Positions 1 to 50,753 of a stretch of 50,753 bases of DNA are shown here, piece after piece (position 1 is the first letter of the stretch; each line of letters begins with the position of its first letter). A model generated the notes under the pieces. The model saw nothing but the letters and a program-made list of their open reading frames with translations, had not been told where the DNA came from and ran no database searches. A program made the position numbers and the translations under genes. Where the stretch lies: contig JACRBM010000069.1 of NCBI GenBank assembly GCA_016219275.1, positions 1 to 50,753 of the forward strand, in the 5' to 3' direction. Source of the stretch: Chloroflexota bacterium. GTDB taxonomy: Bacteria > Chloroflexota > Anaerolineae > UBA4142.

Positions 1-183
1 GTAGTCGGTAATCGTCGTGATCTGGGCAACGTCGGAGGCGCGGGGTGTGCCAAACGCGTAATACGTTTGCCGTGAAGCCAGTGTCCCCGTTTGCGTGCTC
101 GCTACGCTGGTGCTTCCCAGGTGGTCGCCGTGCAGGTAGGTTACGGTGCTGGCGTGCTTCATCGCGACCCGTTTCGCGCCAAA
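1..183 (-). pseudogene. Second orphan Rhs core fragment, truncated by window edge
   Basis: Reading leftwards from 183, the minus strand encodes an Rhs-repeat core segment that begins FGAKRVAMK, contains YLHGDHLGSTSV and QTYYAFGTPR, and continues past base 1. An in-frame stop at 184-186 shows that the upstream part of an Rhs protein is missing, so this is a displaced tip and not a complete gene. It is a near copy of the core segment of the gene at 573-1592 (about 13 differences in 180 bases, counted by eye). In Rhs loci such orphan core/C-terminal modules lie in tandem downstream of a full-length gene and can supply new toxin tips by recombination. Its variable C-terminus lies outside the window. 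Confidence 0.7.
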
Positions 184-218
184 CTAGGAGTATTTGGCAA
201 CTCTTGCCATCTTTCGGT

Positions 219-563
219 TCATTTCAACTTGTGCTTCTTTTTTCCCTGCTTTTCCCAGAATTCATTGCCAACCTGTTGAATATAGGTCCCGGCAAAGGTC
301 ATAATTGTTATCAGCAGAGAAAGTAGTACTGGGATTTCAAGATTTTCCTCGATAGTATTTGCAGGAACAGACACTAACCAGGAAGCCAGAGATAAGCATA
401 GAAAAGCACCAATTCCTGCGGTAATTCCGAGAGTTGCAGAAGTTTTCAGTTTTCCCATCTCCTTGGCGCGTGTCAAGAATATGTATATTGAATACCCAGT
501 AGTTCCAAGCACGATGAAAAGTGCCAAGAGAACAACGCATGAGGTTTGGATCTGTTCAGGCAT
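219..563 (-). CDS. Small membrane protein, candidate immunity protein of the adjacent Rhs tip
   Basis: This 114-residue protein has three hydrophobic segments (about residues 8-30, 43-65 and 76-95) and a Lys-rich C-terminus. I do not recognise a family. It starts 9 bases after the Rhs tip at 573-1592 and ends just before the next Rhs core fragment, which is the usual slot for an Rhs immunity gene. Its base composition is clearly more AT-rich than the housekeeping genes further right, as is common for exchangeable toxin/immunity cassettes. A membrane-bound immunity protein would fit a toxin acting at the membrane. The immunity role is inferred from position only. Confidence 0.55.
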   Translation of the reverse strand: MPEQIQTSCVVLLALFIVLGTTGYSIYIFLTRAKEMGKLKTSATLGITAGIGAFLCLSLASWLVSVPANTIEENLEIPVLLSLLITIMTFAGTYIQQVGNEFWEKQGKKKHKLK

Positions 564-572
564 TTGCTAACC

Positions 573-1592
573 TTATCTGCATCCTGAAAGACCTGAACCA
601 GTGATTGAAACTGGTCCGGTACATGGAATAGAAGGACCAAGGATATCGTTGGCGAAGAAATGCGTTGTCGAGACAGCGGTGCAGAAAATGGATTCTGGAA
701 TAAAACCCAAGGCTGTTGCAGTTACACTGTCAGCAGTCGCTGCCCCGAGCTGAACACCGCCAGGGATTAGTTTGGTTTCACCTGCAATCACATCCCCGGA
801 ACTAGTGAAAATTGTTCCTCCTACTGACAGGATGCTCGAGATATTGCGGAAAGGTTCACCGACACGTTCGCCCCAATTTACTCCGCCTACAATTCCTGCC
901 AAAATTGCTCGCGGATCCTTTCCAACAACTGCGGCATAAACTCCTGCAAGACCACCACCGCCGACTGTAGTGCCGGCCGCAATAGTATCGAATCCCATTG
1001 ACGCGGCGTCGAAACCTGAACCTATGACGTACAAGACTCGTGCAATATCGCGCCGCCGTGAATCGTCTCCTGTCTTCACCGGCGGTCTTGGCCCTTCATC
1101 TCCCGGCTCGCCTCCTCCACTATCAGCACCCACCCCGATGAAGGGAAAAAACACGCGACTGCTAGATTTGGCTCCTGTTCCACCTCCTCCTCCCCCATCT
1201 CCAGCGTCATCGCACTCATTTATTTCGCATCCATCATGCCCCGTCGGATCGGTGTACTTGACTGGGTTGTTTAGCGTGTACGCATAGCGGTTGAGACTTT
1301 GCGGATTGTACATATTGGGTATAATCGTATCGGGTTGAGTCCAGCGGTTAAGATAAGCGTCGTAATAGCGCGCATTGTAAAACATCAACCCAGCACTGGT
1401 GTCCGCGCGTTGCCCAGTAAACGTGAAATCGGTAATCGTCGTGATCTGGGCAACGTCGGAGGCGCGTGGGGTGCCAAACGCGTAATACGTTTGCCGTGAA
1501 GCCATTGTCCCCGTTTGCGTGCTCGCTACGCTGGTGCTTCCCAGGTGGTCGCCGTGCAGGTAAGTTAAGGTGCTGGCTTGCTTCATCGCCAC
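573..1592 (-). CDS. Orphan Rhs core with variable C-terminal (putative toxin) domain
   Basis: The 339-residue product opens inside an Rhs core (residues about 4-118: YLHGDHLGSTSV, TFTGQRADTSAGLMFYNARYY, SLNRYAYTLNNPVKYTDPTG) and switches after the DPTG boundary to an unrelated tail. The tail has an acidic Gly-rich linker (about 120-170) and then roughly 170 residues rich in Gly, Ala and hydrophobic stretches. The frame stays open upstream only to base 1637, and recognisable homology begins at GAQRVAMK, so the N-terminal Rhs shell is absent. The GTG at 1592 may not be a true start. The tail matches no nuclease or deaminase motif I know; its hydrophobic, glycine-rich character would fit a membrane-active domain, but this is a guess. 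The likely immunity gene follows 9 bases downstream. Confidence 0.7.
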   Translation of the reverse strand: MAMKQASTLTYLHGDHLGSTSVASTQTGTMASRQTYYAFGTPRASDVAQITTITDFTFTGQRADTSAGLMFYNARYYDAYLNRWTQPDTIIPNMYNPQSLNRYAYTLNNPVKYTDPTGHDGCEINECDDAGDGGGGGGTGAKSSSRVFFPFIGVGADSGGGEPGDEGPRPPVKTGDDSRRRDIARVLYVIGSGFDAASMGFDTIAAGTTVGGGGLAGVYAAVVGKDPRAILAGIVGGVNWGERVGEPFRNISSILSVGGTIFTSSGDVIAGETKLIPGGVQLGAATADSVTATALGFIPESIFCTAVSTTHFFANDILGPSIPCTGPVSITGSGLSGCR

Positions 1593-1604
1593 GCGTTGTG
1601 CGCC
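1425..1604. repeat. Direct repeat of the Rhs core segment (partner 1-180)
   Basis: Bases 1425-1604 align without gaps to bases 1-180, with about 13 mismatches. The repeat covers the conserved core just upstream of each variable tip and so provides a ready substrate for homologous tip exchange. The 235 bases between this repeat and the next gene (1605-1838) hold no gene that I can support. Confidence 0.85.
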
Positions 1605-1838
1605 AACGCCATGTGATGAATCACACGGCTGATGAGATCAAGCCCGCTGAAGTGGGCTGGCGCGCAATCGGCTTTGAGCTACCCAGGACCGCCGTCAATG
1701 TGAGTGCAATTAAACGCATCGCTTGCGACACAGAAGAGATGACAACGGGCAACCCCGAAACTAAACGGACAGACCCTGGGACGTGCAGTGTCCGTTCAAT
1801 TCGATTTCATCCGTCGTCATCTTCATGTTGCCGCGCGC

Positions 1839-4568
1839 TTAACGATCGGGCGAAACCTTGGGACGCGGCAAAGGTTCGGGTAAAGACCTTGGCTTGACGG
1901 GAGCTTTGAACGCAGGACCTGCACTCGAGTTTGCAAAACTCACCCGACGATAATAGTACGACATGCCGTACCCGCCATCGGGACCGTACACCCCGACATA
2001 CCAACCATACGTCACATTTGGTACAAAGCCACCGGGAAGACTGTTGAGCGTAAAGTTGCCGACATATCCCAACGGGACCGTTGATGCCGCAAGATTGGGA
2101 TTTGTTGGATCGAATAGATTCCACTCATAACTATCGGTTGGTGTGGCGGGACGAACACCCCACGAAAAGGTAGCTGGCACATTGACTTTGTTTCCTGACA
2201 ACGGCGATACCAGTGTGATGTTCGCGATGTCAAAGTCGCCGATCGCGACATCACTTGTCCCGGCAAAGGACGTCAATACGCGTGTTCCCCAGTATGCGAG
2301 CCGCGTACTCGCCGCAGAGTTCACGTACCGCACATAGTACCGTTGCCCAGAACCGAGTGCCGATGCAAAGAAAGTGTACTTGCCATCTGTTGCAGTACTG
2401 GCGGTTGCCACCGTTGACCAGGCAGAGCCATCGTAGAAACGTAATTCCAAGGGTACGCCGGCGGCGGGCGTTCCGTTGTCGGTGACGTAGCCATAGATTA
2501 TGGGAGGCATAGAAATTAATGGTAAAAACACATGCGGAAAACTGACCTCTACTGTGGCTGTGCGCGTGAGAACAACACCATCACTATTAATAATCGCAGA
2601 ATTAGTTATCGGCGTCCCGAATGCGAGTCCCGGTTTGATATTCGTCCGGAAAGTAATTGTCACATTTGCACCTGCGTTAACTGTACCAGCCCAGGTAATA
2701 ACACCATTGGAATAATTGGCATTCCCACTGGTTGCGTTCAACGATCCATTCTTGTATATGAGTTCTATCGGCAAAGTATCTGATACCAAGACATTGCTAG
2801 TATTAGTAACACCTCGGTTAGCAAGCGCAATGGTATAATCTACCGAATCACCTTGGTCTCCTGTGCTCTTGCTTGCTGTCTTGGTTGAAGTTGCTAAACG
2901 ACTAATAACTTCAAATCCTTTAGAGATCGTACGTATTTCTCCACCACCATACATGGTTGCCGAATTTGTGATAGTTTTCCCTACTGTCGTGGTCTGGTTC
3001 ACGGTGGCTCCAAAAGTAATTGTGACTTGACCTCCCGAATTCACATTTCCATTCCAAGTTATCATCCCGCCGCTATATCCAAACACACCGCTCGTAGCAT
3101 TCAATGTACCCACATTATAATTCAATGTGGATGGTAACGTATCAGTTATCAGAACGTTTGAAATATTGCTATTCCTACTATTTTGAACCACCAACGTAAA
3201 AACCACCGAATCACCAATTACTGCTGAGGTCTTATTAACATCCATAGTGGAATACTCAAGTGGCTGAGTTTCGAACGCCCCAATATCGCATCTGTCAGAA
3301 CGCGCCAGGCCGCGTTGATCAATCGCCAAGATATTGCCTTGATTGTCGCTGCATCCCGCTGGATTGCCTGCATTGATGGCTGGACTTCCAAGCAGCAAAG
3401 CATGCGCCAACGTAGAACCGCCATTATCTTGGAGTAATCCTAATTTAGGATCGAGATTTGTTAAATCGCTTCCAACAAGTGAACAGTTGCTATTATATCG
3501 CACAAGGTTATACCCCAAACTGTTTACTGTCCCCGCGTAGCCCGGTTCGATGGAACAATCTTCCGTGCTATTGTTGGCAATTAGTGTGTTTTTCAAATTT
3601 ATCGTTCCGAGATAGTTTTTGATTCCAGCCCAACCATTGTTACTTATTGTAGCATTGTTCAAGCTCACTGATCCACTCCAAGTCAAAATGCCAACACCAT
3701 ATGTATTGCCGCTAACAGTAGTGTTATCCAGGGTCAAAGCCCCAGAAAACCCCAAAATCCCACTCCCGCTAGTCTCACCCAAAAGTGTATTACCAGTAAC
3801 AGAAGTATTACTCAACACAAGAGTTCCCGAGTTGTATATCCCGCCTCCGCCATTGCCGGGATATCCCAACATGCCAGCCCTGTTATTGATAATATTAGTA
3901 TTGCTCACAGTTACTGAACCACCATTATTGTAGACGCCTCCGCCACTACTATCTGCTACATTCCCTTTGATGGTACTGTTTATTATAGTCAGAATGCTTG
4001 CTCCACCACCATTATAAATACCTCCTCCCAATCCAAAACTAGTAGCACTAGAAGAAGTGTTGCTAATAATCGCACTGTTGCTAACCGTCAGAGTACTTTG
4101 ATTATTGCTAATGCCACCTCCAGAACCGGCAAAATTCAGGTCAAAACCATTCTGAACTGCAAACCGATCAACGACAACAATATTTCCATTGCCAAGTAAA
4201 ATACCGCGCCTCACTCCCTGCCCATCAATCGTCGCCATCCCACTCTGCGTCGCGAACGTTGCCGCGTCCCATCCACCGGATAACGTCGCATCTTTGTTGA
4301 TGAGCACAACCTCACTACCCGTCCCAGTATACGTCCCCACCGCGACGCGAATCGTGTCGCCGGCAACGAAACCGGGCTTGGCAAGCGCGGCGTTGATGGA
4401 CGCGCACGCGGTTGCGGGAGTTTGGCAATCGCTGCCATCGCTTCCGCCATTTTTCACGTACCACACTCCCGCCGCGTGAACCGGTTGCGGAAGCGCCGAA
4501 AGTCCGAGCACCAACAAAGCCAAGATCATCGCGCCAAGAGCGAACATGATTCGGTAATGGGTGTTCAT
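1839..4568 (-). CDS. Secreted beta-helix protein with two DUF11 repeats (paralog A)
   Basis: The 909-residue protein begins with a Sec signal peptide (cleavage likely after QPVHA, residue 32) and a conserved entry module, AGVWYVKNGGSDGSDCQTPATACASI in part, typical of choice-of-anchor/right-handed beta-helix proteins. Residues about 130-400 are repeats of the N-x-S/T-I-x-x-N type forming a parallel beta-helix. Two DUF11-type Ig domains follow (about 440-540 and 560-670), then a carboxypeptidase-regulatory-like segment and a C-terminal domain containing GWYVGVYGPDGGYG. There is no LPXTG or transmembrane anchor; the tail is basic and Pro-rich (PRPKVSPDR). A GAGGAT ribosome site precedes the ATG. 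A cell-surface adhesive or polysaccharide-binding role is likely but unproven. It lies 72 bases downstream of its paralog. Confidence 0.8.
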   Translation of the reverse strand: MNTHYRIMFALGAMILALLVLGLSALPQPVHAAGVWYVKNGGSDGSDCQTPATACASINAALAKPGFVAGDTIRVAVGTYTGTGSEVVLINKDATLSGGWDAATFATQSGMATIDGQGVRRGILLGNGNIVVVDRFAVQNGFDLNFAGSGGGISNNQSTLTVSNSAIISNTSSSATSFGLGGGIYNGGGASILTIINSTIKGNVADSSGGGVYNNGGSVTVSNTNIINNRAGMLGYPGNGGGGIYNSGTLVLSNTSVTGNTLLGETSGSGILGFSGALTLDNTTVSGNTYGVGILTWSGSVSLNNATISNNGWAGIKNYLGTINLKNTLIANNSTEDCSIEPGYAGTVNSLGYNLVRYNSNCSLVGSDLTNLDPKLGLLQDNGGSTLAHALLLGSPAINAGNPAGCSDNQGNILAIDQRGLARSDRCDIGAFETQPLEYSTMDVNKTSAVIGDSVVFTLVVQNSRNSNISNVLITDTLPSTLNYNVGTLNATSGVFGYSGGMITWNGNVNSGGQVTITFGATVNQTTTVGKTITNSATMYGGGEIRTISKGFEVISRLATSTKTASKSTGDQGDSVDYTIALANRGVTNTSNVLVSDTLPIELIYKNGSLNATSGNANYSNGVITWAGTVNAGANVTITFRTNIKPGLAFGTPITNSAIINSDGVVLTRTATVEVSFPHVFLPLISMPPIIYGYVTDNGTPAAGVPLELRFYDGSAWSTVATASTATDGKYTFFASALGSGQRYYVRYVNSAASTRLAYWGTRVLTSFAGTSDVAIGDFDIANITLVSPLSGNKVNVPATFSWGVRPATPTDSYEWNLFDPTNPNLAASTVPLGYVGNFTLNSLPGGFVPNVTYGWYVGVYGPDGGYGMSYYYRRVSFANSSAGPAFKAPVKPRSLPEPLPRPKVSPDR

Positions 4569-4640
4569 GGTATCCTCGTCGAATGAGAATGTCGTGCGTT
4601 TTGATGTTGTCGCGAAAGGGATGTGCTGTTATCGAATCGT

Positions 4641-7058
4641 TCAACGATTCGGTGCAACCTTGGGACGCGGCAGGTCTTCAACGGTTGGACGTGCGCGTGC
4701 CGGCGCATTTGGACGCGGTGCATTGCCTGTATTGTTAAAACCAACTACGTACAGATAGAATGATTCTCCGTATCCACCATCCGGGCTGTACACGCCGACA
4801 TACCATGCATAAGGCGTTCCCGTGCTGAAACCGGCGGGCAAACTATTCAACGTGTACCCACCGGTATATCCCAATGGGGCTGTCCACCACCACGGGTTGC
4901 CATCCGTGTAATCAATCAGATTAAACTCATAACTATCGGTTGGTGTCGCCGAACGCCGAGTCCACTGGAATGTTGTGGGCAGAGACACAAGCGAACCAGG
5001 TGCGGGTGCATTTAGTTCGATATTTCCAATATCGAAATCCCCGATTGCGATATTATCGCCCATCGTATAAGAGGTCAAAACGCGCGTCGCCCAAGACGCT
5101 AATGTTAGAGGCGAACCGGTATTGATATATCGAACATAATATCGTTGTCCACTTGTAAGGGTGGGAGGATTGAGGAATAGATATGTCCCATCTGGATTAG
5201 TTCTTGTGGTAGCCCGCGTTGTCCAGCCTGAGCCATTATAGAATCGCAATTCTAATGGTACGTATGAATATGAGATAGGTTGACCATTAAAAGTCACGCG
5301 ACCGTATATACCATTGATGCCTGAATCGGGAGAGCGACCAATAAGTGGAAAATGAATCGGCACGATTGGAGTTTTTATGTTAGCGGTACGCGTGTAGATA
5401 TTTGTTCCATCGTTAATCAGCGCCACATTGTTTGCAGACAGGTTGGGTAGTGTGCCAAGTTTAACCATTGCTTGATAGGTTACGGTTACACCCATCCCTG
5501 CAGTGATAGTCCCAGCCCAAGTTACGCTGCTACTACTCTGACCGAATGTACCGCTTGTTGCCGTAATGGAGTTGTCCACAAGTGATAAAACACTGGGTAG
5601 GGTATCCGTCATACGAATACTTGGATAACTAATTGTATTACGATTAATCATTGAGATTGTATAGGTTAGCTTATCCCCCGGCATAGGGTTCGATTTGTTC
5701 ACAGACTTGGCAACTGAAAGATTACCTTGCACCTCATACGCGCCAACATCACACCGGTCGGTTCGCGATACCCCACGCTGGTCGGTTGTTAATAGCCCGA
5801 TACTTCCCGAACAGCCAGTAGGGTTACCGGCATTGACTGCCGGACTAGTAACTGCTAATGCACGCGTTTTGGTTGCACCTCCGTTGTTCTGAAGCGAACC
5901 CAACTGCGGGTCCAAGCCGGTCAAATCATTGAATTTCAACAAACAATTCCCAACATTCTTCACAAGATTGTAACCTAAACTGTTTGCAGAACCACCGCGG
6001 AGAGCGTCAATAGAACAATCACTGTTGCCGGCTGTCCCGTTATTGGAAAGAATCGTATTCTGCAACGCGATTATAGTACCAAAAATCGTTATTCCGTTAC
6101 CTTCATTGTGACTGAGTGTTGTGCTATTCAAGGCGAGAGATCCGTACCATGTAGTAATTCCATCTCCACCTTGGTTATCACTTATCGTGCTGTTGTTCAA
6201 GGCAAGATCGCCTCCATTATAAATTCCTGCACCATCTCCAGCCAACATTGTGTTTCCACTTATTGTGCTACTCGTTATCGTCATCGTCGCCTTATTGTAT
6301 ATTCCACCACCATGGTTTAGATACCCCCCCGCGGTGTTTCCTTCCACGGTACTTGTATCCATCATAAGTTTTCCACAATTACGAATTCCTCCGGCATCTG
6401 TATTGCTTTGGTTATTACGGATGATCGTATTCTGTATCTGCATTTGACTAGAATAGCATTCATTAGCTATCCCACCGTCCCCTGTGTTATTTTCAACGAC
6501 TGAATCTCGAAGCGTCACTACACCGTTTGAATTGCCAATCCCACCACCCGAATTATTTTTGATAACAATGTTTCTCAATCCTAATCCTGATTCCATATCC
6601 ACAATCCCACCACCATAGATACCGGGAATACTATTGCCATTCTGAACTATAAAATTCTCCAAGGTTGCGTTGTTAATCCACGCGACCCATACCCCCAAGC
6701 GCGCCCCCTGCCCATCAATCGTCGCCATTCCGCTTTGCGTTGTGAATGTCGCCGCATCCCATCCGCCGGACAACGTCACATCTTTGTTGATGCGAACAAC
6801 TTCACTACCCGTCCCGGTGTACGTTCCCACCGCAACGCGAATCGTGTCGCCGGCGACGAAACCGGGCTTGGCAAGCGCGGCGTTGATGGACGCGCACGCG
6901 GTTGCGGGCGTTTGGCAATCACTGCTGTCGCTTCCGCCGTTCTTCACGTACCACACCCCCGCCGCGTGAACCGGTTGCGGAAGGGCTGATCGGACCAACA
7001 CAAGTAATGCTAACAGTACTGCACTCAAGACGATGGTGAATTTGGAACGAGTCTCCAT
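4641..7058 (-). CDS. Secreted beta-helix protein with one DUF11 repeat (paralog B)
   Basis: The product is 805 residues from the ATG at 7058, chosen because GGAGAC lies just upstream; an earlier in-frame ATG at 7088 lacks this. It has a signal peptide ending ALPQPVHA, the same entry module as paralog A, a shorter beta-helix (about 120-400), one DUF11 domain (about 440-540) and the same C-terminal module with WYVGVYSPDGGYG and a PRPKVAPNR tail. The N- and C-terminal modules are closely similar to paralog A, whereas the helix repeats differ strongly. The likely role is a surface or secreted structural or adhesive protein. It probably shares a transcript with the gene at 1839-4568. Confidence 0.8.
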   Translation of the reverse strand: METRSKFTIVLSAVLLALLVLVRSALPQPVHAAGVWYVKNGGSDSSDCQTPATACASINAALAKPGFVAGDTIRVAVGTYTGTGSEVVRINKDVTLSGGWDAATFTTQSGMATIDGQGARLGVWVAWINNATLENFIVQNGNSIPGIYGGGIVDMESGLGLRNIVIKNNSGGGIGNSNGVVTLRDSVVENNTGDGGIANECYSSQMQIQNTIIRNNQSNTDAGGIRNCGKLMMDTSTVEGNTAGGYLNHGGGIYNKATMTITSSTISGNTMLAGDGAGIYNGGDLALNNSTISDNQGGDGITTWYGSLALNSTTLSHNEGNGITIFGTIIALQNTILSNNGTAGNSDCSIDALRGGSANSLGYNLVKNVGNCLLKFNDLTGLDPQLGSLQNNGGATKTRALAVTSPAVNAGNPTGCSGSIGLLTTDQRGVSRTDRCDVGAYEVQGNLSVAKSVNKSNPMPGDKLTYTISMINRNTISYPSIRMTDTLPSVLSLVDNSITATSGTFGQSSSSVTWAGTITAGMGVTVTYQAMVKLGTLPNLSANNVALINDGTNIYTRTANIKTPIVPIHFPLIGRSPDSGINGIYGRVTFNGQPISYSYVPLELRFYNGSGWTTRATTRTNPDGTYLFLNPPTLTSGQRYYVRYINTGSPLTLASWATRVLTSYTMGDNIAIGDFDIGNIELNAPAPGSLVSLPTTFQWTRRSATPTDSYEFNLIDYTDGNPWWWTAPLGYTGGYTLNSLPAGFSTGTPYAWYVGVYSPDGGYGESFYLYVVGFNNTGNAPRPNAPARARPTVEDLPRPKVAPNR

Positions 7059-7181
7059 TCTAGTCTCCGTCGAACGATTTTGACGCACAAGATTATTTTA
7101 TCATTTGAGGGTAATGCCAGTCAATACAAAATCGGTTCCAAAAGAACACAAAAAGATAAATTTTCTTTACTTTTATCGGCA

Positions 7182-7224
7182 CGAAAAAACCGCCGCGTGC
7201 TACATAATGTAGCGCGCGGCGGTT
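7182..7224 (-). terminator. Rho-independent terminator of the OpgC-like gene
   Basis: On the minus strand, a hairpin of about 17 pairs (AACCGCCGCG stem with a short TTA loop; one mismatch near the middle) is followed by six T residues. It lies 25 bases past the stop codon at 7249, correctly placed and oriented to end that transcript. Confidence 0.85.
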
Positions 7225-7248
7225 GTGTTTCGATATTCGGATATGCGC

Positions 7249-8457
7249 CTAACGCGGCACGATCTTGAACAAGAACCTACTCCGCACCATCGCCCAGAGC
7301 GCGAGAATCGTCATCAACTGCAAAGCCGTATTCAACGATTCGACTTGACTCCACTCTTTTTCCCACGATGGCAGAATCGCGGTGAATACGCCGAGTAGCG
7401 CGACGTGCATCGTGTACCCGTACAACGAATTTTGTCCGAGCGGCACAAGCAGCCATCCGAACATCGCCGTGAACGGTTTCCACAACAGCGTCAACGCGAG
7501 GTAGGCAAACATGAAAAAGACGAGCGTCACGATCAACCGCCCCGGTCCCACCACACTCTTGCGGAACAGTTCGAACAAGACCGCGTTCACATCCCAGCCC
7601 GGCAAGTACGCGTTAAGAAACGTCACGTCGCTATTGTAAAACTGGACCAGCCACACGAGCAAGGTCGCCGCGATCAAAAAAGCCGGCAGACGCGGAATCG
7701 CGTTCAGTTTTTGTTTGAGCGCGTCCCAGTGAAAACCAATCGCCATCGCGAGCAAGAACAAGAATTGCCACGAACCCAGGTTGAACGACCACCCGCCAAT
7801 TACCGTCCACGGCATATACTGCCGCGTCGCGTACGCGATTGCCCAGACCGCCGCCGACAAGGCGATCAGCACCGCGGTGTGCCCACGCGCGAGCAACCAC
7901 AAACCAATCGGCGCAAGCAACAAAAAGATCGTGTACATCAATGGAATATCCGTGAGGTAAACGACTTGATGCAGCGTCAGTACGTTGACGACGAATTCGA
8001 GCGGATTGTCGAGCGGCACGTCTTGCGCCCAGGGGAACTTGAGCGCGAACGCGACCACGGTCGAAATAAACGTGAGACCAATTGTCACTTGATATAGCGT
8101 GAACGCTCGCTTGAGCGCCTTGACCTGGGCGACGCGCACACCCTCTTTCAACGCGATGCCGCCGTACACCATCCCGACGACCAAGCCCGAAAGCACGACG
8201 AACGCTTCTGCCGCCGAAATCCAAAAACGATTCGCGCCGGTAAGCGGATACAGCCACGACGCGCCACCCATGTGATTGACGATCATCGCGAACACCGCAA
8301 ACCCGCGCAACACATCCAGCCGCAAATCGCGTTTACCGACGGCGACGTACGCCCAATCGGTCGGCGCGGTCGCAACCCGGCGCCACACATTCGCGATGGC
8401 GGGTGTGGTGATGGCGACCATGGTCGCCACAGGCGATTTTCGAGAGGTGACTTCCAA
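7249..8457 (-). CDS. OpgC-like integral membrane acyltransferase (paralog 1)
   Basis: This 402-residue polytopic membrane protein has the OpgC-family start of fold, RDLRLDVLRGFAVFAMIVNH, followed by SAAEAFVVLSGLVVG and about ten transmembrane helices. The late motif GQNSLYGYTMHV is also present. OpgC proteins transfer succinyl or other acyl groups to periplasmic glucans; here the acceptor is unknown. The start is a TTG at 8457 with GGGAG about 12 bases upstream. An ATG at 8421 is the alternative, but the longer start matches the paralog better. It is separated from the upstream paralog by 234 bases containing a palindromic repeat, and it has its own terminator. Confidence 0.8.
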   Translation of the reverse strand: MEVTSRKSPVATMVAITTPAIANVWRRVATAPTDWAYVAVGKRDLRLDVLRGFAVFAMIVNHMGGASWLYPLTGANRFWISAAEAFVVLSGLVVGMVYGGIALKEGVRVAQVKALKRAFTLYQVTIGLTFISTVVAFALKFPWAQDVPLDNPLEFVVNVLTLHQVVYLTDIPLMYTIFLLLAPIGLWLLARGHTAVLIALSAAVWAIAYATRQYMPWTVIGGWSFNLGSWQFLFLLAMAIGFHWDALKQKLNAIPRLPAFLIAATLLVWLVQFYNSDVTFLNAYLPGWDVNAVLFELFRKSVVGPGRLIVTLVFFMFAYLALTLLWKPFTAMFGWLLVPLGQNSLYGYTMHVALLGVFTAILPSWEKEWSQVESLNTALQLMTILALWAMVRSRFLFKIVPR

Positions 8458-8578
8458 CTCTATATTCTCCCTGCGTCAGGATAAATGCTCATCAGCACAA
8501 CTGATTGCAGTTTACAATCTTTAGATTAAGGCAATCTGAGATTTGGCGTAAGAATATCGTTAGACAATGGATACCTTC

Positions 8579-8602
8579 GTGGGGCAATTTTGGAAAATTG
8601 CC
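8579..8602. repeat. GTGGGGCAA-type palindrome
   Basis: GGCAATTTT and AAAATTGCC form a perfect 9-bp stem with a 2-base loop, preceded by GTGGG. Related copies occur at 10155-10186, at 28724-28796 (two copies) and inside a gene at 36133-36155. This copy lies between the two OpgC-like genes. Confidence 0.75.
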
Positions 8603-8691
8603 TTTCTTTGCTTGGCGAGTGGTGCGAGGAGATAGCAGGGACGCCGCCGTATTTCTTTCGCTCTCGGTGACGTCTTGATGTTGATCGGATG

Positions 8692-9909
8692 TTAACGCGG
8701 CACGATCTTGAACAGGAATCGGCGTTGCGCCATCCCCCAGATCGCGAGCACTGCGAGGAGTTGCAGACTGGTATTCAGTGTGGCGATGGTCGGCACATTG
8801 CTTGGCAGGTACGGCAGAACGATGTAGAACGCGCCGATGACCACGACGTGCATCGTGTATCCGTACAACGAATTTTGCCCGAGTGGCAGCAGCAACCAAC
8901 CGAACGCTCCGACAATCGGTTTCCACATCAGCGTGACGAGCAGGTACGCGAATTGAAAGACAAAGAAACTCGCGATCAAACGTCCCGGTGCAAGCGCGCT
9001 CTTGAGGAAAAATTCGTGGACGAACGCGCTCGCATCCAAGCCAGGAATCAAACGCGCGAGGTGCGCGCCGTTCGTCGCGTGCAGTTGCATCAACCACACC
9101 ACGACCAAGCCGGTGAATAGCAGGTACGGCAAGCGCGGCAGTCCGCTCAATTTTCGCACGAGCGATTTGCGATGGAATCCAACTGTCATTGCGACAAAGA
9201 ACAACAACTGCCACGCCGGTACGTTGAACGTCGTGTTGCCGGCGATGTGCCACACACCGCTGATTTGCTCCGGCGCGATTTGAAACGCGAGCCACAACGC
9301 GGAGGATGCCGCGAGCAACCACCCCGTCCGCCCTTTTACAAGCAACCACAATCCGCCCGCCGCGCCGACCATCAACATGGTGTACAGCAACATCACATCG
9401 GTCAGGTACATCGTTTGGCGCAACGTCAGAACGTTGAACACGAATTCGATCGGGTTGCCGATCTGCACCATGCCTGCCCAGGGCAGACCAAAGAACAGGG
9501 TCAGCGCGGCAAACATAATCGTCAGCGCGACCGACAATTTGTACAACGTGAACGCGCGTTGCAATGCTTTGAGTTGCGCCGCGCGCAAACTCTCTTTCAA
9601 CGCGATGCCGCCATAAATCATTCCAACGACCAGACCGGAGAGAAACACGAACGCTTCCGCCGCCGAAACGAAAAACGTATTGCCGCCCGTCGCGAGATAC
9701 AACCAGGACGTGCCACCAAAGTGATCCACCACCATCGCGAACACCGCGAACCCGCGCAAGAGATCGAGCCGCAAATCGCGTCTGTCCGCGACGGCATACG
9801 CCCAATCCAAACGGAGCGCGCGCGGGAACGTATCGAGATTTGGGAACGTGCGAACGGATTGAGTTGCAACCTTGGCGGTTGTCATCGGTTGATTTGTCAG
9901 TTGATTCAC
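8692..9909 (-). CDS. OpgC-like integral membrane acyltransferase (paralog 2)
   Basis: The 405-residue paralog of the gene at 7249-8457 keeps the same motifs: RDLRLDLLRGFAVFAMVVDH, SAAEAFVFLSGLVVGMIYGG, GQNSLYGYTMHV and the identical C-terminus RFLFKIVPR. About ten transmembrane helices are visible. It starts at GTG 9909, preceded by GGCAGGAT. The two copies lie in the same direction, so the pair probably arose by tandem duplication and may have diverged in acyl donor or acceptor. In family terms it would modify an extracytoplasmic glycan; no glycan synthesis gene lies beside it. Confidence 0.8.
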   Translation of the reverse strand: MNQLTNQPMTTAKVATQSVRTFPNLDTFPRALRLDWAYAVADRRDLRLDLLRGFAVFAMVVDHFGGTSWLYLATGGNTFFVSAAEAFVFLSGLVVGMIYGGIALKESLRAAQLKALQRAFTLYKLSVALTIMFAALTLFFGLPWAGMVQIGNPIEFVFNVLTLRQTMYLTDVMLLYTMLMVGAAGGLWLLVKGRTGWLLAASSALWLAFQIAPEQISGVWHIAGNTTFNVPAWQLLFFVAMTVGFHRKSLVRKLSGLPRLPYLLFTGLVVVWLMQLHATNGAHLARLIPGLDASAFVHEFFLKSALAPGRLIASFFVFQFAYLLVTLMWKPIVGAFGWLLLPLGQNSLYGYTMHVVVIGAFYIVLPYLPSNVPTIATLNTSLQLLAVLAIWGMAQRRFLFKIVPR

Positions 9910-10154
9910 AGTATCCTGCCTTCCGTCGAGTGCGATGTGATTGGATTATCTCGGATGGCTGTAATACAAGTTTAGTGCGCCTGTAAAATAGTTGTAAATG
10001 CTGGAACTGGTACTCGGGTACCAATTTTTTTCCGGTTGCATCTCCATTTACGTTGTTACCCCATCGCAAGTTTCGCAGATGAGAAAACTCTAATCAATAT
10101 TAAAATTGCATCAATCCACCAATCGGTTCACTAATTAAAAACAGAGCGCGAAAT

Positions 10155-10186
10155 TGTGGGGCAATTTTCAAAATTGCCGCCCCAAC
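10155..10186. repeat. GTGGGGCAA-type palindrome
   Basis: GGCAATTTT at 10160-10168 pairs perfectly with AAAATTGCC at 10170-10178. The flanks TTGTGGG and CGCCCCAA extend the stem imperfectly. Confidence 0.75.
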
Positions 10187-10215
10187 TTGTGTGTGACGAG
10201 GGTATGGATCAAACA

Positions 10216-10248
10216 AGAAACCAGGTTTCTTGGAGAAACCTGGTTTCT
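10216..10248. repeat. Double palindrome, AGAAACC family, copy 1
   Basis: Two 15-bp arms, AGAAACCAGGTTTCT and AGAAACCTGGTTTCT, are separated by TGG. The arms are perfect reverse complements, and each arm is itself a 7+1+7 palindrome, so two alternative foldings are possible. It is the first of six copies in the window. Confidence 0.85.
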
Positions 10249-10286
10249 GTCGAGCGGTTGGTCCGCGAATCCTGGGTTGGGTAAAA

Positions 10287-10955
10287 CTAGTGCGCGAAAT
10301 CTATCGTCGCGGTGTTGCAGCCCGCGGTGCTCGTCGTCTGCACATTCGCGTTGCGCGACATCGGCTCGCCGGCTGAGTTGATGACGAACACGAACCAATT
10401 CCCTTCGATGTGTTGTCCCTCCGACAAACCCAAACGATACTTGCCTTGAAATGTTGGATCCGCGCGTTTGTAATCGGCTGGATTGATCCCGGTCGTCGCG
10501 TCGTCCACCGCCGGCGGTCCGTGCGGCGACCCAGACACACGAATCACGATGCCATTTTGCAACGCCTTGTTGTCGCTCACCGTGCCTTCGACACGCGTAT
10601 TATCCGACGCGACGCAAACGATGCGCGTGACGCGGTAAAAGTACCCCGCATCGAGATCGGGCGTCGGCGGAGGTGGAACCGCCGTGGGCGGCGCAAGACG
10701 CGCGGTCGGCGGACGCGCGGTCGGTGGGCGTGTGGTTGGACGCGGCGATGGGGGCGGAGGCGGGGGTTGGGTCGGCGGCGGAACGGGTGTGGGGACGAGT
10801 GTGGGCGCGGGACGCGTGAAGGTCGCACGCGGACGCGTCTCGGTTGGCGTCGGCTCGGCTTGTGCGACCAGCTCCAATGTCTGACAACCGAACAGCGCAA
10901 ACCAGATCAACCCACCCAGCACGATCCACCAGCGCATCGGCAAGGAACGCTTCAC
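10287..10955 (-). CDS. Pro-rich lipoprotein of unknown function (1)
   Basis: The 222-residue product has a lipoprotein signal ending LFGC, with Cys at about residue 24. A long linker of Pro, Thr and Arg repeats (PTARPPTAR) spans about 35-100, and a compact C-terminal domain of about 120 residues follows with three Cys and RIVCVASDNTRVEGTV. The start chosen is GTG 10955, five bases after GAGAGG; GTG 10961 is also possible. The linker should let the globular domain extend from the membrane. A second protein of the same design lies at 11595-12260, but the C-terminal domains show little similarity. I do not recognise the domain. Confidence 0.75.
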   Translation of the reverse strand: MKRSLPMRWWIVLGGLIWFALFGCQTLELVAQAEPTPTETRPRATFTRPAPTLVPTPVPPPTQPPPPPPSPRPTTRPPTARPPTARLAPPTAVPPPPTPDLDAGYFYRVTRIVCVASDNTRVEGTVSDNKALQNGIVIRVSGSPHGPPAVDDATTGINPADYKRADPTFQGKYRLGLSEGQHIEGNWFVFVINSAGEPMSRNANVQTTSTAGCNTATIDFAH

Positions 10956-10973
10956 GTGCACCTCTCAGTGAAA

Positions 10974-11012
10974 AACCTTGCGAAGGTTGATTGGCTAAAC
11001 CTTCGCAAGGTT
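10974..11012. repeat. Double palindrome, AACCTTGCG family
   Basis: AACCTTGCGAAGGTT at 10974-10988 and its exact reverse complement at 10998-11012 flank nine bases. Each arm is itself nearly palindromic (AACCTT/AAGGTT). A single left arm recurs at 47346-47360. It lies between the AMMECR1-domain gene and the lipoprotein gene. Confidence 0.8.
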
Positions 11013-11025
11013 GGCTGACGACTAC

Positions 11026-11565
11026 TCAATGATACCGCTTGACCTCGAATCGGTATAACTCGACCGGCTCTTTCGGGTCGGTGATGTTCGCTTTGTGAAC
11101 CCGCGTGTAGTAAAGTTGTTTTTCGGCGGTGTCAATCTCTTCGAGATCGGGCAGAAGCAAGCCGCGTTTCCAAACGTTGCGTTTCGATTGGACGATCAGT
11201 CCGTGCCGCTTGGGGTCTTGATCGCGAATGGATTCGATGAGGACTGGTTCGGTCAACACATCCACCGAAATATCCAAGCCGTCCAATTCCCAGGTCGTCA
11301 GCGGCGGGAAGCGAGGATCGCGGGTCGCCGCGCTGATCGCGTTCGCGATGATTTCTTCGGCGAGTGTGTCGCACTGGGGTTGAATCGTGCCGATACACCC
11401 GCGCAGTTCGCCGTTCGGTTGATGCAACGACACGAACGCGCCGGCGGGTGTTTGCATTTCGGCGGATAACTCGCGCGGCGGCGCAATCGTTTTGCGTTCG
11501 CGAAGGTACGCGTCAATCGCCGCGCGCGCGAGTTGGACGAACGGATGAGGTTGCGGAGCGCTCAT
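11026..11565 (-). CDS. amrA: AmmeMemoRadiSam system protein A (AMMECR1 domain)
   Basis: The 179-residue protein is a single AMMECR1 domain with the diagnostic LRGCIGT at residues 54-60, TRDPRFPPLT around 81-90 and the DISVDVLTEP segment. The family is conserved from archaea to humans and in prokaryotes often accompanies a MEMO protein and a radical SAM enzyme; the biochemical role is unknown. Neither partner is in this window. A GAGGAG ribosome site stands before the ATG at 11565. It lies between two unrelated Pro-rich lipoproteins, 29 bases downstream of one of them, so co-transcription with the lipoproteins is plausible. Confidence 0.88.
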   Translation of the reverse strand: MSAPQPHPFVQLARAAIDAYLRERKTIAPPRELSAEMQTPAGAFVSLHQPNGELRGCIGTIQPQCDTLAEEIIANAISAATRDPRFPPLTTWELDGLDISVDVLTEPVLIESIRDQDPKRHGLIVQSKRNVWKRGLLLPDLEEIDTAEKQLYYTRVHKANITDPKEPVELYRFEVKRYH

Positions 11566-11594
11566 CGTTGAGTCTCCTCACTGAGCGACGAAAA

Positions 11595-12260
11595 TTATCG
11601 TCGCCAAAAATCTACCGAGCCAGCCCAGCAGGTACCGGCGGCATCAGGCGGCAGAGGGTTGATATTGATCGGTCCGCCCACATCCGAGATGCGGTTGCCG
11701 TTCGAATCCATCACCCAGACATAGTACGTGCCCGCCGGTTTATAAGGTCCGGCGTCTCCCGCCAAAGTAAACGAGTACACGCCGTCGTCAAAATTATTGA
11801 TGACGATCCAGGGATCGGTCCCGCCGCCACCACCGAGCGCAACCTTAAGACCCGAAACGCCATACGCGCTTGGATCGCTGCTGTCGTACACTTTGCCCTT
11901 GATGTATTGTCCACCCGAGTGTGTACACGACGCAGGATTCGCGGCGTAGGGCATTTTGGAAACCACTGCCGTTGGTTGTACCACGACTGGTGGAGGTGGC
12001 ACCGCAGTCGGTGGTCGCGCGGTCGGTCGTCGCGTCGGCGTGCGTGTCGGCGTCGGCGCGATAGTTGGCGGTGGGGTCGGGCTGGGTGGGACTAGTGTGG
12101 CAGTTGGCGGAATCGGGGTAAAAGTCGGACGGACGGTACGCGTGGGAGTCGCAGTCGGTTGAAGTTGAGTGACAAGGATATCGGCAGACTGACAGGCGAG
12201 CGCGGCGAGAACCAGAATACATCCTAGCAGGAGCCGCCCTCCCCAATGTTTCAAATTCAT
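11595..12260 (-). CDS. Pro-rich lipoprotein of unknown function (2)
   Basis: The 221-residue product has a signal peptide and lipobox LAAC (Cys about residue 23), a PTPTRTPTRRPTARPP-type linker (about 35-95), and a C-terminal domain of about 120 residues. That domain resembles a small beta-sandwich with KGKVYDSSDPSAYGVSGLKVAL, GDAGPYKPAGTYYVWVMD and SVDFW, which is similar in spirit to carboxypeptidase-regulatory or SpaA-like folds. An AAAGGAG ribosome site precedes the ATG. It is probably the first gene of a three-gene minus-strand unit with the AMMECR1 gene and the second lipoprotein. The ligand is unknown. Confidence 0.75.
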   Translation of the reverse strand: MNLKHWGGRLLLGCILVLAALACQSADILVTQLQPTATPTRTVRPTFTPIPPTATLVPPSPTPPPTIAPTPTRTPTRRPTARPPTAVPPPPVVVQPTAVVSKMPYAANPASCTHSGGQYIKGKVYDSSDPSAYGVSGLKVALGGGGGTDPWIVINNFDDGVYSFTLAGDAGPYKPAGTYYVWVMDSNGNRISDVGGPININPLPPDAAGTCWAGSVDFWRR

Positions 12261-12326
12261 TCAACGCTCCTTTTGATAGATCGGCGCGCCGGAAAACGCG
12301 GAACACAACGCGCCGTTGCGGCACGG

Positions 12327-12335
12327 ATTATACCA
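12327..12335 (-). promoter_or_regulatory. Extended -10 element upstream of lipoprotein gene
   Basis: The minus strand reads TGGTATAAT, an extended -10 (TGnTATAAT), about 65 bases before the ATG at 12260. The position where a -35 would lie is poor (TTTGCC), as is common for extended -10 promoters. Confidence 0.35.
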
Positions 12336-12414
12336 CAAAGCAAAAGGGAGGCAAAAATGAACTGGGGAAAGCAGGACTCGCGCGATTTTACTTGATCGAG
12401 ATGATTAATCCGCC

Positions 12415-13788
12415 TTATTCACTGCGCGTGCGCGAATAACCAGTCCGACTCGATTTGGGCGCGGGCGTCGCCGGACGCGCTTGCGCGCGGCGATGCGTCA
12501 TGCGATAACTCGGCGCGAGGATTTCGTTCACCGAACTGCGCGCGAGATCAAAGATGCGCGTTTGGATGCGCGGGTCAATCTCGGCTTCGTGATGAATCGT
12601 GATAACCGTGGGCAAGCGCGCGATATAACGATAGTCAACGATCTGGAATAATTTTTCGCTTGCCCATGCCGTTGCGCTTTGCGCGCCGAAATCGTCGAGC
12701 ACCAAGAAGGGCGCGGTCCGCGTCTCTTCAAAACGCTGATCGAGGGAAACCGCGCTCCCCGGCGCAAACGTCGCGCGCAAATGATCGAGCAAGTCTGCCA
12801 CGACGACAAAGGTCACGCTGTGTCCGCTGTGCTGGATGCTGTTGGCAATCGCGGCGGCGAGATGCGTTTTGCCGCAGCCGTAATCGCCGGTGAACACAAT
12901 GAATCCCTGGGGATGCGCGGCATAGTCCTGCGCGATGTGAACGACGCGCCGCAAGCTCGCGCGTTCGTCGCCCTTGAGCTCGTCGCCGCGCAAATCAAAA
13001 CTATCGAACGTCATGTCCGCGTAGAAACTCAAATTCGACAGCGTCGAACGCGCGCTATCCGTGCCGCCCTGACGAAAATCCGGCGCGAGAATCGTCGCGA
13101 TCGAACACAACGTCGCATCGCCAAATCGTGAGCGCAAGCGCGGCTCGATCTCTTCAAGTTCGCGGTTCGTCGTGATGACCGTCGGCAGTTGCGCGTTGTA
13201 GCGATGGTTCAGCAGTTGGAATAATTTTTCCTGCGCCCACGCGGTCGCGCTCTGCGCGCCGAAATCGTCGAGAATGAGAAACGCCGCGTCGCGAATGCCT
13301 TCGAAGCGTTCGTCGTATGAGACGCGGCTCGTCGGCGCGAACGTCGCGCGCAAATGGTCGAGCAAGTCCGGCACGACGACGAACAACGCCGGCTCGTTGC
13401 GCGCCAAGCGGTCGTTCGCAATCGCGGCGGCGAGATGCGTTTTGCCGCTACCGTATCCGCCCTTGAGCAACAACCAGCCGCGCGGCTCTTGCGCGAATTG
13501 GCGCGCGCGCTCGTACGCTTCGCGCAGATTCTTACGCTTGTCCGGATTCAACCCAATGCCGTCCGGCATGAACGTCGCGAACGTCATTTGCGCGAGATGC
13601 GTGATGCCGCTCGTTTGGCGCAACTCGTCGAGACTCGCCTGTTGTGTCTCGCGCAATTTGCACTCGCACGGAATCGCGCGCCCGAAATCAGGATGATCGA
13701 GCGGCACCTCGCGCCGCACGAATCCCGCGCCGTGACAAATTGGGCAGACTGCGTTATCGGTTGATATATTTACCGTATTCATCGCCAT
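12415..13788 (-). CDS. DnaC-like helicase loader with two tandem AAA+ domains
   Basis: The 457-residue protein has an N-terminal zinc knuckle (C15, C18, C41, C43) followed by two IstB/DnaC-type AAA+ domains. Domain 1 has Walker A GGYGSGKT (110-117), Walker B FLILDDFGAQ (170-179), sensor TTNRE, and an Arg-finger region RLRSRFGD. Domain 2 has GDYGCGKT (301-308), FLVLDDFGAQ (361-370), TIHHE in place of the sensor Asn, and RIQTRIFD. Ordinary DnaC/DnaI loaders have one such domain. The gene follows dnaB and a dnaD-like gene and overlaps the latter by 35 bases, so a role in loading the replicative helicase is well supported. The product is probably an internally duplicated, covalently linked loader pair. 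Confidence 0.85.
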   Translation of the reverse strand: MAMNTVNISTDNAVCPICHGAGFVRREVPLDHPDFGRAIPCECKLRETQQASLDELRQTSGITHLAQMTFATFMPDGIGLNPDKRKNLREAYERARQFAQEPRGWLLLKGGYGSGKTHLAAAIANDRLARNEPALFVVVPDLLDHLRATFAPTSRVSYDERFEGIRDAAFLILDDFGAQSATAWAQEKLFQLLNHRYNAQLPTVITTNRELEEIEPRLRSRFGDATLCSIATILAPDFRQGGTDSARSTLSNLSFYADMTFDSFDLRGDELKGDERASLRRVVHIAQDYAAHPQGFIVFTGDYGCGKTHLAAAIANSIQHSGHSVTFVVVADLLDHLRATFAPGSAVSLDQRFEETRTAPFLVLDDFGAQSATAWASEKLFQIVDYRYIARLPTVITIHHEAEIDPRIQTRIFDLARSSVNEILAPSYRMTHRRAQARPATPAPKSSRTGYSRTRSE

Positions 13789-14413
13789 ACCAACGTTTCC
13801 GTTTCTTCGATTCGCCCGCGCGCCCTTCTGCGTGCCAGCGCGCGAGAATTTTTGCGATGTAACGCCAATTGCGTTTGTTGTGCTCGACCGCGATTTTGAT
13901 CGCGTCCGCGATCCACTCCGCCGAGTACTGCTTTTCCGCGTCCTTCAACTCGTCCGCGATGATCGGCGTCAGCAGACCGACGTTTTGTTCATACAACGAA
14001 AAGATATTCGGACGTTCTTGGATGGGCGCGGGTTCCGCGCGTATTGTTTCAACCTGACTCTCGAATTTTTCGTACGCGCGACGCCCGGCTTGCGTGTTGG
14101 CAAAATACACTGGGTCGTCCACGTCCCCGCACAACAACGTCCCGCGCTCTACCGCCGCGTCGAGTCCGCGTGTTAACGCGTCTTGAGCGTCGCCGATTGC
14201 CGCGAGCGATTGCATCAACGTGCGGTCGCCGCGCAACTCGCTTGCAGTCACGGGCTTGGCGCGACGATTGGGTTCAGCCATCAACCAGAAAATATGCAGC
14301 GTCACTTTCAACTCGGCAAGGTCGTCCATCGACGGGAGCAGTTCGCTGAAAAATAGATTCGGCAGTGGCGTTACCGCCACCTTGCCATCGGGAAAGCCAG
14401 AGAATTTTTTCAT
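13754..14413 (-). CDS. dnaD: DnaD-like primosomal protein
   Basis: The 219-residue product has an N-terminal winged-helix-like region (about 20-110, with LFFSELLPSMDDLAELKVTLHIFWLM in part) and a C-terminal DnaD/DnaB_2 domain (about 140-197). The latter has the characteristic LYEQNVGLLTPIIADEL and NWRYIAKILARW. DnaD proteins recruit the DnaB helicase and its loader to origins or stalled forks. It is placed between dnaB and the loader gene, with a 35-base overlap into the latter, which suggests translational coupling. The start at ATG 14413 has no clear ribosome site. The gap to dnaB is occupied by a hairpin element. Confidence 0.8.
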   Translation of the reverse strand: MKKFSGFPDGKVAVTPLPNLFFSELLPSMDDLAELKVTLHIFWLMAEPNRRAKPVTASELRGDRTLMQSLAAIGDAQDALTRGLDAAVERGTLLCGDVDDPVYFANTQAGRRAYEKFESQVETIRAEPAPIQERPNIFSLYEQNVGLLTPIIADELKDAEKQYSAEWIADAIKIAVEHNKRNWRYIAKILARWHAEGRAGESKKRKRWYGDEYGKYINR

Positions 14414-14428
14414 CAGTTTTGGAATGAT

Positions 14429-14500
14429 TCACCACAGAGGTCACGGAGAGCACGGAGTTTTTTTGTTTTTTCTCTGTGCGCTCTGTGTTCTCAGTGGTGA
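14429..14500. repeat. Hairpin element with 9-bp periodic arms
   Basis: A 29-base left arm starting TCACCACAGAGG and a right arm ending TCAGTGGTGA are complementary with about six mismatches around a T-rich loop. Each arm is built from roughly 9-base units starting CAC (CACAGAGGT, CACGGAGAG, CACGGAGTT). It fills most of the 91 bases between dnaB and the dnaD-like gene and could attenuate read-through between them. Confidence 0.7.
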
Positions 14501-14504
14501 TATT

Positions 14505-15887
14505 TTACAACGGCTCGCCGCCACGCGAGTCCACGAGCAGGTTTTCAAACTTGGCTTGCTCTTCGATGAACAACAATTGCAAATCCTTGGTCGGACCGTG
14601 ACGATGCTTGGCGACGATGAGTTCGGCGATCTTGTCGGGGTACGGTTTGTTCGGATGCTTGGCTTGCCATTTTTCAATCGTTGGATAGTACGTTTTTTCG
14701 CGAAAGATGAACATGACGACGTCCGCGTCCTGCTCGATCGAGCCAGATTCACGTAAATCCGCCAACTGCGGACGATGGTCGTCGCGTGATTCGACCGCGC
14801 GCGAGAGTTGTGACATGGCGATCACCGGCACGTGCAACTCGCGGGCGAGTTCTTTCAACTGGCGCGAAATCATCGCGATTTCCTGGACGCGATTTTCGAT
14901 GCGCCCGCGCACGGTCATCAATTGCAAATAGTCCACAATCAACATATCGAGACCGAATTCAGATTTCAAACGACGCGCTTTGGCGCGAATTTCAATCGGC
15001 GTCAGCGCGGCGCTATCGTCAATAAAAATCTGGGTCTCGGAAAGTTCGCCGGTCGCCTCGACAAGTTTGGGGTACTCTTCGTCGGTGATTCTGCCGAGCC
15101 GTAGCGATTGCGAATCAATCACCGCCATGGACGACACGAGTCGTTGCACCAACTGCTCCGCCGACATTTCGAGCGAGAACAGCGCGATGCGTTTGTGGTG
15201 TTTGCGCGCGGCGTTCTGCATCACCGACAACCCGAACGATGTTTTACCCGACCCAGGTCGTCCCGCGATGATGATGAGATCGGAGGGCTGGAATCCGCCG
15301 AGCAAACGATCGAGGTCAACGAACCCGCTCGGCACACCCAGGATTTCGCCCTGGTGCTTTTGCACGTAATCGAGTTGATCGAGGAAACGATCCACCGCGA
15401 TGCGGATGGGGACCATATCGCGGCTCATGCGCCGCTGCGCGACCGCAAAGATGGATTCTTCCGCGCGATCAATCAGCGTGTCCACATCTTCGACGCCTTC
15501 GTACGCCATCCCGGCGATGTGCCCCGCCGCCGAAATGAGTTTGCGTTGCGTCGAGATGCGCTCGACCAAGTGCGCGTAATGCTCGATGTGCACTGCAGTC
15601 GGCACCGCGTTAATCAGTGCGGTGATGTACGCCGCGCCGCCGACATCGTTGAGTTTGCCGCGCCGGTCGAGTTCGGTGACGACGCTCAAAAAGTCAATCG
15701 GCTCGCGGCGTTCGTGCAGCGCGAGGATCGCGTCGAAAATCCACGCGTGCTTTTCGAGATAAAAATCCTCGCTCTTGACGATGGGCGCGGTTTTGATAAT
15801 CGCGTCCGGATCAATCAATAAGCCGCCGATAACCGCCCGTTCTGCTTCGAGGTTATGCGGCACCAGCTTATCCGGCGTCGCATTCAT
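14505..15887 (-). CDS. dnaB: Replicative DNA helicase DnaB
   Basis: The 460-residue product matches DnaB throughout. The N-terminal domain begins PHNLEAERAVIGGLL. The RecA-like ATPase has Walker A AGRPGSGKTSF (near 205), ALFSLEMSAEQLVQRL, Walker B LDMLIVDYLQLM, SQLSRAVESRDDHRPQLADLRESG and a final REKTYYP segment. There is no intein. The start is ATG 15887 (MNATPDKL); the frame extends further upstream but only into a GC-rich palindrome. DnaB is the ring helicase at the replication fork. The dnaD-like gene and the loader follow on the same strand, a compact helicase-loading unit. Confidence 0.95.
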   Translation of the reverse strand: MNATPDKLVPHNLEAERAVIGGLLIDPDAIIKTAPIVKSEDFYLEKHAWIFDAILALHERREPIDFLSVVTELDRRGKLNDVGGAAYITALINAVPTAVHIEHYAHLVERISTQRKLISAAGHIAGMAYEGVEDVDTLIDRAEESIFAVAQRRMSRDMVPIRIAVDRFLDQLDYVQKHQGEILGVPSGFVDLDRLLGGFQPSDLIIIAGRPGSGKTSFGLSVMQNAARKHHKRIALFSLEMSAEQLVQRLVSSMAVIDSQSLRLGRITDEEYPKLVEATGELSETQIFIDDSAALTPIEIRAKARRLKSEFGLDMLIVDYLQLMTVRGRIENRVQEIAMISRQLKELARELHVPVIAMSQLSRAVESRDDHRPQLADLRESGSIEQDADVVMFIFREKTYYPTIEKWQAKHPNKPYPDKIAELIVAKHRHGPTKDLQLLFIEEQAKFENLLVDSRGGEPL

Positions 15888-15920
15888 CCGCGTCTCTATC
15901 ACCGACACACCTTTTGAGAC

Positions 15921-15997
15921 CTCACCCCACTCCCCCCACCCCCTCTCCCCTCTCCCAAACAAAGTTTGGGAGAGGGGAGAGGGGGCAAGGGGGTGAG
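15921..15997. repeat. Large perfect hairpin upstream of dnaB
   Basis: A perfect 22-bp stem (15939-15960 with 15964-15985; CCCTCTCC-rich arm ending CAAAC, 3-base loop) lies inside a further 8-bp outer match, CTCACCCC at 15921 and GGGGTGAG at 15990. It separates dnaB from the BFN-domain gene upstream and would block or terminate transcription in either direction, but no T-tract follows. Confidence 0.8.
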
Positions 15998-16064
15998 AGG
16001 TGAGGCATGAGGCATTTCTACAAAGTGATTCCCGACCTCTTGCGAGCGCCGGGAATCGGTCACG

Positions 16065-16598
16065 TCAATCTTCTTTGGGCTTGTTCTCGCCCTTGCCCAG
16101 ACCATCGAGGTCGAGGTCTTCGAGCAAATCGCGAAAGGCATCCAGACTTTCTTCAGATTCTTTTTCCGCCGGCGCTTCGCTTTCGCTCGCGCGAATCGAG
16201 GCGGTTGCCATCACTTGATCGGCGACAAAGATCGGCAATTGCATTCGCACCGCAATCGCAATCGCGTCGCTCGGTCGCGCATCCAATTCGATGTCGCGCC
16301 CGTTCACTTTCATCACAATGCGCGCGTAAAACGTATCCTCGCGCAAATCCGCGACGACGATACGTTCCGCCTTGCCGCCCACCTCGCCGATCAACGACTT
16401 GAACAAATCATGCGTCAACGGTCTGCCGGGCTGGGTGCCTTGCAACGCGATATTGATCGCTTCGGCTTCAAACGGTCCGATCCAAATCGGGAGAAAGCGT
16501 TCGTCTTCGTCTTTGAGCACCACGATGCGATGCGGCGAAACGAGACTCACCCGAATGCTGTCTATCGTGACGGGAACTAGAATCAATTTGTCTTCCAT
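16065..16598 (-). CDS. Bifunctional nuclease (BFN/DUF151) domain protein
   Basis: The 177-residue protein consists of a BFN domain (about 1-135: RIVVLKDEDERFLPIWIG, EAEAINIALQG, TYDLF-like THDLFKSLI, ELDARPSDAIAIAVRMQLPIF in part) and an acidic C-terminal tail. BFN proteins occur in Chloroflexota, Thermotogota, Actinobacteria and plants; nuclease activity is reported for some, but the bacterial role is unclear. The start ATG 16598 is preceded by GGAGGGCG; a GTG at 16610 is the alternative. A good promoter lies 27 bases upstream. It is transcribed towards dnaB but separated from it by a strong hairpin. Confidence 0.88.
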   Translation of the reverse strand: MEDKLILVPVTIDSIRVSLVSPHRIVVLKDEDERFLPIWIGPFEAEAINIALQGTQPGRPLTHDLFKSLIGEVGGKAERIVVADLREDTFYARIVMKVNGRDIELDARPSDAIAIAVRMQLPIFVADQVMATASIRASESEAPAEKESEESLDAFRDLLEDLDLDGLGKGENKPKED

Positions 16599-16624
16599 CG
16601 CGCCCTCCACATTCCACTGCCGGC

Positions 16625-16653
16625 ATTATACCACAAGTGCAAAGCCGCGACAA
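16625..16653 (-). promoter_or_regulatory. Sigma70-type promoter of the BFN-domain gene
   Basis: On the minus strand, TTGTCG (16648-16653), a 17-base spacer and an extended -10 TGGTATAAT (hexamer 16625-16630) give a leader of about 20 bases before the ATG at 16598. Confidence 0.55.
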
Positions 16654-16694
16654 CCGTGTTTAACGACTATTTTGTAGTAATCGCGGGATGATGC

Positions 16695-16700
16695 TATAAT
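16695..16700 (+). promoter_or_regulatory. Possible -10 box for the zinc-ribbon gene
   Basis: TATAAT lies at 16695-16700, but the corresponding -35 position is poor. If used, it would give a leader of about 150 bases containing the hairpin element at 16760-16838. Confidence 0.3.
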
Positions 16701-16759
16701 GCGCGGCGGTTTCTCAGGTGAGTGGCTCGTTCCGCGTTGACACACTGCCGATTGAATCC

Positions 16760-16838
16760 AAACACAGGACGCGAAGACACCTAGACACGCCACAGCCCGC
16801 GCCGTGTCTCCCTTGCATCGTGTCGCCGTGTCGTGTTT
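16760..16838. repeat. Imperfect inverted element with GACAC units
   Basis: The left arm contains GACACCTAGACACG, and the right arm contains the reverse complement of repeated GACACGG/GACACGA units, ending in CGTGTTTTT. The arms are composed of roughly 8-base units like other elements in this window. It lies just upstream of the ribosome site of the gene at 16855. Confidence 0.5.
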
Positions 16839-16854
16839 TTTAGGGAGAAGTGAT

Positions 16855-17313
16855 ATGCCTGATCTTGGTGCGTTGGGTCCGATTCTGCAACTCGTCGCCG
16901 CGTTCTTCGGCGCGTACCTGCTCGCGATTTGGATTAGTCTAATCGTGTGGACGTTCCGCGATGTGCGTTCGCGTTCGCGCGATCTGTTCATGCAACTCTT
17001 GTCGGTCGCGCTCGTCATCATCTTTAACATTCCTGGGTTGCTGTTGTACTTTTTGTTGCGCCCGCGCGAAACACTTGCGGAGCAGTACGAACGCGAGTTA
17101 TCTGAAGAAGCGTTGCTCCAGGACATTGAAGAACGGCAGGCATGCCCGGCGTGTCAACAAAAAATCAAAGATGATTTTCTCTACTGCCCCAATTGCCACA
17201 CCAAATTGAAACGCCGTTGTGACAACTGTCATCGCATCACGAGTCTGCGCTGGAACATTTGCCCATTTTGCGGCGCACCCGCAACTGCGCCGAATCTGCC
17301 ACCGCCGCCGTAA
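16855..17313 (+). CDS. Membrane protein with C-terminal double zinc ribbon
   Basis: The 152-residue product has two transmembrane helices (about 7-28 and 42-66) and a cytoplasmic tail with four CxxC pairs (CPAC, CPNC, CDNC, CPFC), i.e. two zinc ribbons. The start is ATG 16855 (MPDLGALG), five bases after AGGGAGAAG. Such small zinc-ribbon membrane proteins are common in Chloroflexota, and their role is unknown. It is monocistronic, with a terminator directly after the stop codon. Confidence 0.8.
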   Translation: MPDLGALGPILQLVAAFFGAYLLAIWISLIVWTFRDVRSRSRDLFMQLLSVALVIIFNIPGLLLYFLLRPRETLAEQYERELSEEALLQDIEERQACPACQQKIKDDFLYCPNCHTKLKRRCDNCHRITSLRWNICPFCGAPATAPNLPPPP

Positions 17314-17320
17314 AACATCA

Positions 17321-17361
17321 GACCCGCAGGGTCGCTCACGCGAAAACCCTGCGGGTCTTTT
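17321..17361 (+). terminator. Rho-independent terminator of the zinc-ribbon gene
   Basis: GACCCGCAGGGT (17321-17332) pairs perfectly with ACCCTGCGGGTC (17346-17357), followed by TTTTATTT. Each arm is itself close to a palindrome, like the dispersed double palindromes elsewhere in the window. The remaining bases to 17559 hold nothing that I can identify. Confidence 0.75.
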
Positions 17362-17559
17362 ATTTGTGTTCCATCTCCCCGAGACGTTCTGACGTTTGTC
17401 AACACCCCGGTTCGCCCGCGTGTCCACAACACGTTTGGCGCGTCGCGATTTTCCGCGCATTGTTGCGAATCAACAACCAGAGTTTCGTATGCCACGGATA
17501 AGGCGCGCGCATGTTCGTCCAAAAGTTGTCGAGCGTGCCGCGTCGCCAGCGCGATGCGC

Positions 17560-18987
17560 TCATTCGCCTTCGCCTGCCACGCGAACCTGGATCATATTCG
17601 TTCGCCCGGCAATACCGGCGGGAACGCCGGCGGTGATGACCGCGATCTGTCCTTTCTCGATCAAGCCCTGCTCCATCGCCGCCGCGAGACTTTCCGCGAT
17701 GATGGCTTCGGCGGAGGTCGCGTGACTGAGCAACGCACAGCGCACGCCCCACACGAGCGCGAGCCGTCGTTGCGTGCGCTCATTCGACGTGACCGCGAGA
17801 ATCGGCGTGGGCGCGCGATGGCGCGAGATCATGCGCGCGGTGTGCCCGCTCGACGTGAGCGCGATGATGAGACGCGCGTTCAATTGCTTGGCGATGTCGC
17901 CGACCGCGTTGCCGATCACGTCCGTGATACCCGCCGACGCGTCGCGATTCTCACGCGGCATCCCGCGATAACGCACGCGCTCTTCCGTCACCTGTGCGAT
18001 GCGCGCCATGATTTCCGTGGCTTGCAACGGATACTTGCCCGCCGCCGTTTCGCCCGATAGCATCACCGCGTCCGTGCCGTCGAGGATCGCGTTCGCCACA
18101 TCGCTCGCCTCCGCGCGCGTCGGGCGCGGATTTGCGATCATAGATTCGAGCATCTGCGTCGCGGTAATCACCGGCTTGCCGACGGCGTTCGCCTTGCGAA
18201 TGATCGTCTTTTGATAGATCGGTACTTGCTCCGGCGGCGTCTCCACACCCAGGTCGCCGCGCGCGACCATCACCCCATCGCTCACGGCGATGATCGCGTC
18301 AATTTGATCGAGCGCCTCCGGCTTTTCGATTTTCGCGATGATGGGAATGAACGCGTTCTGCCCCGCGATCAGCCGACGCAATTCGAGCACGTCGTCCGCG
18401 CGGCGCACGAACGAGAGCGCGAGATAGTCCAGTTCCTGCTCGACCGCAAACAGCGCGTCCGTTCGATCCTTGGGTGTTAGCGCGGAAAGTTGCAGCGGTA
18501 CGTTCGGCAAGTTGACGCCTTTGCGCGATTTCAACTCGCCGCCTTCAACAACCTGGGTCACTACATCCGTGTCGGTCTTGGAGAGGACGCGCAGTTCAAT
18601 CGCGCCGTCGTCAATCAAAATGCGATCACCCGGACTCGCGGCGTGCGGGAGTTCCGGCAAATCAATGCTCGCGATTTCCGAGTTGCCTTCGACCACACGC
18701 GTCGTCAGCGTGAACGTCGCGCCGTCCACCAGCATCACCGGTGCTTGCGCCAGCACGCCGATGCGAATTTTCGGACCTTGCAAATCGCCCATCAACGCAA
18801 TCGTCGCGCTTTCTTCGCGTGCGAGGCGGCGCACACGCGCGATGCGCGCGGTGTGCGTCGCGTGATCGCCGTGCGAAAAATTCAGCCGCGCCACGTCCAT
18901 CCCGGCGCGAATCAAGCCGCGCACCATGTCGTCCGAATCGGTCGCTGGTCCCAGCGTGCAAACGATGCGGGTGCGTTGTGGTAGCAT
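17560..18987 (-). CDS. pyk: Pyruvate kinase
   Basis: The 475-residue enzyme converts phosphoenolpyruvate and ADP to pyruvate and ATP. It shows RTRIVCTLGPATDS, ARLNFSHGDH, the GPKIRIG loop, PIIAKIEKPEALDQID (catalytic Lys), MVARGDLGVE, KPVITATQMLESM and TRAEASDVANAILDGTDAVMLSGETA, plus a C-terminal allosteric-type domain. The start ATG 18987 overlaps the stop of the upstream DtxR-family gene as TGATG, so translation is probably coupled. No terminator was seen after the gene. Coupling a glycolytic enzyme to a metal-dependent regulator is unusual. Confidence 0.96.
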   Translation of the reverse strand: MLPQRTRIVCTLGPATDSDDMVRGLIRAGMDVARLNFSHGDHATHTARIARVRRLAREESATIALMGDLQGPKIRIGVLAQAPVMLVDGATFTLTTRVVEGNSEIASIDLPELPHAASPGDRILIDDGAIELRVLSKTDTDVVTQVVEGGELKSRKGVNLPNVPLQLSALTPKDRTDALFAVEQELDYLALSFVRRADDVLELRRLIAGQNAFIPIIAKIEKPEALDQIDAIIAVSDGVMVARGDLGVETPPEQVPIYQKTIIRKANAVGKPVITATQMLESMIANPRPTRAEASDVANAILDGTDAVMLSGETAAGKYPLQATEIMARIAQVTEERVRYRGMPRENRDASAGITDVIGNAVGDIAKQLNARLIIALTSSGHTARMISRHRAPTPILAVTSNERTQRRLALVWGVRCALLSHATSAEAIIAESLAAAMEQGLIEKGQIAVITAGVPAGIAGRTNMIQVRVAGEGE

Positions 18988-19655
18988 CACTCCGCCTTTT
19001 TCACCCAAACGTAACTGGCGACTTCGCGGCTGATCGCCACGGTGCGCGCGCCAACGCGCAACGTGAGCGGTCCACGCAATGGCGCGATCTCGTCCACGCC
19101 GAGTCGCGCGTTCGGCATGATGCCTTGCTTACCTAAATAATCGAGCAGTTCCGCGACATTCTCGGCGTACTCCGAGATGCGCGTCACGCTTACCTTGTCG
19201 CCCACTTTCGCGCCGCTGAGTTGGAAGGTCTTGGGCGCGGGCGCCATACTCTTGGCATTACCGGGAATCGGATTGCCGTGCGGACACGTCGTCGGATAGT
19301 CGAGATGCTTGTTGAGCAACGCGGCAACTTCTTCCGACATCGCGTGTTCGAGCCGGTGCGCTTCGGCGTCGCATTTTGCCCAGTCGAAGCCGAGCACGTC
19401 GGTCAGCCAGCGTTCGACGAGGCGATGCCGATGTTGCAAACGTTCCGCGACGGCTTGTCCTCTCGGCGTCATCGCGATTTCTTTACGGTCATTCAGTTTG
19501 ACGAGACCGTCGCGCGCCATGCGCTTGATGGTCGCCGTGACGGTTGGACGCGAAACGTGCAGCGATTCCGCCAGCCGCGCGCCGATCACGGCTTGCTCTT
19601 CGACTGCCATCATGTAAATGATTTCAAGATACGCTTCGACAGTTGGAGTCGTCAT
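18987..19655 (-). CDS. DtxR/MntR-family metal-dependent transcriptional regulator
   Basis: The 222-residue product has an N-terminal winged helix (EAYLEIIYMMAVEEQAVIGARLAESLHVSRPTVTATIKRM in part, residues 5-65) and a dimerisation/metal-binding domain (about 66-140, with HRHRLVERWL, EAHRLEHAMSEE and CPHGNPIPG). A C-terminal FeoA/SH3-like domain follows (about 150-215). The His, Glu and Cys ligands typical of DtxR/IdeR sites are present. It is divergent from an FTR1-type iron permease gene, and a 20-bp palindrome over that gene's -10 box is the probable operator. AAGGGTGA precedes the ATG. It most likely represses iron uptake when the metal is abundant. Confidence 0.9.
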   Translation of the reverse strand: MTTPTVEAYLEIIYMMAVEEQAVIGARLAESLHVSRPTVTATIKRMARDGLVKLNDRKEIAMTPRGQAVAERLQHRHRLVERWLTDVLGFDWAKCDAEAHRLEHAMSEEVAALLNKHLDYPTTCPHGNPIPGNAKSMAPAPKTFQLSGAKVGDKVSVTRISEYAENVAELLDYLGKQGIMPNARLGVDEIAPLRGPLTLRVGARTVAISREVASYVWVKKAE

Positions 19656-19752
19656 ACATCACCCTTGGTCACGCCTGGAAAAAGCAAGCGGGGGTTGCCC
19701 GCGTGCTATGCCGGGCGGACTCGATGTCTAACGGATGCTTTATCAAAAAGAG

Positions 19753-19786
19753 TTGACAAATTTTATTTGTTAGTGTATACTAACAA
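19753..19786 (+). promoter_or_regulatory. Promoter of FTR1-type gene with overlapping DtxR-type operator
   Basis: TTGACA (19753-19758), a 17-base spacer and TATACT (19776-19781) form a near-consensus promoter pointing to the gene at 19885. A perfect 8+4+8 palindrome, TTGTTAGTGTATACTAACAA (19767-19786), covers the -10 box. Its position beside a DtxR-family regulator gene makes it the likely binding site; bound protein would block RNA polymerase. Confidence 0.75.
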
Positions 19787-19884
19787 TAATAGTTTGCAAC
19801 ACAATACTCTAACTCGTCTTGCGTTTGCGATTATACACGATAAGCCCGCGCGTGTAAAGATGCACGCGCCCAGGAGGAATCACG

Positions 19885-20709
19885 ATGGTTTCCGCATTGC
19901 TCATCACCCTGCGCGAAGGACTCGAAGCCGCGCTCATCGTCGGCATCGTGCTGGGGTACCTGAACAAGACCGGTCAACGCGACCGCACGCCGTTTGCATG
20001 GGCGGGCGTCGCCGCCGCCGCCGGGTTGAGCGCGCTCGCCGCGCTGACGATGCGTTTTATCGGCGCAGAATTGGAAGAACCGTTCGAGCAGATATTTGAA
20101 GGCACGACGATGTGGGTTGCCGTCGCCGTGTTGACGTGGATGATTTTTTGGATGCGCTACCAAGCGCGTTTTCTCAAGAGCGATCTGGAACGGCGCGTGC
20201 AGACGGCGGTGACACGGGGACAGAACTGGGGCGTGTTCACGCTCGCGTTCGTCGCTGTGTTGCGCGAGGGCGTCGAGATGGCGCTGTTCCTCGCGGCGAA
20301 CGCGTTCGCGGCGGATGGGCAGGGTACGCTTGTTGGCGCGCTCCTGGGCTTGGCGCTCGCGACGGCGAGCGGTGTGTTGATCTATGTGTACGCGGTGCGG
20401 CTCGACGTGAAATTATTTTTCACCGTCACCAGCTATCTCTTGATCGTGTTTGCCGCGGGGTTGCTCGCGCATGGCGTTCACGAGTTTCAAGAAATCGGCT
20501 GGTTGCCCATTCTGAGTACGATTGCCTGGGACACCAAAGCGTGGTTGAGCGATCAATCGCCGCTCGGCGCGTTATTGCGCGCGTTGGTGGGCTACAACGA
20601 CAACCCCACTTTGCTCGAAGTTGTGAGTTACCTCGCGTACTGGGTGGTCGTGCTGCAAGCCGTGCGCTGGTGGACGAGACGGTTGGCAACTCAACTCGCG
20701 CGCGCGTGA
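19885..20709 (+). CDS. FTR1-family iron permease
   Basis: The 274-residue protein has about seven transmembrane helices and the two diagnostic REGxE motifs, REGLE (10-14) and REGVE (127-131), which in Ftr1p/EfeU bind Fe(III) during transport. The ribosome site AGGAGGAAT precedes the ATG. The leader is about 95 bases from a strong promoter with an operator. No EfeO or EfeB partner or multicopper oxidase lies nearby, so the oxidase or receptor is either elsewhere or not used. Expression should rise when the DtxR-family repressor releases its site. Confidence 0.9.
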   Translation: MVSALLITLREGLEAALIVGIVLGYLNKTGQRDRTPFAWAGVAAAAGLSALAALTMRFIGAELEEPFEQIFEGTTMWVAVAVLTWMIFWMRYQARFLKSDLERRVQTAVTRGQNWGVFTLAFVAVLREGVEMALFLAANAFAADGQGTLVGALLGLALATASGVLIYVYAVRLDVKLFFTVTSYLLIVFAAGLLAHGVHEFQEIGWLPILSTIAWDTKAWLSDQSPLGALLRALVGYNDNPTLLEVVSYLAYWVVVLQAVRWWTRRLATQLARA

Positions 20710-20739
20710 AAATTGTAGGGCGCACAACTGTGCGCCCGT

Positions 20740-21444
20740 TTACACTTGCTCTGCCAGGATAATCGCTTCCGCGATTTCGCGCATACTCTTGCGCGCGTTG
20801 CGCGCTTGGAGTTGAATCCGCGCGAACGCGTCCGGCTCCTCGATCGTGTGCCGCTTCATCAAAATCCCTTTGGCGCGCTCGACCAACTTGCGCGTCTCCA
20901 ACGCTTCCTTCAGCCCACCGACTTCGTCGTAGAGCACCGCCTTTTCCAATTCGCCGGCGGCGACATCCGCGATGATCGAAATCAGTTCGATATCGTCCGG
21001 CGTGTACTCGCGCCCCTCGCGTGTTTGCACGTTCAGCACGCCGATGATTTTGCCGCGCGAGATAAGCGGCACAGCAAGGAGTGATTGAAACGCCTGCTCT
21101 TTCGTTTCGGGCAGATACTTGAAATGCGGATCGCGGGAGGCGTGGCTTGCGGCGACCGGTTTGCCGATCTTGGCGGCGTGCCCGGTCAACCCTTCGCCAA
21201 ACTTGAGCCGCGCGTGCCCCACCGCTTCGGTCGCCAGACCGGTAGTGGCTTTCAGCACGAGGAATTTGCCGTCGTCGTCGAGCAGGTAGATGGAGCACGA
21301 ATCCACGTCCATCACGCGCGCGGTCTTGCGCGTGATCAGCCCGAGGATCTGGTCGAGCGAGTAAACCGCGCTAATCGCGCGGGTGATTTCGCGCAACACG
21401 GCAAGTTGTGCGCGCAAGCGTTTTTCGTTTTCCGTGGTTGTCAT
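20740..21444 (-). CDS. GAF-ANTAR regulator
   Basis: The 234-residue product has a GAF domain (about 20-160, with DSCSIYLLDDDGKFLVLKAT in part and GKIIGVLNVQTREGREY) followed by an ANTAR RNA-binding domain (about 165-232, with LETRKLVERAKGILMKRHTIEEPDAF in part and MREIAEAIILAE). ANTAR proteins bind paired hexaloop hairpins in nascent RNA and prevent termination. The GAF domain would sense a small molecule or redox state. The start is ATG 21444. A promoter ends so close that the mRNA is probably leaderless, and no ribosome site is visible. It lies tail-to-tail with the FTR1-type gene, 30 bases apart. Confidence 0.85.
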   Translation of the reverse strand: MTTTENEKRLRAQLAVLREITRAISAVYSLDQILGLITRKTARVMDVDSCSIYLLDDDGKFLVLKATTGLATEAVGHARLKFGEGLTGHAAKIGKPVAASHASRDPHFKYLPETKEQAFQSLLAVPLISRGKIIGVLNVQTREGREYTPDDIELISIIADVAAGELEKAVLYDEVGGLKEALETRKLVERAKGILMKRHTIEEPDAFARIQLQARNARKSMREIAEAIILAEQV

Positions 21445-21452
21445 AGTCACGG

Positions 21453-21481
21453 ATTATAGCGAGCGGGGTCTTGTTCGTCAA
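21453..21481 (-). promoter_or_regulatory. Strong promoter giving a probable leaderless mRNA
   Basis: The minus strand reads TTGACG (21476-21481), a 17-base spacer and TATAAT (21453-21458). Transcription should start within a few bases of the ATG at 21444 or the in-frame GTG at 21450. Confidence 0.7.
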
Positions 21482-21576
21482 ACTCGGATTTGGCTCACGT
21501 TGGGCGCTAAGACCGCCGCACCGGCGCACCGAGCGCCGCGTTGCCGGACGTTGAAGTGGCTCGCGCCAAAACCCGT

Positions 21577-21605
21577 TTGACACGACAGCCCGGCTGTCGT
21601 ATACT
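21577..21605 (+). promoter_or_regulatory. RRM-gene promoter with palindrome filling the spacer
   Basis: TTGACA (21577-21582) and TATACT (21600-21605) are 17 bases apart. A perfect 9+1+9 palindrome with arms ACGACAGCC and GGCTGTCGT runs from 21582 to 21600, exactly between the two boxes. This is a good operator position. The leader to the ATG at 21692 is about 80 bases. Confidence 0.7.
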
Positions 21606-21691
21606 TGCGGTAGGAGGGACGGACAGCGCGTCGTAGTCGCCCCAAAATTTTTTGAGCCGACCCAGCGGGCGGCATCAAGGAGCCAGAGGAG

Positions 21692-22030
21692 ATGGAAGCG
21701 AAATTGTACGTCGGTAATTTGTCGTACTCGACGACCGAGGACGATCTGCGCGATTTGTTCGCGCAAGCGGGCACCGTCAAGTCCGTGATGGTCATCAAGG
21801 ATCGCGAAACCGGGCGATCCAAAGGATTCGGGTTCGTCGAGATGGGTACTCAGGAAGAAGCGCAAAACGCCATCACCAAGTTTAACGCTTCCAAATTCCA
21901 GGACCGCGCGCTGACGGTGAATCTCGCCCGTCCGCGCGAGGAACAGCCCCGCGGTGGATTCGGCGGCGGCGGCAGACGCGGTGGTGATCGCCCGCGTGGC
22001 GGCGGCGGACGCCGCGATCGCGAATTCTAA
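21692..22030 (+). CDS. RRM-domain RNA-binding protein with Gly/Arg-rich tail
   Basis: The 112-residue protein has one RNA-recognition motif (about 3-80) with RNP2 LYVGNL (5-10) and RNP1 KGFGFVEM (44-51). It ends in an RGG-type tail, GGFGGGGRRGGDRPRGGGG. It resembles cyanobacterial and plant glycine-rich RNA-binding proteins, several of which respond to cold. AGAGGAG precedes the ATG. The gene is monocistronic, with a strong promoter containing a palindrome and a strong terminator. The RNA targets are unknown. Confidence 0.92.
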   Translation: MEAKLYVGNLSYSTTEDDLRDLFAQAGTVKSVMVIKDRETGRSKGFGFVEMGTQEEAQNAITKFNASKFQDRALTVNLARPREEQPRGGFGGGGRRGGDRPRGGGGRRDREF

Positions 22031-22051
22031 TAAGTAGAATCGCGCAAGCGC

Positions 22052-22084
22052 AACCCTGTCTCAAATTGAGGCAGGGTTTTATTT
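22052..22084 (+). terminator. Rho-independent terminator of the RRM gene
   Basis: AACCCTGTCTCAA and TTGAGGCAGGGTT form a 13-pair stem with one wobble, followed by TTTTATTTT, 21 bases after the stop codon. Confidence 0.9.
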
Positions 22085-22100
22085 TAGGCGCGCGGGATAT

Positions 22101-22128
22101 TTGCAATTCGGTTTGAAATGGGTAGAAT
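22101..22128 (+). promoter_or_regulatory. Putative promoter of the PrsW-like gene
   Basis: TTGCAA (22101-22106), a 16-base spacer and TAGAAT (22123-22128) predict a start about 20 bases before the GTG codon at 22154. Confidence 0.5.
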
Positions 22129-22153
22129 AGCGCCAAATCGTTGAGGAGGACGC

Positions 22154-23383
22154 GTGGAAGACACATCACTGCGGATCAAGCATGTTTTAACCGGTTCCCC
22201 GTTACGCCAGCCCGTTTATGCCGTGCTGTTTGGAATTGCGCTCATCGCGCTGTTGTTGCTCGGCGCGTACAATTTGTTGTGGCCCCTGTACGGCGGTGCA
22301 CCGCTGATTTTGCAAACGTTCATCACCGGCGCGTTTGTCGCGATCATCGTTTCGATTCCCGCGGTCGCGGTCGTGTGGTACCTGGATCGGCGCGAACACG
22401 AATGGCCCTGGCTGCTCCTCGGCGCAGCGCTGTGGGGCGCGGTCGTCAGCGCGAGCATGTCGTCCTTGCTGGGTAGCGCCTTGTATGGCTTTTTCTTGCG
22501 CGCGGCGAAGCAAACCGGCGGCACGTTTATGGGCATGACAGCAGACTCGGTCACGACCGTTTTTGCGACGCCGATTGTCGAAGAGATTATCAAAGGCATC
22601 GCGATCCTGATTTTGTTCTGGCTCTTGCGCGCGGACTTTGACGATTTGCGCGACGGCTTGGTCTATGGCGCGATGGTCGGGCTGGGTTTCAACGCGGCGC
22701 AGTACGCGGTCAATCTGCTCGATGCGTTCGTCATAAGCGGTCGCCCGCCGTACCTGGGTCTCGGCGCGTTGCAATTTGTCTTCCTCGGCGTCAACGGACA
22801 TTTTATTTACAGCGCGCTCTTCGGCGCGGGGTTCGGTCTTTCGCGCCAGCTGCACGATGCGCGCTTGAAAATTCTCGCGCCGCTCGGCGGCATTCTGCTG
22901 GCGATCCTCGCGAATATCCTCGCGAATTCGGTCGGCTCGTACTTGATCAACAGCATCGCATTCGCGCTTACCCACGAACGACTTTCGCTCGTGACAACAC
23001 GCGGTTACATTATTTGGATTTCGACCGCGCTCGCTACAGGGGTCATCCACTTTTGGGCGTACATTCTTCTCGTCATCGCGGTGATTCGCAGTGAAGCGTG
23101 GGAAGTGAAAACAATTCGCGAATACTTGTTCAGCGAAGTCGGCGTTTCGGTGACGCCGGACGAATACGTGCAAATCGAACTCGACGCGCCGTTCCAAGGT
23201 CGCATGGTGCCGGGTTATCCGAAGAAGATCGCAACGGCGATTCTCGATGCGCAAGACGAATTGGCGTTTCGCAAGTGGCACGTCGAACACGATGGTGGGG
23301 ATGTGGAGCAGGACGAGATGGTGCAAGCGTGGCGCGCGTACATCGCGCAGTTACGCACGCGAGGCAGGGCGTCCGCGCACTAG
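22154..23383 (+). CDS. PrsW-family intramembrane metalloprotease-like protein
   Basis: The 409-residue product has about eight transmembrane helices and PrsW landmarks: PIVEEIIKG (E143, E144, K147), DGLVYGAMVGLGF (about 167-179) and HFIYSALFGAGFG (H216). PrsW in Bacillus cleaves an anti-sigma factor. In most members the second motif continues to a Glu (GFAxxEN type); here it reads FNAAQY, so one expected acidic residue is Gln and activity may be altered. A C-terminal cytoplasmic region of about 90 residues is additional. The start is GTG 22154, four bases after GAGGAGG. An ECF sigma/anti-sigma pair lies 3 kb away, but no link can be shown. Confidence 0.75.
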   Translation: MEDTSLRIKHVLTGSPLRQPVYAVLFGIALIALLLLGAYNLLWPLYGGAPLILQTFITGAFVAIIVSIPAVAVVWYLDRREHEWPWLLLGAALWGAVVSASMSSLLGSALYGFFLRAAKQTGGTFMGMTADSVTTVFATPIVEEIIKGIAILILFWLLRADFDDLRDGLVYGAMVGLGFNAAQYAVNLLDAFVISGRPPYLGLGALQFVFLGVNGHFIYSALFGAGFGLSRQLHDARLKILAPLGGILLAILANILANSVGSYLINSIAFALTHERLSLVTTRGYIIWISTALATGVIHFWAYILLVIAVIRSEAWEVKTIREYLFSEVGVSVTPDEYVQIELDAPFQGRMVPGYPKKIATAILDAQDELAFRKWHVEHDGGDVEQDEMVQAWRAYIAQLRTRGRASAH

Positions 23384-23419
23384 GTGCGTCCCTTGTTCCC
23401 GTAGACCCGCGCAGCCTTC

Positions 23420-23448
23420 TTGACGTAACTACGAAATGTAACTACAAT
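23420..23448 (+). promoter_or_regulatory. brnTA promoter with twin GTAACTAC repeats
   Basis: TTGACG (23420-23425), a 17-base spacer and TACAAT (23443-23448) lie so close to the ATG at 23454 that the transcript is probably leaderless. Two GTAACTAC direct repeats (23425-23432 and 23438-23445, 13 bases apart) fill the spacer and touch both boxes. They are a plausible BrnA binding site for autorepression. Confidence 0.6.
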
Positions 23449-23453
23449 CAACC

Positions 23454-23767
23454 ATGCGATTTGATTGGGACGAAAACAAGCGTCAATCCAATATCCGGGA
23501 TCATGGAATTGATTTTTTGATGTGCCACCACTCTTTGATGGCTACACGGTGACCGTGGAGGACACGCGCGTTGAATACGGCGAGACGCGCGTTATCACGA
23601 TTGGAATCCTCGAGGGGCGTACCCTCGTTGTGGCGCATACCGAACGCGGAGAGAAGATACGTCTCATTTCGGCTCGAAAGGCAACCAAGTATGAAGAGAT
23701 CGCGTACTTTGAACAAATCACTGACCGATTGGGTGCGACTCGACGCGCAAAGCGACGAAGACATTGA
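23454..23767 (+). pseudogene. brnT: BrnT-family toxin, frameshifted
   Basis: The ATG at 23454 opens MRFDWDENKRQSNIRDHGIDF, in part a clear BrnT N-terminus. The frame then runs to an early stop, while the rest of BrnT (FDGYTVTVEDTRVEYGE, IRLISARKATKYEE) is in the -1 frame and ends at 23767. The switch is at a run of six T (23513-23518); one extra T would restore a 104-residue protein. BrnT is a RelE-like ribonuclease neutralised by BrnA. The run reads T TTT TTG in the zero frame, which is also a canonical -1 slippage heptamer, so programmed frameshifting is possible. A real mutation or a sequencing error is at least as likely. Confidence 0.75.
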
Positions 23768-24056
23768 CTTGTCTGACATTCCGGAAATTACTCCAGAAAT
23801 GTTCGCGCGCGCGGTGGTGCGTCGTGGGCTAAAACCTATCCCTAGCAAGGCGCAAGTCACGCTTCGGCTTGATCGGGATGTGCTGTCATGGTTCAAGACC
23901 CAAGGGCGCGGGTATCAGACGCGGATTAACTCTCTGCTCAGAGCGTATATGGAAGCGCATGGATCCCAGCATTCCAAAACAAATTTGCGCGAACGGAAAA
24001 TACATGCTGCCCGAAAACAGAACGCGCGCGGCTTGTCAGCCACACCACGTCGCTAA
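23691..24056 (+). CDS. brnA: BrnA-family antitoxin
   Basis: The 121-residue product contains the BrnA ribbon-helix-helix signature about 35-95: ITPEMFARAVVRRG, QVTLRLDRDVLSWFKTQGRGYQTRINSLLRAYM in part. A basic tail of about 30 residues extends beyond the usual end. The start at ATG 23691 lies inside the 3' end of brnT, overlapping by 77 bases in another frame, the usual toxin-first order. BrnA neutralises BrnT and represses the operon by binding its promoter. A hairpin follows between this gene and the convergent ABC permease gene. Confidence 0.85.
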   Translation: MKRSRTLNKSLTDWVRLDAQSDEDIDLSDIPEITPEMFARAVVRRGLKPIPSKAQVTLRLDRDVLSWFKTQGRGYQTRINSLLRAYMEAHGSQHSKTNLRERKIHAARKQNARGLSATPRR

Positions 24057-24095
24057 AGGCATTATTATTTTTCTCCGGACGTCGCGCCAAGTCAA

Positions 24096-24124
24096 AGAGC
24101 GCAAAGGTAAAATCTTTGCGCTCT
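24096..24124. terminator. Bidirectional hairpin between convergent genes
   Basis: AGAGCGCAAAG (24096-24106) pairs perfectly with CTTTGCGCTCT (24114-24124). It stands between brnA (ending 24056) and the convergent permease gene (ending 24163). T-tracts are weak on both sides. Confidence 0.5.
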
Positions 24125-24162
24125 TCTCATTTCGTCACTTTAATTTTCCCAATTGAACGTCC

Positions 24163-25014
24163 CTACAAATCGCGGCGCGCAAATGTTCGAATCGCGACGG
24201 CGAGCGTGACCGCGAGATAGGCGGAAGCGTACCCGATCATCGTCGGGCTTGGCACCGAGATGGTTGCCATCGGACCACTGAAGGTAAACCCGAGCGACTG
24301 GGCGACGGACGGCGACATTTCAAACGCGGCGCGTCGCCACAACGCCTCGCTTGGCATCAGCAAACTGGAAATGATGCCGATGTTGATCGCGCCCTGGTTC
24401 TGCAACACCGCGCCGAATTGCTCGACCCAGCTGCCAATGAACGCGAGACCGTACATTCCAAAAATCACGCCGCCGGTCGCGAGCGTTGAAAGCATACTGC
24501 TGCACATCAAGGTCAGCGTCATCACGAACAGCGCGGCGAGATAGATCAACGCGACGCCGATCAACAAATTGGGCGCGACATAGCCCGCGCGCAAAAACGC
24601 AATCGCGGTGACGCCACCTGCCATCAACACGAGATATAGCGCGAGCAAGCCGGCAAAACCCAACCATTTGCCCAGCACGATTTGCGCGCGATGCACCGGC
24701 TTGGTCACCACCGCTTGAATCGTCCCCGAACTTATTTCTCCGGCAAGCGTATCCGCCGACACGAGCACGCCCATCGCAAGCGCGAGAAAATTCACCGCGT
24801 ATAACCCGGCAAGCACGAGAAAACTGTTCAGCCCGCTCGACATCAACGCGTCGCGCGGCGTTTCGATGGCGCGCGGCATTGCCTCGTTGCGCATCAAGTG
24901 AAACCCCAAGCCGTACAAAATTAGAAACGCGACGCCGAGCACGAACGCGGCGAGCAAAATGCGGCGACGCAACGCTTCGAGAAAGGTGAGACGCGCGATG
25001 ATGAACGTCGCCAT
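24163..25014 (-). CDS. ABC-2 type transporter permease
   Basis: The 283-residue protein has six transmembrane helices in the ABC-2 arrangement, with a large loop after helix 1 and GEISSGTIQAVVTKPVHRAQI (split here: GEISSGTIQAVV, then TKPVHRAQI), which is characteristic of ABC-2 exporters. The ATG at 25014 overlaps the stop of the ATPase gene as TGATG, so the two are translationally coupled. Together they form a two-component exporter. The substrate cannot be predicted; relatives export antibiotics, lipids, polysaccharides or sodium. Confidence 0.88.
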   Translation of the reverse strand: MATFIIARLTFLEALRRRILLAAFVLGVAFLILYGLGFHLMRNEAMPRAIETPRDALMSSGLNSFLVLAGLYAVNFLALAMGVLVSADTLAGEISSGTIQAVVTKPVHRAQIVLGKWLGFAGLLALYLVLMAGGVTAIAFLRAGYVAPNLLIGVALIYLAALFVMTLTLMCSSMLSTLATGGVIFGMYGLAFIGSWVEQFGAVLQNQGAINIGIISSLLMPSEALWRRAAFEMSPSVAQSLGFTFSGPMATISVPSPTMIGYASAYLAVTLAVAIRTFARRDL

Positions 25015-25937
25015 CACAGCCCTCCGTCCGTGCCGACGATTTGAATGAACAAATCTTCGAGCGACAATTTTTGCGGCGTCAGCGCGTAAATCTTGACATC
25101 GCGCGCGACGAGATACCGCGCCATGTCCGGCACTGCCGCGTCATCTTGGACGGTCAGCGTCACGTGCTCGCCGTCCGCGCGAATGTCGCTTCCCCACTCC
25201 GACAACCCCGCCAGGATTTCCGGCGTCAGCCCGCTCGCGCGCAGTTCGACGTGAATCGCGCCGCGGTCGCCTACGAGCGTTTTGAGTTCGCGCACCGTGA
25301 CAACCTCGCCGTGCTTGATGAACGCGACGCGGTCGCACGTGATTTCGACTTCGCTAAGTAAGTGCGAGTTGAGAAACACGGTCGTACCGCGCGCACGTAA
25401 ATCGCGAATAATATCGCGCACCAAACGCCGACCGACCGGGTCGAGTCCCGAAGTCGGCTCGTCGAGGAACACGAGTTTCGGGTCGTTCAACAATGCTTGC
25501 GCGAGTCCGATGCGTTGCAACATCCCTTTCGAAAAGGTTCGCAGTTGCTTGTCGCGAAACGGCGTCAGCCCAACCAGGTCGAGCAGTTCCGCCATTCGCG
25601 TTTTGAGACGCGCGGCAGCCATACCATAGAGTTGTCCGTGAATATCTAGAAACTCGCGCGCGGTCAGCCACTCGTGAAAACGAAAATGCTCCGGCAGAAA
25701 ACCCATTTGCGCGCGCATGGCGCGATTGCCCAGCGGCGCGCCGAGCAAGGTCGCGCGTCCCGTCGTCGGTGTGACGAGACCCAGGAGCATTTTGATCGAA
25801 GTGGTTTTGCCCGCGCCATTCGGTCCGAGAAAACCAAAAACCTCACCCTGCTCGACTTGCAAGGTGAGTCCGCGTACGGCAATGTTCGTACCAAATTCTT
25901 TGCGGAGGATTGTGGTTTCGATAGCGAATTGAGTCAT
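25014..25937 (-). CDS. ABC transporter ATP-binding protein (ABC-2 exporter)
   Basis: The 307-residue ATPase has Walker A GPNGAGKTT (about 39-47), signature FSKGMLQRIGLAQALL, Walker B KLVFLDEPTSGLDPVG, and the switch His in LNSHLLSEVE. A C-terminal extension of about 90 residues (from 215), typical of DrrA/CcmA-like exporters, follows. The gene precedes and overlaps its permease. Its ATG is immediately next to a large inverted-repeat element and has no visible ribosome site. Confidence 0.93.
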   Translation of the reverse strand: MTQFAIETTILRKEFGTNIAVRGLTLQVEQGEVFGFLGPNGAGKTTSIKMLLGLVTPTTGRATLLGAPLGNRAMRAQMGFLPEHFRFHEWLTAREFLDIHGQLYGMAAARLKTRMAELLDLVGLTPFRDKQLRTFSKGMLQRIGLAQALLNDPKLVFLDEPTSGLDPVGRRLVRDIIRDLRARGTTVFLNSHLLSEVEITCDRVAFIKHGEVVTVRELKTLVGDRGAIHVELRASGLTPEILAGLSEWGSDIRADGEHVTLTVQDDAAVPDMARYLVARDVKIYALTPQKLSLEDLFIQIVGTDGGL

Positions 25938-26129
25938 AGTGAGATAGTGCGTTAGTGCGTTAGTGAGATAGTTGGTTTGATTGTGCGAGAACGGCGATAG
26001 GTTGATTCGGTTTGCGATCGTGCGCGAAGCGAAGATTCTCGCAACAATTTGTTACGGGAGACTTCGCTTCGCACAGCATGAAAACGAGCAACCACTATCG
26101 CACTATCAAACTATCTCACTATCGAACTA
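25938..26129. repeat. Large inverted element with 8-bp periodic arms
   Basis: The left arm (25938-25974) is built of 8-base units AGTGAGAT/AGTGCGTT, and the right arm (26092-26129) of the complementary CTATCGCA/CTATCTCA units. Inside, TGCGCGAAGCGAAG (26021-26034) pairs with CTTCGCTTCGCACA (26062-26075) with one mismatch. The whole 190-bp gap between the ABC ATPase start and the anti-sigma stop codon is this element; its right arm includes that stop codon. Confidence 0.75.
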
Positions 26130-27269
26130 CTTGAGCGAATTCGCCAGGGTGAGCGCGGCGCTCGCATCCGTGCCCATCGTCGCCACCGCGTAGACGATAT
26201 TGTTCTTGGTCCAGATGAGCGCGTACTGCGCGCCGTACACTCGGCTCTCGATCAAGTTACCGGTTGCCCCGTCCACCGGCACTTGCTTGTGCGATGCGGC
26301 ATTGCGCGGAATCGGCACGACGAGCGTACTCGTCCAGTCCACACTCTTCGCGTACGCTTGCGCTTGCTCTTTCGTCATTCCGGTAAACTGCAAACCGATC
26401 TCGGCGAGTTGAAGCAGGTCCACATTCGGCGGCGTGTCTACGACCGGGCTGGGAATTTGCGTGAGCATGACACAGTTCGTCGCGCGACGCGGCGCGTCCT
26501 TGGAATCCGGTTTCGGGCAATCGCCGTACTCGGCGGTCACGCCGGTCGGAATGCTCACTTTGATGTTCGCCTTGTCGAGCGATGCGGGGAGCGGCGTTTT
26601 GCTCAAGCCAGCTTCGTTCAACCACGATTGCACGCGTGCGCGATTCACGACGAACTCGAACGCGGAGCCGTCTCGGACGGTGAGGCGCGGCGCGTCACTG
26701 CGTGTGGTCGGCAGGCGCACGCTAAACCCGGCGAGCTTGCTCGCTTCCGCCGCGTTCGCCACGACGCGCGGAGCTGCCGGTTCCTTCGTCACGGTCACCG
26801 AATCGGCGACAACCTTGCTCAGCTCACGCGCGAGAGTCGAGTCGCCGTTGAGGTTGCTCAACCCGGTCGTATCCACCGGCAAGACGACGATATTCTTGAC
26901 GCGGAATTGCGCGAGCATTCCCTCTGCCCAGGTTTGCACCGGCGGGAGCGTCAACGAGACCGCGAGCAAGGCGACGACGACTGCCATCGCCCACGCGACG
27001 CGGAAACGGGGATGGAACAATTTTCCGAACATACTCTCCTTTCGTTCTTCCATTCGACTGGATTTGAAACGCGCGAGCGCGACCGGCGCGCTGAGTTCGC
27101 GCGTGACTTGCGGCGTCAGCGCATCGAAATGTGCGGCGACGCGGTGCGCCTGCGCGGCGAGTTCATCGGCGCGGGCGCGGCATATGGCGCACGCCGCGAG
27201 GTGTTGCAGTGTGCGCGCATCGGCTTCATTGTCGCGCGCGGCGCGCAAATCTCCATCATTGAGATGCAT
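26127..27269 (-). CDS. Transmembrane anti-sigma factor
   Basis: The 380-residue protein starts with a zinc-binding anti-sigma motif (HLAACAICRARADEL, residues about 25-40; His and two Cys). It has one transmembrane helix (about 91-112, WAMAVVVALLAVSLTL) and an extracytoplasmic domain of about 260 residues with FEFVVNRARVQSWLNEAG and LIWTKNNIVYAVATMG, resembling DUF4367-type sensor domains. The start is ATG 27269 (MHLNDGDLRA), which overlaps the sigma gene by 14 bases. It should hold the upstream ECF sigma factor inactive until an envelope signal is received. Confidence 0.85.
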   Translation of the reverse strand: MHLNDGDLRAARDNEADARTLQHLAACAICRARADELAAQAHRVAAHFDALTPQVTRELSAPVALARFKSSRMEERKESMFGKLFHPRFRVAWAMAVVVALLAVSLTLPPVQTWAEGMLAQFRVKNIVVLPVDTTGLSNLNGDSTLARELSKVVADSVTVTKEPAAPRVVANAAEASKLAGFSVRLPTTRSDAPRLTVRDGSAFEFVVNRARVQSWLNEAGLSKTPLPASLDKANIKVSIPTGVTAEYGDCPKPDSKDAPRRATNCVMLTQIPSPVVDTPPNVDLLQLAEIGLQFTGMTKEQAQAYAKSVDWTSTLVVPIPRNAASHKQVPVDGATGNLIESRVYGAQYALIWTKNNIVYAVATMGTDASAALTLANSLK

Positions 27270-27819
27270 AGTCCTTCTCCCTTTCACGGTACCGCTTTTC
27301 AAACTCGCGTTCGGCGCGTATCAACAGCGTACCGATGGAATTGACTGAGACCTCGAGCGCGGTCGCCAGTTCTTTGTACGACGCACCCGAGTGGCGCAAG
27401 ATAAGTAATTGCGCTTGCCGCGCGTCCATCGCGCCGAGCACCGCGCGCACGCGCGCGCGTTCCTCGTTCGCGATGGCTTCGCACTCTGGGTCGCGTGCGT
27501 GATTCTCGATCTCCCACTTGCCCGCGTCGAATTCGTGACGCGTGCGGCGTTTGCGCGCGCGCAGCGCGTTCAGACCCAGGTTTGTCGCAACGCGATACAG
27601 CCAGCCACCCAGGTTCAGCGCCGGGTTGCGCGTGGGCGGCTCGCGATAGAGTTGCCAAAAGGTTTCGAGCGCCAGGTCTTGTGCCTCGTCCGCATCGCCC
27701 ACGAGCCGCACCAGGACGCGATACACCTTTTGCCAATTTGCGAGAAACGCGTCTTCAAACTGCGGGTGTTCTGGCGCGGACGCGACCCTCGGCACCGCGC
27801 GCGTTTTGTTGGTTGACAC
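27256..27819 (-). CDS. ECF-family RNA polymerase sigma factor
   Basis: The 187-residue product has sigma region 2 (about 25-95: VYRVLVRLVGDADEAQDLALETFWQLYR in part, GGWLYRVATNLGLNALR) and region 4 (about 125-180: VLGAMDARQAQLLILRHSGASYKELATALEVSVNSIGTLL in part). It starts at GTG 27819 with a poor ribosome site and overlaps its anti-sigma gene by 14 bases. The target promoters are unknown; no copy of a promoter motif shared with a neighbouring gene was recognised. Confidence 0.92.
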   Translation of the reverse strand: MSTNKTRAVPRVASAPEHPQFEDAFLANWQKVYRVLVRLVGDADEAQDLALETFWQLYREPPTRNPALNLGGWLYRVATNLGLNALRARKRRTRHEFDAGKWEIENHARDPECEAIANEERARVRAVLGAMDARQAQLLILRHSGASYKELATALEVSVNSIGTLLIRAEREFEKRYREREKDYASQ

Positions 27820-27940
27820 GATAATAGGTCACCACTCCATCGGCGCAGGTTCGCGCCACCGTTCATTTCGAAAGCGCTTCCACTACTAAAACACCGATGG
27901 AGAAAATTTTGTGACAGGAGGGGCGTTCAATTGAACGCCC

Positions 27941-28705
27941 CTACTTGAGCGCAAAACCTTGCTCTGCCAATATCGCGCGTAGCTCGACGCGCCATGCCTG
28001 CGAGACGCGCCGCGCGGTGTGCTCGAGCCAGCCGTACTCTTCCATCTCACCGGGCTTGCCGGGAACCGGCACTTGGCGTTTGTCGTAGATGCCGGTTTGC
28101 GCCATCACGCGATCGTACTCACGCAACGATTCATCTTGCGACGAGTTGTACTGTTCGCGATGCAGAATCGCGGGCAAGGGCAAGCGGGGACGCGGGCGCG
28201 GCGAGTGCGCCGGAAAGCCGACCGTCATCCCGGTCACCGGAAAAACCAGGCGCGGCAAGCCCAACAGTTTGATCACTTGGCGCGGGTGGTTGCGAATCGA
28301 GCCGATGTAGCAGATGCCGAGTCCGAGCGATTCGGCGGCGAGCGCGGCGGTTTGCGCGACAATCGCGGCATCCATCGCGGCGATCAGAAAATTTTCGGTG
28401 TGCTCGACGACCTGGGTGTAGCCGCGCAATTCGCACACGCGGTCGAGCCGCGCAAGATCGGCGCACCACGCGAGGAACAACGGCGCTTGCGCGACATGCT
28501 TTTGATCGCCGCAAAAATGCGAAAGATGCGCGCGTTTGTCCGCATCCGTCACGGCGACGACGGAGTACGCTTGCACATTGGACGACGTGGACGTGCGCTG
28601 TGCGGCGGCGACAATCGTTTCGAGCATCGCGTCCGGCACGGGATCGGGTTTGTACGCGCGCACCGAACCGTGCGCGCGAATGAGGTCGAGAGTTGGATTC
28701 GGCAT
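27941..28705 (-). CDS. NfsA/FRP-type flavin nitroreductase
   Basis: The 254-residue enzyme has SVRAYKPDPVPDAMLETIVAAAQRTSTSSN in part (residues about 12-41, FMN phosphate contact), VSEHTENFLIAAMDAAIVAQ-like VVEHTENFLIAAMDA, ESLGLGICYIGSIRN and the C-terminal region typical of NADPH-dependent NfsA-like reductases. The start is ATG 28705, preceded by AAAGGAAACC. The frame stays open upstream, but only through a palindromic repeat. It lies downstream of the pectin genes on the same strand but is separated by two repeat elements, so it is probably independent. Confidence 0.85.
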   Translation of the reverse strand: MPNPTLDLIRAHGSVRAYKPDPVPDAMLETIVAAAQRTSTSSNVQAYSVVAVTDADKRAHLSHFCGDQKHVAQAPLFLAWCADLARLDRVCELRGYTQVVEHTENFLIAAMDAAIVAQTAALAAESLGLGICYIGSIRNHPRQVIKLLGLPRLVFPVTGMTVGFPAHSPRPRPRLPLPAILHREQYNSSQDESLREYDRVMAQTGIYDKRQVPVPGKPGEMEEYGWLEHTARRVSQAWRVELRAILAEQGFALK

Positions 28706-28723
28706 GAGGTTTCCTTTGCAGAC

Positions 28724-28796
28724 GTGGGGCAAGTTTCTAACTTGCCTTGATTCGTGTATCAATCCGGAATCTGGGCAAGTTGGAAACTTGCCCCAC
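28724..28796. repeat. Pair of GTGGGGCAA-type palindromes in inverted orientation
   Basis: One copy at 28724-28746 (GTGGGGCAAGTTTC...) and a second, inverted copy at 28773-28796 (...GAAACTTGCCCCAC) can fold separately or with each other across 26 bases. Confidence 0.8.
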
Positions 28797-28859
28797 AACA
28801 TTTTATCGCATTCGAGATGAATGGCAAAATGCAAAACAACTGTGCGCGTGACCGACGCG

Positions 28860-28892
28860 AGAATCCAGGTTTCTTCGAGAAACCTGGATTCT
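28860..28892. repeat. Double palindrome, AGAAACC family, copy 2
   Basis: AGAATCCAGGTTTCT, TCG, AGAAACCTGGATTCT: perfect 15-bp arms with the same design as the copy at 10216. It lies just downstream of the GH28 gene. Confidence 0.85.
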
Positions 28893-28928
28893 GCCAAAGT
28901 ACCTACATAACGCGCCGGCGCGCGATCC

Positions 28929-30200
28929 CTACGAGGTGGTATCCTCAAACAAGAACGCATCGCCAATTTGATTGGTGATCGCGACGTCACGCAGACGCAA
29001 GCCGCGCACGTTCCGCGCGAACAAGCCGGCGGCGCGCTGTTGCGGAATGTCGTCCGCCATATCTGCGTAACCTGGGTCGGCGCTGCGATCCATCGAAATC
29101 GAAACATCGTCGAGCGTCACATCTTCGATGGGCATCTCTGGCAAGCCGTACAAAAATCCCGCCGCGATTTTCGCGTTGCGTGCGGTGATGTGCGCGAAAT
29201 GAATGCGGCGAAAACATGGCGTGCCTTCGTTGATCGGTTTCGGGTTTTTATCGGCAATGTCCTTGTCCCCCTTTTTGCCGATGTGATAAAACAGATTCAT
29301 CGTAAATGGACACAATACGTCTTGCATCACAATGTTCGACACGCGAATGTCCTCGACGATGCCGCCGCGTCCCCGGCGGGATTTCAAACGAATGCCACGA
29401 TCCGTGCCGACGAACACGCAATTCGAGATCACAACATTGCGAACATCTCCGCTCATCTCACTGCCGATGACGACGCCGCCGTGCCCGTGCACCATCGTGC
29501 AATTCGTGATGGTGATGTTTTCGCACGGCGCGCGAAATTCCGGCGCTTCAGTTTCGATGCCTGATTTGATCGTGACGCAATCGTCGCCGACGTCAATGTG
29601 ACAATTCGAGATGTGCACGTTGCGGCACGAATCGGGATTGACGCCATCGGTGTTCGGCGAGTCCGGCGGATTGTTGATCGTGACCTGGTTTATCGTAACG
29701 TTTTCACAGCGCACCGGATTGATCGTCCACGCCGGCGAGTTTGTTAACGTGATACCTTCGATCAACACGTTCGCGCAATTCGCGAACGAAATCAAGCGCG
29801 GGCGCGGCGCGTCGAGCGTTTTCGCGCGATGTTTTTGCCACCAGATCGCGCCGCGTCCGTCAATCGTGCCGCGCCCGGTGACCGCGATATTTCGCAAGCC
29901 ATCGCCGGTGATGAGTGGCGCGTGCGTCGGCTGGGTCACGCCTTCCCAACGCATCGTGACAATCGGATAATCCGCTGGGTTTTCGCTGCCGAGCAAAACC
30001 GCACCCGCGTCAAGAAAGAGCGTGATGTTGTCGCGCAGAAAAATCGAACCGGTCACGTACTTGCCGGCGGGCACGCACACAGTACCGCCGGTTTTTGTTG
30101 CCGCGTCAATCGCGCTTTGCAGCGCGCGCGTATCGTTCGTTGCGCCATCGCCCAGCGCGCCGTACTCGCGCGCGTTGAACAACGTTGATGCTTGAAACAT
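28929..30200 (-). CDS. GH28 polygalacturonase, cytoplasmic
   Basis: The 423-residue parallel beta-helix enzyme carries the GH28 catalytic set: NTDG (183-186), GDDC (205-208), GHGG (239-242) and RLK (271-273; usually RIK). The entry segment FNAREYGALGDGATNDT is typical. There is no signal peptide, so it should act on imported oligogalacturonides, probably as an exo-acting hydrolase. AAAGGAG precedes the ATG. It is the last gene of the pectin locus. Confidence 0.92.
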   Translation of the reverse strand: MFQASTLFNAREYGALGDGATNDTRALQSAIDAATKTGGTVCVPAGKYVTGSIFLRDNITLFLDAGAVLLGSENPADYPIVTMRWEGVTQPTHAPLITGDGLRNIAVTGRGTIDGRGAIWWQKHRAKTLDAPRPRLISFANCANVLIEGITLTNSPAWTINPVRCENVTINQVTINNPPDSPNTDGVNPDSCRNVHISNCHIDVGDDCVTIKSGIETEAPEFRAPCENITITNCTMVHGHGGVVIGSEMSGDVRNVVISNCVFVGTDRGIRLKSRRGRGGIVEDIRVSNIVMQDVLCPFTMNLFYHIGKKGDKDIADKNPKPINEGTPCFRRIHFAHITARNAKIAAGFLYGLPEMPIEDVTLDDVSISMDRSADPGYADMADDIPQQRAAGLFARNVRGLRLRDVAITNQIGDAFLFEDTTS

Positions 30201-30294
30201 CTTTACCGTCTCCTTTGTGTAACAAGTATAAGAAAAAAATATCCGCGTTCATCCGCGCGCGAAGCGATCTGCGTCCCAAAATTGAGCGCGTGAT

Positions 30295-31937
30295 CTATGA
30301 TGTTTGCATCGTGTAGATGTACTGATCGGTCACGCCTTTGATCGTGCCATCGGGAAATTCATAACCGCCGTCCACATACGCGCCGCCATCCATAAAACTT
30401 GGGACCGCATCTGCCTTGTCGTCCAGCGCGGCTTGGAGCGCGAGCAACGCAAACGGTTCGATCAGATCGAATTGCGCGTGGATATACGTTGCGCCAAGCG
30501 TGAAATACCCGCGATGAAAATATGTCTTGACGATTTGGCTGCCGATGCGCCGACCCAGTTGCAAGTACGCGGGATCTGCGGTGGCGTGATAGAGATCGAG
30601 CAGGACGAACAACGCGTGTGCATCCGCACGGTCCGCGTCGAGATTGAGGTTGACGGCATTGCCCGGCGCAGAACCCAGGTCGCCAAGCCCGTTTGCTTGC
30701 GCGATATTGCGCGCGGTCTGCCACAACATTTCGTCGCCCGTCGCCAAAAATCCGCGCACGTACGCCAACAAGAATTTCGGCGTCGCGGGGTACTGCTTGA
30801 GCACGGGACCTTCGCGATCATAATAGCCGCGCCGCTTGAGCGCGTAATCGGAGAGGTCGGTGCCGTCGGTAAACATGGGCTTGAACATGTTCGTCGCCGG
30901 AATGTAGGCGTGAGTCGCGAAACTGCGTAAGCCCTGGCGCGTCCATTCGAGGAGATCGCTTGCCGCCGCGCCTAGTTCGCGCGCGAGTTGCATTTGCATC
31001 AGCGCGTTCTTGCCGTAGAGGAAACCGGTCTGCCGACTAGAGAGCAACATATTCGCTTCAAGCGCCATCGCGCCGAACTCGGGACCGAATTGTCGTTGCG
31101 CGCGGTCGCCGAACCAGGAAGACGTAATCGTGTCATCCGTCGGTTCCTGGGTCTTTTCGGTTGCGTAAATTGATACGCGCCCAAGCCGGTTTTGGGATGA
31201 CGCGCGAGGACGTACTGTTGCGCGAGATATTTTGCCCAGTCCAGTGCGCGCTGATCCTGGGTCAAGCGATACAGCGTGCCCGCCGCGTAAATCAAATCGC
31301 TGCCGGTGTTGATGAACGATAGACCAGGCGATTCGCGGAACGGCGGCAAATCCCTCATCGAGTGTGTCCACGCATCGCTGACCGGCAATCCATACTTGCC
31401 ATGACGGCTGACGAAAAAATTATCCCAGTCCAAAATGTGCGCGTTCCAAAACGCGTGGATGTATTTCACCGTCGCGTCTGGGTTGACCTGGTACATCAAA
31501 TCGTAAAATGGGAATGCGCCTTTGAGTTCGTGCACCAGTCCCTTTTGTTCGGGTCCCGTCATTTGCAACGTTTCCAGATCAATGAACCGGTGGTCGCCCC
31601 ATTGCAGCAAACCGCTCGAATCGAGGAGATGTTCAAAGTGATACGCGATGGCGGCTTGCGCGGCGTCCTGGTACTGGTTGTCGCCGGTGAGATTGGTCAG
31701 GGCAGTGAACGTGCGGAACAAATTCTGCTGACATGCGAGATCGGAAATGACCGGCGCTTTGCCGCGGGTGCGCCAGCGCACGTGCTCGCCGGTAAACGTG
31801 TTGATGCCATCCGCGAACAAGGGTGTGGGGGTCGCGCGGTATGTATCGCGTCCGTGCCGCAAAACATTATTCGCGAATTCGATCACCGCATTCAGACGTG
31901 CCTGGTCTTGGCTTTGCAAATCCGAAGGTTGACTCAT
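30295..31937 (-). pseudogene. Alpha/alpha-barrel pectate lyase-like protein (PL2-like), frameshifted
   Basis: The first frame, from ATG 31937 (MSQPSDLQSQ, ribosome site AGAGGAAAG), encodes about 258 residues including HFRFIDLETL-like HRFIDLETLQMTGPEQKGLVHELK (given in part) and ends its homology at GLGAYQF. The second frame continues with TQEPTDDTITSSWFGDRA and FGPEFGAMALEANMLL to 30295. The total length of 1,643 bases is one short of a multiple of three. The loss is at an AAAA run near 31155-31160. Restored, the protein would have 547 residues, the size of PL2 exopolygalacturonate lyases. No signal peptide is present. Family assignment is tentative; disruption by mutation or a homopolymer sequencing error are both possible. 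Confidence 0.6.
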
Positions 31938-31968
31938 CAAGTCTTTCCTCTCGAACAATGCCTTTGGC

Positions 31969-32001
31969 AAAATCCAGGTTTCCTGAAGAAACCTGGATTT
32001 T
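31969..32001. repeat. Double palindrome, AGAAACC family, copy 3
   Basis: AAAATCCAGGTTTC pairs with GAAACCTGGATTTT. It is followed by further T residues on the plus strand and lies between the PL2-like and PL1 genes, 27 bases from copy 4. Confidence 0.8.
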
Positions 32002-32028
32002 TTCTTGGCTCTTATTTTTTCTTATGCC

Positions 32029-32061
32029 AAAAACCAGGTTTCTTGGAGAAACCTGGTTTTT
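32029..32061. repeat. Double palindrome, AGAAACC family, copy 4
   Basis: AAAAACCAGGTTTCT, TGG, AGAAACCTGGTTTTT: perfect 15-bp arms. T-runs at the outer ends on both strands could make this copy a bidirectional terminator below the PL1 gene. Confidence 0.85.
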
Positions 32062-32094
32062 TCTCGCTTGCGAAGGAGATACAAACCGGCAAGC

Positions 32095-33573
32095 CTACCA
32101 GCTGATTGGACCCGCACCGCTCTCGACGGTAGAGACCACGGTTTCGACCGGCTCAACCTTGACGACCAGGGTCGGTTTCCATTCCACTTTGCCGGCGATA
32201 TCCGGATCGTTCGCGGCGTTGTGCGCGGCGAGCAGGTCAACGTCCTTGTCGTTCACGCGCGTGCCGGAGGTGTAAATCATCGTGCCTTTGTAGTTGCCGA
32301 TGACTTTATCCAGCGCAACTTGAGCATCGGTCTTGAAATAATTGTTCTCGGCGTAAATCTGCGATTCGATGCCGACACCCCAACTATATCCATACTTGGA
32401 ATTGTTCACGATCTTGTAATAGTTGTTGTAAACGTGAACCTGACCAAAGCGGACGCGCGGCGTGCGTTGCCCCGTGCCGTCGAAAAAGTTGTGATGGATC
32501 GTCACGCGCAACTTGCCTTTGTCACCGGTCGCCGTTGCGCCGGTGTCGGACGAACCGATCAGCATGGTCTTGTCGTGATTCAGGAAGCGATTCCAGGAAA
32601 GGGTCACGAGATCGGCGGCGTTGGTGATATCTACGGTCCCATCGTGCATTTCAAAGTGGCGACCAAAATATGTGGGGGCTTTGCCGTCGGCGGTTTCCAC
32701 ATCTTCGAACGTGTTGTGGTCTACCCAGACATGATCCACGAATCGCAGTGAGACAGAATCGTACACCGAGTTCCAGTTTCCATCCGCGCCGTCGGTCGGA
32801 TCCCATTGCGGGAAGCAGTCAAAGGTATCCTGGAACGTGATATTGCGAATGATGATATTACTGAGTGGCGCCGTCGCGGCGCCGCGCACATCGAACCACA
32901 CGCCGCGAATCGTCGCCTTTTGCCCAACGCCGACGATGGTCGTGTTCGAGCCGACGCGCACGCGCACGCGTTCTTCCTGCGTTTTTTGCGAAGCCACCCG
33001 CGCGGTTTCGAGAGTGCCCGTCACGGCTTTGCGACCCCACGTCGCCGGATCAAACGCCGCGTTGTAATCTTTTTGAGTGAAACTATCGCGTTGGTAGTCC
33101 TGACACGTCAACGATTTGTTATTGTCGTCCACGTTCAGGTCAATCGTACCATCAACATAGATGATCTTGGCGACATTCGACGGCGTCGTCGAAGGCGCGG
33201 GGTACTTGCCATCGTTGAGCGCGGCGATCAATTCTTTTCGGTTCTTCACCGTGTAGACCTGGCTCGTCGCGGCATCCGCTCCGCCGGACGTTCCTTTACC
33301 CTCCGCTGCCCAGCCATCATTCGCCGCGAGTTTTTCGCGTCCGAGATCGCGCTTGGCAACCGTCGGCGCGGCAGTGGGCGCGGTGGTCGGCGCGACCGTG
33401 GGCGCGACAGTTGGTTTCGGCGCTTCGGTTGGCTTGGGTACCGCCGTTGGTACATCGGTCGGCTTGGGCGCGACCGTGGGCGCCGGTGTAGGAGTTGCCG
33501 GCGCGGTACACGCCACCATCACAACAAGCAAGACGACGATGCCAAGTAATGCAAAAAACTTTTGGTCTTTCAT
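32095..33573 (-). CDS. PL1 pectate lyase, lipoprotein
   Basis: The 492-residue enzyme starts at ATG 33573 (MKDQKFFALL; GGAGGAGAAAG upstream) with a lipoprotein signal ending VMVAC. A PT/AP-rich linker (about 25-75) follows, then a PL1 beta-helix with VWVDHNTFEDV, DLVTLSWNRFLNHDKTMLIG in part, IHHNFFDGTGQRTPRVRFG and QVHVYNNYY. These carry the Ca-binding Asp and catalytic Arg region of pectate lyases. Anchored outside the membrane, it should cleave de-esterified homogalacturonan by beta-elimination at the cell surface. It is the only exported depolymerase of the locus. Confidence 0.93.
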   Translation of the reverse strand: MKDQKFFALLGIVVLLVVMVACTAPATPTPAPTVAPKPTDVPTAVPKPTEAPKPTVAPTVAPTTAPTAAPTVAKRDLGREKLAANDGWAAEGKGTSGGADAATSQVYTVKNRKELIAALNDGKYPAPSTTPSNVAKIIYVDGTIDLNVDDNNKSLTCQDYQRDSFTQKDYNAAFDPATWGRKAVTGTLETARVASQKTQEERVRVRVGSNTTIVGVGQKATIRGVWFDVRGAATAPLSNIIIRNITFQDTFDCFPQWDPTDGADGNWNSVYDSVSLRFVDHVWVDHNTFEDVETADGKAPTYFGRHFEMHDGTVDITNAADLVTLSWNRFLNHDKTMLIGSSDTGATATGDKGKLRVTIHHNFFDGTGQRTPRVRFGQVHVYNNYYKIVNNSKYGYSWGVGIESQIYAENNYFKTDAQVALDKVIGNYKGTMIYTSGTRVNDKDVDLLAAHNAANDPDIAGKVEWKPTLVVKVEPVETVVSTVESGAGPISW

Positions 33574-33592
33574 CTTTCTCCTCCATTGGATT

Positions 33593-34648
33593 TTATTTGC
33601 TGGGATTCCAGCCATTCAGAACATTCGAGATCGTATACTTTTGAGATTGGCTCTCCGATAACAGCCGACGTGTGTCGCTCTTGATCGCGCCGGGTCCGGT
33701 CGTGCCGCATTCGTAAAAGCGCGAATCGGCGGGGAGGAAGGTCAGGGTGTTGCCATCCTTGTCTTTGCCGGTCATCGAATCCCAACCCTTGGCAGCGACG
33801 TGTGAATCCATCCAGCAATTGATGAACGCGACATGACCGACCGCGTTTGGATCAGCGGCGCGTGTGCCATCCGGCAAATTAGTCGTCGGATGCCAGGGAC
33901 GACCCAGTGTCACCGAAGCGTCCGCCATCGCCGGCGTTTCTTTTCTCAGTCGACACTGGATGAACAAGAATCCGAACGGTTGATCAAGCGAAGTACTTGC
34001 GGCGGTGATGTAGCCATTGTTGGTTGTGCTGCCGCGGTCGCGCGAGACAATCTCGCAATCGTCGAACACGGCTTGCCCCGCGCCGAAAATAAAATCTACG
34101 TGCCCGCTGATCGCACACTGGCAAAAATATTGCCTGCCCGAATTGACGAACAACGTGTCTTGATAACCGACCAGGTTGATGTTTTTGAAAAAGGCGCGGT
34201 CGCTACCCTTGTCGGTCTTGAGCGCGACTGCTTGTGGATTGGCAAAGCGTGTCGGATCGTCGTTCGCTTTGGCGGCGTTCGCCGGATAATCAAAGCCGTT
34301 CTCAATCGTCAAGTTCTCGGCGCGAAAATCGCTCGCGCGCACGATCACCGTGCCGCTGTCGTACGTGCCGTAGGTTGTGCCGTCCGGTCTTTTCGTGTCC
34401 GAAGCAACATCGAACGTGACGATGGTTTTAGCGCGATCCTCGCCGAGCCAGGTGATGAACGGTTTCGTGATGTCGAGTTTTTCGTAATAGCGTCCGGCCT
34501 TGATGACGATGAGGTATGGCTGGGTCGCGTTGCTCGGCGCATCGTTCAACGCACTCGCGATCCGCGCGAATGTTTTGACCCCGTTCACGCGCGCGCCCTC
34601 TGCGCCAGTGTACGCGGCATCCACGATTGCATCAAAGGTTGGCATCAT
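33593..34648 (-). CDS. CE8 pectinesterase, cytoplasmic
   Basis: The 351-residue enzyme has the pectin methylesterase motifs GYQDTLF (161-167, catalytic Asp 164), VDFIFGAG (184-191, second Asp) and LGRPW (248-252). It removes methyl esters from galacturonate. It starts two bases after the GH105 stop codon, so translation is probably coupled, and has no signal peptide. Most bacterial CE8 enzymes are exported; an internal one implies import of methylated oligomers. The PL1 gene follows 19 bases downstream. Confidence 0.92.
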   Translation of the reverse strand: MMPTFDAIVDAAYTGAEGARVNGVKTFARIASALNDAPSNATQPYLIVIKAGRYYEKLDITKPFITWLGEDRAKTIVTFDVASDTKRPDGTTYGTYDSGTVIVRASDFRAENLTIENGFDYPANAAKANDDPTRFANPQAVALKTDKGSDRAFFKNINLVGYQDTLFVNSGRQYFCQCAISGHVDFIFGAGQAVFDDCEIVSRDRGSTTNNGYITAASTSLDQPFGFLFIQCRLRKETPAMADASVTLGRPWHPTTNLPDGTRAADPNAVGHVAFINCWMDSHVAAKGWDSMTGKDKDGNTLTFLPADSRFYECGTTGPGAIKSDTRRLLSESQSQKYTISNVLNGWNPSK

Positions 34649-34650
34649 GG

Positions 34651-35778
34651 TTATCCCAGTTTTTCGATTTCCGCGCTCGCCAAAATAAACGCGCCGACGC
34701 CGTGATGGTTGTTCGTCACGATAGGTTCGTTGATATAGTACTCGAACGAACCGTCGCGGTACGGCGTGCCGCCCAAGCCCGCGCTGCGGCACGTGTGCGT
34801 GAGATTGATCGTGCCGTCGTCATTCGTCGTGACGAATTGCTGGACGATGCCTTCGAACGCACGTTGCGCGACGCGTGCGTACTCCGCATTGAGATAGCCC
34901 AAGCGCGCGCCACTTGCCATCGCGCACACGAACATGCATGACCCCGATGATTCGAGGTAATTGCCGGCACGCGTGCCTTGATCGAGAATTTGATACCACA
35001 CGCCGGTGGCTGGGTCTTGGACGCGCATCACCGCTTCGAGGGTGCGCGTGAGAATCGCAAGCAAGAGCGCGCGCGTGGGATGATCGCTCGGCATGTAGCC
35101 GAGCACATCCACCAACGCCATCACGTACCAACCGATGGCGCGTCCCCAGAAATAGGAGGAACACCCGGTTTGCGGGTTTGCCCAGAGTTGCTGTTTGCTT
35201 TCGTTCCAGGCGTGGTAGAGCAAACCGGTTTGCGGATCGCGCGTGTGCGCCTCGATCAAGACGAATTGGTGCGCGATGTCATCCCAGGGCGCGAGCGTGT
35301 GGTTCGGTCGGTGCGCCGCCTCCGCCCGCTGGCTCGCAAAGCTGGATTCGTACTGCGCCCAAAACGCGGTTGCCATGTACAAACCGTCGAGCCACATTTG
35401 GTACGGGTAGATTTGCTTGTGCCAAAAACCGCGCGAGTTGGTGCGTGGGTGCGTGTCGAGTTGTGCGCGGAGGAGATCGAGCGCGCGTTTGTATTTCGCG
35501 TCGCCGGTTTTTTCGTAGAGCGGAAACAACACCTTGCCAGTGTTGAGCCGGTCCACGTTGTACTCTTCGACGTGGTAACCGCGAATCGTGCCATCAGGTT
35601 GCACAAAGCGATCAATGTTGGATTGCATGTACGCGAAATATTTATCATCGCCGGTCGCGCGCCACACTTGCTCGAAACCTCTCAGCACGAGACCCCATTG
35701 ATAATTCCACTCGTCGGCGAGCGCGTCAAAGCGCGCCATCGTCGAATCTGCCATTCGTACAGACCATCGTTGAGTCAT
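34651..35778 (-). CDS. GH105 unsaturated galacturonyl/rhamnogalacturonyl hydrolase
   Basis: The 375-residue (alpha/alpha)6-barrel enzyme shows ADEWNYQWGLVLRGFEQVW in part, MWLDGLYMA (128-136, catalytic Asp 131) and FWGRAIGWYVMALVDVLGYMP in part, as in YteR/YesR. It hydrolyses the 4,5-unsaturated uronate left by pectate or rhamnogalacturonan lyases, acting inside the cell. AAGGAGAAG precedes the ATG. It fits directly downstream of the PL1 lyase in the pathway. Confidence 0.92.
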   Translation of the reverse strand: MTQRWSVRMADSTMARFDALADEWNYQWGLVLRGFEQVWRATGDDKYFAYMQSNIDRFVQPDGTIRGYHVEEYNVDRLNTGKVLFPLYEKTGDAKYKRALDLLRAQLDTHPRTNSRGFWHKQIYPYQMWLDGLYMATAFWAQYESSFASQRAEAAHRPNHTLAPWDDIAHQFVLIEAHTRDPQTGLLYHAWNESKQQLWANPQTGCSSYFWGRAIGWYVMALVDVLGYMPSDHPTRALLLAILTRTLEAVMRVQDPATGVWYQILDQGTRAGNYLESSGSCMFVCAMASGARLGYLNAEYARVAQRAFEGIVQQFVTTNDDGTINLTHTCRSAGLGGTPYRDGSFEYYINEPIVTNNHHGVGAFILASAEIEKLG

Positions 35779-35808
35779 TGCTTCTCCTTCGAAAATACCC
35801 CGCCCTTA

Positions 35809-35831
35809 CCCTCCCCTTGCCAAGGGGAGGG
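35809..35831. repeat. CCCTCCCC palindrome
   Basis: CCCTCCCCTTG (35809-35819) pairs perfectly with CAAGGGGAGGG (35821-35831). It lies in the 77-base gap between the GH4 and GH105 genes. Confidence 0.7.
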
Positions 35832-35855
35832 AAGGATGGGGTCGGTCGTCTGCGA

Positions 35856-37250
35856 TTAAATATCCCAACCCGGCAAAAACGCGCGGCTGGCTTGCAACAT
35901 CTCGCCAAACATCTCCCAGGTTTCGTCCAGCGGCAAACGATTGGTCGGATCGTTGAGCACGGCTTGGAACGCAAGGTCTTTATCGCGCGACAATGCCGCT
36001 TCGACGATCATCTCTTGATCCGCCACATGTTGCGCGACGAGCGCGTGGACGCCGGGCGGCAGCGCGCCCGCGACTACGGGTTGCACTTGATCGCGCGAAA
36101 AGCGCGCGTTGGTTTCCACAACCGCGCGCAAAGGCAAATTGGAAATTTGCCCCACGTTCTCAATGTTCACATTTGTCACCAAATCGCCAAGCCCAAGCAA
36201 CGCGCGCATTTGCGCGACGCCTTCTTCGCCGGACGCATCGAGCGCGAGCGGCACGCGTCCGGTCATCACCTCGCGCGTTTGTTGCGGCGCGTCGCGCCAA
36301 CGTTCGATGCGATAACCGGACACGGGCGTGCGAATCACGCCCCAGCGAAACAGTTCTTCGGGCGAGCGCGTGAATCCCGGTAAAAATTCGGCGAGGTGGC
36401 GGTCGCCCGCCGCGCCGAGCAGTCCGTAGCGTTTGAACAATTCGAATTTGATTTGATGCGCGCTGCGGAACCAATCGTTCCAACTTTCGACCTCGGCGCG
36501 CGTGTACTCGCGGAGCACGCCGGGTTCGGCGATGTGTCGCCGCACGAGCGCGAGCAAGTCCAGGTCGCGATAGAACGCGCGATCAATCCACGTAAAATGG
36601 TTGATGCCGGCAACGTTGACTTGAATTTCCTGGCGCGCGGGCATCGGCGAAACACCGAGATACTTTTCTACGAGTGAGGCAAGCAGATGTTGCGTGCCGA
36701 ACACTTCGTGGCAACAACCGAACACGTTCAACCTGGGTTCGACGCGCGTGAGCGTGCGCGTGCAGATCGTCATCGGATTCGTGTAATTGATGACCCAGGC
36801 ATTTGGACACTGCGCGGCAATGGCGCGCGCGAAATCGGCGTAGATGAGCGCGGAGCGCAGACCGCGCACGAGCCCGGGCGCGCCGGTCGTGTCGCCGACC
36901 GGGAAGAACATGTCGTAGCGTTCGGCAATCGCGATTTCTTCGCCCATCACTTCCAGCGAGCCGGGCTGAATCGAAAGCACGACGAAATCCGCGCCGCGCA
37001 ACGTTTCTTCGAGCGTGGCAATCGCCGTGTAATGCCAGCGCGAGACAACGCCGGGCTGTCGCGAAGCGTGCAGCCAGTTACCGAATTCCTCATTCAGTCG
37101 CGCCGATTCGAGATCAAGATCGTACAGCGCGACCTGCCCCGCCAGGTCGGGGCAGAGCGCGAGATCGTACATCAACTTGCGCGCCCACTGACGACTGCCG
37201 CCGCCGATGTACGCGATCTTGAGTTCGAGCGGTTTTGAGTTTAGGTACAT
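35856..37250 (-). CDS. GH4 NAD-dependent glycosidase, probable alpha-galacturonidase
   Basis: The 464-residue enzyme has the GH4 Rossmann start IAYIGGGSRQW (12-22), NYTNPM (155-160), the metal-binding CCHEVFG (179-185) and GINHFTW (215-221; His 218). GH4 enzymes use NAD and a divalent metal in a redox-elimination mechanism. The residues after CH track specificity; a CHEV motif has, to my recollection, been linked to alpha-galacturonidase LplD, which would suit this pectin locus. The start is uncertain (ATG 37250 or 37271, neither with a clear ribosome site). Residues about 366-373 (VGQISNLP) are encoded by an inserted palindromic repeat. Confidence 0.85.
   Translation of the reverse strand: MYLNSKPLELKIAYIGGGSRQWARKLMYDLALCPDLAGQVALYDLDLESARLNEEFGNWLHASRQPGVVSRWHYTAIATLEETLRGADFVVLSIQPGSLEVMGEEIAIAERYDMFFPVGDTTGAPGLVRGLRSALIYADFARAIAAQCPNAWVINYTNPMTICTRTLTRVEPRLNVFGCCHEVFGTQHLLASLVEKYLGVSPMPARQEIQVNVAGINHFTWIDRAFYRDLDLLALVRRHIAEPGVLREYTRAEVESWNDWFRSAHQIKFELFKRYGLLGAAGDRHLAEFLPGFTRSPEELFRWGVIRTPVSGYRIERWRDAPQQTREVMTGRVPLALDASGEEGVAQMRALLGLGDLVTNVNIENVGQISNLPLRAVVETNARFSRDQVQPVVAGALPPGVHALVAQHVADQEMIVEAALSRDKDLAFQAVLNDPTNRLPLDETWEMFGEMLQASRAFLPGWDI
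36133..36155. repeat. Palindromic repeat inserted in frame within the GH4 gene
   Basis: GGCAAAT and ATTTGCC flank a 5-base loop, followed by CCAC. This is the same element as the intergenic copies at 8579, 10155 and 28724. Read on the minus strand it encodes GQISNLP without breaking the frame. Confidence 0.75.
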
Positions 37251-37329
37251 ATTGGATAGCAAATTGAGCATGGAGCGTTAGAATGCTTCCAACGCTCAAT
37301 GCTCGATGATCTATCGTTTTCGCGGCGAC

Positions 37330-37369
37330 AGAATCCAGGTTTCCGCCGAAGGCGAGAAACCTGGATTCT
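37330..37369. repeat. Double palindrome, AGAAACC family, copy 5
   Basis: AGAATCCAGGTTTC and GAAACCTGGATTCT flank a loop that itself can pair (CGCC with GGCG). It sits between the binding-protein gene and the GH4 gene and could reduce read-through. Confidence 0.8.
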
Positions 37370-37401
37370 ACCCTACAAACATCTCGCCGCACAATCCATG
37401 A

Positions 37402-39099
37402 TTATTTTACCGCGTATCCCGCGTCTTGCAAAGTCTTCTTGGCTTCGGCTTCCCACTTGGCAGCGCCCAGACTGTCCAGACCCTTGAGAAAGTCTGCCCA
37501 GGACTGATCGGTCAGCGGCTTGGTTCCCAGGACGAATCCCAGGATGTTTTCATCGTAAAAGCGCTTGAGGTCCGCGCGGTTCGCCGGGAACGTGATCAAT
37601 TTATCTGGCTTGGAATCGGTCCACGGTTGGCTCGAGAAGAACTGGTAGAATGACATGGGTGAAATCGTGCGACCGTTCTTGCTCTTGAAATCCACGTAGC
37701 GCGCTTGCACCTCTTTTGGATCGTTGACGTAGATCAATTGATTCCGCATTTGGGTCAGGTTCTGCGTGGCTTCGGCATTCCATGCCAACTTGGGGTCGGG
37801 CAGACCTTCGGTCGTCACCACGCCATCCTTGTCCAATTTGTAGTTGACGCCTTCCACGCCAAAACCATTCAGATAGTAGCCCTCCGGCGACGCCATCCAT
37901 TCGAGCAACTTGGCGATGGCGGGACCTTTGCCGGCATCGGCGGCTTTTTTGGACATGGCAAAGATACTGCCGATCGCGCCATACGCGTCATAGTACGATT
38001 TTTTCCCGGTCGGTCCTTTGAGCGCGGGTAGCGGCGCCCATTCGCCGGTGGGAAAGTTGGCGTCGAACTTGACGTAGTTGGGTTGATTGGCGAGCGCCGC
38101 GAAATCTTCCCACATGATACCATACCGACCCTGGGCGTGACGAATGCGGAATTCGTCGCGATTGATCGTCGCCCAGTCTGGATCAATCACTTTGGCGTCC
38201 ACAAATTGTTTGAACGCCGCGAGCGCCTTGGGAAAGTCTGGGTCGCGCACGTTCAGCCCGAACTTGTCCGGGTTGGCAAAGTTCCACAAGTCGGGCAAGC
38301 CATACGCGCCGACGAAAAAGTCGAACCGATTGCCCAGTCCCCACGTCCCGGAATCCCAGTAGCCGCCGAGTCCGTACGTATCGTTCTTGCCGTTGCCGTC
38401 CGGATCCTTTTCGGTGAATGCTTTGGCAACGACGAGCAACTCGTCAATCGTCGTCGGCGCTTTGAGTCCCAACTTGTCGAGCCAATCTTTGCGAATGACA
38501 AGACCCTCGCGGCGGGGCAGATTGGGCACTTCGACGGTACACATTTGTTTGCCATCAACTTTGGTCAAGGCGAGCGAGGCAGAGTCATAGTGCGTCTTGA
38601 CGCGATTGGGCATTGCCTTCAGCACGTCGTCAATCGGCGCGATCAAACCCTGCTTGTTCAGTTCGATGCACTTGTTGCGTTCGCTCGAAGTACTGGCGGT
38701 CTGAAAGAAATCGGGCAAAGCATTCGCGGCGGCGGCGGCGTTGAGCTTGGTTTCGCCGTCTGCGCCGGTGGGAATGATCACGTACTTGAGATTGATGTTT
38801 AGTTTTTCGCGGATCGTCTTGTAACCGACCCAGCTTTCTGGGGGCGGACCTGCCTGGGTCGTGGTTGCCTGCGCCCACAGTTCGATGTCAACGGGCTTAG
38901 TCGCCGCCGGTGTCGGCGGCGCGGCGGTCGGCGCTGGCGCTTTGGTCGCGGCAGGCGCTGTTGCGCCGGACGCACCTGTCGTCGGGGCAGCCGCAGGCGG
39001 CGCTTTGGTCGGTTCGGCTGTTGGCGCGACACACGCCGTCAGCGCCACGATGGCAAGCGCGACCAACGCCATTCTGATGAACATGATTTTCTGACTCAT
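37402..39099 (-). CDS. Carbohydrate ABC transporter substrate-binding lipoprotein
   Basis: The 565-residue product starts at ATG 39099 (MSQKIMFIRM; GAGGAGG upstream) with a lipobox LTAC. An Ala/Pro/Thr linker (about 25-65) precedes a large LplA/YtcQ-type solute-binding domain (LNINLKYVIIP, GLIAPIDDVLKAMPN, GLVIRKDWLDKLGLKAPTTIDEL in part). This class pairs with LplB/LplC permeases and commonly binds uronate or complex polysaccharide fragments. In this locus the ligand is most likely oligogalacturonide. Confidence 0.9.
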   Translation of the reverse strand: MSQKIMFIRMALVALAIVALTACVAPTAEPTKAPPAAAPTTGASGATAPAATKAPAPTAAPPTPAATKPVDIELWAQATTTQAGPPPESWVGYKTIREKLNINLKYVIIPTGADGETKLNAAAAANALPDFFQTASTSSERNKCIELNKQGLIAPIDDVLKAMPNRVKTHYDSASLALTKVDGKQMCTVEVPNLPRREGLVIRKDWLDKLGLKAPTTIDELLVVAKAFTEKDPDGNGKNDTYGLGGYWDSGTWGLGNRFDFFVGAYGLPDLWNFANPDKFGLNVRDPDFPKALAAFKQFVDAKVIDPDWATINRDEFRIRHAQGRYGIMWEDFAALANQPNYVKFDANFPTGEWAPLPALKGPTGKKSYYDAYGAIGSIFAMSKKAADAGKGPAIAKLLEWMASPEGYYLNGFGVEGVNYKLDKDGVVTTEGLPDPKLAWNAEATQNLTQMRNQLIYVNDPKEVQARYVDFKSKNGRTISPMSFYQFFSSQPWTDSKPDKLITFPANRADLKRFYDENILGFVLGTKPLTDQSWADFLKGLDSLGAAKWEAEAKKTLQDAGYAVK

Positions 39100-39202
39100 C
39101 GAATTCCTCCTCGAATCGTTTGGTATCTTGGGAAACACATAATTGTGGTTGGGTTGATCAACGCGCGACAATCAAACTCCTCTCTTCACGCGACAAGTGA
39201 AT

Positions 39203-40084
39203 TCATTCTTTCACACTGCCGACCAGGGTCCCCTTGGTAAAGTAACGCTGAATCCAGGGATAGACCGCGACCATGGGCAGCATCGTGAGCAAGACGGCGG
39301 CGGACTTGAGCGATTCGATGGACGCGGCGCGCGTGACGTCGTAATCTACGTACTCGCTGAAACTCGTCCCAACGAGAATGTTGCGGAGGAGGACGGGCAA
39401 CGGCGTCAAGTTCGAATCGTTCAGGTATAGGATGGGTGTGAAGAATTCGTTCCAATATTGAACGGCGTAGAACAAACCAATTGTGAGCAGGATCGGTTTG
39501 GACAACGGCAGGATGACCTGCAACAAGACTTGCAAGTCGTTCGCGCCGTCAATGCGCGCGGCTTCTTTGATTTCGTCCGGAATACCCTCGAAAAAACTTT
39601 TCATCACGAGCACATTCGTCACGCCGATGGCGGGCGGCACGATGATGGCGAGAATATTGTTGATCCAGCCCAGCGTTCGCGCGACGAGCAAATAGACCGG
39701 GACCAAACCGACGTGAAACAAAAAGGTGAAGAGGATCAGTGCGATGATGAGATTCCGCCCCGGCAGGGTGCGCGTGGAAAGCGCGAACGCCAGCGGCACG
39801 GTGAGCACGAGCGAAAGCGTGGTGCCGGTGATGGTGATAATAATGCTATTGAGCGTCGCGCGCGGAAAGGTCGGATGCGTCAGCATCTGTTCGTACGCGC
39901 CCAACGACCACTCCCAGGGCCATTGAAACATGGGCACCCCGCCGCGATTGAAAACTTCTAATGGTGTAACCGAAGACATGATCACGCGCCACAATGGGAC
40001 GATGATGATCAGTAAGACGACCAGTAGAAATCCGTTGACGAGCAATTGAAAACCTCGGTCTTCACGACCACTAATGCGGAACAT
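39203..40084 (-). CDS. Carbohydrate ABC transporter permease (LplC/YtcP type)
   Basis: The 293-residue protein has six transmembrane helices and the inner-membrane EAA loop EAARIDGANDLQVLLQVILP. It starts at ATG 40084 (MFRISGRED), seven bases after TTAGGAG. It forms the membrane channel together with the neighbouring LplB-type permease. The gap of 103 bases to the binding-protein gene contains TTGATCAA but no recognised operator. Confidence 0.92.
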   Translation of the reverse strand: MFRISGREDRGFQLLVNGFLLVVLLIIIVPLWRVIMSSVTPLEVFNRGGVPMFQWPWEWSLGAYEQMLTHPTFPRATLNSIIITITGTTLSLVLTVPLAFALSTRTLPGRNLIIALILFTFLFHVGLVPVYLLVARTLGWINNILAIIVPPAIGVTNVLVMKSFFEGIPDEIKEAARIDGANDLQVLLQVILPLSKPILLTIGLFYAVQYWNEFFTPILYLNDSNLTPLPVLLRNILVGTSFSEYVDYDVTRAASIESLKSAAVLLTMLPMVAVYPWIQRYFTKGTLVGSVKE

Positions 40085-40160
40085 ATTCACTCCTAAAGAA
40101 TGAACGCGGGGGGATGAAGGATGAACAACAATCGCCTTGATTCTGCATCCTGCGTCCTTG

Positions 40161-41138
40161 CTAGAATAGACTCTGGTTTGCCATCCGCTTGGCGGCGCGA
40201 TTTGCAGTGACAATCAAGATCAAACCGAACACGCCCTTGAACAGACCAACTGCGGTCGCCAGACTGAATTGAAAGTCCAGAATGCCGCTCCGATAGACCC
40301 AGGTGTCAATGATGTCGCCGACGCTGTACACCGGCACCGAGTACAACACAAAGAGCTGACCGAACCCGGCGTCGAGGATATTGCCGATCCGCAGGAGTGT
40401 AATGAGCACGATCACCGGAACGATGCCTGGGATCGAGATATGCCAAATGCGTCGCCAGCGCGAAGCGCCATCCACTTCCGCCGCCTCGTACAAGTCGGGG
40501 TTGATGCCGAGCAGCGCGGCAAGATAGAGGATCGTGCTCCAGCCGGTTTCTTTCCAGATATCGGAACCAATGACGATCTGGCGGAACCAATCCGGCGATG
40601 TGAGAAACGAAATCGGTTGACCGCCCGCGGCTTTGATGGCTTCATTGATCATGCCGTTGCCGGGGGAAAACAATGAGAGCATCAGCCCAAACATAATCAC
40701 CCACGATATGAAATGCGGCAGATACGTGATGGTTTGCACCAGCGAGCGGAAGAACATGAATCGCGATTCGTGAATCGCGATGGCAAGCACGATCGCGATG
40801 GGCAAGCCGAGAATGAGTTTGGCAGTGCTGAAGAAAACAGTGTTGACGAGCAACTGACTAAAATAGAACGAATTAAAAAAAGTCTCGAAATGCTGAAACC
40901 CGATCCACGGACTCGCTTCGACGCCGAGGAGGGGACGAAAATCTTTGAACGCGATTTGCGCGTTGTAGATGGGGATGTACCGGAAGATCACATAGTAGGC
41001 GAGCGGGGGAATGAGCAGCAGATACAACCAGCGATGCTTCCACATCGCGCGCGCGAGGCGTTTGAAGCGGATGGATAACGCGTCGGTTGGCACCATCGCG
41101 AGTTCGCGCGAAGCCGGTTTCAAAGCATATTCACTCAT
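40161..41138 (-). CDS. Carbohydrate ABC transporter permease (LplB type)
   Basis: The 325-residue protein has six transmembrane helices, RWLYLLLIPPLAYYVIFRYIP in part near the N-terminus and an EAA loop EAAEVDGASRWRRIWHISIP. The start is ATG 41138 with GAGG upstream; a TTG at 41162 is less likely. It is the first gene of the pectin locus. The ATPase that drives this transporter type (MsmX/MsmK-like) is usually encoded elsewhere and shared, and none is found here. Confidence 0.92.
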   Translation of the reverse strand: MSEYALKPASRELAMVPTDALSIRFKRLARAMWKHRWLYLLLIPPLAYYVIFRYIPIYNAQIAFKDFRPLLGVEASPWIGFQHFETFFNSFYFSQLLVNTVFFSTAKLILGLPIAIVLAIAIHESRFMFFRSLVQTITYLPHFISWVIMFGLMLSLFSPGNGMINEAIKAAGGQPISFLTSPDWFRQIVIGSDIWKETGWSTILYLAALLGINPDLYEAAEVDGASRWRRIWHISIPGIVPVIVLITLLRIGNILDAGFGQLFVLYSVPVYSVGDIIDTWVYRSGILDFQFSLATAVGLFKGVFGLILIVTANRAAKRMANQSLF

Positions 41139-41266
41139 ACACACCTCGTCGTGCTTTGACAAGCAGTTTAGCCGATGTTAGAATCGTAGCAGGTTGATTA
41201 TAAACGATATGAACTGGCGCGCACGCCAACAATGCGCCAAGAATGCGCCATAGTGTGTACTCAAGT

Positions 41267-42493
41267 ATGGAACTCGACAATTTTCGCAAACAAGTTAGAG
41301 ATGCGCTAGAGCATCTGTACGATACCGCCTATCTCGAAACGCACCCGCTGTTGTTACAGTTTCCCAATCAACCCGCCGATAGCCGTTTGACGCGCGCACA
41401 AAAACTGCGCGGGCTGTTGAAAGAGGCGATTGAAGCGTTGCGTCCGCCAGAAGGATCGCCCGCCGGTTCGCCGGAATGGCGCAGTTATCTCGCGTTGCGT
41501 TATCGCTACGTGCAGGGTTTGAGTCACGGCGAAGTGGAGAGCGAACTCGGCATCAGTCTGCGGCAATTGCAACGCGAGCTTCACAAGGGTCTGGACGCGG
41601 TTGCAACGGCGCTGTGGGAGAAACGGGTCGCCTTGCCGGCGTCGGCGCCGGATGAAACGCAAGCCCTGGAGCGGGAGCTGAACGAGTGGCACATCTCGCG
41701 TCAAAATTGCGCGGTGCAAACCTTGGTGGACGATACGCTGTGGATGTGCCAGCCGTTATTCGCCGAACGCGGCATCCGCGCGCAGAACGATTTGCCCGCG
41801 CGCCTCGCGCCGGTGTACGTGGATGCGACGTTGACGCGCCAAGCGTTGTTCCACGTCCTGCGTGTGTTGGCGCGCGCGCCGGGCACGCTGACCCTGGATG
41901 CGCGTGAGGAGAGCAAAGAAACACATCTCGTTTTGCAAAGCGAGACGCCACGGATGTTTGAACGAGAAGCAAACTGGCGACTCGCGCAGGTAATTTGCCA
42001 ACAACTCGGCATTCAACTGGCGGCGCGCCAGCTTGCCGAGGGGCGCACCGAAATTGCGTTGACGTTGCCGCGCGCGAGCCAGCCGCGCGTGTTGATGATT
42101 GACGACAATGCGGCGTTGCATACCTTGTTCGAGCGCTACCTCACGCCGCAGCACTATGAACTTTTGCACGCGTACAACGGTCAAACCGCGTTGCAATTGG
42201 CGGCGACGCGTCCCGATGTGATCACGCTCGACGTGATGATGCCGAACGTGGATGGCTGGCAAGTGTTGCGCGCGCTGACGAGCGACCCCGCAACCGCGCG
42301 CATCCCCGTCGTGATTTGCTCCGTGCTCAAAGAACCGCAACTCGCGTTCGCGCTCGGCGCGCGCGCGTACCTCAAAAAACCGGTAGACCGCAACGAGTTG
42401 GCGACTACGCTGGCGCGTCTGTTGTCGTCGGCAGACCGCGCAGCGGCAGAGTCGCCAACAATGCCTGCAGATAACTCAGCGTCTCGGTCGTAG
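41267..42493 (+). CDS. HTH, degenerate kinase and receiver fusion protein
   Basis: The 408-residue product has three parts. Residues about 1-120 include a sigma-region-4-like helix-turn-helix (LALRYRYVQGLSHGEVESEL in part, ISLRQLQRELHKGLDAV). Residues about 145-275 resemble a histidine-kinase ATPase domain that lacks the N-box Asn and the DxGxG loop, so it is probably a pseudokinase. Residues about 280-395 are a canonical receiver (RVLMIDDN, LDVMMPNVDGW, Lys in YLKKP). The start is uncertain (ATG 41267 preferred over 41243). Its 3' end overlaps the convergent hybrid kinase gene by 89 bases. It may receive phosphate from that kinase. Confidence 0.75.
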   Translation: MELDNFRKQVRDALEHLYDTAYLETHPLLLQFPNQPADSRLTRAQKLRGLLKEAIEALRPPEGSPAGSPEWRSYLALRYRYVQGLSHGEVESELGISLRQLQRELHKGLDAVATALWEKRVALPASAPDETQALERELNEWHISRQNCAVQTLVDDTLWMCQPLFAERGIRAQNDLPARLAPVYVDATLTRQALFHVLRVLARAPGTLTLDAREESKETHLVLQSETPRMFEREANWRLAQVICQQLGIQLAARQLAEGRTEIALTLPRASQPRVLMIDDNAALHTLFERYLTPQHYELLHAYNGQTALQLAATRPDVITLDVMMPNVDGWQVLRALTSDPATARIPVVICSVLKEPQLAFALGARAYLKKPVDRNELATTLARLLSSADRAAAESPTMPADNSASRS

Positions 42494-44564
42494 ATGCATC
42501 GGACTGGCGCGACAACTCGACGCGCAAGCCACCCTCCGGGTGTGTCGCCTCGGGTTGTTGCGCGCTCACGACAATCACCGGCACGTTTGCCAACCCTGGG
42601 TCGTTTTTCATCTCGCGGAGCAATGCCATCCCGTTCATCTCCGGCATTTGCAGATCGAGCAAGACCAAATCCACGGACTCGTTCCGCAAGCGCGTTAATG
42701 CGTCCTCGCCCCCGAACGATTTGATCGGACGATAGTTTTCCTCCGCCGATTGCAACATGCGCGCCAGCAGTTCCACGATTTGCGGGTCGTCGTCCACAAT
42801 CAGCACGTTTCTCGCCGTGCGTTCCATGTTCGCGATTGCCTCGAGCAATTGCTCGCGCAACACCGGCTTGATGAGATAGTCCTGCACGCCGAGCGCCTGC
42901 GCGGCGCGTACGTTTCCGGACAAGGCGACGCGCAGAATCGGCAAATCGTCCGGCACGGTAAACGTGCGCGTCTCTTGCGCGTTCGCGATCAACGCGATCG
43001 GTTGATGTTCCGCGACCAATGCGCGCGCGTCGTCGTGATCGCCGAGCGCGAGCACGTCATAGTTGCTCAACTGCCGGCGCAACGTTCGCAACAATACCGG
43101 GTCGGGTTCGTAAACGAGCACTGCCTTGCGATAAGTCGCGCGCGTCGCGCGCGTCGTGGTCGTGACACGCCCCACGCTTCCCGACGGCATGATCGGCAGC
43201 GTAAAGTAAAACGTCGTGCCAATGCCGGGTTGACTCTCCAACCACATCTGCCCGCCGTGCGATTCCACGAGCCGTTTGCTCAACGGCACACCCAATCCAC
43301 TGCCTTCGTGTTGGCGCGTCGTCGAACCATCCACCTGTCCAAATTCCTCGAACACTTTGGGAATGTCCTGTGATGCAATGCCCATGCCGGTGTCGCGCAC
43401 CGCGATGCGAATATCGTCGCCGATGCGTTGGGCGCGAATCGTGACACCGCCATGATACGTAAAGCGACTGGCATTCGTCAACAGATTGATCAACACCTGC
43501 CGCACGCGCGTCACATCCATCCGCACGCGCGGCAAACCTGGGTCGCATTCGACGTTCAAGTCCAAATTCTTCGCGTGGTACAAATCGTGCATCAACGCAA
43601 CCGCGCCGTCAATCACTTCTTCTAGCGCGGCGTCTTGCAAGATCAAGCCCAGGCGCTGCGCTTCGAGCGCGGAGAGATCGAGAATGTCGTCAATCAGCGA
43701 GGCGAGGTGGCGACTGCTCTGGTAAATCTGCTCGATGTCGCCGCGCAACGCGGGCGACCACGCGACGCCGCCGTACGTTTCCGGCGCGTTTGCCATCGTC
43801 TCGCTGAAACCGATGATCAGGTTGAGCGGCGTGCGTAACTCGTGGCTGATGTTCGCGGCAAATTCGGCTTTCAACTGGCGCGCAGTTTCTGCGCCGCTCC
43901 GCGCTTCGATGAGCGCGTAATTCATTTTTTCGATTCGCAGGTACGCGTCTTCCAACATCCTCAACGTGCGCGCGAGCGATGCACGTTCATCGCGCAATTG
44001 TTCGAGCAGTTCGCTGGCGCGGGCATAACTCTTACGCATCCAATCGAGCGCGAGGTGAATTTGATGCGAACCGATCCAGGCGGCGGACGCGGTCATCAAG
44101 GTCAGCGCAATCGGTGCGACAACTTGTTTGTTATCGAACCAGTCCGCGCCTTGTGCGTGCGCGATGCCAAGCACCGTCGCGCTCGCGACCGCGGCGACGA
44201 TGAACACGTTGATGCCGGACACGAGCAAGCTCGACACGACGACGACGATCGGAAAATAGTATTGTGCGTCGCTTGCCGGATAAATCCATTTTTGTACGGC
44301 GAGCGCGGCAAGTAGTGTTGCGACGAGCCAGGGCAACGCGAGCGAGTAATGGTCCTGGCGCAACCAGATACTGCCGAGCGAACATGCCAGCAAGAGAAAC
44401 GCAACGGCAAGTTGTTCCGGATGGTCGTAGGCACTCACGAGGAAAAACCATGCCAGCACAAAAATCACTACGGCGATTTCAAAAATCATGCCGCGCCGCA
44501 TTTCGTTCAAATCGCCGGATTCGAAGGGCTGGGTTAACTGCGCGAAAAGATTGCGGACTTGCAT
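42405..44564 (-). CDS. Hybrid histidine kinase with two C-terminal receiver domains
   Basis: The 719-residue protein has five or six transmembrane helices (about 28-165), a coiled linker (about 178-228) and a HisKA domain with FAANISHELRTPLNLIIGF in part (His 241). A complete ATPase domain follows (NLLTNASRF, DTGMGI, GSGLGVPLSKRLVE). Then come two receivers: the first lacks the phospho-acceptor Asp, and the second is canonical (NVLIVDDD, VLLDLQMPEMNGM, VVSA). The start chosen is ATG 44564, eight bases after GAGAGG; ATG 44570 is equally open. It should autophosphorylate and pass phosphate internally or to neighbouring receivers. Confidence 0.88.
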   Translation of the reverse strand: MQVRNLFAQLTQPFESGDLNEMRRGMIFEIAVVIFVLAWFFLVSAYDHPEQLAVAFLLLACSLGSIWLRQDHYSLALPWLVATLLAALAVQKWIYPASDAQYYFPIVVVVSSLLVSGINVFIVAAVASATVLGIAHAQGADWFDNKQVVAPIALTLMTASAAWIGSHQIHLALDWMRKSYARASELLEQLRDERASLARTLRMLEDAYLRIEKMNYALIEARSGAETARQLKAEFAANISHELRTPLNLIIGFSETMANAPETYGGVAWSPALRGDIEQIYQSSRHLASLIDDILDLSALEAQRLGLILQDAALEEVIDGAVALMHDLYHAKNLDLNVECDPGLPRVRMDVTRVRQVLINLLTNASRFTYHGGVTIRAQRIGDDIRIAVRDTGMGIASQDIPKVFEEFGQVDGSTTRQHEGSGLGVPLSKRLVESHGGQMWLESQPGIGTTFYFTLPIMPSGSVGRVTTTTRATRATYRKAVLVYEPDPVLLRTLRRQLSNYDVLALGDHDDARALVAEHQPIALIANAQETRTFTVPDDLPILRVALSGNVRAAQALGVQDYLIKPVLREQLLEAIANMERTARNVLIVDDDPQIVELLARMLQSAEENYRPIKSFGGEDALTRLRNESVDLVLLDLQMPEMNGMALLREMKNDPGLANVPVIVVSAQQPEATHPEGGLRVELSRQSDASTTETLSYLQALLATLPLRGLPTTTDAPA

Positions 44565-44624
44565 TCGCATCACCTCTCTTGACGATACTGTACTTGAATT
44601 TGGCGGATTAGGCAAAACACCAAC

Positions 44625-44734
44625 CCCCACCGACCCCCACCCTAACCCGCCCCCGCTATCGCAGGGGAGGGAACAATTCTCCCTCCCCCATTCGCCTGAC
44701 GCGAAGCGTGGCGAACGGGGGAGGGTCGGTGGGG
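44625..44734. repeat. Cloverleaf-like palindromic element
   Basis: An outer stem, CCCCACCGACCC (44625-44636) with GGGTCGGTGGGG (44723-44734), encloses two hairpins: GGGGAGGG/CCCTCCCC (44664-44688) and TTCGCC/GGCGAA (44691-44715). It fills the region between the divergent kinase and receiver genes. No promoter was resolved in this 293-base gap. Confidence 0.7.
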
Positions 44735-44857
44735 ATTTATTTTGTTGAACTCAAAGTACGCGTTTCGTTGAGATATTTTTCTATCTGTTGATAGATGTAT
44801 TTTGAAACGCAATCGGTTACACTCGCGCTAGACCTGCGAAGAGTGAATGAGCGTGAG

Positions 44858-45241
44858 ATGATGTCCTCGACCAAACAACCTGCTATCGTACTAGTTGCTG
44901 CCAAACCGGGAATCATGCGTAACTCGCTGCAATCGTATCTCCGCACGATTCCACACATTCACGACATCGTGCTCGCCGATGACGCGCTCGCGGCTTTTCA
45001 TGTGATTTGCTCCCATAAGCTGACGCTGGTGATCGTGGATGCGGATTTATCCGAAAGCGAAATGCTGGGACTGGTGTATCAAGCGCGCACCGAGAAACCG
45101 CATATTCAAATCGTCGCACTCGTCGAGAATATGCGCCAGCGCCAGTTGTGTTTGTCCGCCGGCGCAAATCACGCCTTGCTCAAGGGATTTCTCGACGAGC
45201 AACTTCGTCAAGCCATCTTGAGCGATTTGGAATCGTTCTGA
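44858..45241 (+). CDS. Stand-alone receiver-like protein with incomplete acidic pocket
   Basis: The 127-residue product is a single receiver fold. It keeps the phospho-acceptor position (LTLVIVDADLSESEM) and a Lys near the end (HALLKGF) but has AAKPG where the usual paired acidic residues should be. Metal binding and phosphorylation may therefore be impaired. There is no output domain. The start is one of two adjacent ATG codons (44858 or 44861), with no strong ribosome site. It is divergent from the hybrid kinase and probably belongs to the same signalling set. Confidence 0.7.
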   Translation: MMSSTKQPAIVLVAAKPGIMRNSLQSYLRTIPHIHDIVLADDALAAFHVICSHKLTLVIVDADLSESEMLGLVYQARTEKPHIQIVALVENMRQRQLCLSAGANHALLKGFLDEQLRQAILSDLESF

Positions 45242-45278
45242 CCTTCGCCAGAGATGCGGCAAAAGAGAGAGAGCATTT

Positions 45279-47339
45279 ATGGATCCGGAAACTCGCAAAT
45301 GGATTTGGATCGTCGTGGGATTGTTGACGCTCGCCGCGTTGCTCGCCGCCGGGATTGTTTTCGTCGCGTTCGGCGCGCCGAGCAAACCGACGATCACCTT
45401 GGGCGCGCCGGCGAGTGGCGCGCAATTGAGCGAAGAACAAAACGTGATTGTCCGATCTACGTCTACCGATTCAAACGGCGTTGTGCGCGTTGAATTGCGC
45501 GTGGACGACGCAGTGGTCAAGTTGGAGAATGTTTCCATTCCACAAAAATCATTCGTCGTCGAGCAAGCATGGCAGGCGAAGCCGGGTCAACACACACTGA
45601 GCGTGCGCGCGTACAACGCACATGGCATCGTCAGCGATCCGGCGATGGTGCGCGTCAATGTCGCAGTAACCAATCCCACGCCCATGCCACCGATGCCAAC
45701 CGCGATACCGTCACCCACCGAAGCGCCGCCCGGACCTTGCGCGAACAACGCGACTTTTCTTACCGATATCACCGTGCCCGATGGCACACCGCTTACGCCC
45801 GGTCAGGCGTTCAACAAAATTTGGCGCGTGATGAACAATGGCGCCTGTCCCTGGAGTGAGAATTATCAATTCGTCTTCGTGAGCGGCGAAGCCATGTCCA
45901 CGCGTAATACGATTTCAGTGCCGTACACCGCGCCGGGCGCGACAGCTGATTTGATCGTGCCGATGACCGCACCCAACGTTGCGGGACCGCACGCCGGGCG
46001 TTGGCAACTGCGCGGCGACAGCGGCGCGTTCTTCGGCGCGTTGCTCGACGCGCGCATCAACGTGATCACGCCGCAACCGACGCCGCCCGCGTGTACCGGC
46101 AATCCGCAAATCGCATCGTTCACCGCATCGGCAACGACCATCGCGCCGCACACACTCATCGCGCTGAACTGGGGCGCGGTCAGCAACGCAACCGCGATCC
46201 GCATTGACCCTGGCGTCGGCGCGGTGACTGCGCCTGGGTCGTTCCAGGTTGTGGTGGACCACACGACGACGTTCGTGCTCACCGCGTATTGCGGTACGAC
46301 CCCATCGAACGCGAACGTGACGGTGTACGTCCAAGCTACGCCGCCGACGCCAACGCCGATTCCGCCCACGCCCAAACCGGCATTCCGCGTGACGGGCGCA
46401 ACCGCGACGGTGAATCCCTCGAATTGGACGGGATCGTGTCCTGGCACCTTCACCTACGCCGGCAATATCACGACGAACGATGCTGGGACGATCACATATC
46501 GCTGGGTCGGCTCCGGGAGTACGTCGCCTTCGCCGGTGATGTCGTTCAATGCGCCGAGCGCGGGCGCGTTCGCGCTCCCCGGTTATCAAGCGCAGTGGGG
46601 TTCGAAAGGCGGACAGTCGGCACAGTTGATGATCCTTTCGCCAAACTCACTCAGCTCGAACCAAGCATCGTTCACGAATAGCTGCGCCGATCCCAAGCCC
46701 GCGGCACCCGAAGCCCAGGTGCTCGAACCCAGCAATGGCTTTGTCGGCTCGACACTCGTGCCAGTCCACATTGCGTTCCGCGCGCGCGGCGCGAATAGTT
46801 TGCATCACATCACGCTCTTTGGCAATGGCGTACAGTTGGCGCAACAAACTTCGCCCGGCGCGACGAGCGAAATCCTGGGTCAGTTCGATTGGCGACCTGG
46901 CGCAGGCAGAGTTGAAATCTACGCGGTGGCGGAAGATGTGTACGGACAAACGACGCGCTCGGCGACGATTGTCGGCGAGATCAAAGCGCCCGCGCCTCCA
47001 CCGACGCCGGCGCCGCCCACTCCGATTCCACCCACACCCGTCCCGGTCGTGCGCCGCAATATCAACGGTACCTGGGTCGCGGGTGATTATCAACTTACGT
47101 TGAACGAAGCGATTGGGTGTACCACCGAGTGCGCCGTCGCCGGCCAGTTGATGAAAGCGGTTTTGCCCGCGCCGGAAATTCACGCGGTCAGCGGTCATCT
47201 CAATACGAACAACGGCGTCGTGTCGTGGAGCGTGACGATGCCGGGTGGACAGAACTTTAACGGTACGGTGTCGGCAGACAGCCGCACCATGTCCGGGGCG
47301 TTGAGCGGAGTTGGATCGCTCACCTTTACGAAAAAGTGA
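45279..47339 (+). CDS. Membrane-anchored surface protein with NBR1-Ig-like domain (paralog A)
   Basis: The 686-residue protein has an N-terminal transmembrane anchor (about 8-31) without lipobox and a first Ig-like domain (about 36-130). After a PT-rich linker comes an NBR1-Ig-like domain (about 150-265: DITVPDGTPLTPGQAFNKIW in part, WRVMNNGACPWSENY). Further Ig-like segments separated by PTPTP linkers follow, with a C-terminal module RRNINGTWVAGDYQLTLNEA in part and SADSRTMSGALSGVGSLTF in part. AGAGAGAG precedes the ATG. NBR1-Ig domains in Chloroflexota are found on extracellular proteins; the partner is unknown. The next gene is a shorter paralog. Confidence 0.85.
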   Translation: MDPETRKWIWIVVGLLTLAALLAAGIVFVAFGAPSKPTITLGAPASGAQLSEEQNVIVRSTSTDSNGVVRVELRVDDAVVKLENVSIPQKSFVVEQAWQAKPGQHTLSVRAYNAHGIVSDPAMVRVNVAVTNPTPMPPMPTAIPSPTEAPPGPCANNATFLTDITVPDGTPLTPGQAFNKIWRVMNNGACPWSENYQFVFVSGEAMSTRNTISVPYTAPGATADLIVPMTAPNVAGPHAGRWQLRGDSGAFFGALLDARINVITPQPTPPACTGNPQIASFTASATTIAPHTLIALNWGAVSNATAIRIDPGVGAVTAPGSFQVVVDHTTTFVLTAYCGTTPSNANVTVYVQATPPTPTPIPPTPKPAFRVTGATATVNPSNWTGSCPGTFTYAGNITTNDAGTITYRWVGSGSTSPSPVMSFNAPSAGAFALPGYQAQWGSKGGQSAQLMILSPNSLSSNQASFTNSCADPKPAAPEAQVLEPSNGFVGSTLVPVHIAFRARGANSLHHITLFGNGVQLAQQTSPGATSEILGQFDWRPGAGRVEIYAVAEDVYGQTTRSATIVGEIKAPAPPPTPAPPTPIPPTPVPVVRRNINGTWVAGDYQLTLNEAIGCTTECAVAGQLMKAVLPAPEIHAVSGHLNTNNGVVSWSVTMPGGQNFNGTVSADSRTMSGALSGVGSLTFTKK

Positions 47340-47345
47340 TAACAC

Positions 47346-47360
47346 AACCTTGCGAAGGTT
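47346..47360. repeat. Single arm of the AACCTTGCG double palindrome
   Basis: AACCTTGCGAAGGTT is identical to the left arm at 10974-10988, followed by GAT; the second arm is missing or decayed. It lies between the two NBR1-Ig genes. Confidence 0.65.
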
Positions 47361-47401
47361 GATCGAGCAATTCGCAAATTGATTTGGGTTAGGGAGGTAA
47401 A

Positions 47402-48829
47402 ATGAAAATCCAAAATTTGAAATGGTTCGTGCTCGTTATGTTGATGTTTGCGCTCGTCGCGTGCGGCGGGGGCGGGGGATCGAGCCGACCGACGGTTGCG
47501 GTCACTTCGATGAGTAGCAGTACGCCGACCGACGGTCAAATTGTGACGTTGCAAGTTTCGGCGATAGATGCCAAAGGCATCGCGGAGATCGAACTGACCG
47601 AGGGTGCGGATATGCTTGCGGAAGCGAACATTACGCCGCCGCAAAAAACGGTTATGGCGCCGTTGACGTGGCGCGCGTCGGCGGGACAGCATACGCTGAC
47701 CGTGCGTTCGTTGAACCAGGATTCGATGTATAGCGATCCGGTGACGATCGCGATGAACGTCGCACCCGCGCCGGCTCCGACGATAGCGCCCGCGCCGACT
47801 GCCGCGCCAGTTCCCACCATCGCGCCAAATCCGCAACCGACGCCACCGCCCGCGCCGACGCAACCGCCGCAACCCGGACCTTGCACGAACGTGGCGCAAT
47901 TCGTCGCGGACGTGACGGTGCCCGATGGTACGCAATGGATGCCGAATCAATCGTTCAACAAAATTTGGCGCGTGAAAAATGGCGGCACGTGTACGTGGAC
48001 AACCAAGTATCAACTCGTGTTCGCGAGCGGCGAAGCGATGACCGGTTTGCGCGCAATGAACCTGGCGAACAATGTTGCGCCGGGACAAACGATTGATTTG
48101 CTCGTAACGATGGGCGCGCCAGCCACTGGCGGTTCACACTCGGGAATTTGGCAGATCAAAGATGAGAGCGGCGCGACCTTGAACTTGTTCTTGAAAGTTG
48201 CGATTGTCACGGTCTTGCCGCAACCGACGGCATGCATCCCGACGATTCAGTACTTTAACGCAGACCATGCCGTGATCAATCGCGGTCAATCCACTACGCT
48301 CATGTGGGGCTTGGTCGGCAACGCGAATCGCGCCGAAATTGATCAAGGCATCGGCGGCATCACCACGCCCGGCTTCAAGGTTGTCTCGCCGCAACAAACG
48401 ACGACGTACACACTCTCGGCGTACTGCGGAGCAACGTTGCGCCAAGCCAGAGTGACTGTTTCGGTGAATCAACCTGTCCAGCCGACGCCAGTTCCGCCAA
48501 CGCCAGTTCCGCCAGCACCGCCAACCCAGGTACCCGTCGTGCGCCGCAATGTCACCGGCACCTGGAACGCTGGAGTGTGGTCGGTGCAACTGAATGAAGC
48601 GCTCGGTTGTTCGAGCGCGCAGTGCGAGGTTGCTGGGACGTTGACGCACGGGGTACTCCCTGCGCCTTCAATCTTTGAAGTGCAAGGAACGATCAACGTG
48701 AATACCGGCGCGATCTCGTTCTCGGCAAATATCCCAGGTGGTGTGAGTTTCAACGGTACCGTCTCTGCGGACAGTCGCACTATGTCTGGCACATTGAGCA
48801 GTGTAGGTTCGCTGACGTTTACGAAATAG
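47402..48829 (+). CDS. Lipoprotein with NBR1-Ig-like domain (paralog B)
   Basis: The 475-residue product has a lipobox LVAC (Cys about 21) and a Gly-rich start. A first Ig-like domain (about 29-120) is followed by an AP/PT linker (about 121-160), an NBR1-Ig-like domain (about 162-270: DVTVPDGTQWMPNQSFNKIW in part, CTWTTKYQLVFASGEAM), another Ig-like segment and the same C-terminal module as paralog A (SADSRTMSGTLSSVGSLTF in part). GGGAGGTAAA precedes the ATG. The shared architecture and 62-base spacing suggest tandem duplication and probable co-expression, one copy anchored by a helix and the other by lipid. Confidence 0.85.
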   Translation: MKIQNLKWFVLVMLMFALVACGGGGGSSRPTVAVTSMSSSTPTDGQIVTLQVSAIDAKGIAEIELTEGADMLAEANITPPQKTVMAPLTWRASAGQHTLTVRSLNQDSMYSDPVTIAMNVAPAPAPTIAPAPTAAPVPTIAPNPQPTPPPAPTQPPQPGPCTNVAQFVADVTVPDGTQWMPNQSFNKIWRVKNGGTCTWTTKYQLVFASGEAMTGLRAMNLANNVAPGQTIDLLVTMGAPATGGSHSGIWQIKDESGATLNLFLKVAIVTVLPQPTACIPTIQYFNADHAVINRGQSTTLMWGLVGNANRAEIDQGIGGITTPGFKVVSPQQTTTYTLSAYCGATLRQARVTVSVNQPVQPTPVPPTPVPPAPPTQVPVVRRNVTGTWNAGVWSVQLNEALGCSSAQCEVAGTLTHGVLPAPSIFEVQGTINVNTGAISFSANIPGGVSFNGTVSADSRTMSGTLSSVGSLTFTK

Positions 48830-48997
48830 TTGCTGGCACAGCAAGCCCGGCGTGACACCGGGCTTGACCCGCTGTCAGAATCATCGTGCGGAGCGAAGCA
48901 AAGCATCGCGGTTCACGACAATCTATTCATCGCGGTTCACAACAATCTGTTCCTTTGCTTCGCTCTGAATTTCTTTATGATGTTCGAGCCAAGCAAC

Positions 48998-49026
48998 AAT
49001 CCAGGTTTCTTGAAGAAACCTGGATT
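48998..49026. repeat. Double palindrome, AGAAACC family, copy 6
   Basis: AATCCAGGTTTCT, TGA, AGAAACCTGGATT: perfect 13-bp arms. It lies upstream of arfB, between the lipoprotein gene and the probable arfB promoter. Confidence 0.85.
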
Positions 49027-49056
49027 TTGGCGAACAATCCTTCGCAAGCAAGTCGT

Positions 49057-49084
49057 TTGCCTCTGCATCGTTTTGTGATAAAAT
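49057..49084 (+). promoter_or_regulatory. Putative arfB promoter
   Basis: TTGCCT (49057-49062), a 16-base spacer and TAAAAT (49079-49084) would start transcription within ten bases of the ATG at 49099. No ribosome site is visible, so a leaderless or nearly leaderless mRNA is possible. Confidence 0.4.
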
Positions 49085-49098
49085 CGAAACACCAAACG

Positions 49099-49521
49099 AT
49101 GATTCCTATCACCTCCACGATTTCGCTCGACGAGACCGAACTCCACGAAGAATTCATTCGCGCGTCCGGACCGGGCGGGCAAAACGTCAACAAGGTCGCG
49201 ACCGCGGTGCAACTGCGTTTCGACGTGCGCCATTCGCCGTCACTCTCCGACGATGTGCGCGAACGTTTGACGCGCCTCGCGCACAATCGCATCAACGAAC
49301 GCGGCGAACTCATCCTCACCGCACAACGATTTCGCACGCAAGAACAAAATCGCGCGGACGCGCGCGCGCGTTTGATCGCGCTCATTCGTCAAGCCGCGAT
49401 TCCACCCAAAACGCGTCGCAAGACCAAGCCGAGTCGCGCGGCGAAAGCGAAACGCATCGAAGGCAAAAAACATCGCGGCGCGGTCAAGGCGATGCGGGGA
49501 CGCGTGGCGAATCTTGATTGA
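49099..49521 (+). CDS. arfB: Peptidyl-tRNA hydrolase ArfB (ribosome rescue)
   Basis: The 140-residue protein has the catalytic GGQ (26-28) in RASGPGGQNVNKVATAVQLR and a basic C-terminal tail (KTRRKTKPSRAAKAKR, about 105-135) that in ArfB/YaeJ enters the empty mRNA channel of stalled ribosomes. It lacks the codon-recognition domains of release factors. The start is ATG 49099; the frame is open upstream only through a palindromic repeat. The gene frees ribosomes stalled on mRNAs lacking a stop codon. Confidence 0.93.
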   Translation: MIPITSTISLDETELHEEFIRASGPGGQNVNKVATAVQLRFDVRHSPSLSDDVRERLTRLAHNRINERGELILTAQRFRTQEQNRADARARLIALIRQAAIPPKTRRKTKPSRAAKAKRIEGKKHRGAVKAMRGRVANLD

Positions 49522-49537
49522 AGCAACCAAGTAGGAT

Positions 49538-49632
49538 CACGGGAGCAGAGGAGCAGGGGAGCAAGGGGGCAAGGGGGCAAAAGAGAGAATGGGAATATGC
49601 TCCTCTGCTCCCGTGCGCCCCTGCTCCCTTGC
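49538..49632. repeat. Inverted element with 8-bp periodic arms (GGGAGCAG units)
   Basis: A perfect 17-bp inverted repeat (49538-49554 with 49599-49615) is built from 8-base GGGAGCAG-like units that continue inward as GGGGGCAA repeats and outward on the right arm. It occupies the gap between arfB and the nitrilase gene and ends 15 bases before the nitrilase start. Confidence 0.75.
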
Positions 49633-49647
49633 AAGAGGAAAATGAGG

Positions 49648-50577
49648 ATGCCAGACCAAGCATCAATCCAAGTTGCAGTCGTCCAAGCCGCGCCGGTACT
49701 TTTCGACCGCGACGCGACCATCGAGAAAACATGTTTGCTTACGCGCGAAGCAGCCGAGCAAGGCGCGCGTCTGATTCTTTTTCCCGAAGCATTCATTCCC
49801 GCGTACCCGCGCGGGTTTTCATTCGGCGTCACGATTGGCAATCGCACGACCGATGGTCGGCGCTTGTGGCAACGTTACTGGGAAAACGCGGTGGATATTC
49901 CCAGTCGCGCGACGGAACAACTTGGCGAGGCGGCGCGGCAAGCGAACGCGTATCTCGTCGTCGGCGTGATCGAGCGCGAGGGTGGGACGCTGTATTGCAC
50001 ACTCGTATATTTTGCGCCAGACGGACACTTGCTCGGCAAACACCGCAAACTCAAGCCGACTGCCGGCGAGCGACTCGTCTGGGGCGAGGGTGACGGTTCG
50101 ACGCTCACCGTTATCGAAACCGAGTTCGGCAAAGTGGGCGGACTGATTTGTTGGGAAAATTATATGCCGCTCGCGCGCGCGGCGATGTACCAAAAAGGTG
50201 TCGAGATTTATCTCGCGCCAACCGCAGACGGGCGCGACACCTGGCAAGCCACACTCATCCACATCGCGATGGAGGGACGCTGTTTCGTCCTGGGTTGCAA
50301 TCAGTTCGTCGCCAAAGCGATGTACCCGACTGATCTCCCCTGCTACGACGAGTTGACGAATCTGCCGGACGTGATGTGTCGCGGCGGCAGCGCGATCATT
50401 TCGCCGATGGGTCGCGCGATTGCCGGACCGTTGTTCGATCAAGAAGGAATTTTGTACGCCGAGTTGGATCGCACACTCGTCTCGCAGAGCAAATTCGATT
50501 TCGATGCTGTCGGGCATTACGCGCGCCCTGACGTGTTTCAGTTGCATGTGAACGAAAAGCCAGGTCTGACATTCTGA
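49648..50577 (+). CDS. Nitrilase (carbon-nitrogen hydrolase family)
   Basis: The 309-residue enzyme has the Glu-Lys-Cys triad: Glu47 in LFPEAFIPAYPRG, Lys134 in KHRKLKPT and Cys168 in GGLICWENYMPLAR. The context around Cys (CWENYMPLAR, then APTADGRDTWQATLIHIA in part) is that of true nitrilases (nitrile to acid and ammonia), not of amidases or N-carbamoylases. The start is ATG 49648, nine bases after AGAGG; ATG 49642 is also open. No nitrile-forming pathway lies nearby, and the natural substrate is unknown. Confidence 0.9.
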   Translation: MPDQASIQVAVVQAAPVLFDRDATIEKTCLLTREAAEQGARLILFPEAFIPAYPRGFSFGVTIGNRTTDGRRLWQRYWENAVDIPSRATEQLGEAARQANAYLVVGVIEREGGTLYCTLVYFAPDGHLLGKHRKLKPTAGERLVWGEGDGSTLTVIETEFGKVGGLICWENYMPLARAAMYQKGVEIYLAPTADGRDTWQATLIHIAMEGRCFVLGCNQFVAKAMYPTDLPCYDELTNLPDVMCRGGSAIISPMGRAIAGPLFDQEGILYAELDRTLVSQSKFDFDAVGHYARPDVFQLHVNEKPGLTF

Positions 50578-50753
50578 GAGCATCACTTGATCCGCGAATT
50601 ACGCGAATTTTCGACAGTGTAGCATGGCGACCGACAGGGGCGATTGAAATCGCCTTTGGTGGGCGTTCCGCCGGGCGTCCATCCCTCATTGCATTCGGGA
50701 CAATTGCCTACGTGGACGCGAAATTCGCCCGCGTACTATAGCCCCGTAGCGAA
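50578..50753. other. Non-coding right edge
   Basis: No gene is supported in the last 176 bases. A small GGCGATT/ATCGCC-type hairpin (near 50639-50655) and a CCGCGAATTACGCGAATT segment (near 50591) resemble dispersed repeats. Confidence 0.4.

Follow-up and report, generated by a model that had tools for sequence, protein, structure and literature searches.

The left end of the window (the 50,753-nt stretch analysed here, which is the whole of contig C69 of a 6.16 Mb genome in 107 contigs) on balance probably belongs to an array made up of orphan Rhs-CT/immunity modules; the genome is that of an Anaerolineae-type member of the Chloroflexota. The modules appear to be built alike, from a 5′-truncated piece of the conserved RHS core, a C-terminal tip that varies between modules, and a small gene whose product is probably the cognate immunity protein. 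As it stands, the tip would not be delivered, since the module contains neither the remainder of the Rhs shell nor an export signal; recombination within the core of ∼120 codons would fuse the tip to a full-length rhs gene and turn it into a weapon, and the small membrane protein would protect the cell.

All array features in the window are on the minus strand (Table 1). We observed two copies of the core in the form of a direct repeat (5-182 versus 1429-1606; 178 nt, 94% identical, both on the minus strand). In-frame stop codons, TAG at 184-186 and TGA at 1638-1640, set both copies apart from any longer rhs frame; two cores in the same direction, each stopped upstream in frame, had been proposed in an earlier sequence-only reading of this DNA, and the repeat and the stop codons agree with it. 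The open frame of copy 2 (354 codons, 576-1637, with a GTG at 1592) contains an RHS-associated core domain (TIGR03696; 69.5 bits against a cut-off of 32.5 bits; ORF residues 36-119), and this core fragment terminates at a DPxG-type junction, NNPVKYTDPTGH. The 5′ truncation leaves at most 134 codons before the core end, with the other parts of the shell and an export signal missing. The closest relatives of the C69 core come mostly from Chloroflexota MAGs. Codon statistics favour the frames given in Table 1 for the core, the tail and the small gene; the G+C content is 42% in the small gene, 55% in the core and 57% in the window.

Table 1. Features of the putative orphan Rhs array at the left end of the window
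Feature	Position	Strand	Remarks
RHS core copy 1, 5′ part	1..186	-	In-frame TAG 184-186, ATG at 162; runs off the contig end at base 1, rest on C81
114-aa three-helix membrane protein, candidate immunity protein	219..563	-	Three hydropathy peaks, codon statistics, all-helical model
Shine-Dalgarno-like AAGG	571..574	-	Overlaps the tip A stop, 7 nt ahead of the small gene ATG; read from the sequence
Tip A, candidate toxin tip	573..1052	-	Moderately hydrophobic, 18% Gly; ∼120-residue domain in common with the L059 tip, then ∼22 residues to the stop
Gly/Asp/Pro-rich linker, core to tip A	1053..1235	-	From translation; no family match
RHS core copy 2	1236..1637	-	Ends at NNPVKYTDPTGH; in-frame TGA 1638-1640; limits from TIGR03696 and the open frame

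C69 breaks off at the left end of the window, and another contig, C81, terminates in 98 bases that are identical to window bases 1-98. On C81 the core of copy 1 proceeds to its DPSGH junction, behind which there is a different, hydrophobic tip of 236 residues (tip B), followed after 12 nt by a gene for a membrane protein of 295 aa, in which three segments are TM-like. Copy 1 was analysed as two separate, unjoined pieces; with the joint taken from the 98-base overlap, the order of features across C81 and C69 is likely to be core, tip, membrane gene, core, tip, membrane gene. The two tips have no significant match to each other, and the 114-aa and 295-aa partners are unrelated. Further tips had been expected to the left of the window; the next tip is indeed present on C81, whereas a flank with no rhs gene or additional tips would have counted against the proposal.

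The tail behind NNPVKYTDPTGH comprises ∼220 residues counted from this junction, rather than the 170 given earlier, and its first ∼65 residues form the linker. That the tail would be of an unrecognised type was borne out. Searches of Pfam and NCBIfam with the whole copy 2 ORF reported the core alone, with the tail left without a match; PADLOC and PDB sequence searches with the tail produced nothing significant, and a plasmid search gave no match. Within Pfam, NCBIfam, PADLOC and PDB sequences the tail also had no significant match to the described CDI type 10, Tse5 and Tse4 tips. Among 396 genomes of the class we found one good match, in a genome of a different family (locus L059, G104:C312), with 38% identity to tip A in a local alignment of ∼120 residues (z = 9 in 2000 shuffles). 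The L059 tip comes after a degenerate RHS core with an in-frame stop and extends ∼65 residues past the shared domain, in comparison with ∼22 residues in tip A; no recognised domain was found in this extension, and the contig ends behind the tip. As the tail recurs behind another RHS core, it is a recurring Rhs tip and not a one-off extension. A search with a profile of both tails, covering 400 genomes from the phylum and also the order of G104, detected no third member. Weak tail matches in two other genomes (G008 and G130) were dropped, since the ORFs there belong to other proteins.

The start codon of the small gene (ATG at 561-563) is separated by 9 bases from the stop codon of tip A (573-575, minus strand), which is the spacing that the sequence-only reading had reported. 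The same reading had described the product of the small gene as a three-helix membrane protein, and this description holds: the 114-aa protein has hydropathy peaks at residues 10, 46 and 77, and a single-sequence structure model is all helical with a mean pLDDT of 73.5. The loops, as read from the sequence, fit the positive-inside rule, with loop 1 and the C-terminus basic and loop 2 acidic. A genome search with this protein returned weak matches only and no convincing homologue; therefore, its pairing with tip A is drawn from gene position. Two weak matches from the same family were dropped because the ORFs seen there are unrelated housekeeping genes. In the family searches on these loci, weak eCIS_core, RnfE and diacylglycerol-kinase matches were set aside as below cut-offs or insignificant. 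Immunity proteins of the CDI ionophores have only ∼30% in common inside one group (PMC11630599); by this analogy, the absence of a convincing relative would not be unusual for an immunity protein.

A search of the genome with TIGR03696 identified three cores, located on C69, C81 and C106. Comparison of the cores in 40-bp windows showed 87-100% identity between copies 1 and 2 for most of their length, with a drop to 55-65% in roughly the final 150 bp ahead of the tip. The C106 core has 41-90% identity to the C69 and C81 copies in a mosaic pattern, where the last ∼80 bp of the copy 2 core (80-90%) and the middle of the copy 1 core (77-80%) are similar to C106. A mosaic of this kind would be the pattern expected from recombination within the core; it neither dates nor proves an exchange.

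The only full-length-like rhs frame of the genome is on C106 (L027, 2594-9025, plus strand). There, a DDE transposase gene (897-2624, minus strand) separates the remainder of this gene from an rhs-like piece that lies upstream, so that the full-length rhs gene is probably interrupted. An intact full-length rhs gene was not found in this genome, the C106 frame being the only long one; with no such partner gene found, active tip exchange in this genome is no more than a conjecture. Upstream of copy 2 there is a gene for a secreted protein (1839-4568, minus strand) and not a full-length rhs gene; a position behind a full-length rhs gene is usual for the main locus, but orphans need not all have it. 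We considered and rejected a contractile injection system as the delivery route, as no gene of the sheath family PF04984 was found in the genome.

Tandem cores were also observed in relatives. In an order-level survey with 12 RHS-bearing genomes they appeared on contigs of G137, G237, G196, G071 and G292; same-strand cores in a row were seen at loci L033, L034, L035, L036, L037 and L038. Locus L033 (G137:C206, JACRPR010000237.1) is from the same family as the genome of the window. It has a long rhs frame upstream, with a SUKH-1 gene (PF09346, 58 bits) behind the tip of this frame; an orphan core then carries a 149-aa tip with two hydrophobic segments, with a gene for an 84-aa three-TM protein 17 nt on; the tip of the next orphan core matches DUF2380 (56.3 bits, over the cut-off) and SitA6 (51.8 bits, below the cut-off). 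The presence of recognisable toxin and immunity families in the L033 array is independent evidence that such arrays are toxin/immunity arrays. L033 also indicates that hydrophobic tips paired with small three-TM proteins make up one of the cassette types in these arrays. An all-against-all comparison detected no similarity between the membrane-type tip/partner pair of L033 and tip A with its 114-aa protein. In two other pairs of loci the tip and the partner are co-inherited between genomes, with identities of 82% (tip) and 63% (partner) for L073/L076 and of 78% and 72% for L035/L070. The proposal that the window carries an orphan Rhs tip array is thus supported: same-strand cores in tandem, with tips and small genes that are unrelated, are found repeatedly in the order, at L033 behind a long rhs frame and with known families.

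It is quite possible, if somewhat doubtful, that tip A acts at the membrane, by insertion or depolarisation. We infer such an action because the partner is a three-helix membrane protein and because hydrophobic tips in the order prefer membrane partners. In a tabulation of 32 pairs of a tip and the next ORF (a small table, with next ORFs chosen mechanically, that includes related pairs and the two pairs of the window itself), a multi-TM partner was observed for 5 of the 7 tips with two or more TM-like segments and for 2 of the 25 others (Fisher p = 0.002). Tip A itself is among the latter two, having a multi-TM partner and no two TM-like segments. Its hydropathy maximum is 1.34 over 19 residues, with no segment exceeding 1.6, the TM threshold; an AlphaFold prediction of the tail with its one homologue had a pLDDT of 28 and gave no usable fold. 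The earlier suggestion of a membrane-acting toxin of an unknown type is plausible at most: the membrane partner and the trend among tips agree with it, the modest hydropathy of the tail speaks against it, and neither a library match nor a usable fold prediction lends it support. A further, speculative step would be to see in tip A and the L059 tip the founders of a new family of Rhs tips that act on membranes in Chloroflexota and are neutralised by a new family of three-helix immunity proteins; we regard this as a tentative proposal, less likely than not. Cell envelopes of Chloroflexota differ from those of proteobacteria, where such membrane-acting toxins are known.

Membrane action would not be needed if the Gly-rich domain shared with L059 were an entry or pre-toxin domain of an orphan Rhs module, the toxic end being very short, truncated or lost. 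The longer run of the L059 tip past the shared domain (∼65 residues versus ∼22) points in this direction, and Gly-rich hydrophobic stretches do precede nuclease-like/HINT and DUF2380/SitA6-like domains at L068 and L033. The L059 extension, however, is likewise without a recognised domain, the partner of tip A is a membrane protein, and the small gene follows after 9 nt, with a Shine-Dalgarno-like site over the stop codon, as in an intact cassette; a lost or minimal toxic end is thus an unlikely explanation.

Lower still is the likelihood that the core fragments, tip and small gene are decaying remnants of an inactivated rhs locus, functionless now. Both the tail and the small gene are open and have coding-type codon statistics in their frames, tips and partners are intact and co-inherited in relatives, and known orphan modules of similar appearance were functional when tested (PMC3150448); on the side of decay are the probable interruption of the full-length frame on C106, the further core fragment that C83 holds fused to other sequence, and the in-frame stop in the L059 core. 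One could also suspect the assembler, whose handling of repeats might have produced the core copies or their position, given that copy 1 lies exactly at the contig end with the break inside the repeat. Yet the two copies disagree at ∼6% of their positions and are bordered differently on the 5′ side, the end of C81 reproduces copy 1 exactly over 98 bases and then leads to a different tip, and arrays of this kind sit within contigs in other assemblies; an artefact is very improbable.

The array of orphan modules, which we prefer, is similar to the orphan rhs-CT/rhsI and cdiA-CT/cdiI modules of enterobacteria (PMC3150448) in having a 5′-truncated core up to a DPxG-type junction, a variable tip and a small downstream gene, as well as several modules in a row and transposases nearby. 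It differs from them in that it comes from Chloroflexota, that no intact full-length rhs gene was found beside it and that its tip and partner families are undescribed; also, it is known here from sequence alone. In E. coli EC93, the orphan immunity gene was shown to be transcribed at its orphan locus (PMC3150448). Activation of an orphan toxin by recombination with the main rhs gene is reported in Salmonella (PMC3967940), and a catalogue of 2012 (PMC3482391) already included polymorphic toxins with RHS repeats from Chloroflexi. The L033 array has the same succession: an orphan RHS core with its hydrophobic tip, a small gene for a three-TM protein (84 aa, starting 17 nt behind the stop codon) and then the next orphan core; the long upstream rhs frame and the recognisable toxin and immunity families distinguish it from the array of the window. 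A small hydrophobic membrane protein beside a hydrophobic, Gly-containing tip is likewise found in CDI ionophores (PMC11630599), Tse5 (itself an Rhs protein; PMC9637101, PMC10684867) and Tse4 (PMC12169545). The immunity proteins of CDI ionophores are two-helix hairpins of 72-100 residues, in comparison with 114 residues and three helices here.

What is new is the particular tip/partner pair and its context, the architecture of the array being already known. The orphan Rhs toxin/immunity array, worked out in enterobacteria, would be extended to Anaerolineae-type Chloroflexota, with tandem cores in several of the 12 RHS-bearing genomes of the order, and a tip/partner pair not described before, one half of it a membrane protein, would be added. 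The locus may serve as a test case for Rhs tip swapping and delivery in a genome where no contractile-injection sheath gene was found.

Several other observations were made at these and related loci. A better-supported membrane-type pair than that of the window is present at L073 (G237:C78, core end 1578) and L076 (G071:C15, core end 1016), where a hydrophobic Rhs tip is followed 115 nt downstream by a gene for a 144-aa four-TM protein. At L068 (G237:C355, core end 585, minus strand) a Gly-rich hydrophobic stretch comes directly after the RHS core; a HINT-like region follows within the same tip, whose C-terminal end and the DUF2380/SitA6-like tip of L033 are related. An HEIVH motif is present in the rhs tip of C106, and a PD40 beta-propeller protein is encoded behind this tip. 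Beta-propeller-like proteins of 336-420 aa were found behind Rhs tips, in place of small immunity genes, at L027 (8384-10051), L037, L069 and L078; with the exception of the one at L027, these proteins are relatives of one another, at 24-38% identity. As candidate immunity partners, such proteins would be unusually large.

On C81, a 486-aa protein encoded downstream of the array (L026, 13045-14505, minus strand) ends in DQRY.AGIP.GTI...TTYGDACM.YEGI.Q; the core fragment on C83 (L028, 7608-7940, minus strand) is fused to the same ending. In the window, 1839-4568 and 4641-7088 (minus strand) are tandem paralogous genes for large secreted proteins of 909 and 815 aa, which have a similar N-terminal signal-like stretch and a similar C-terminus; the first of them matches DUF11.
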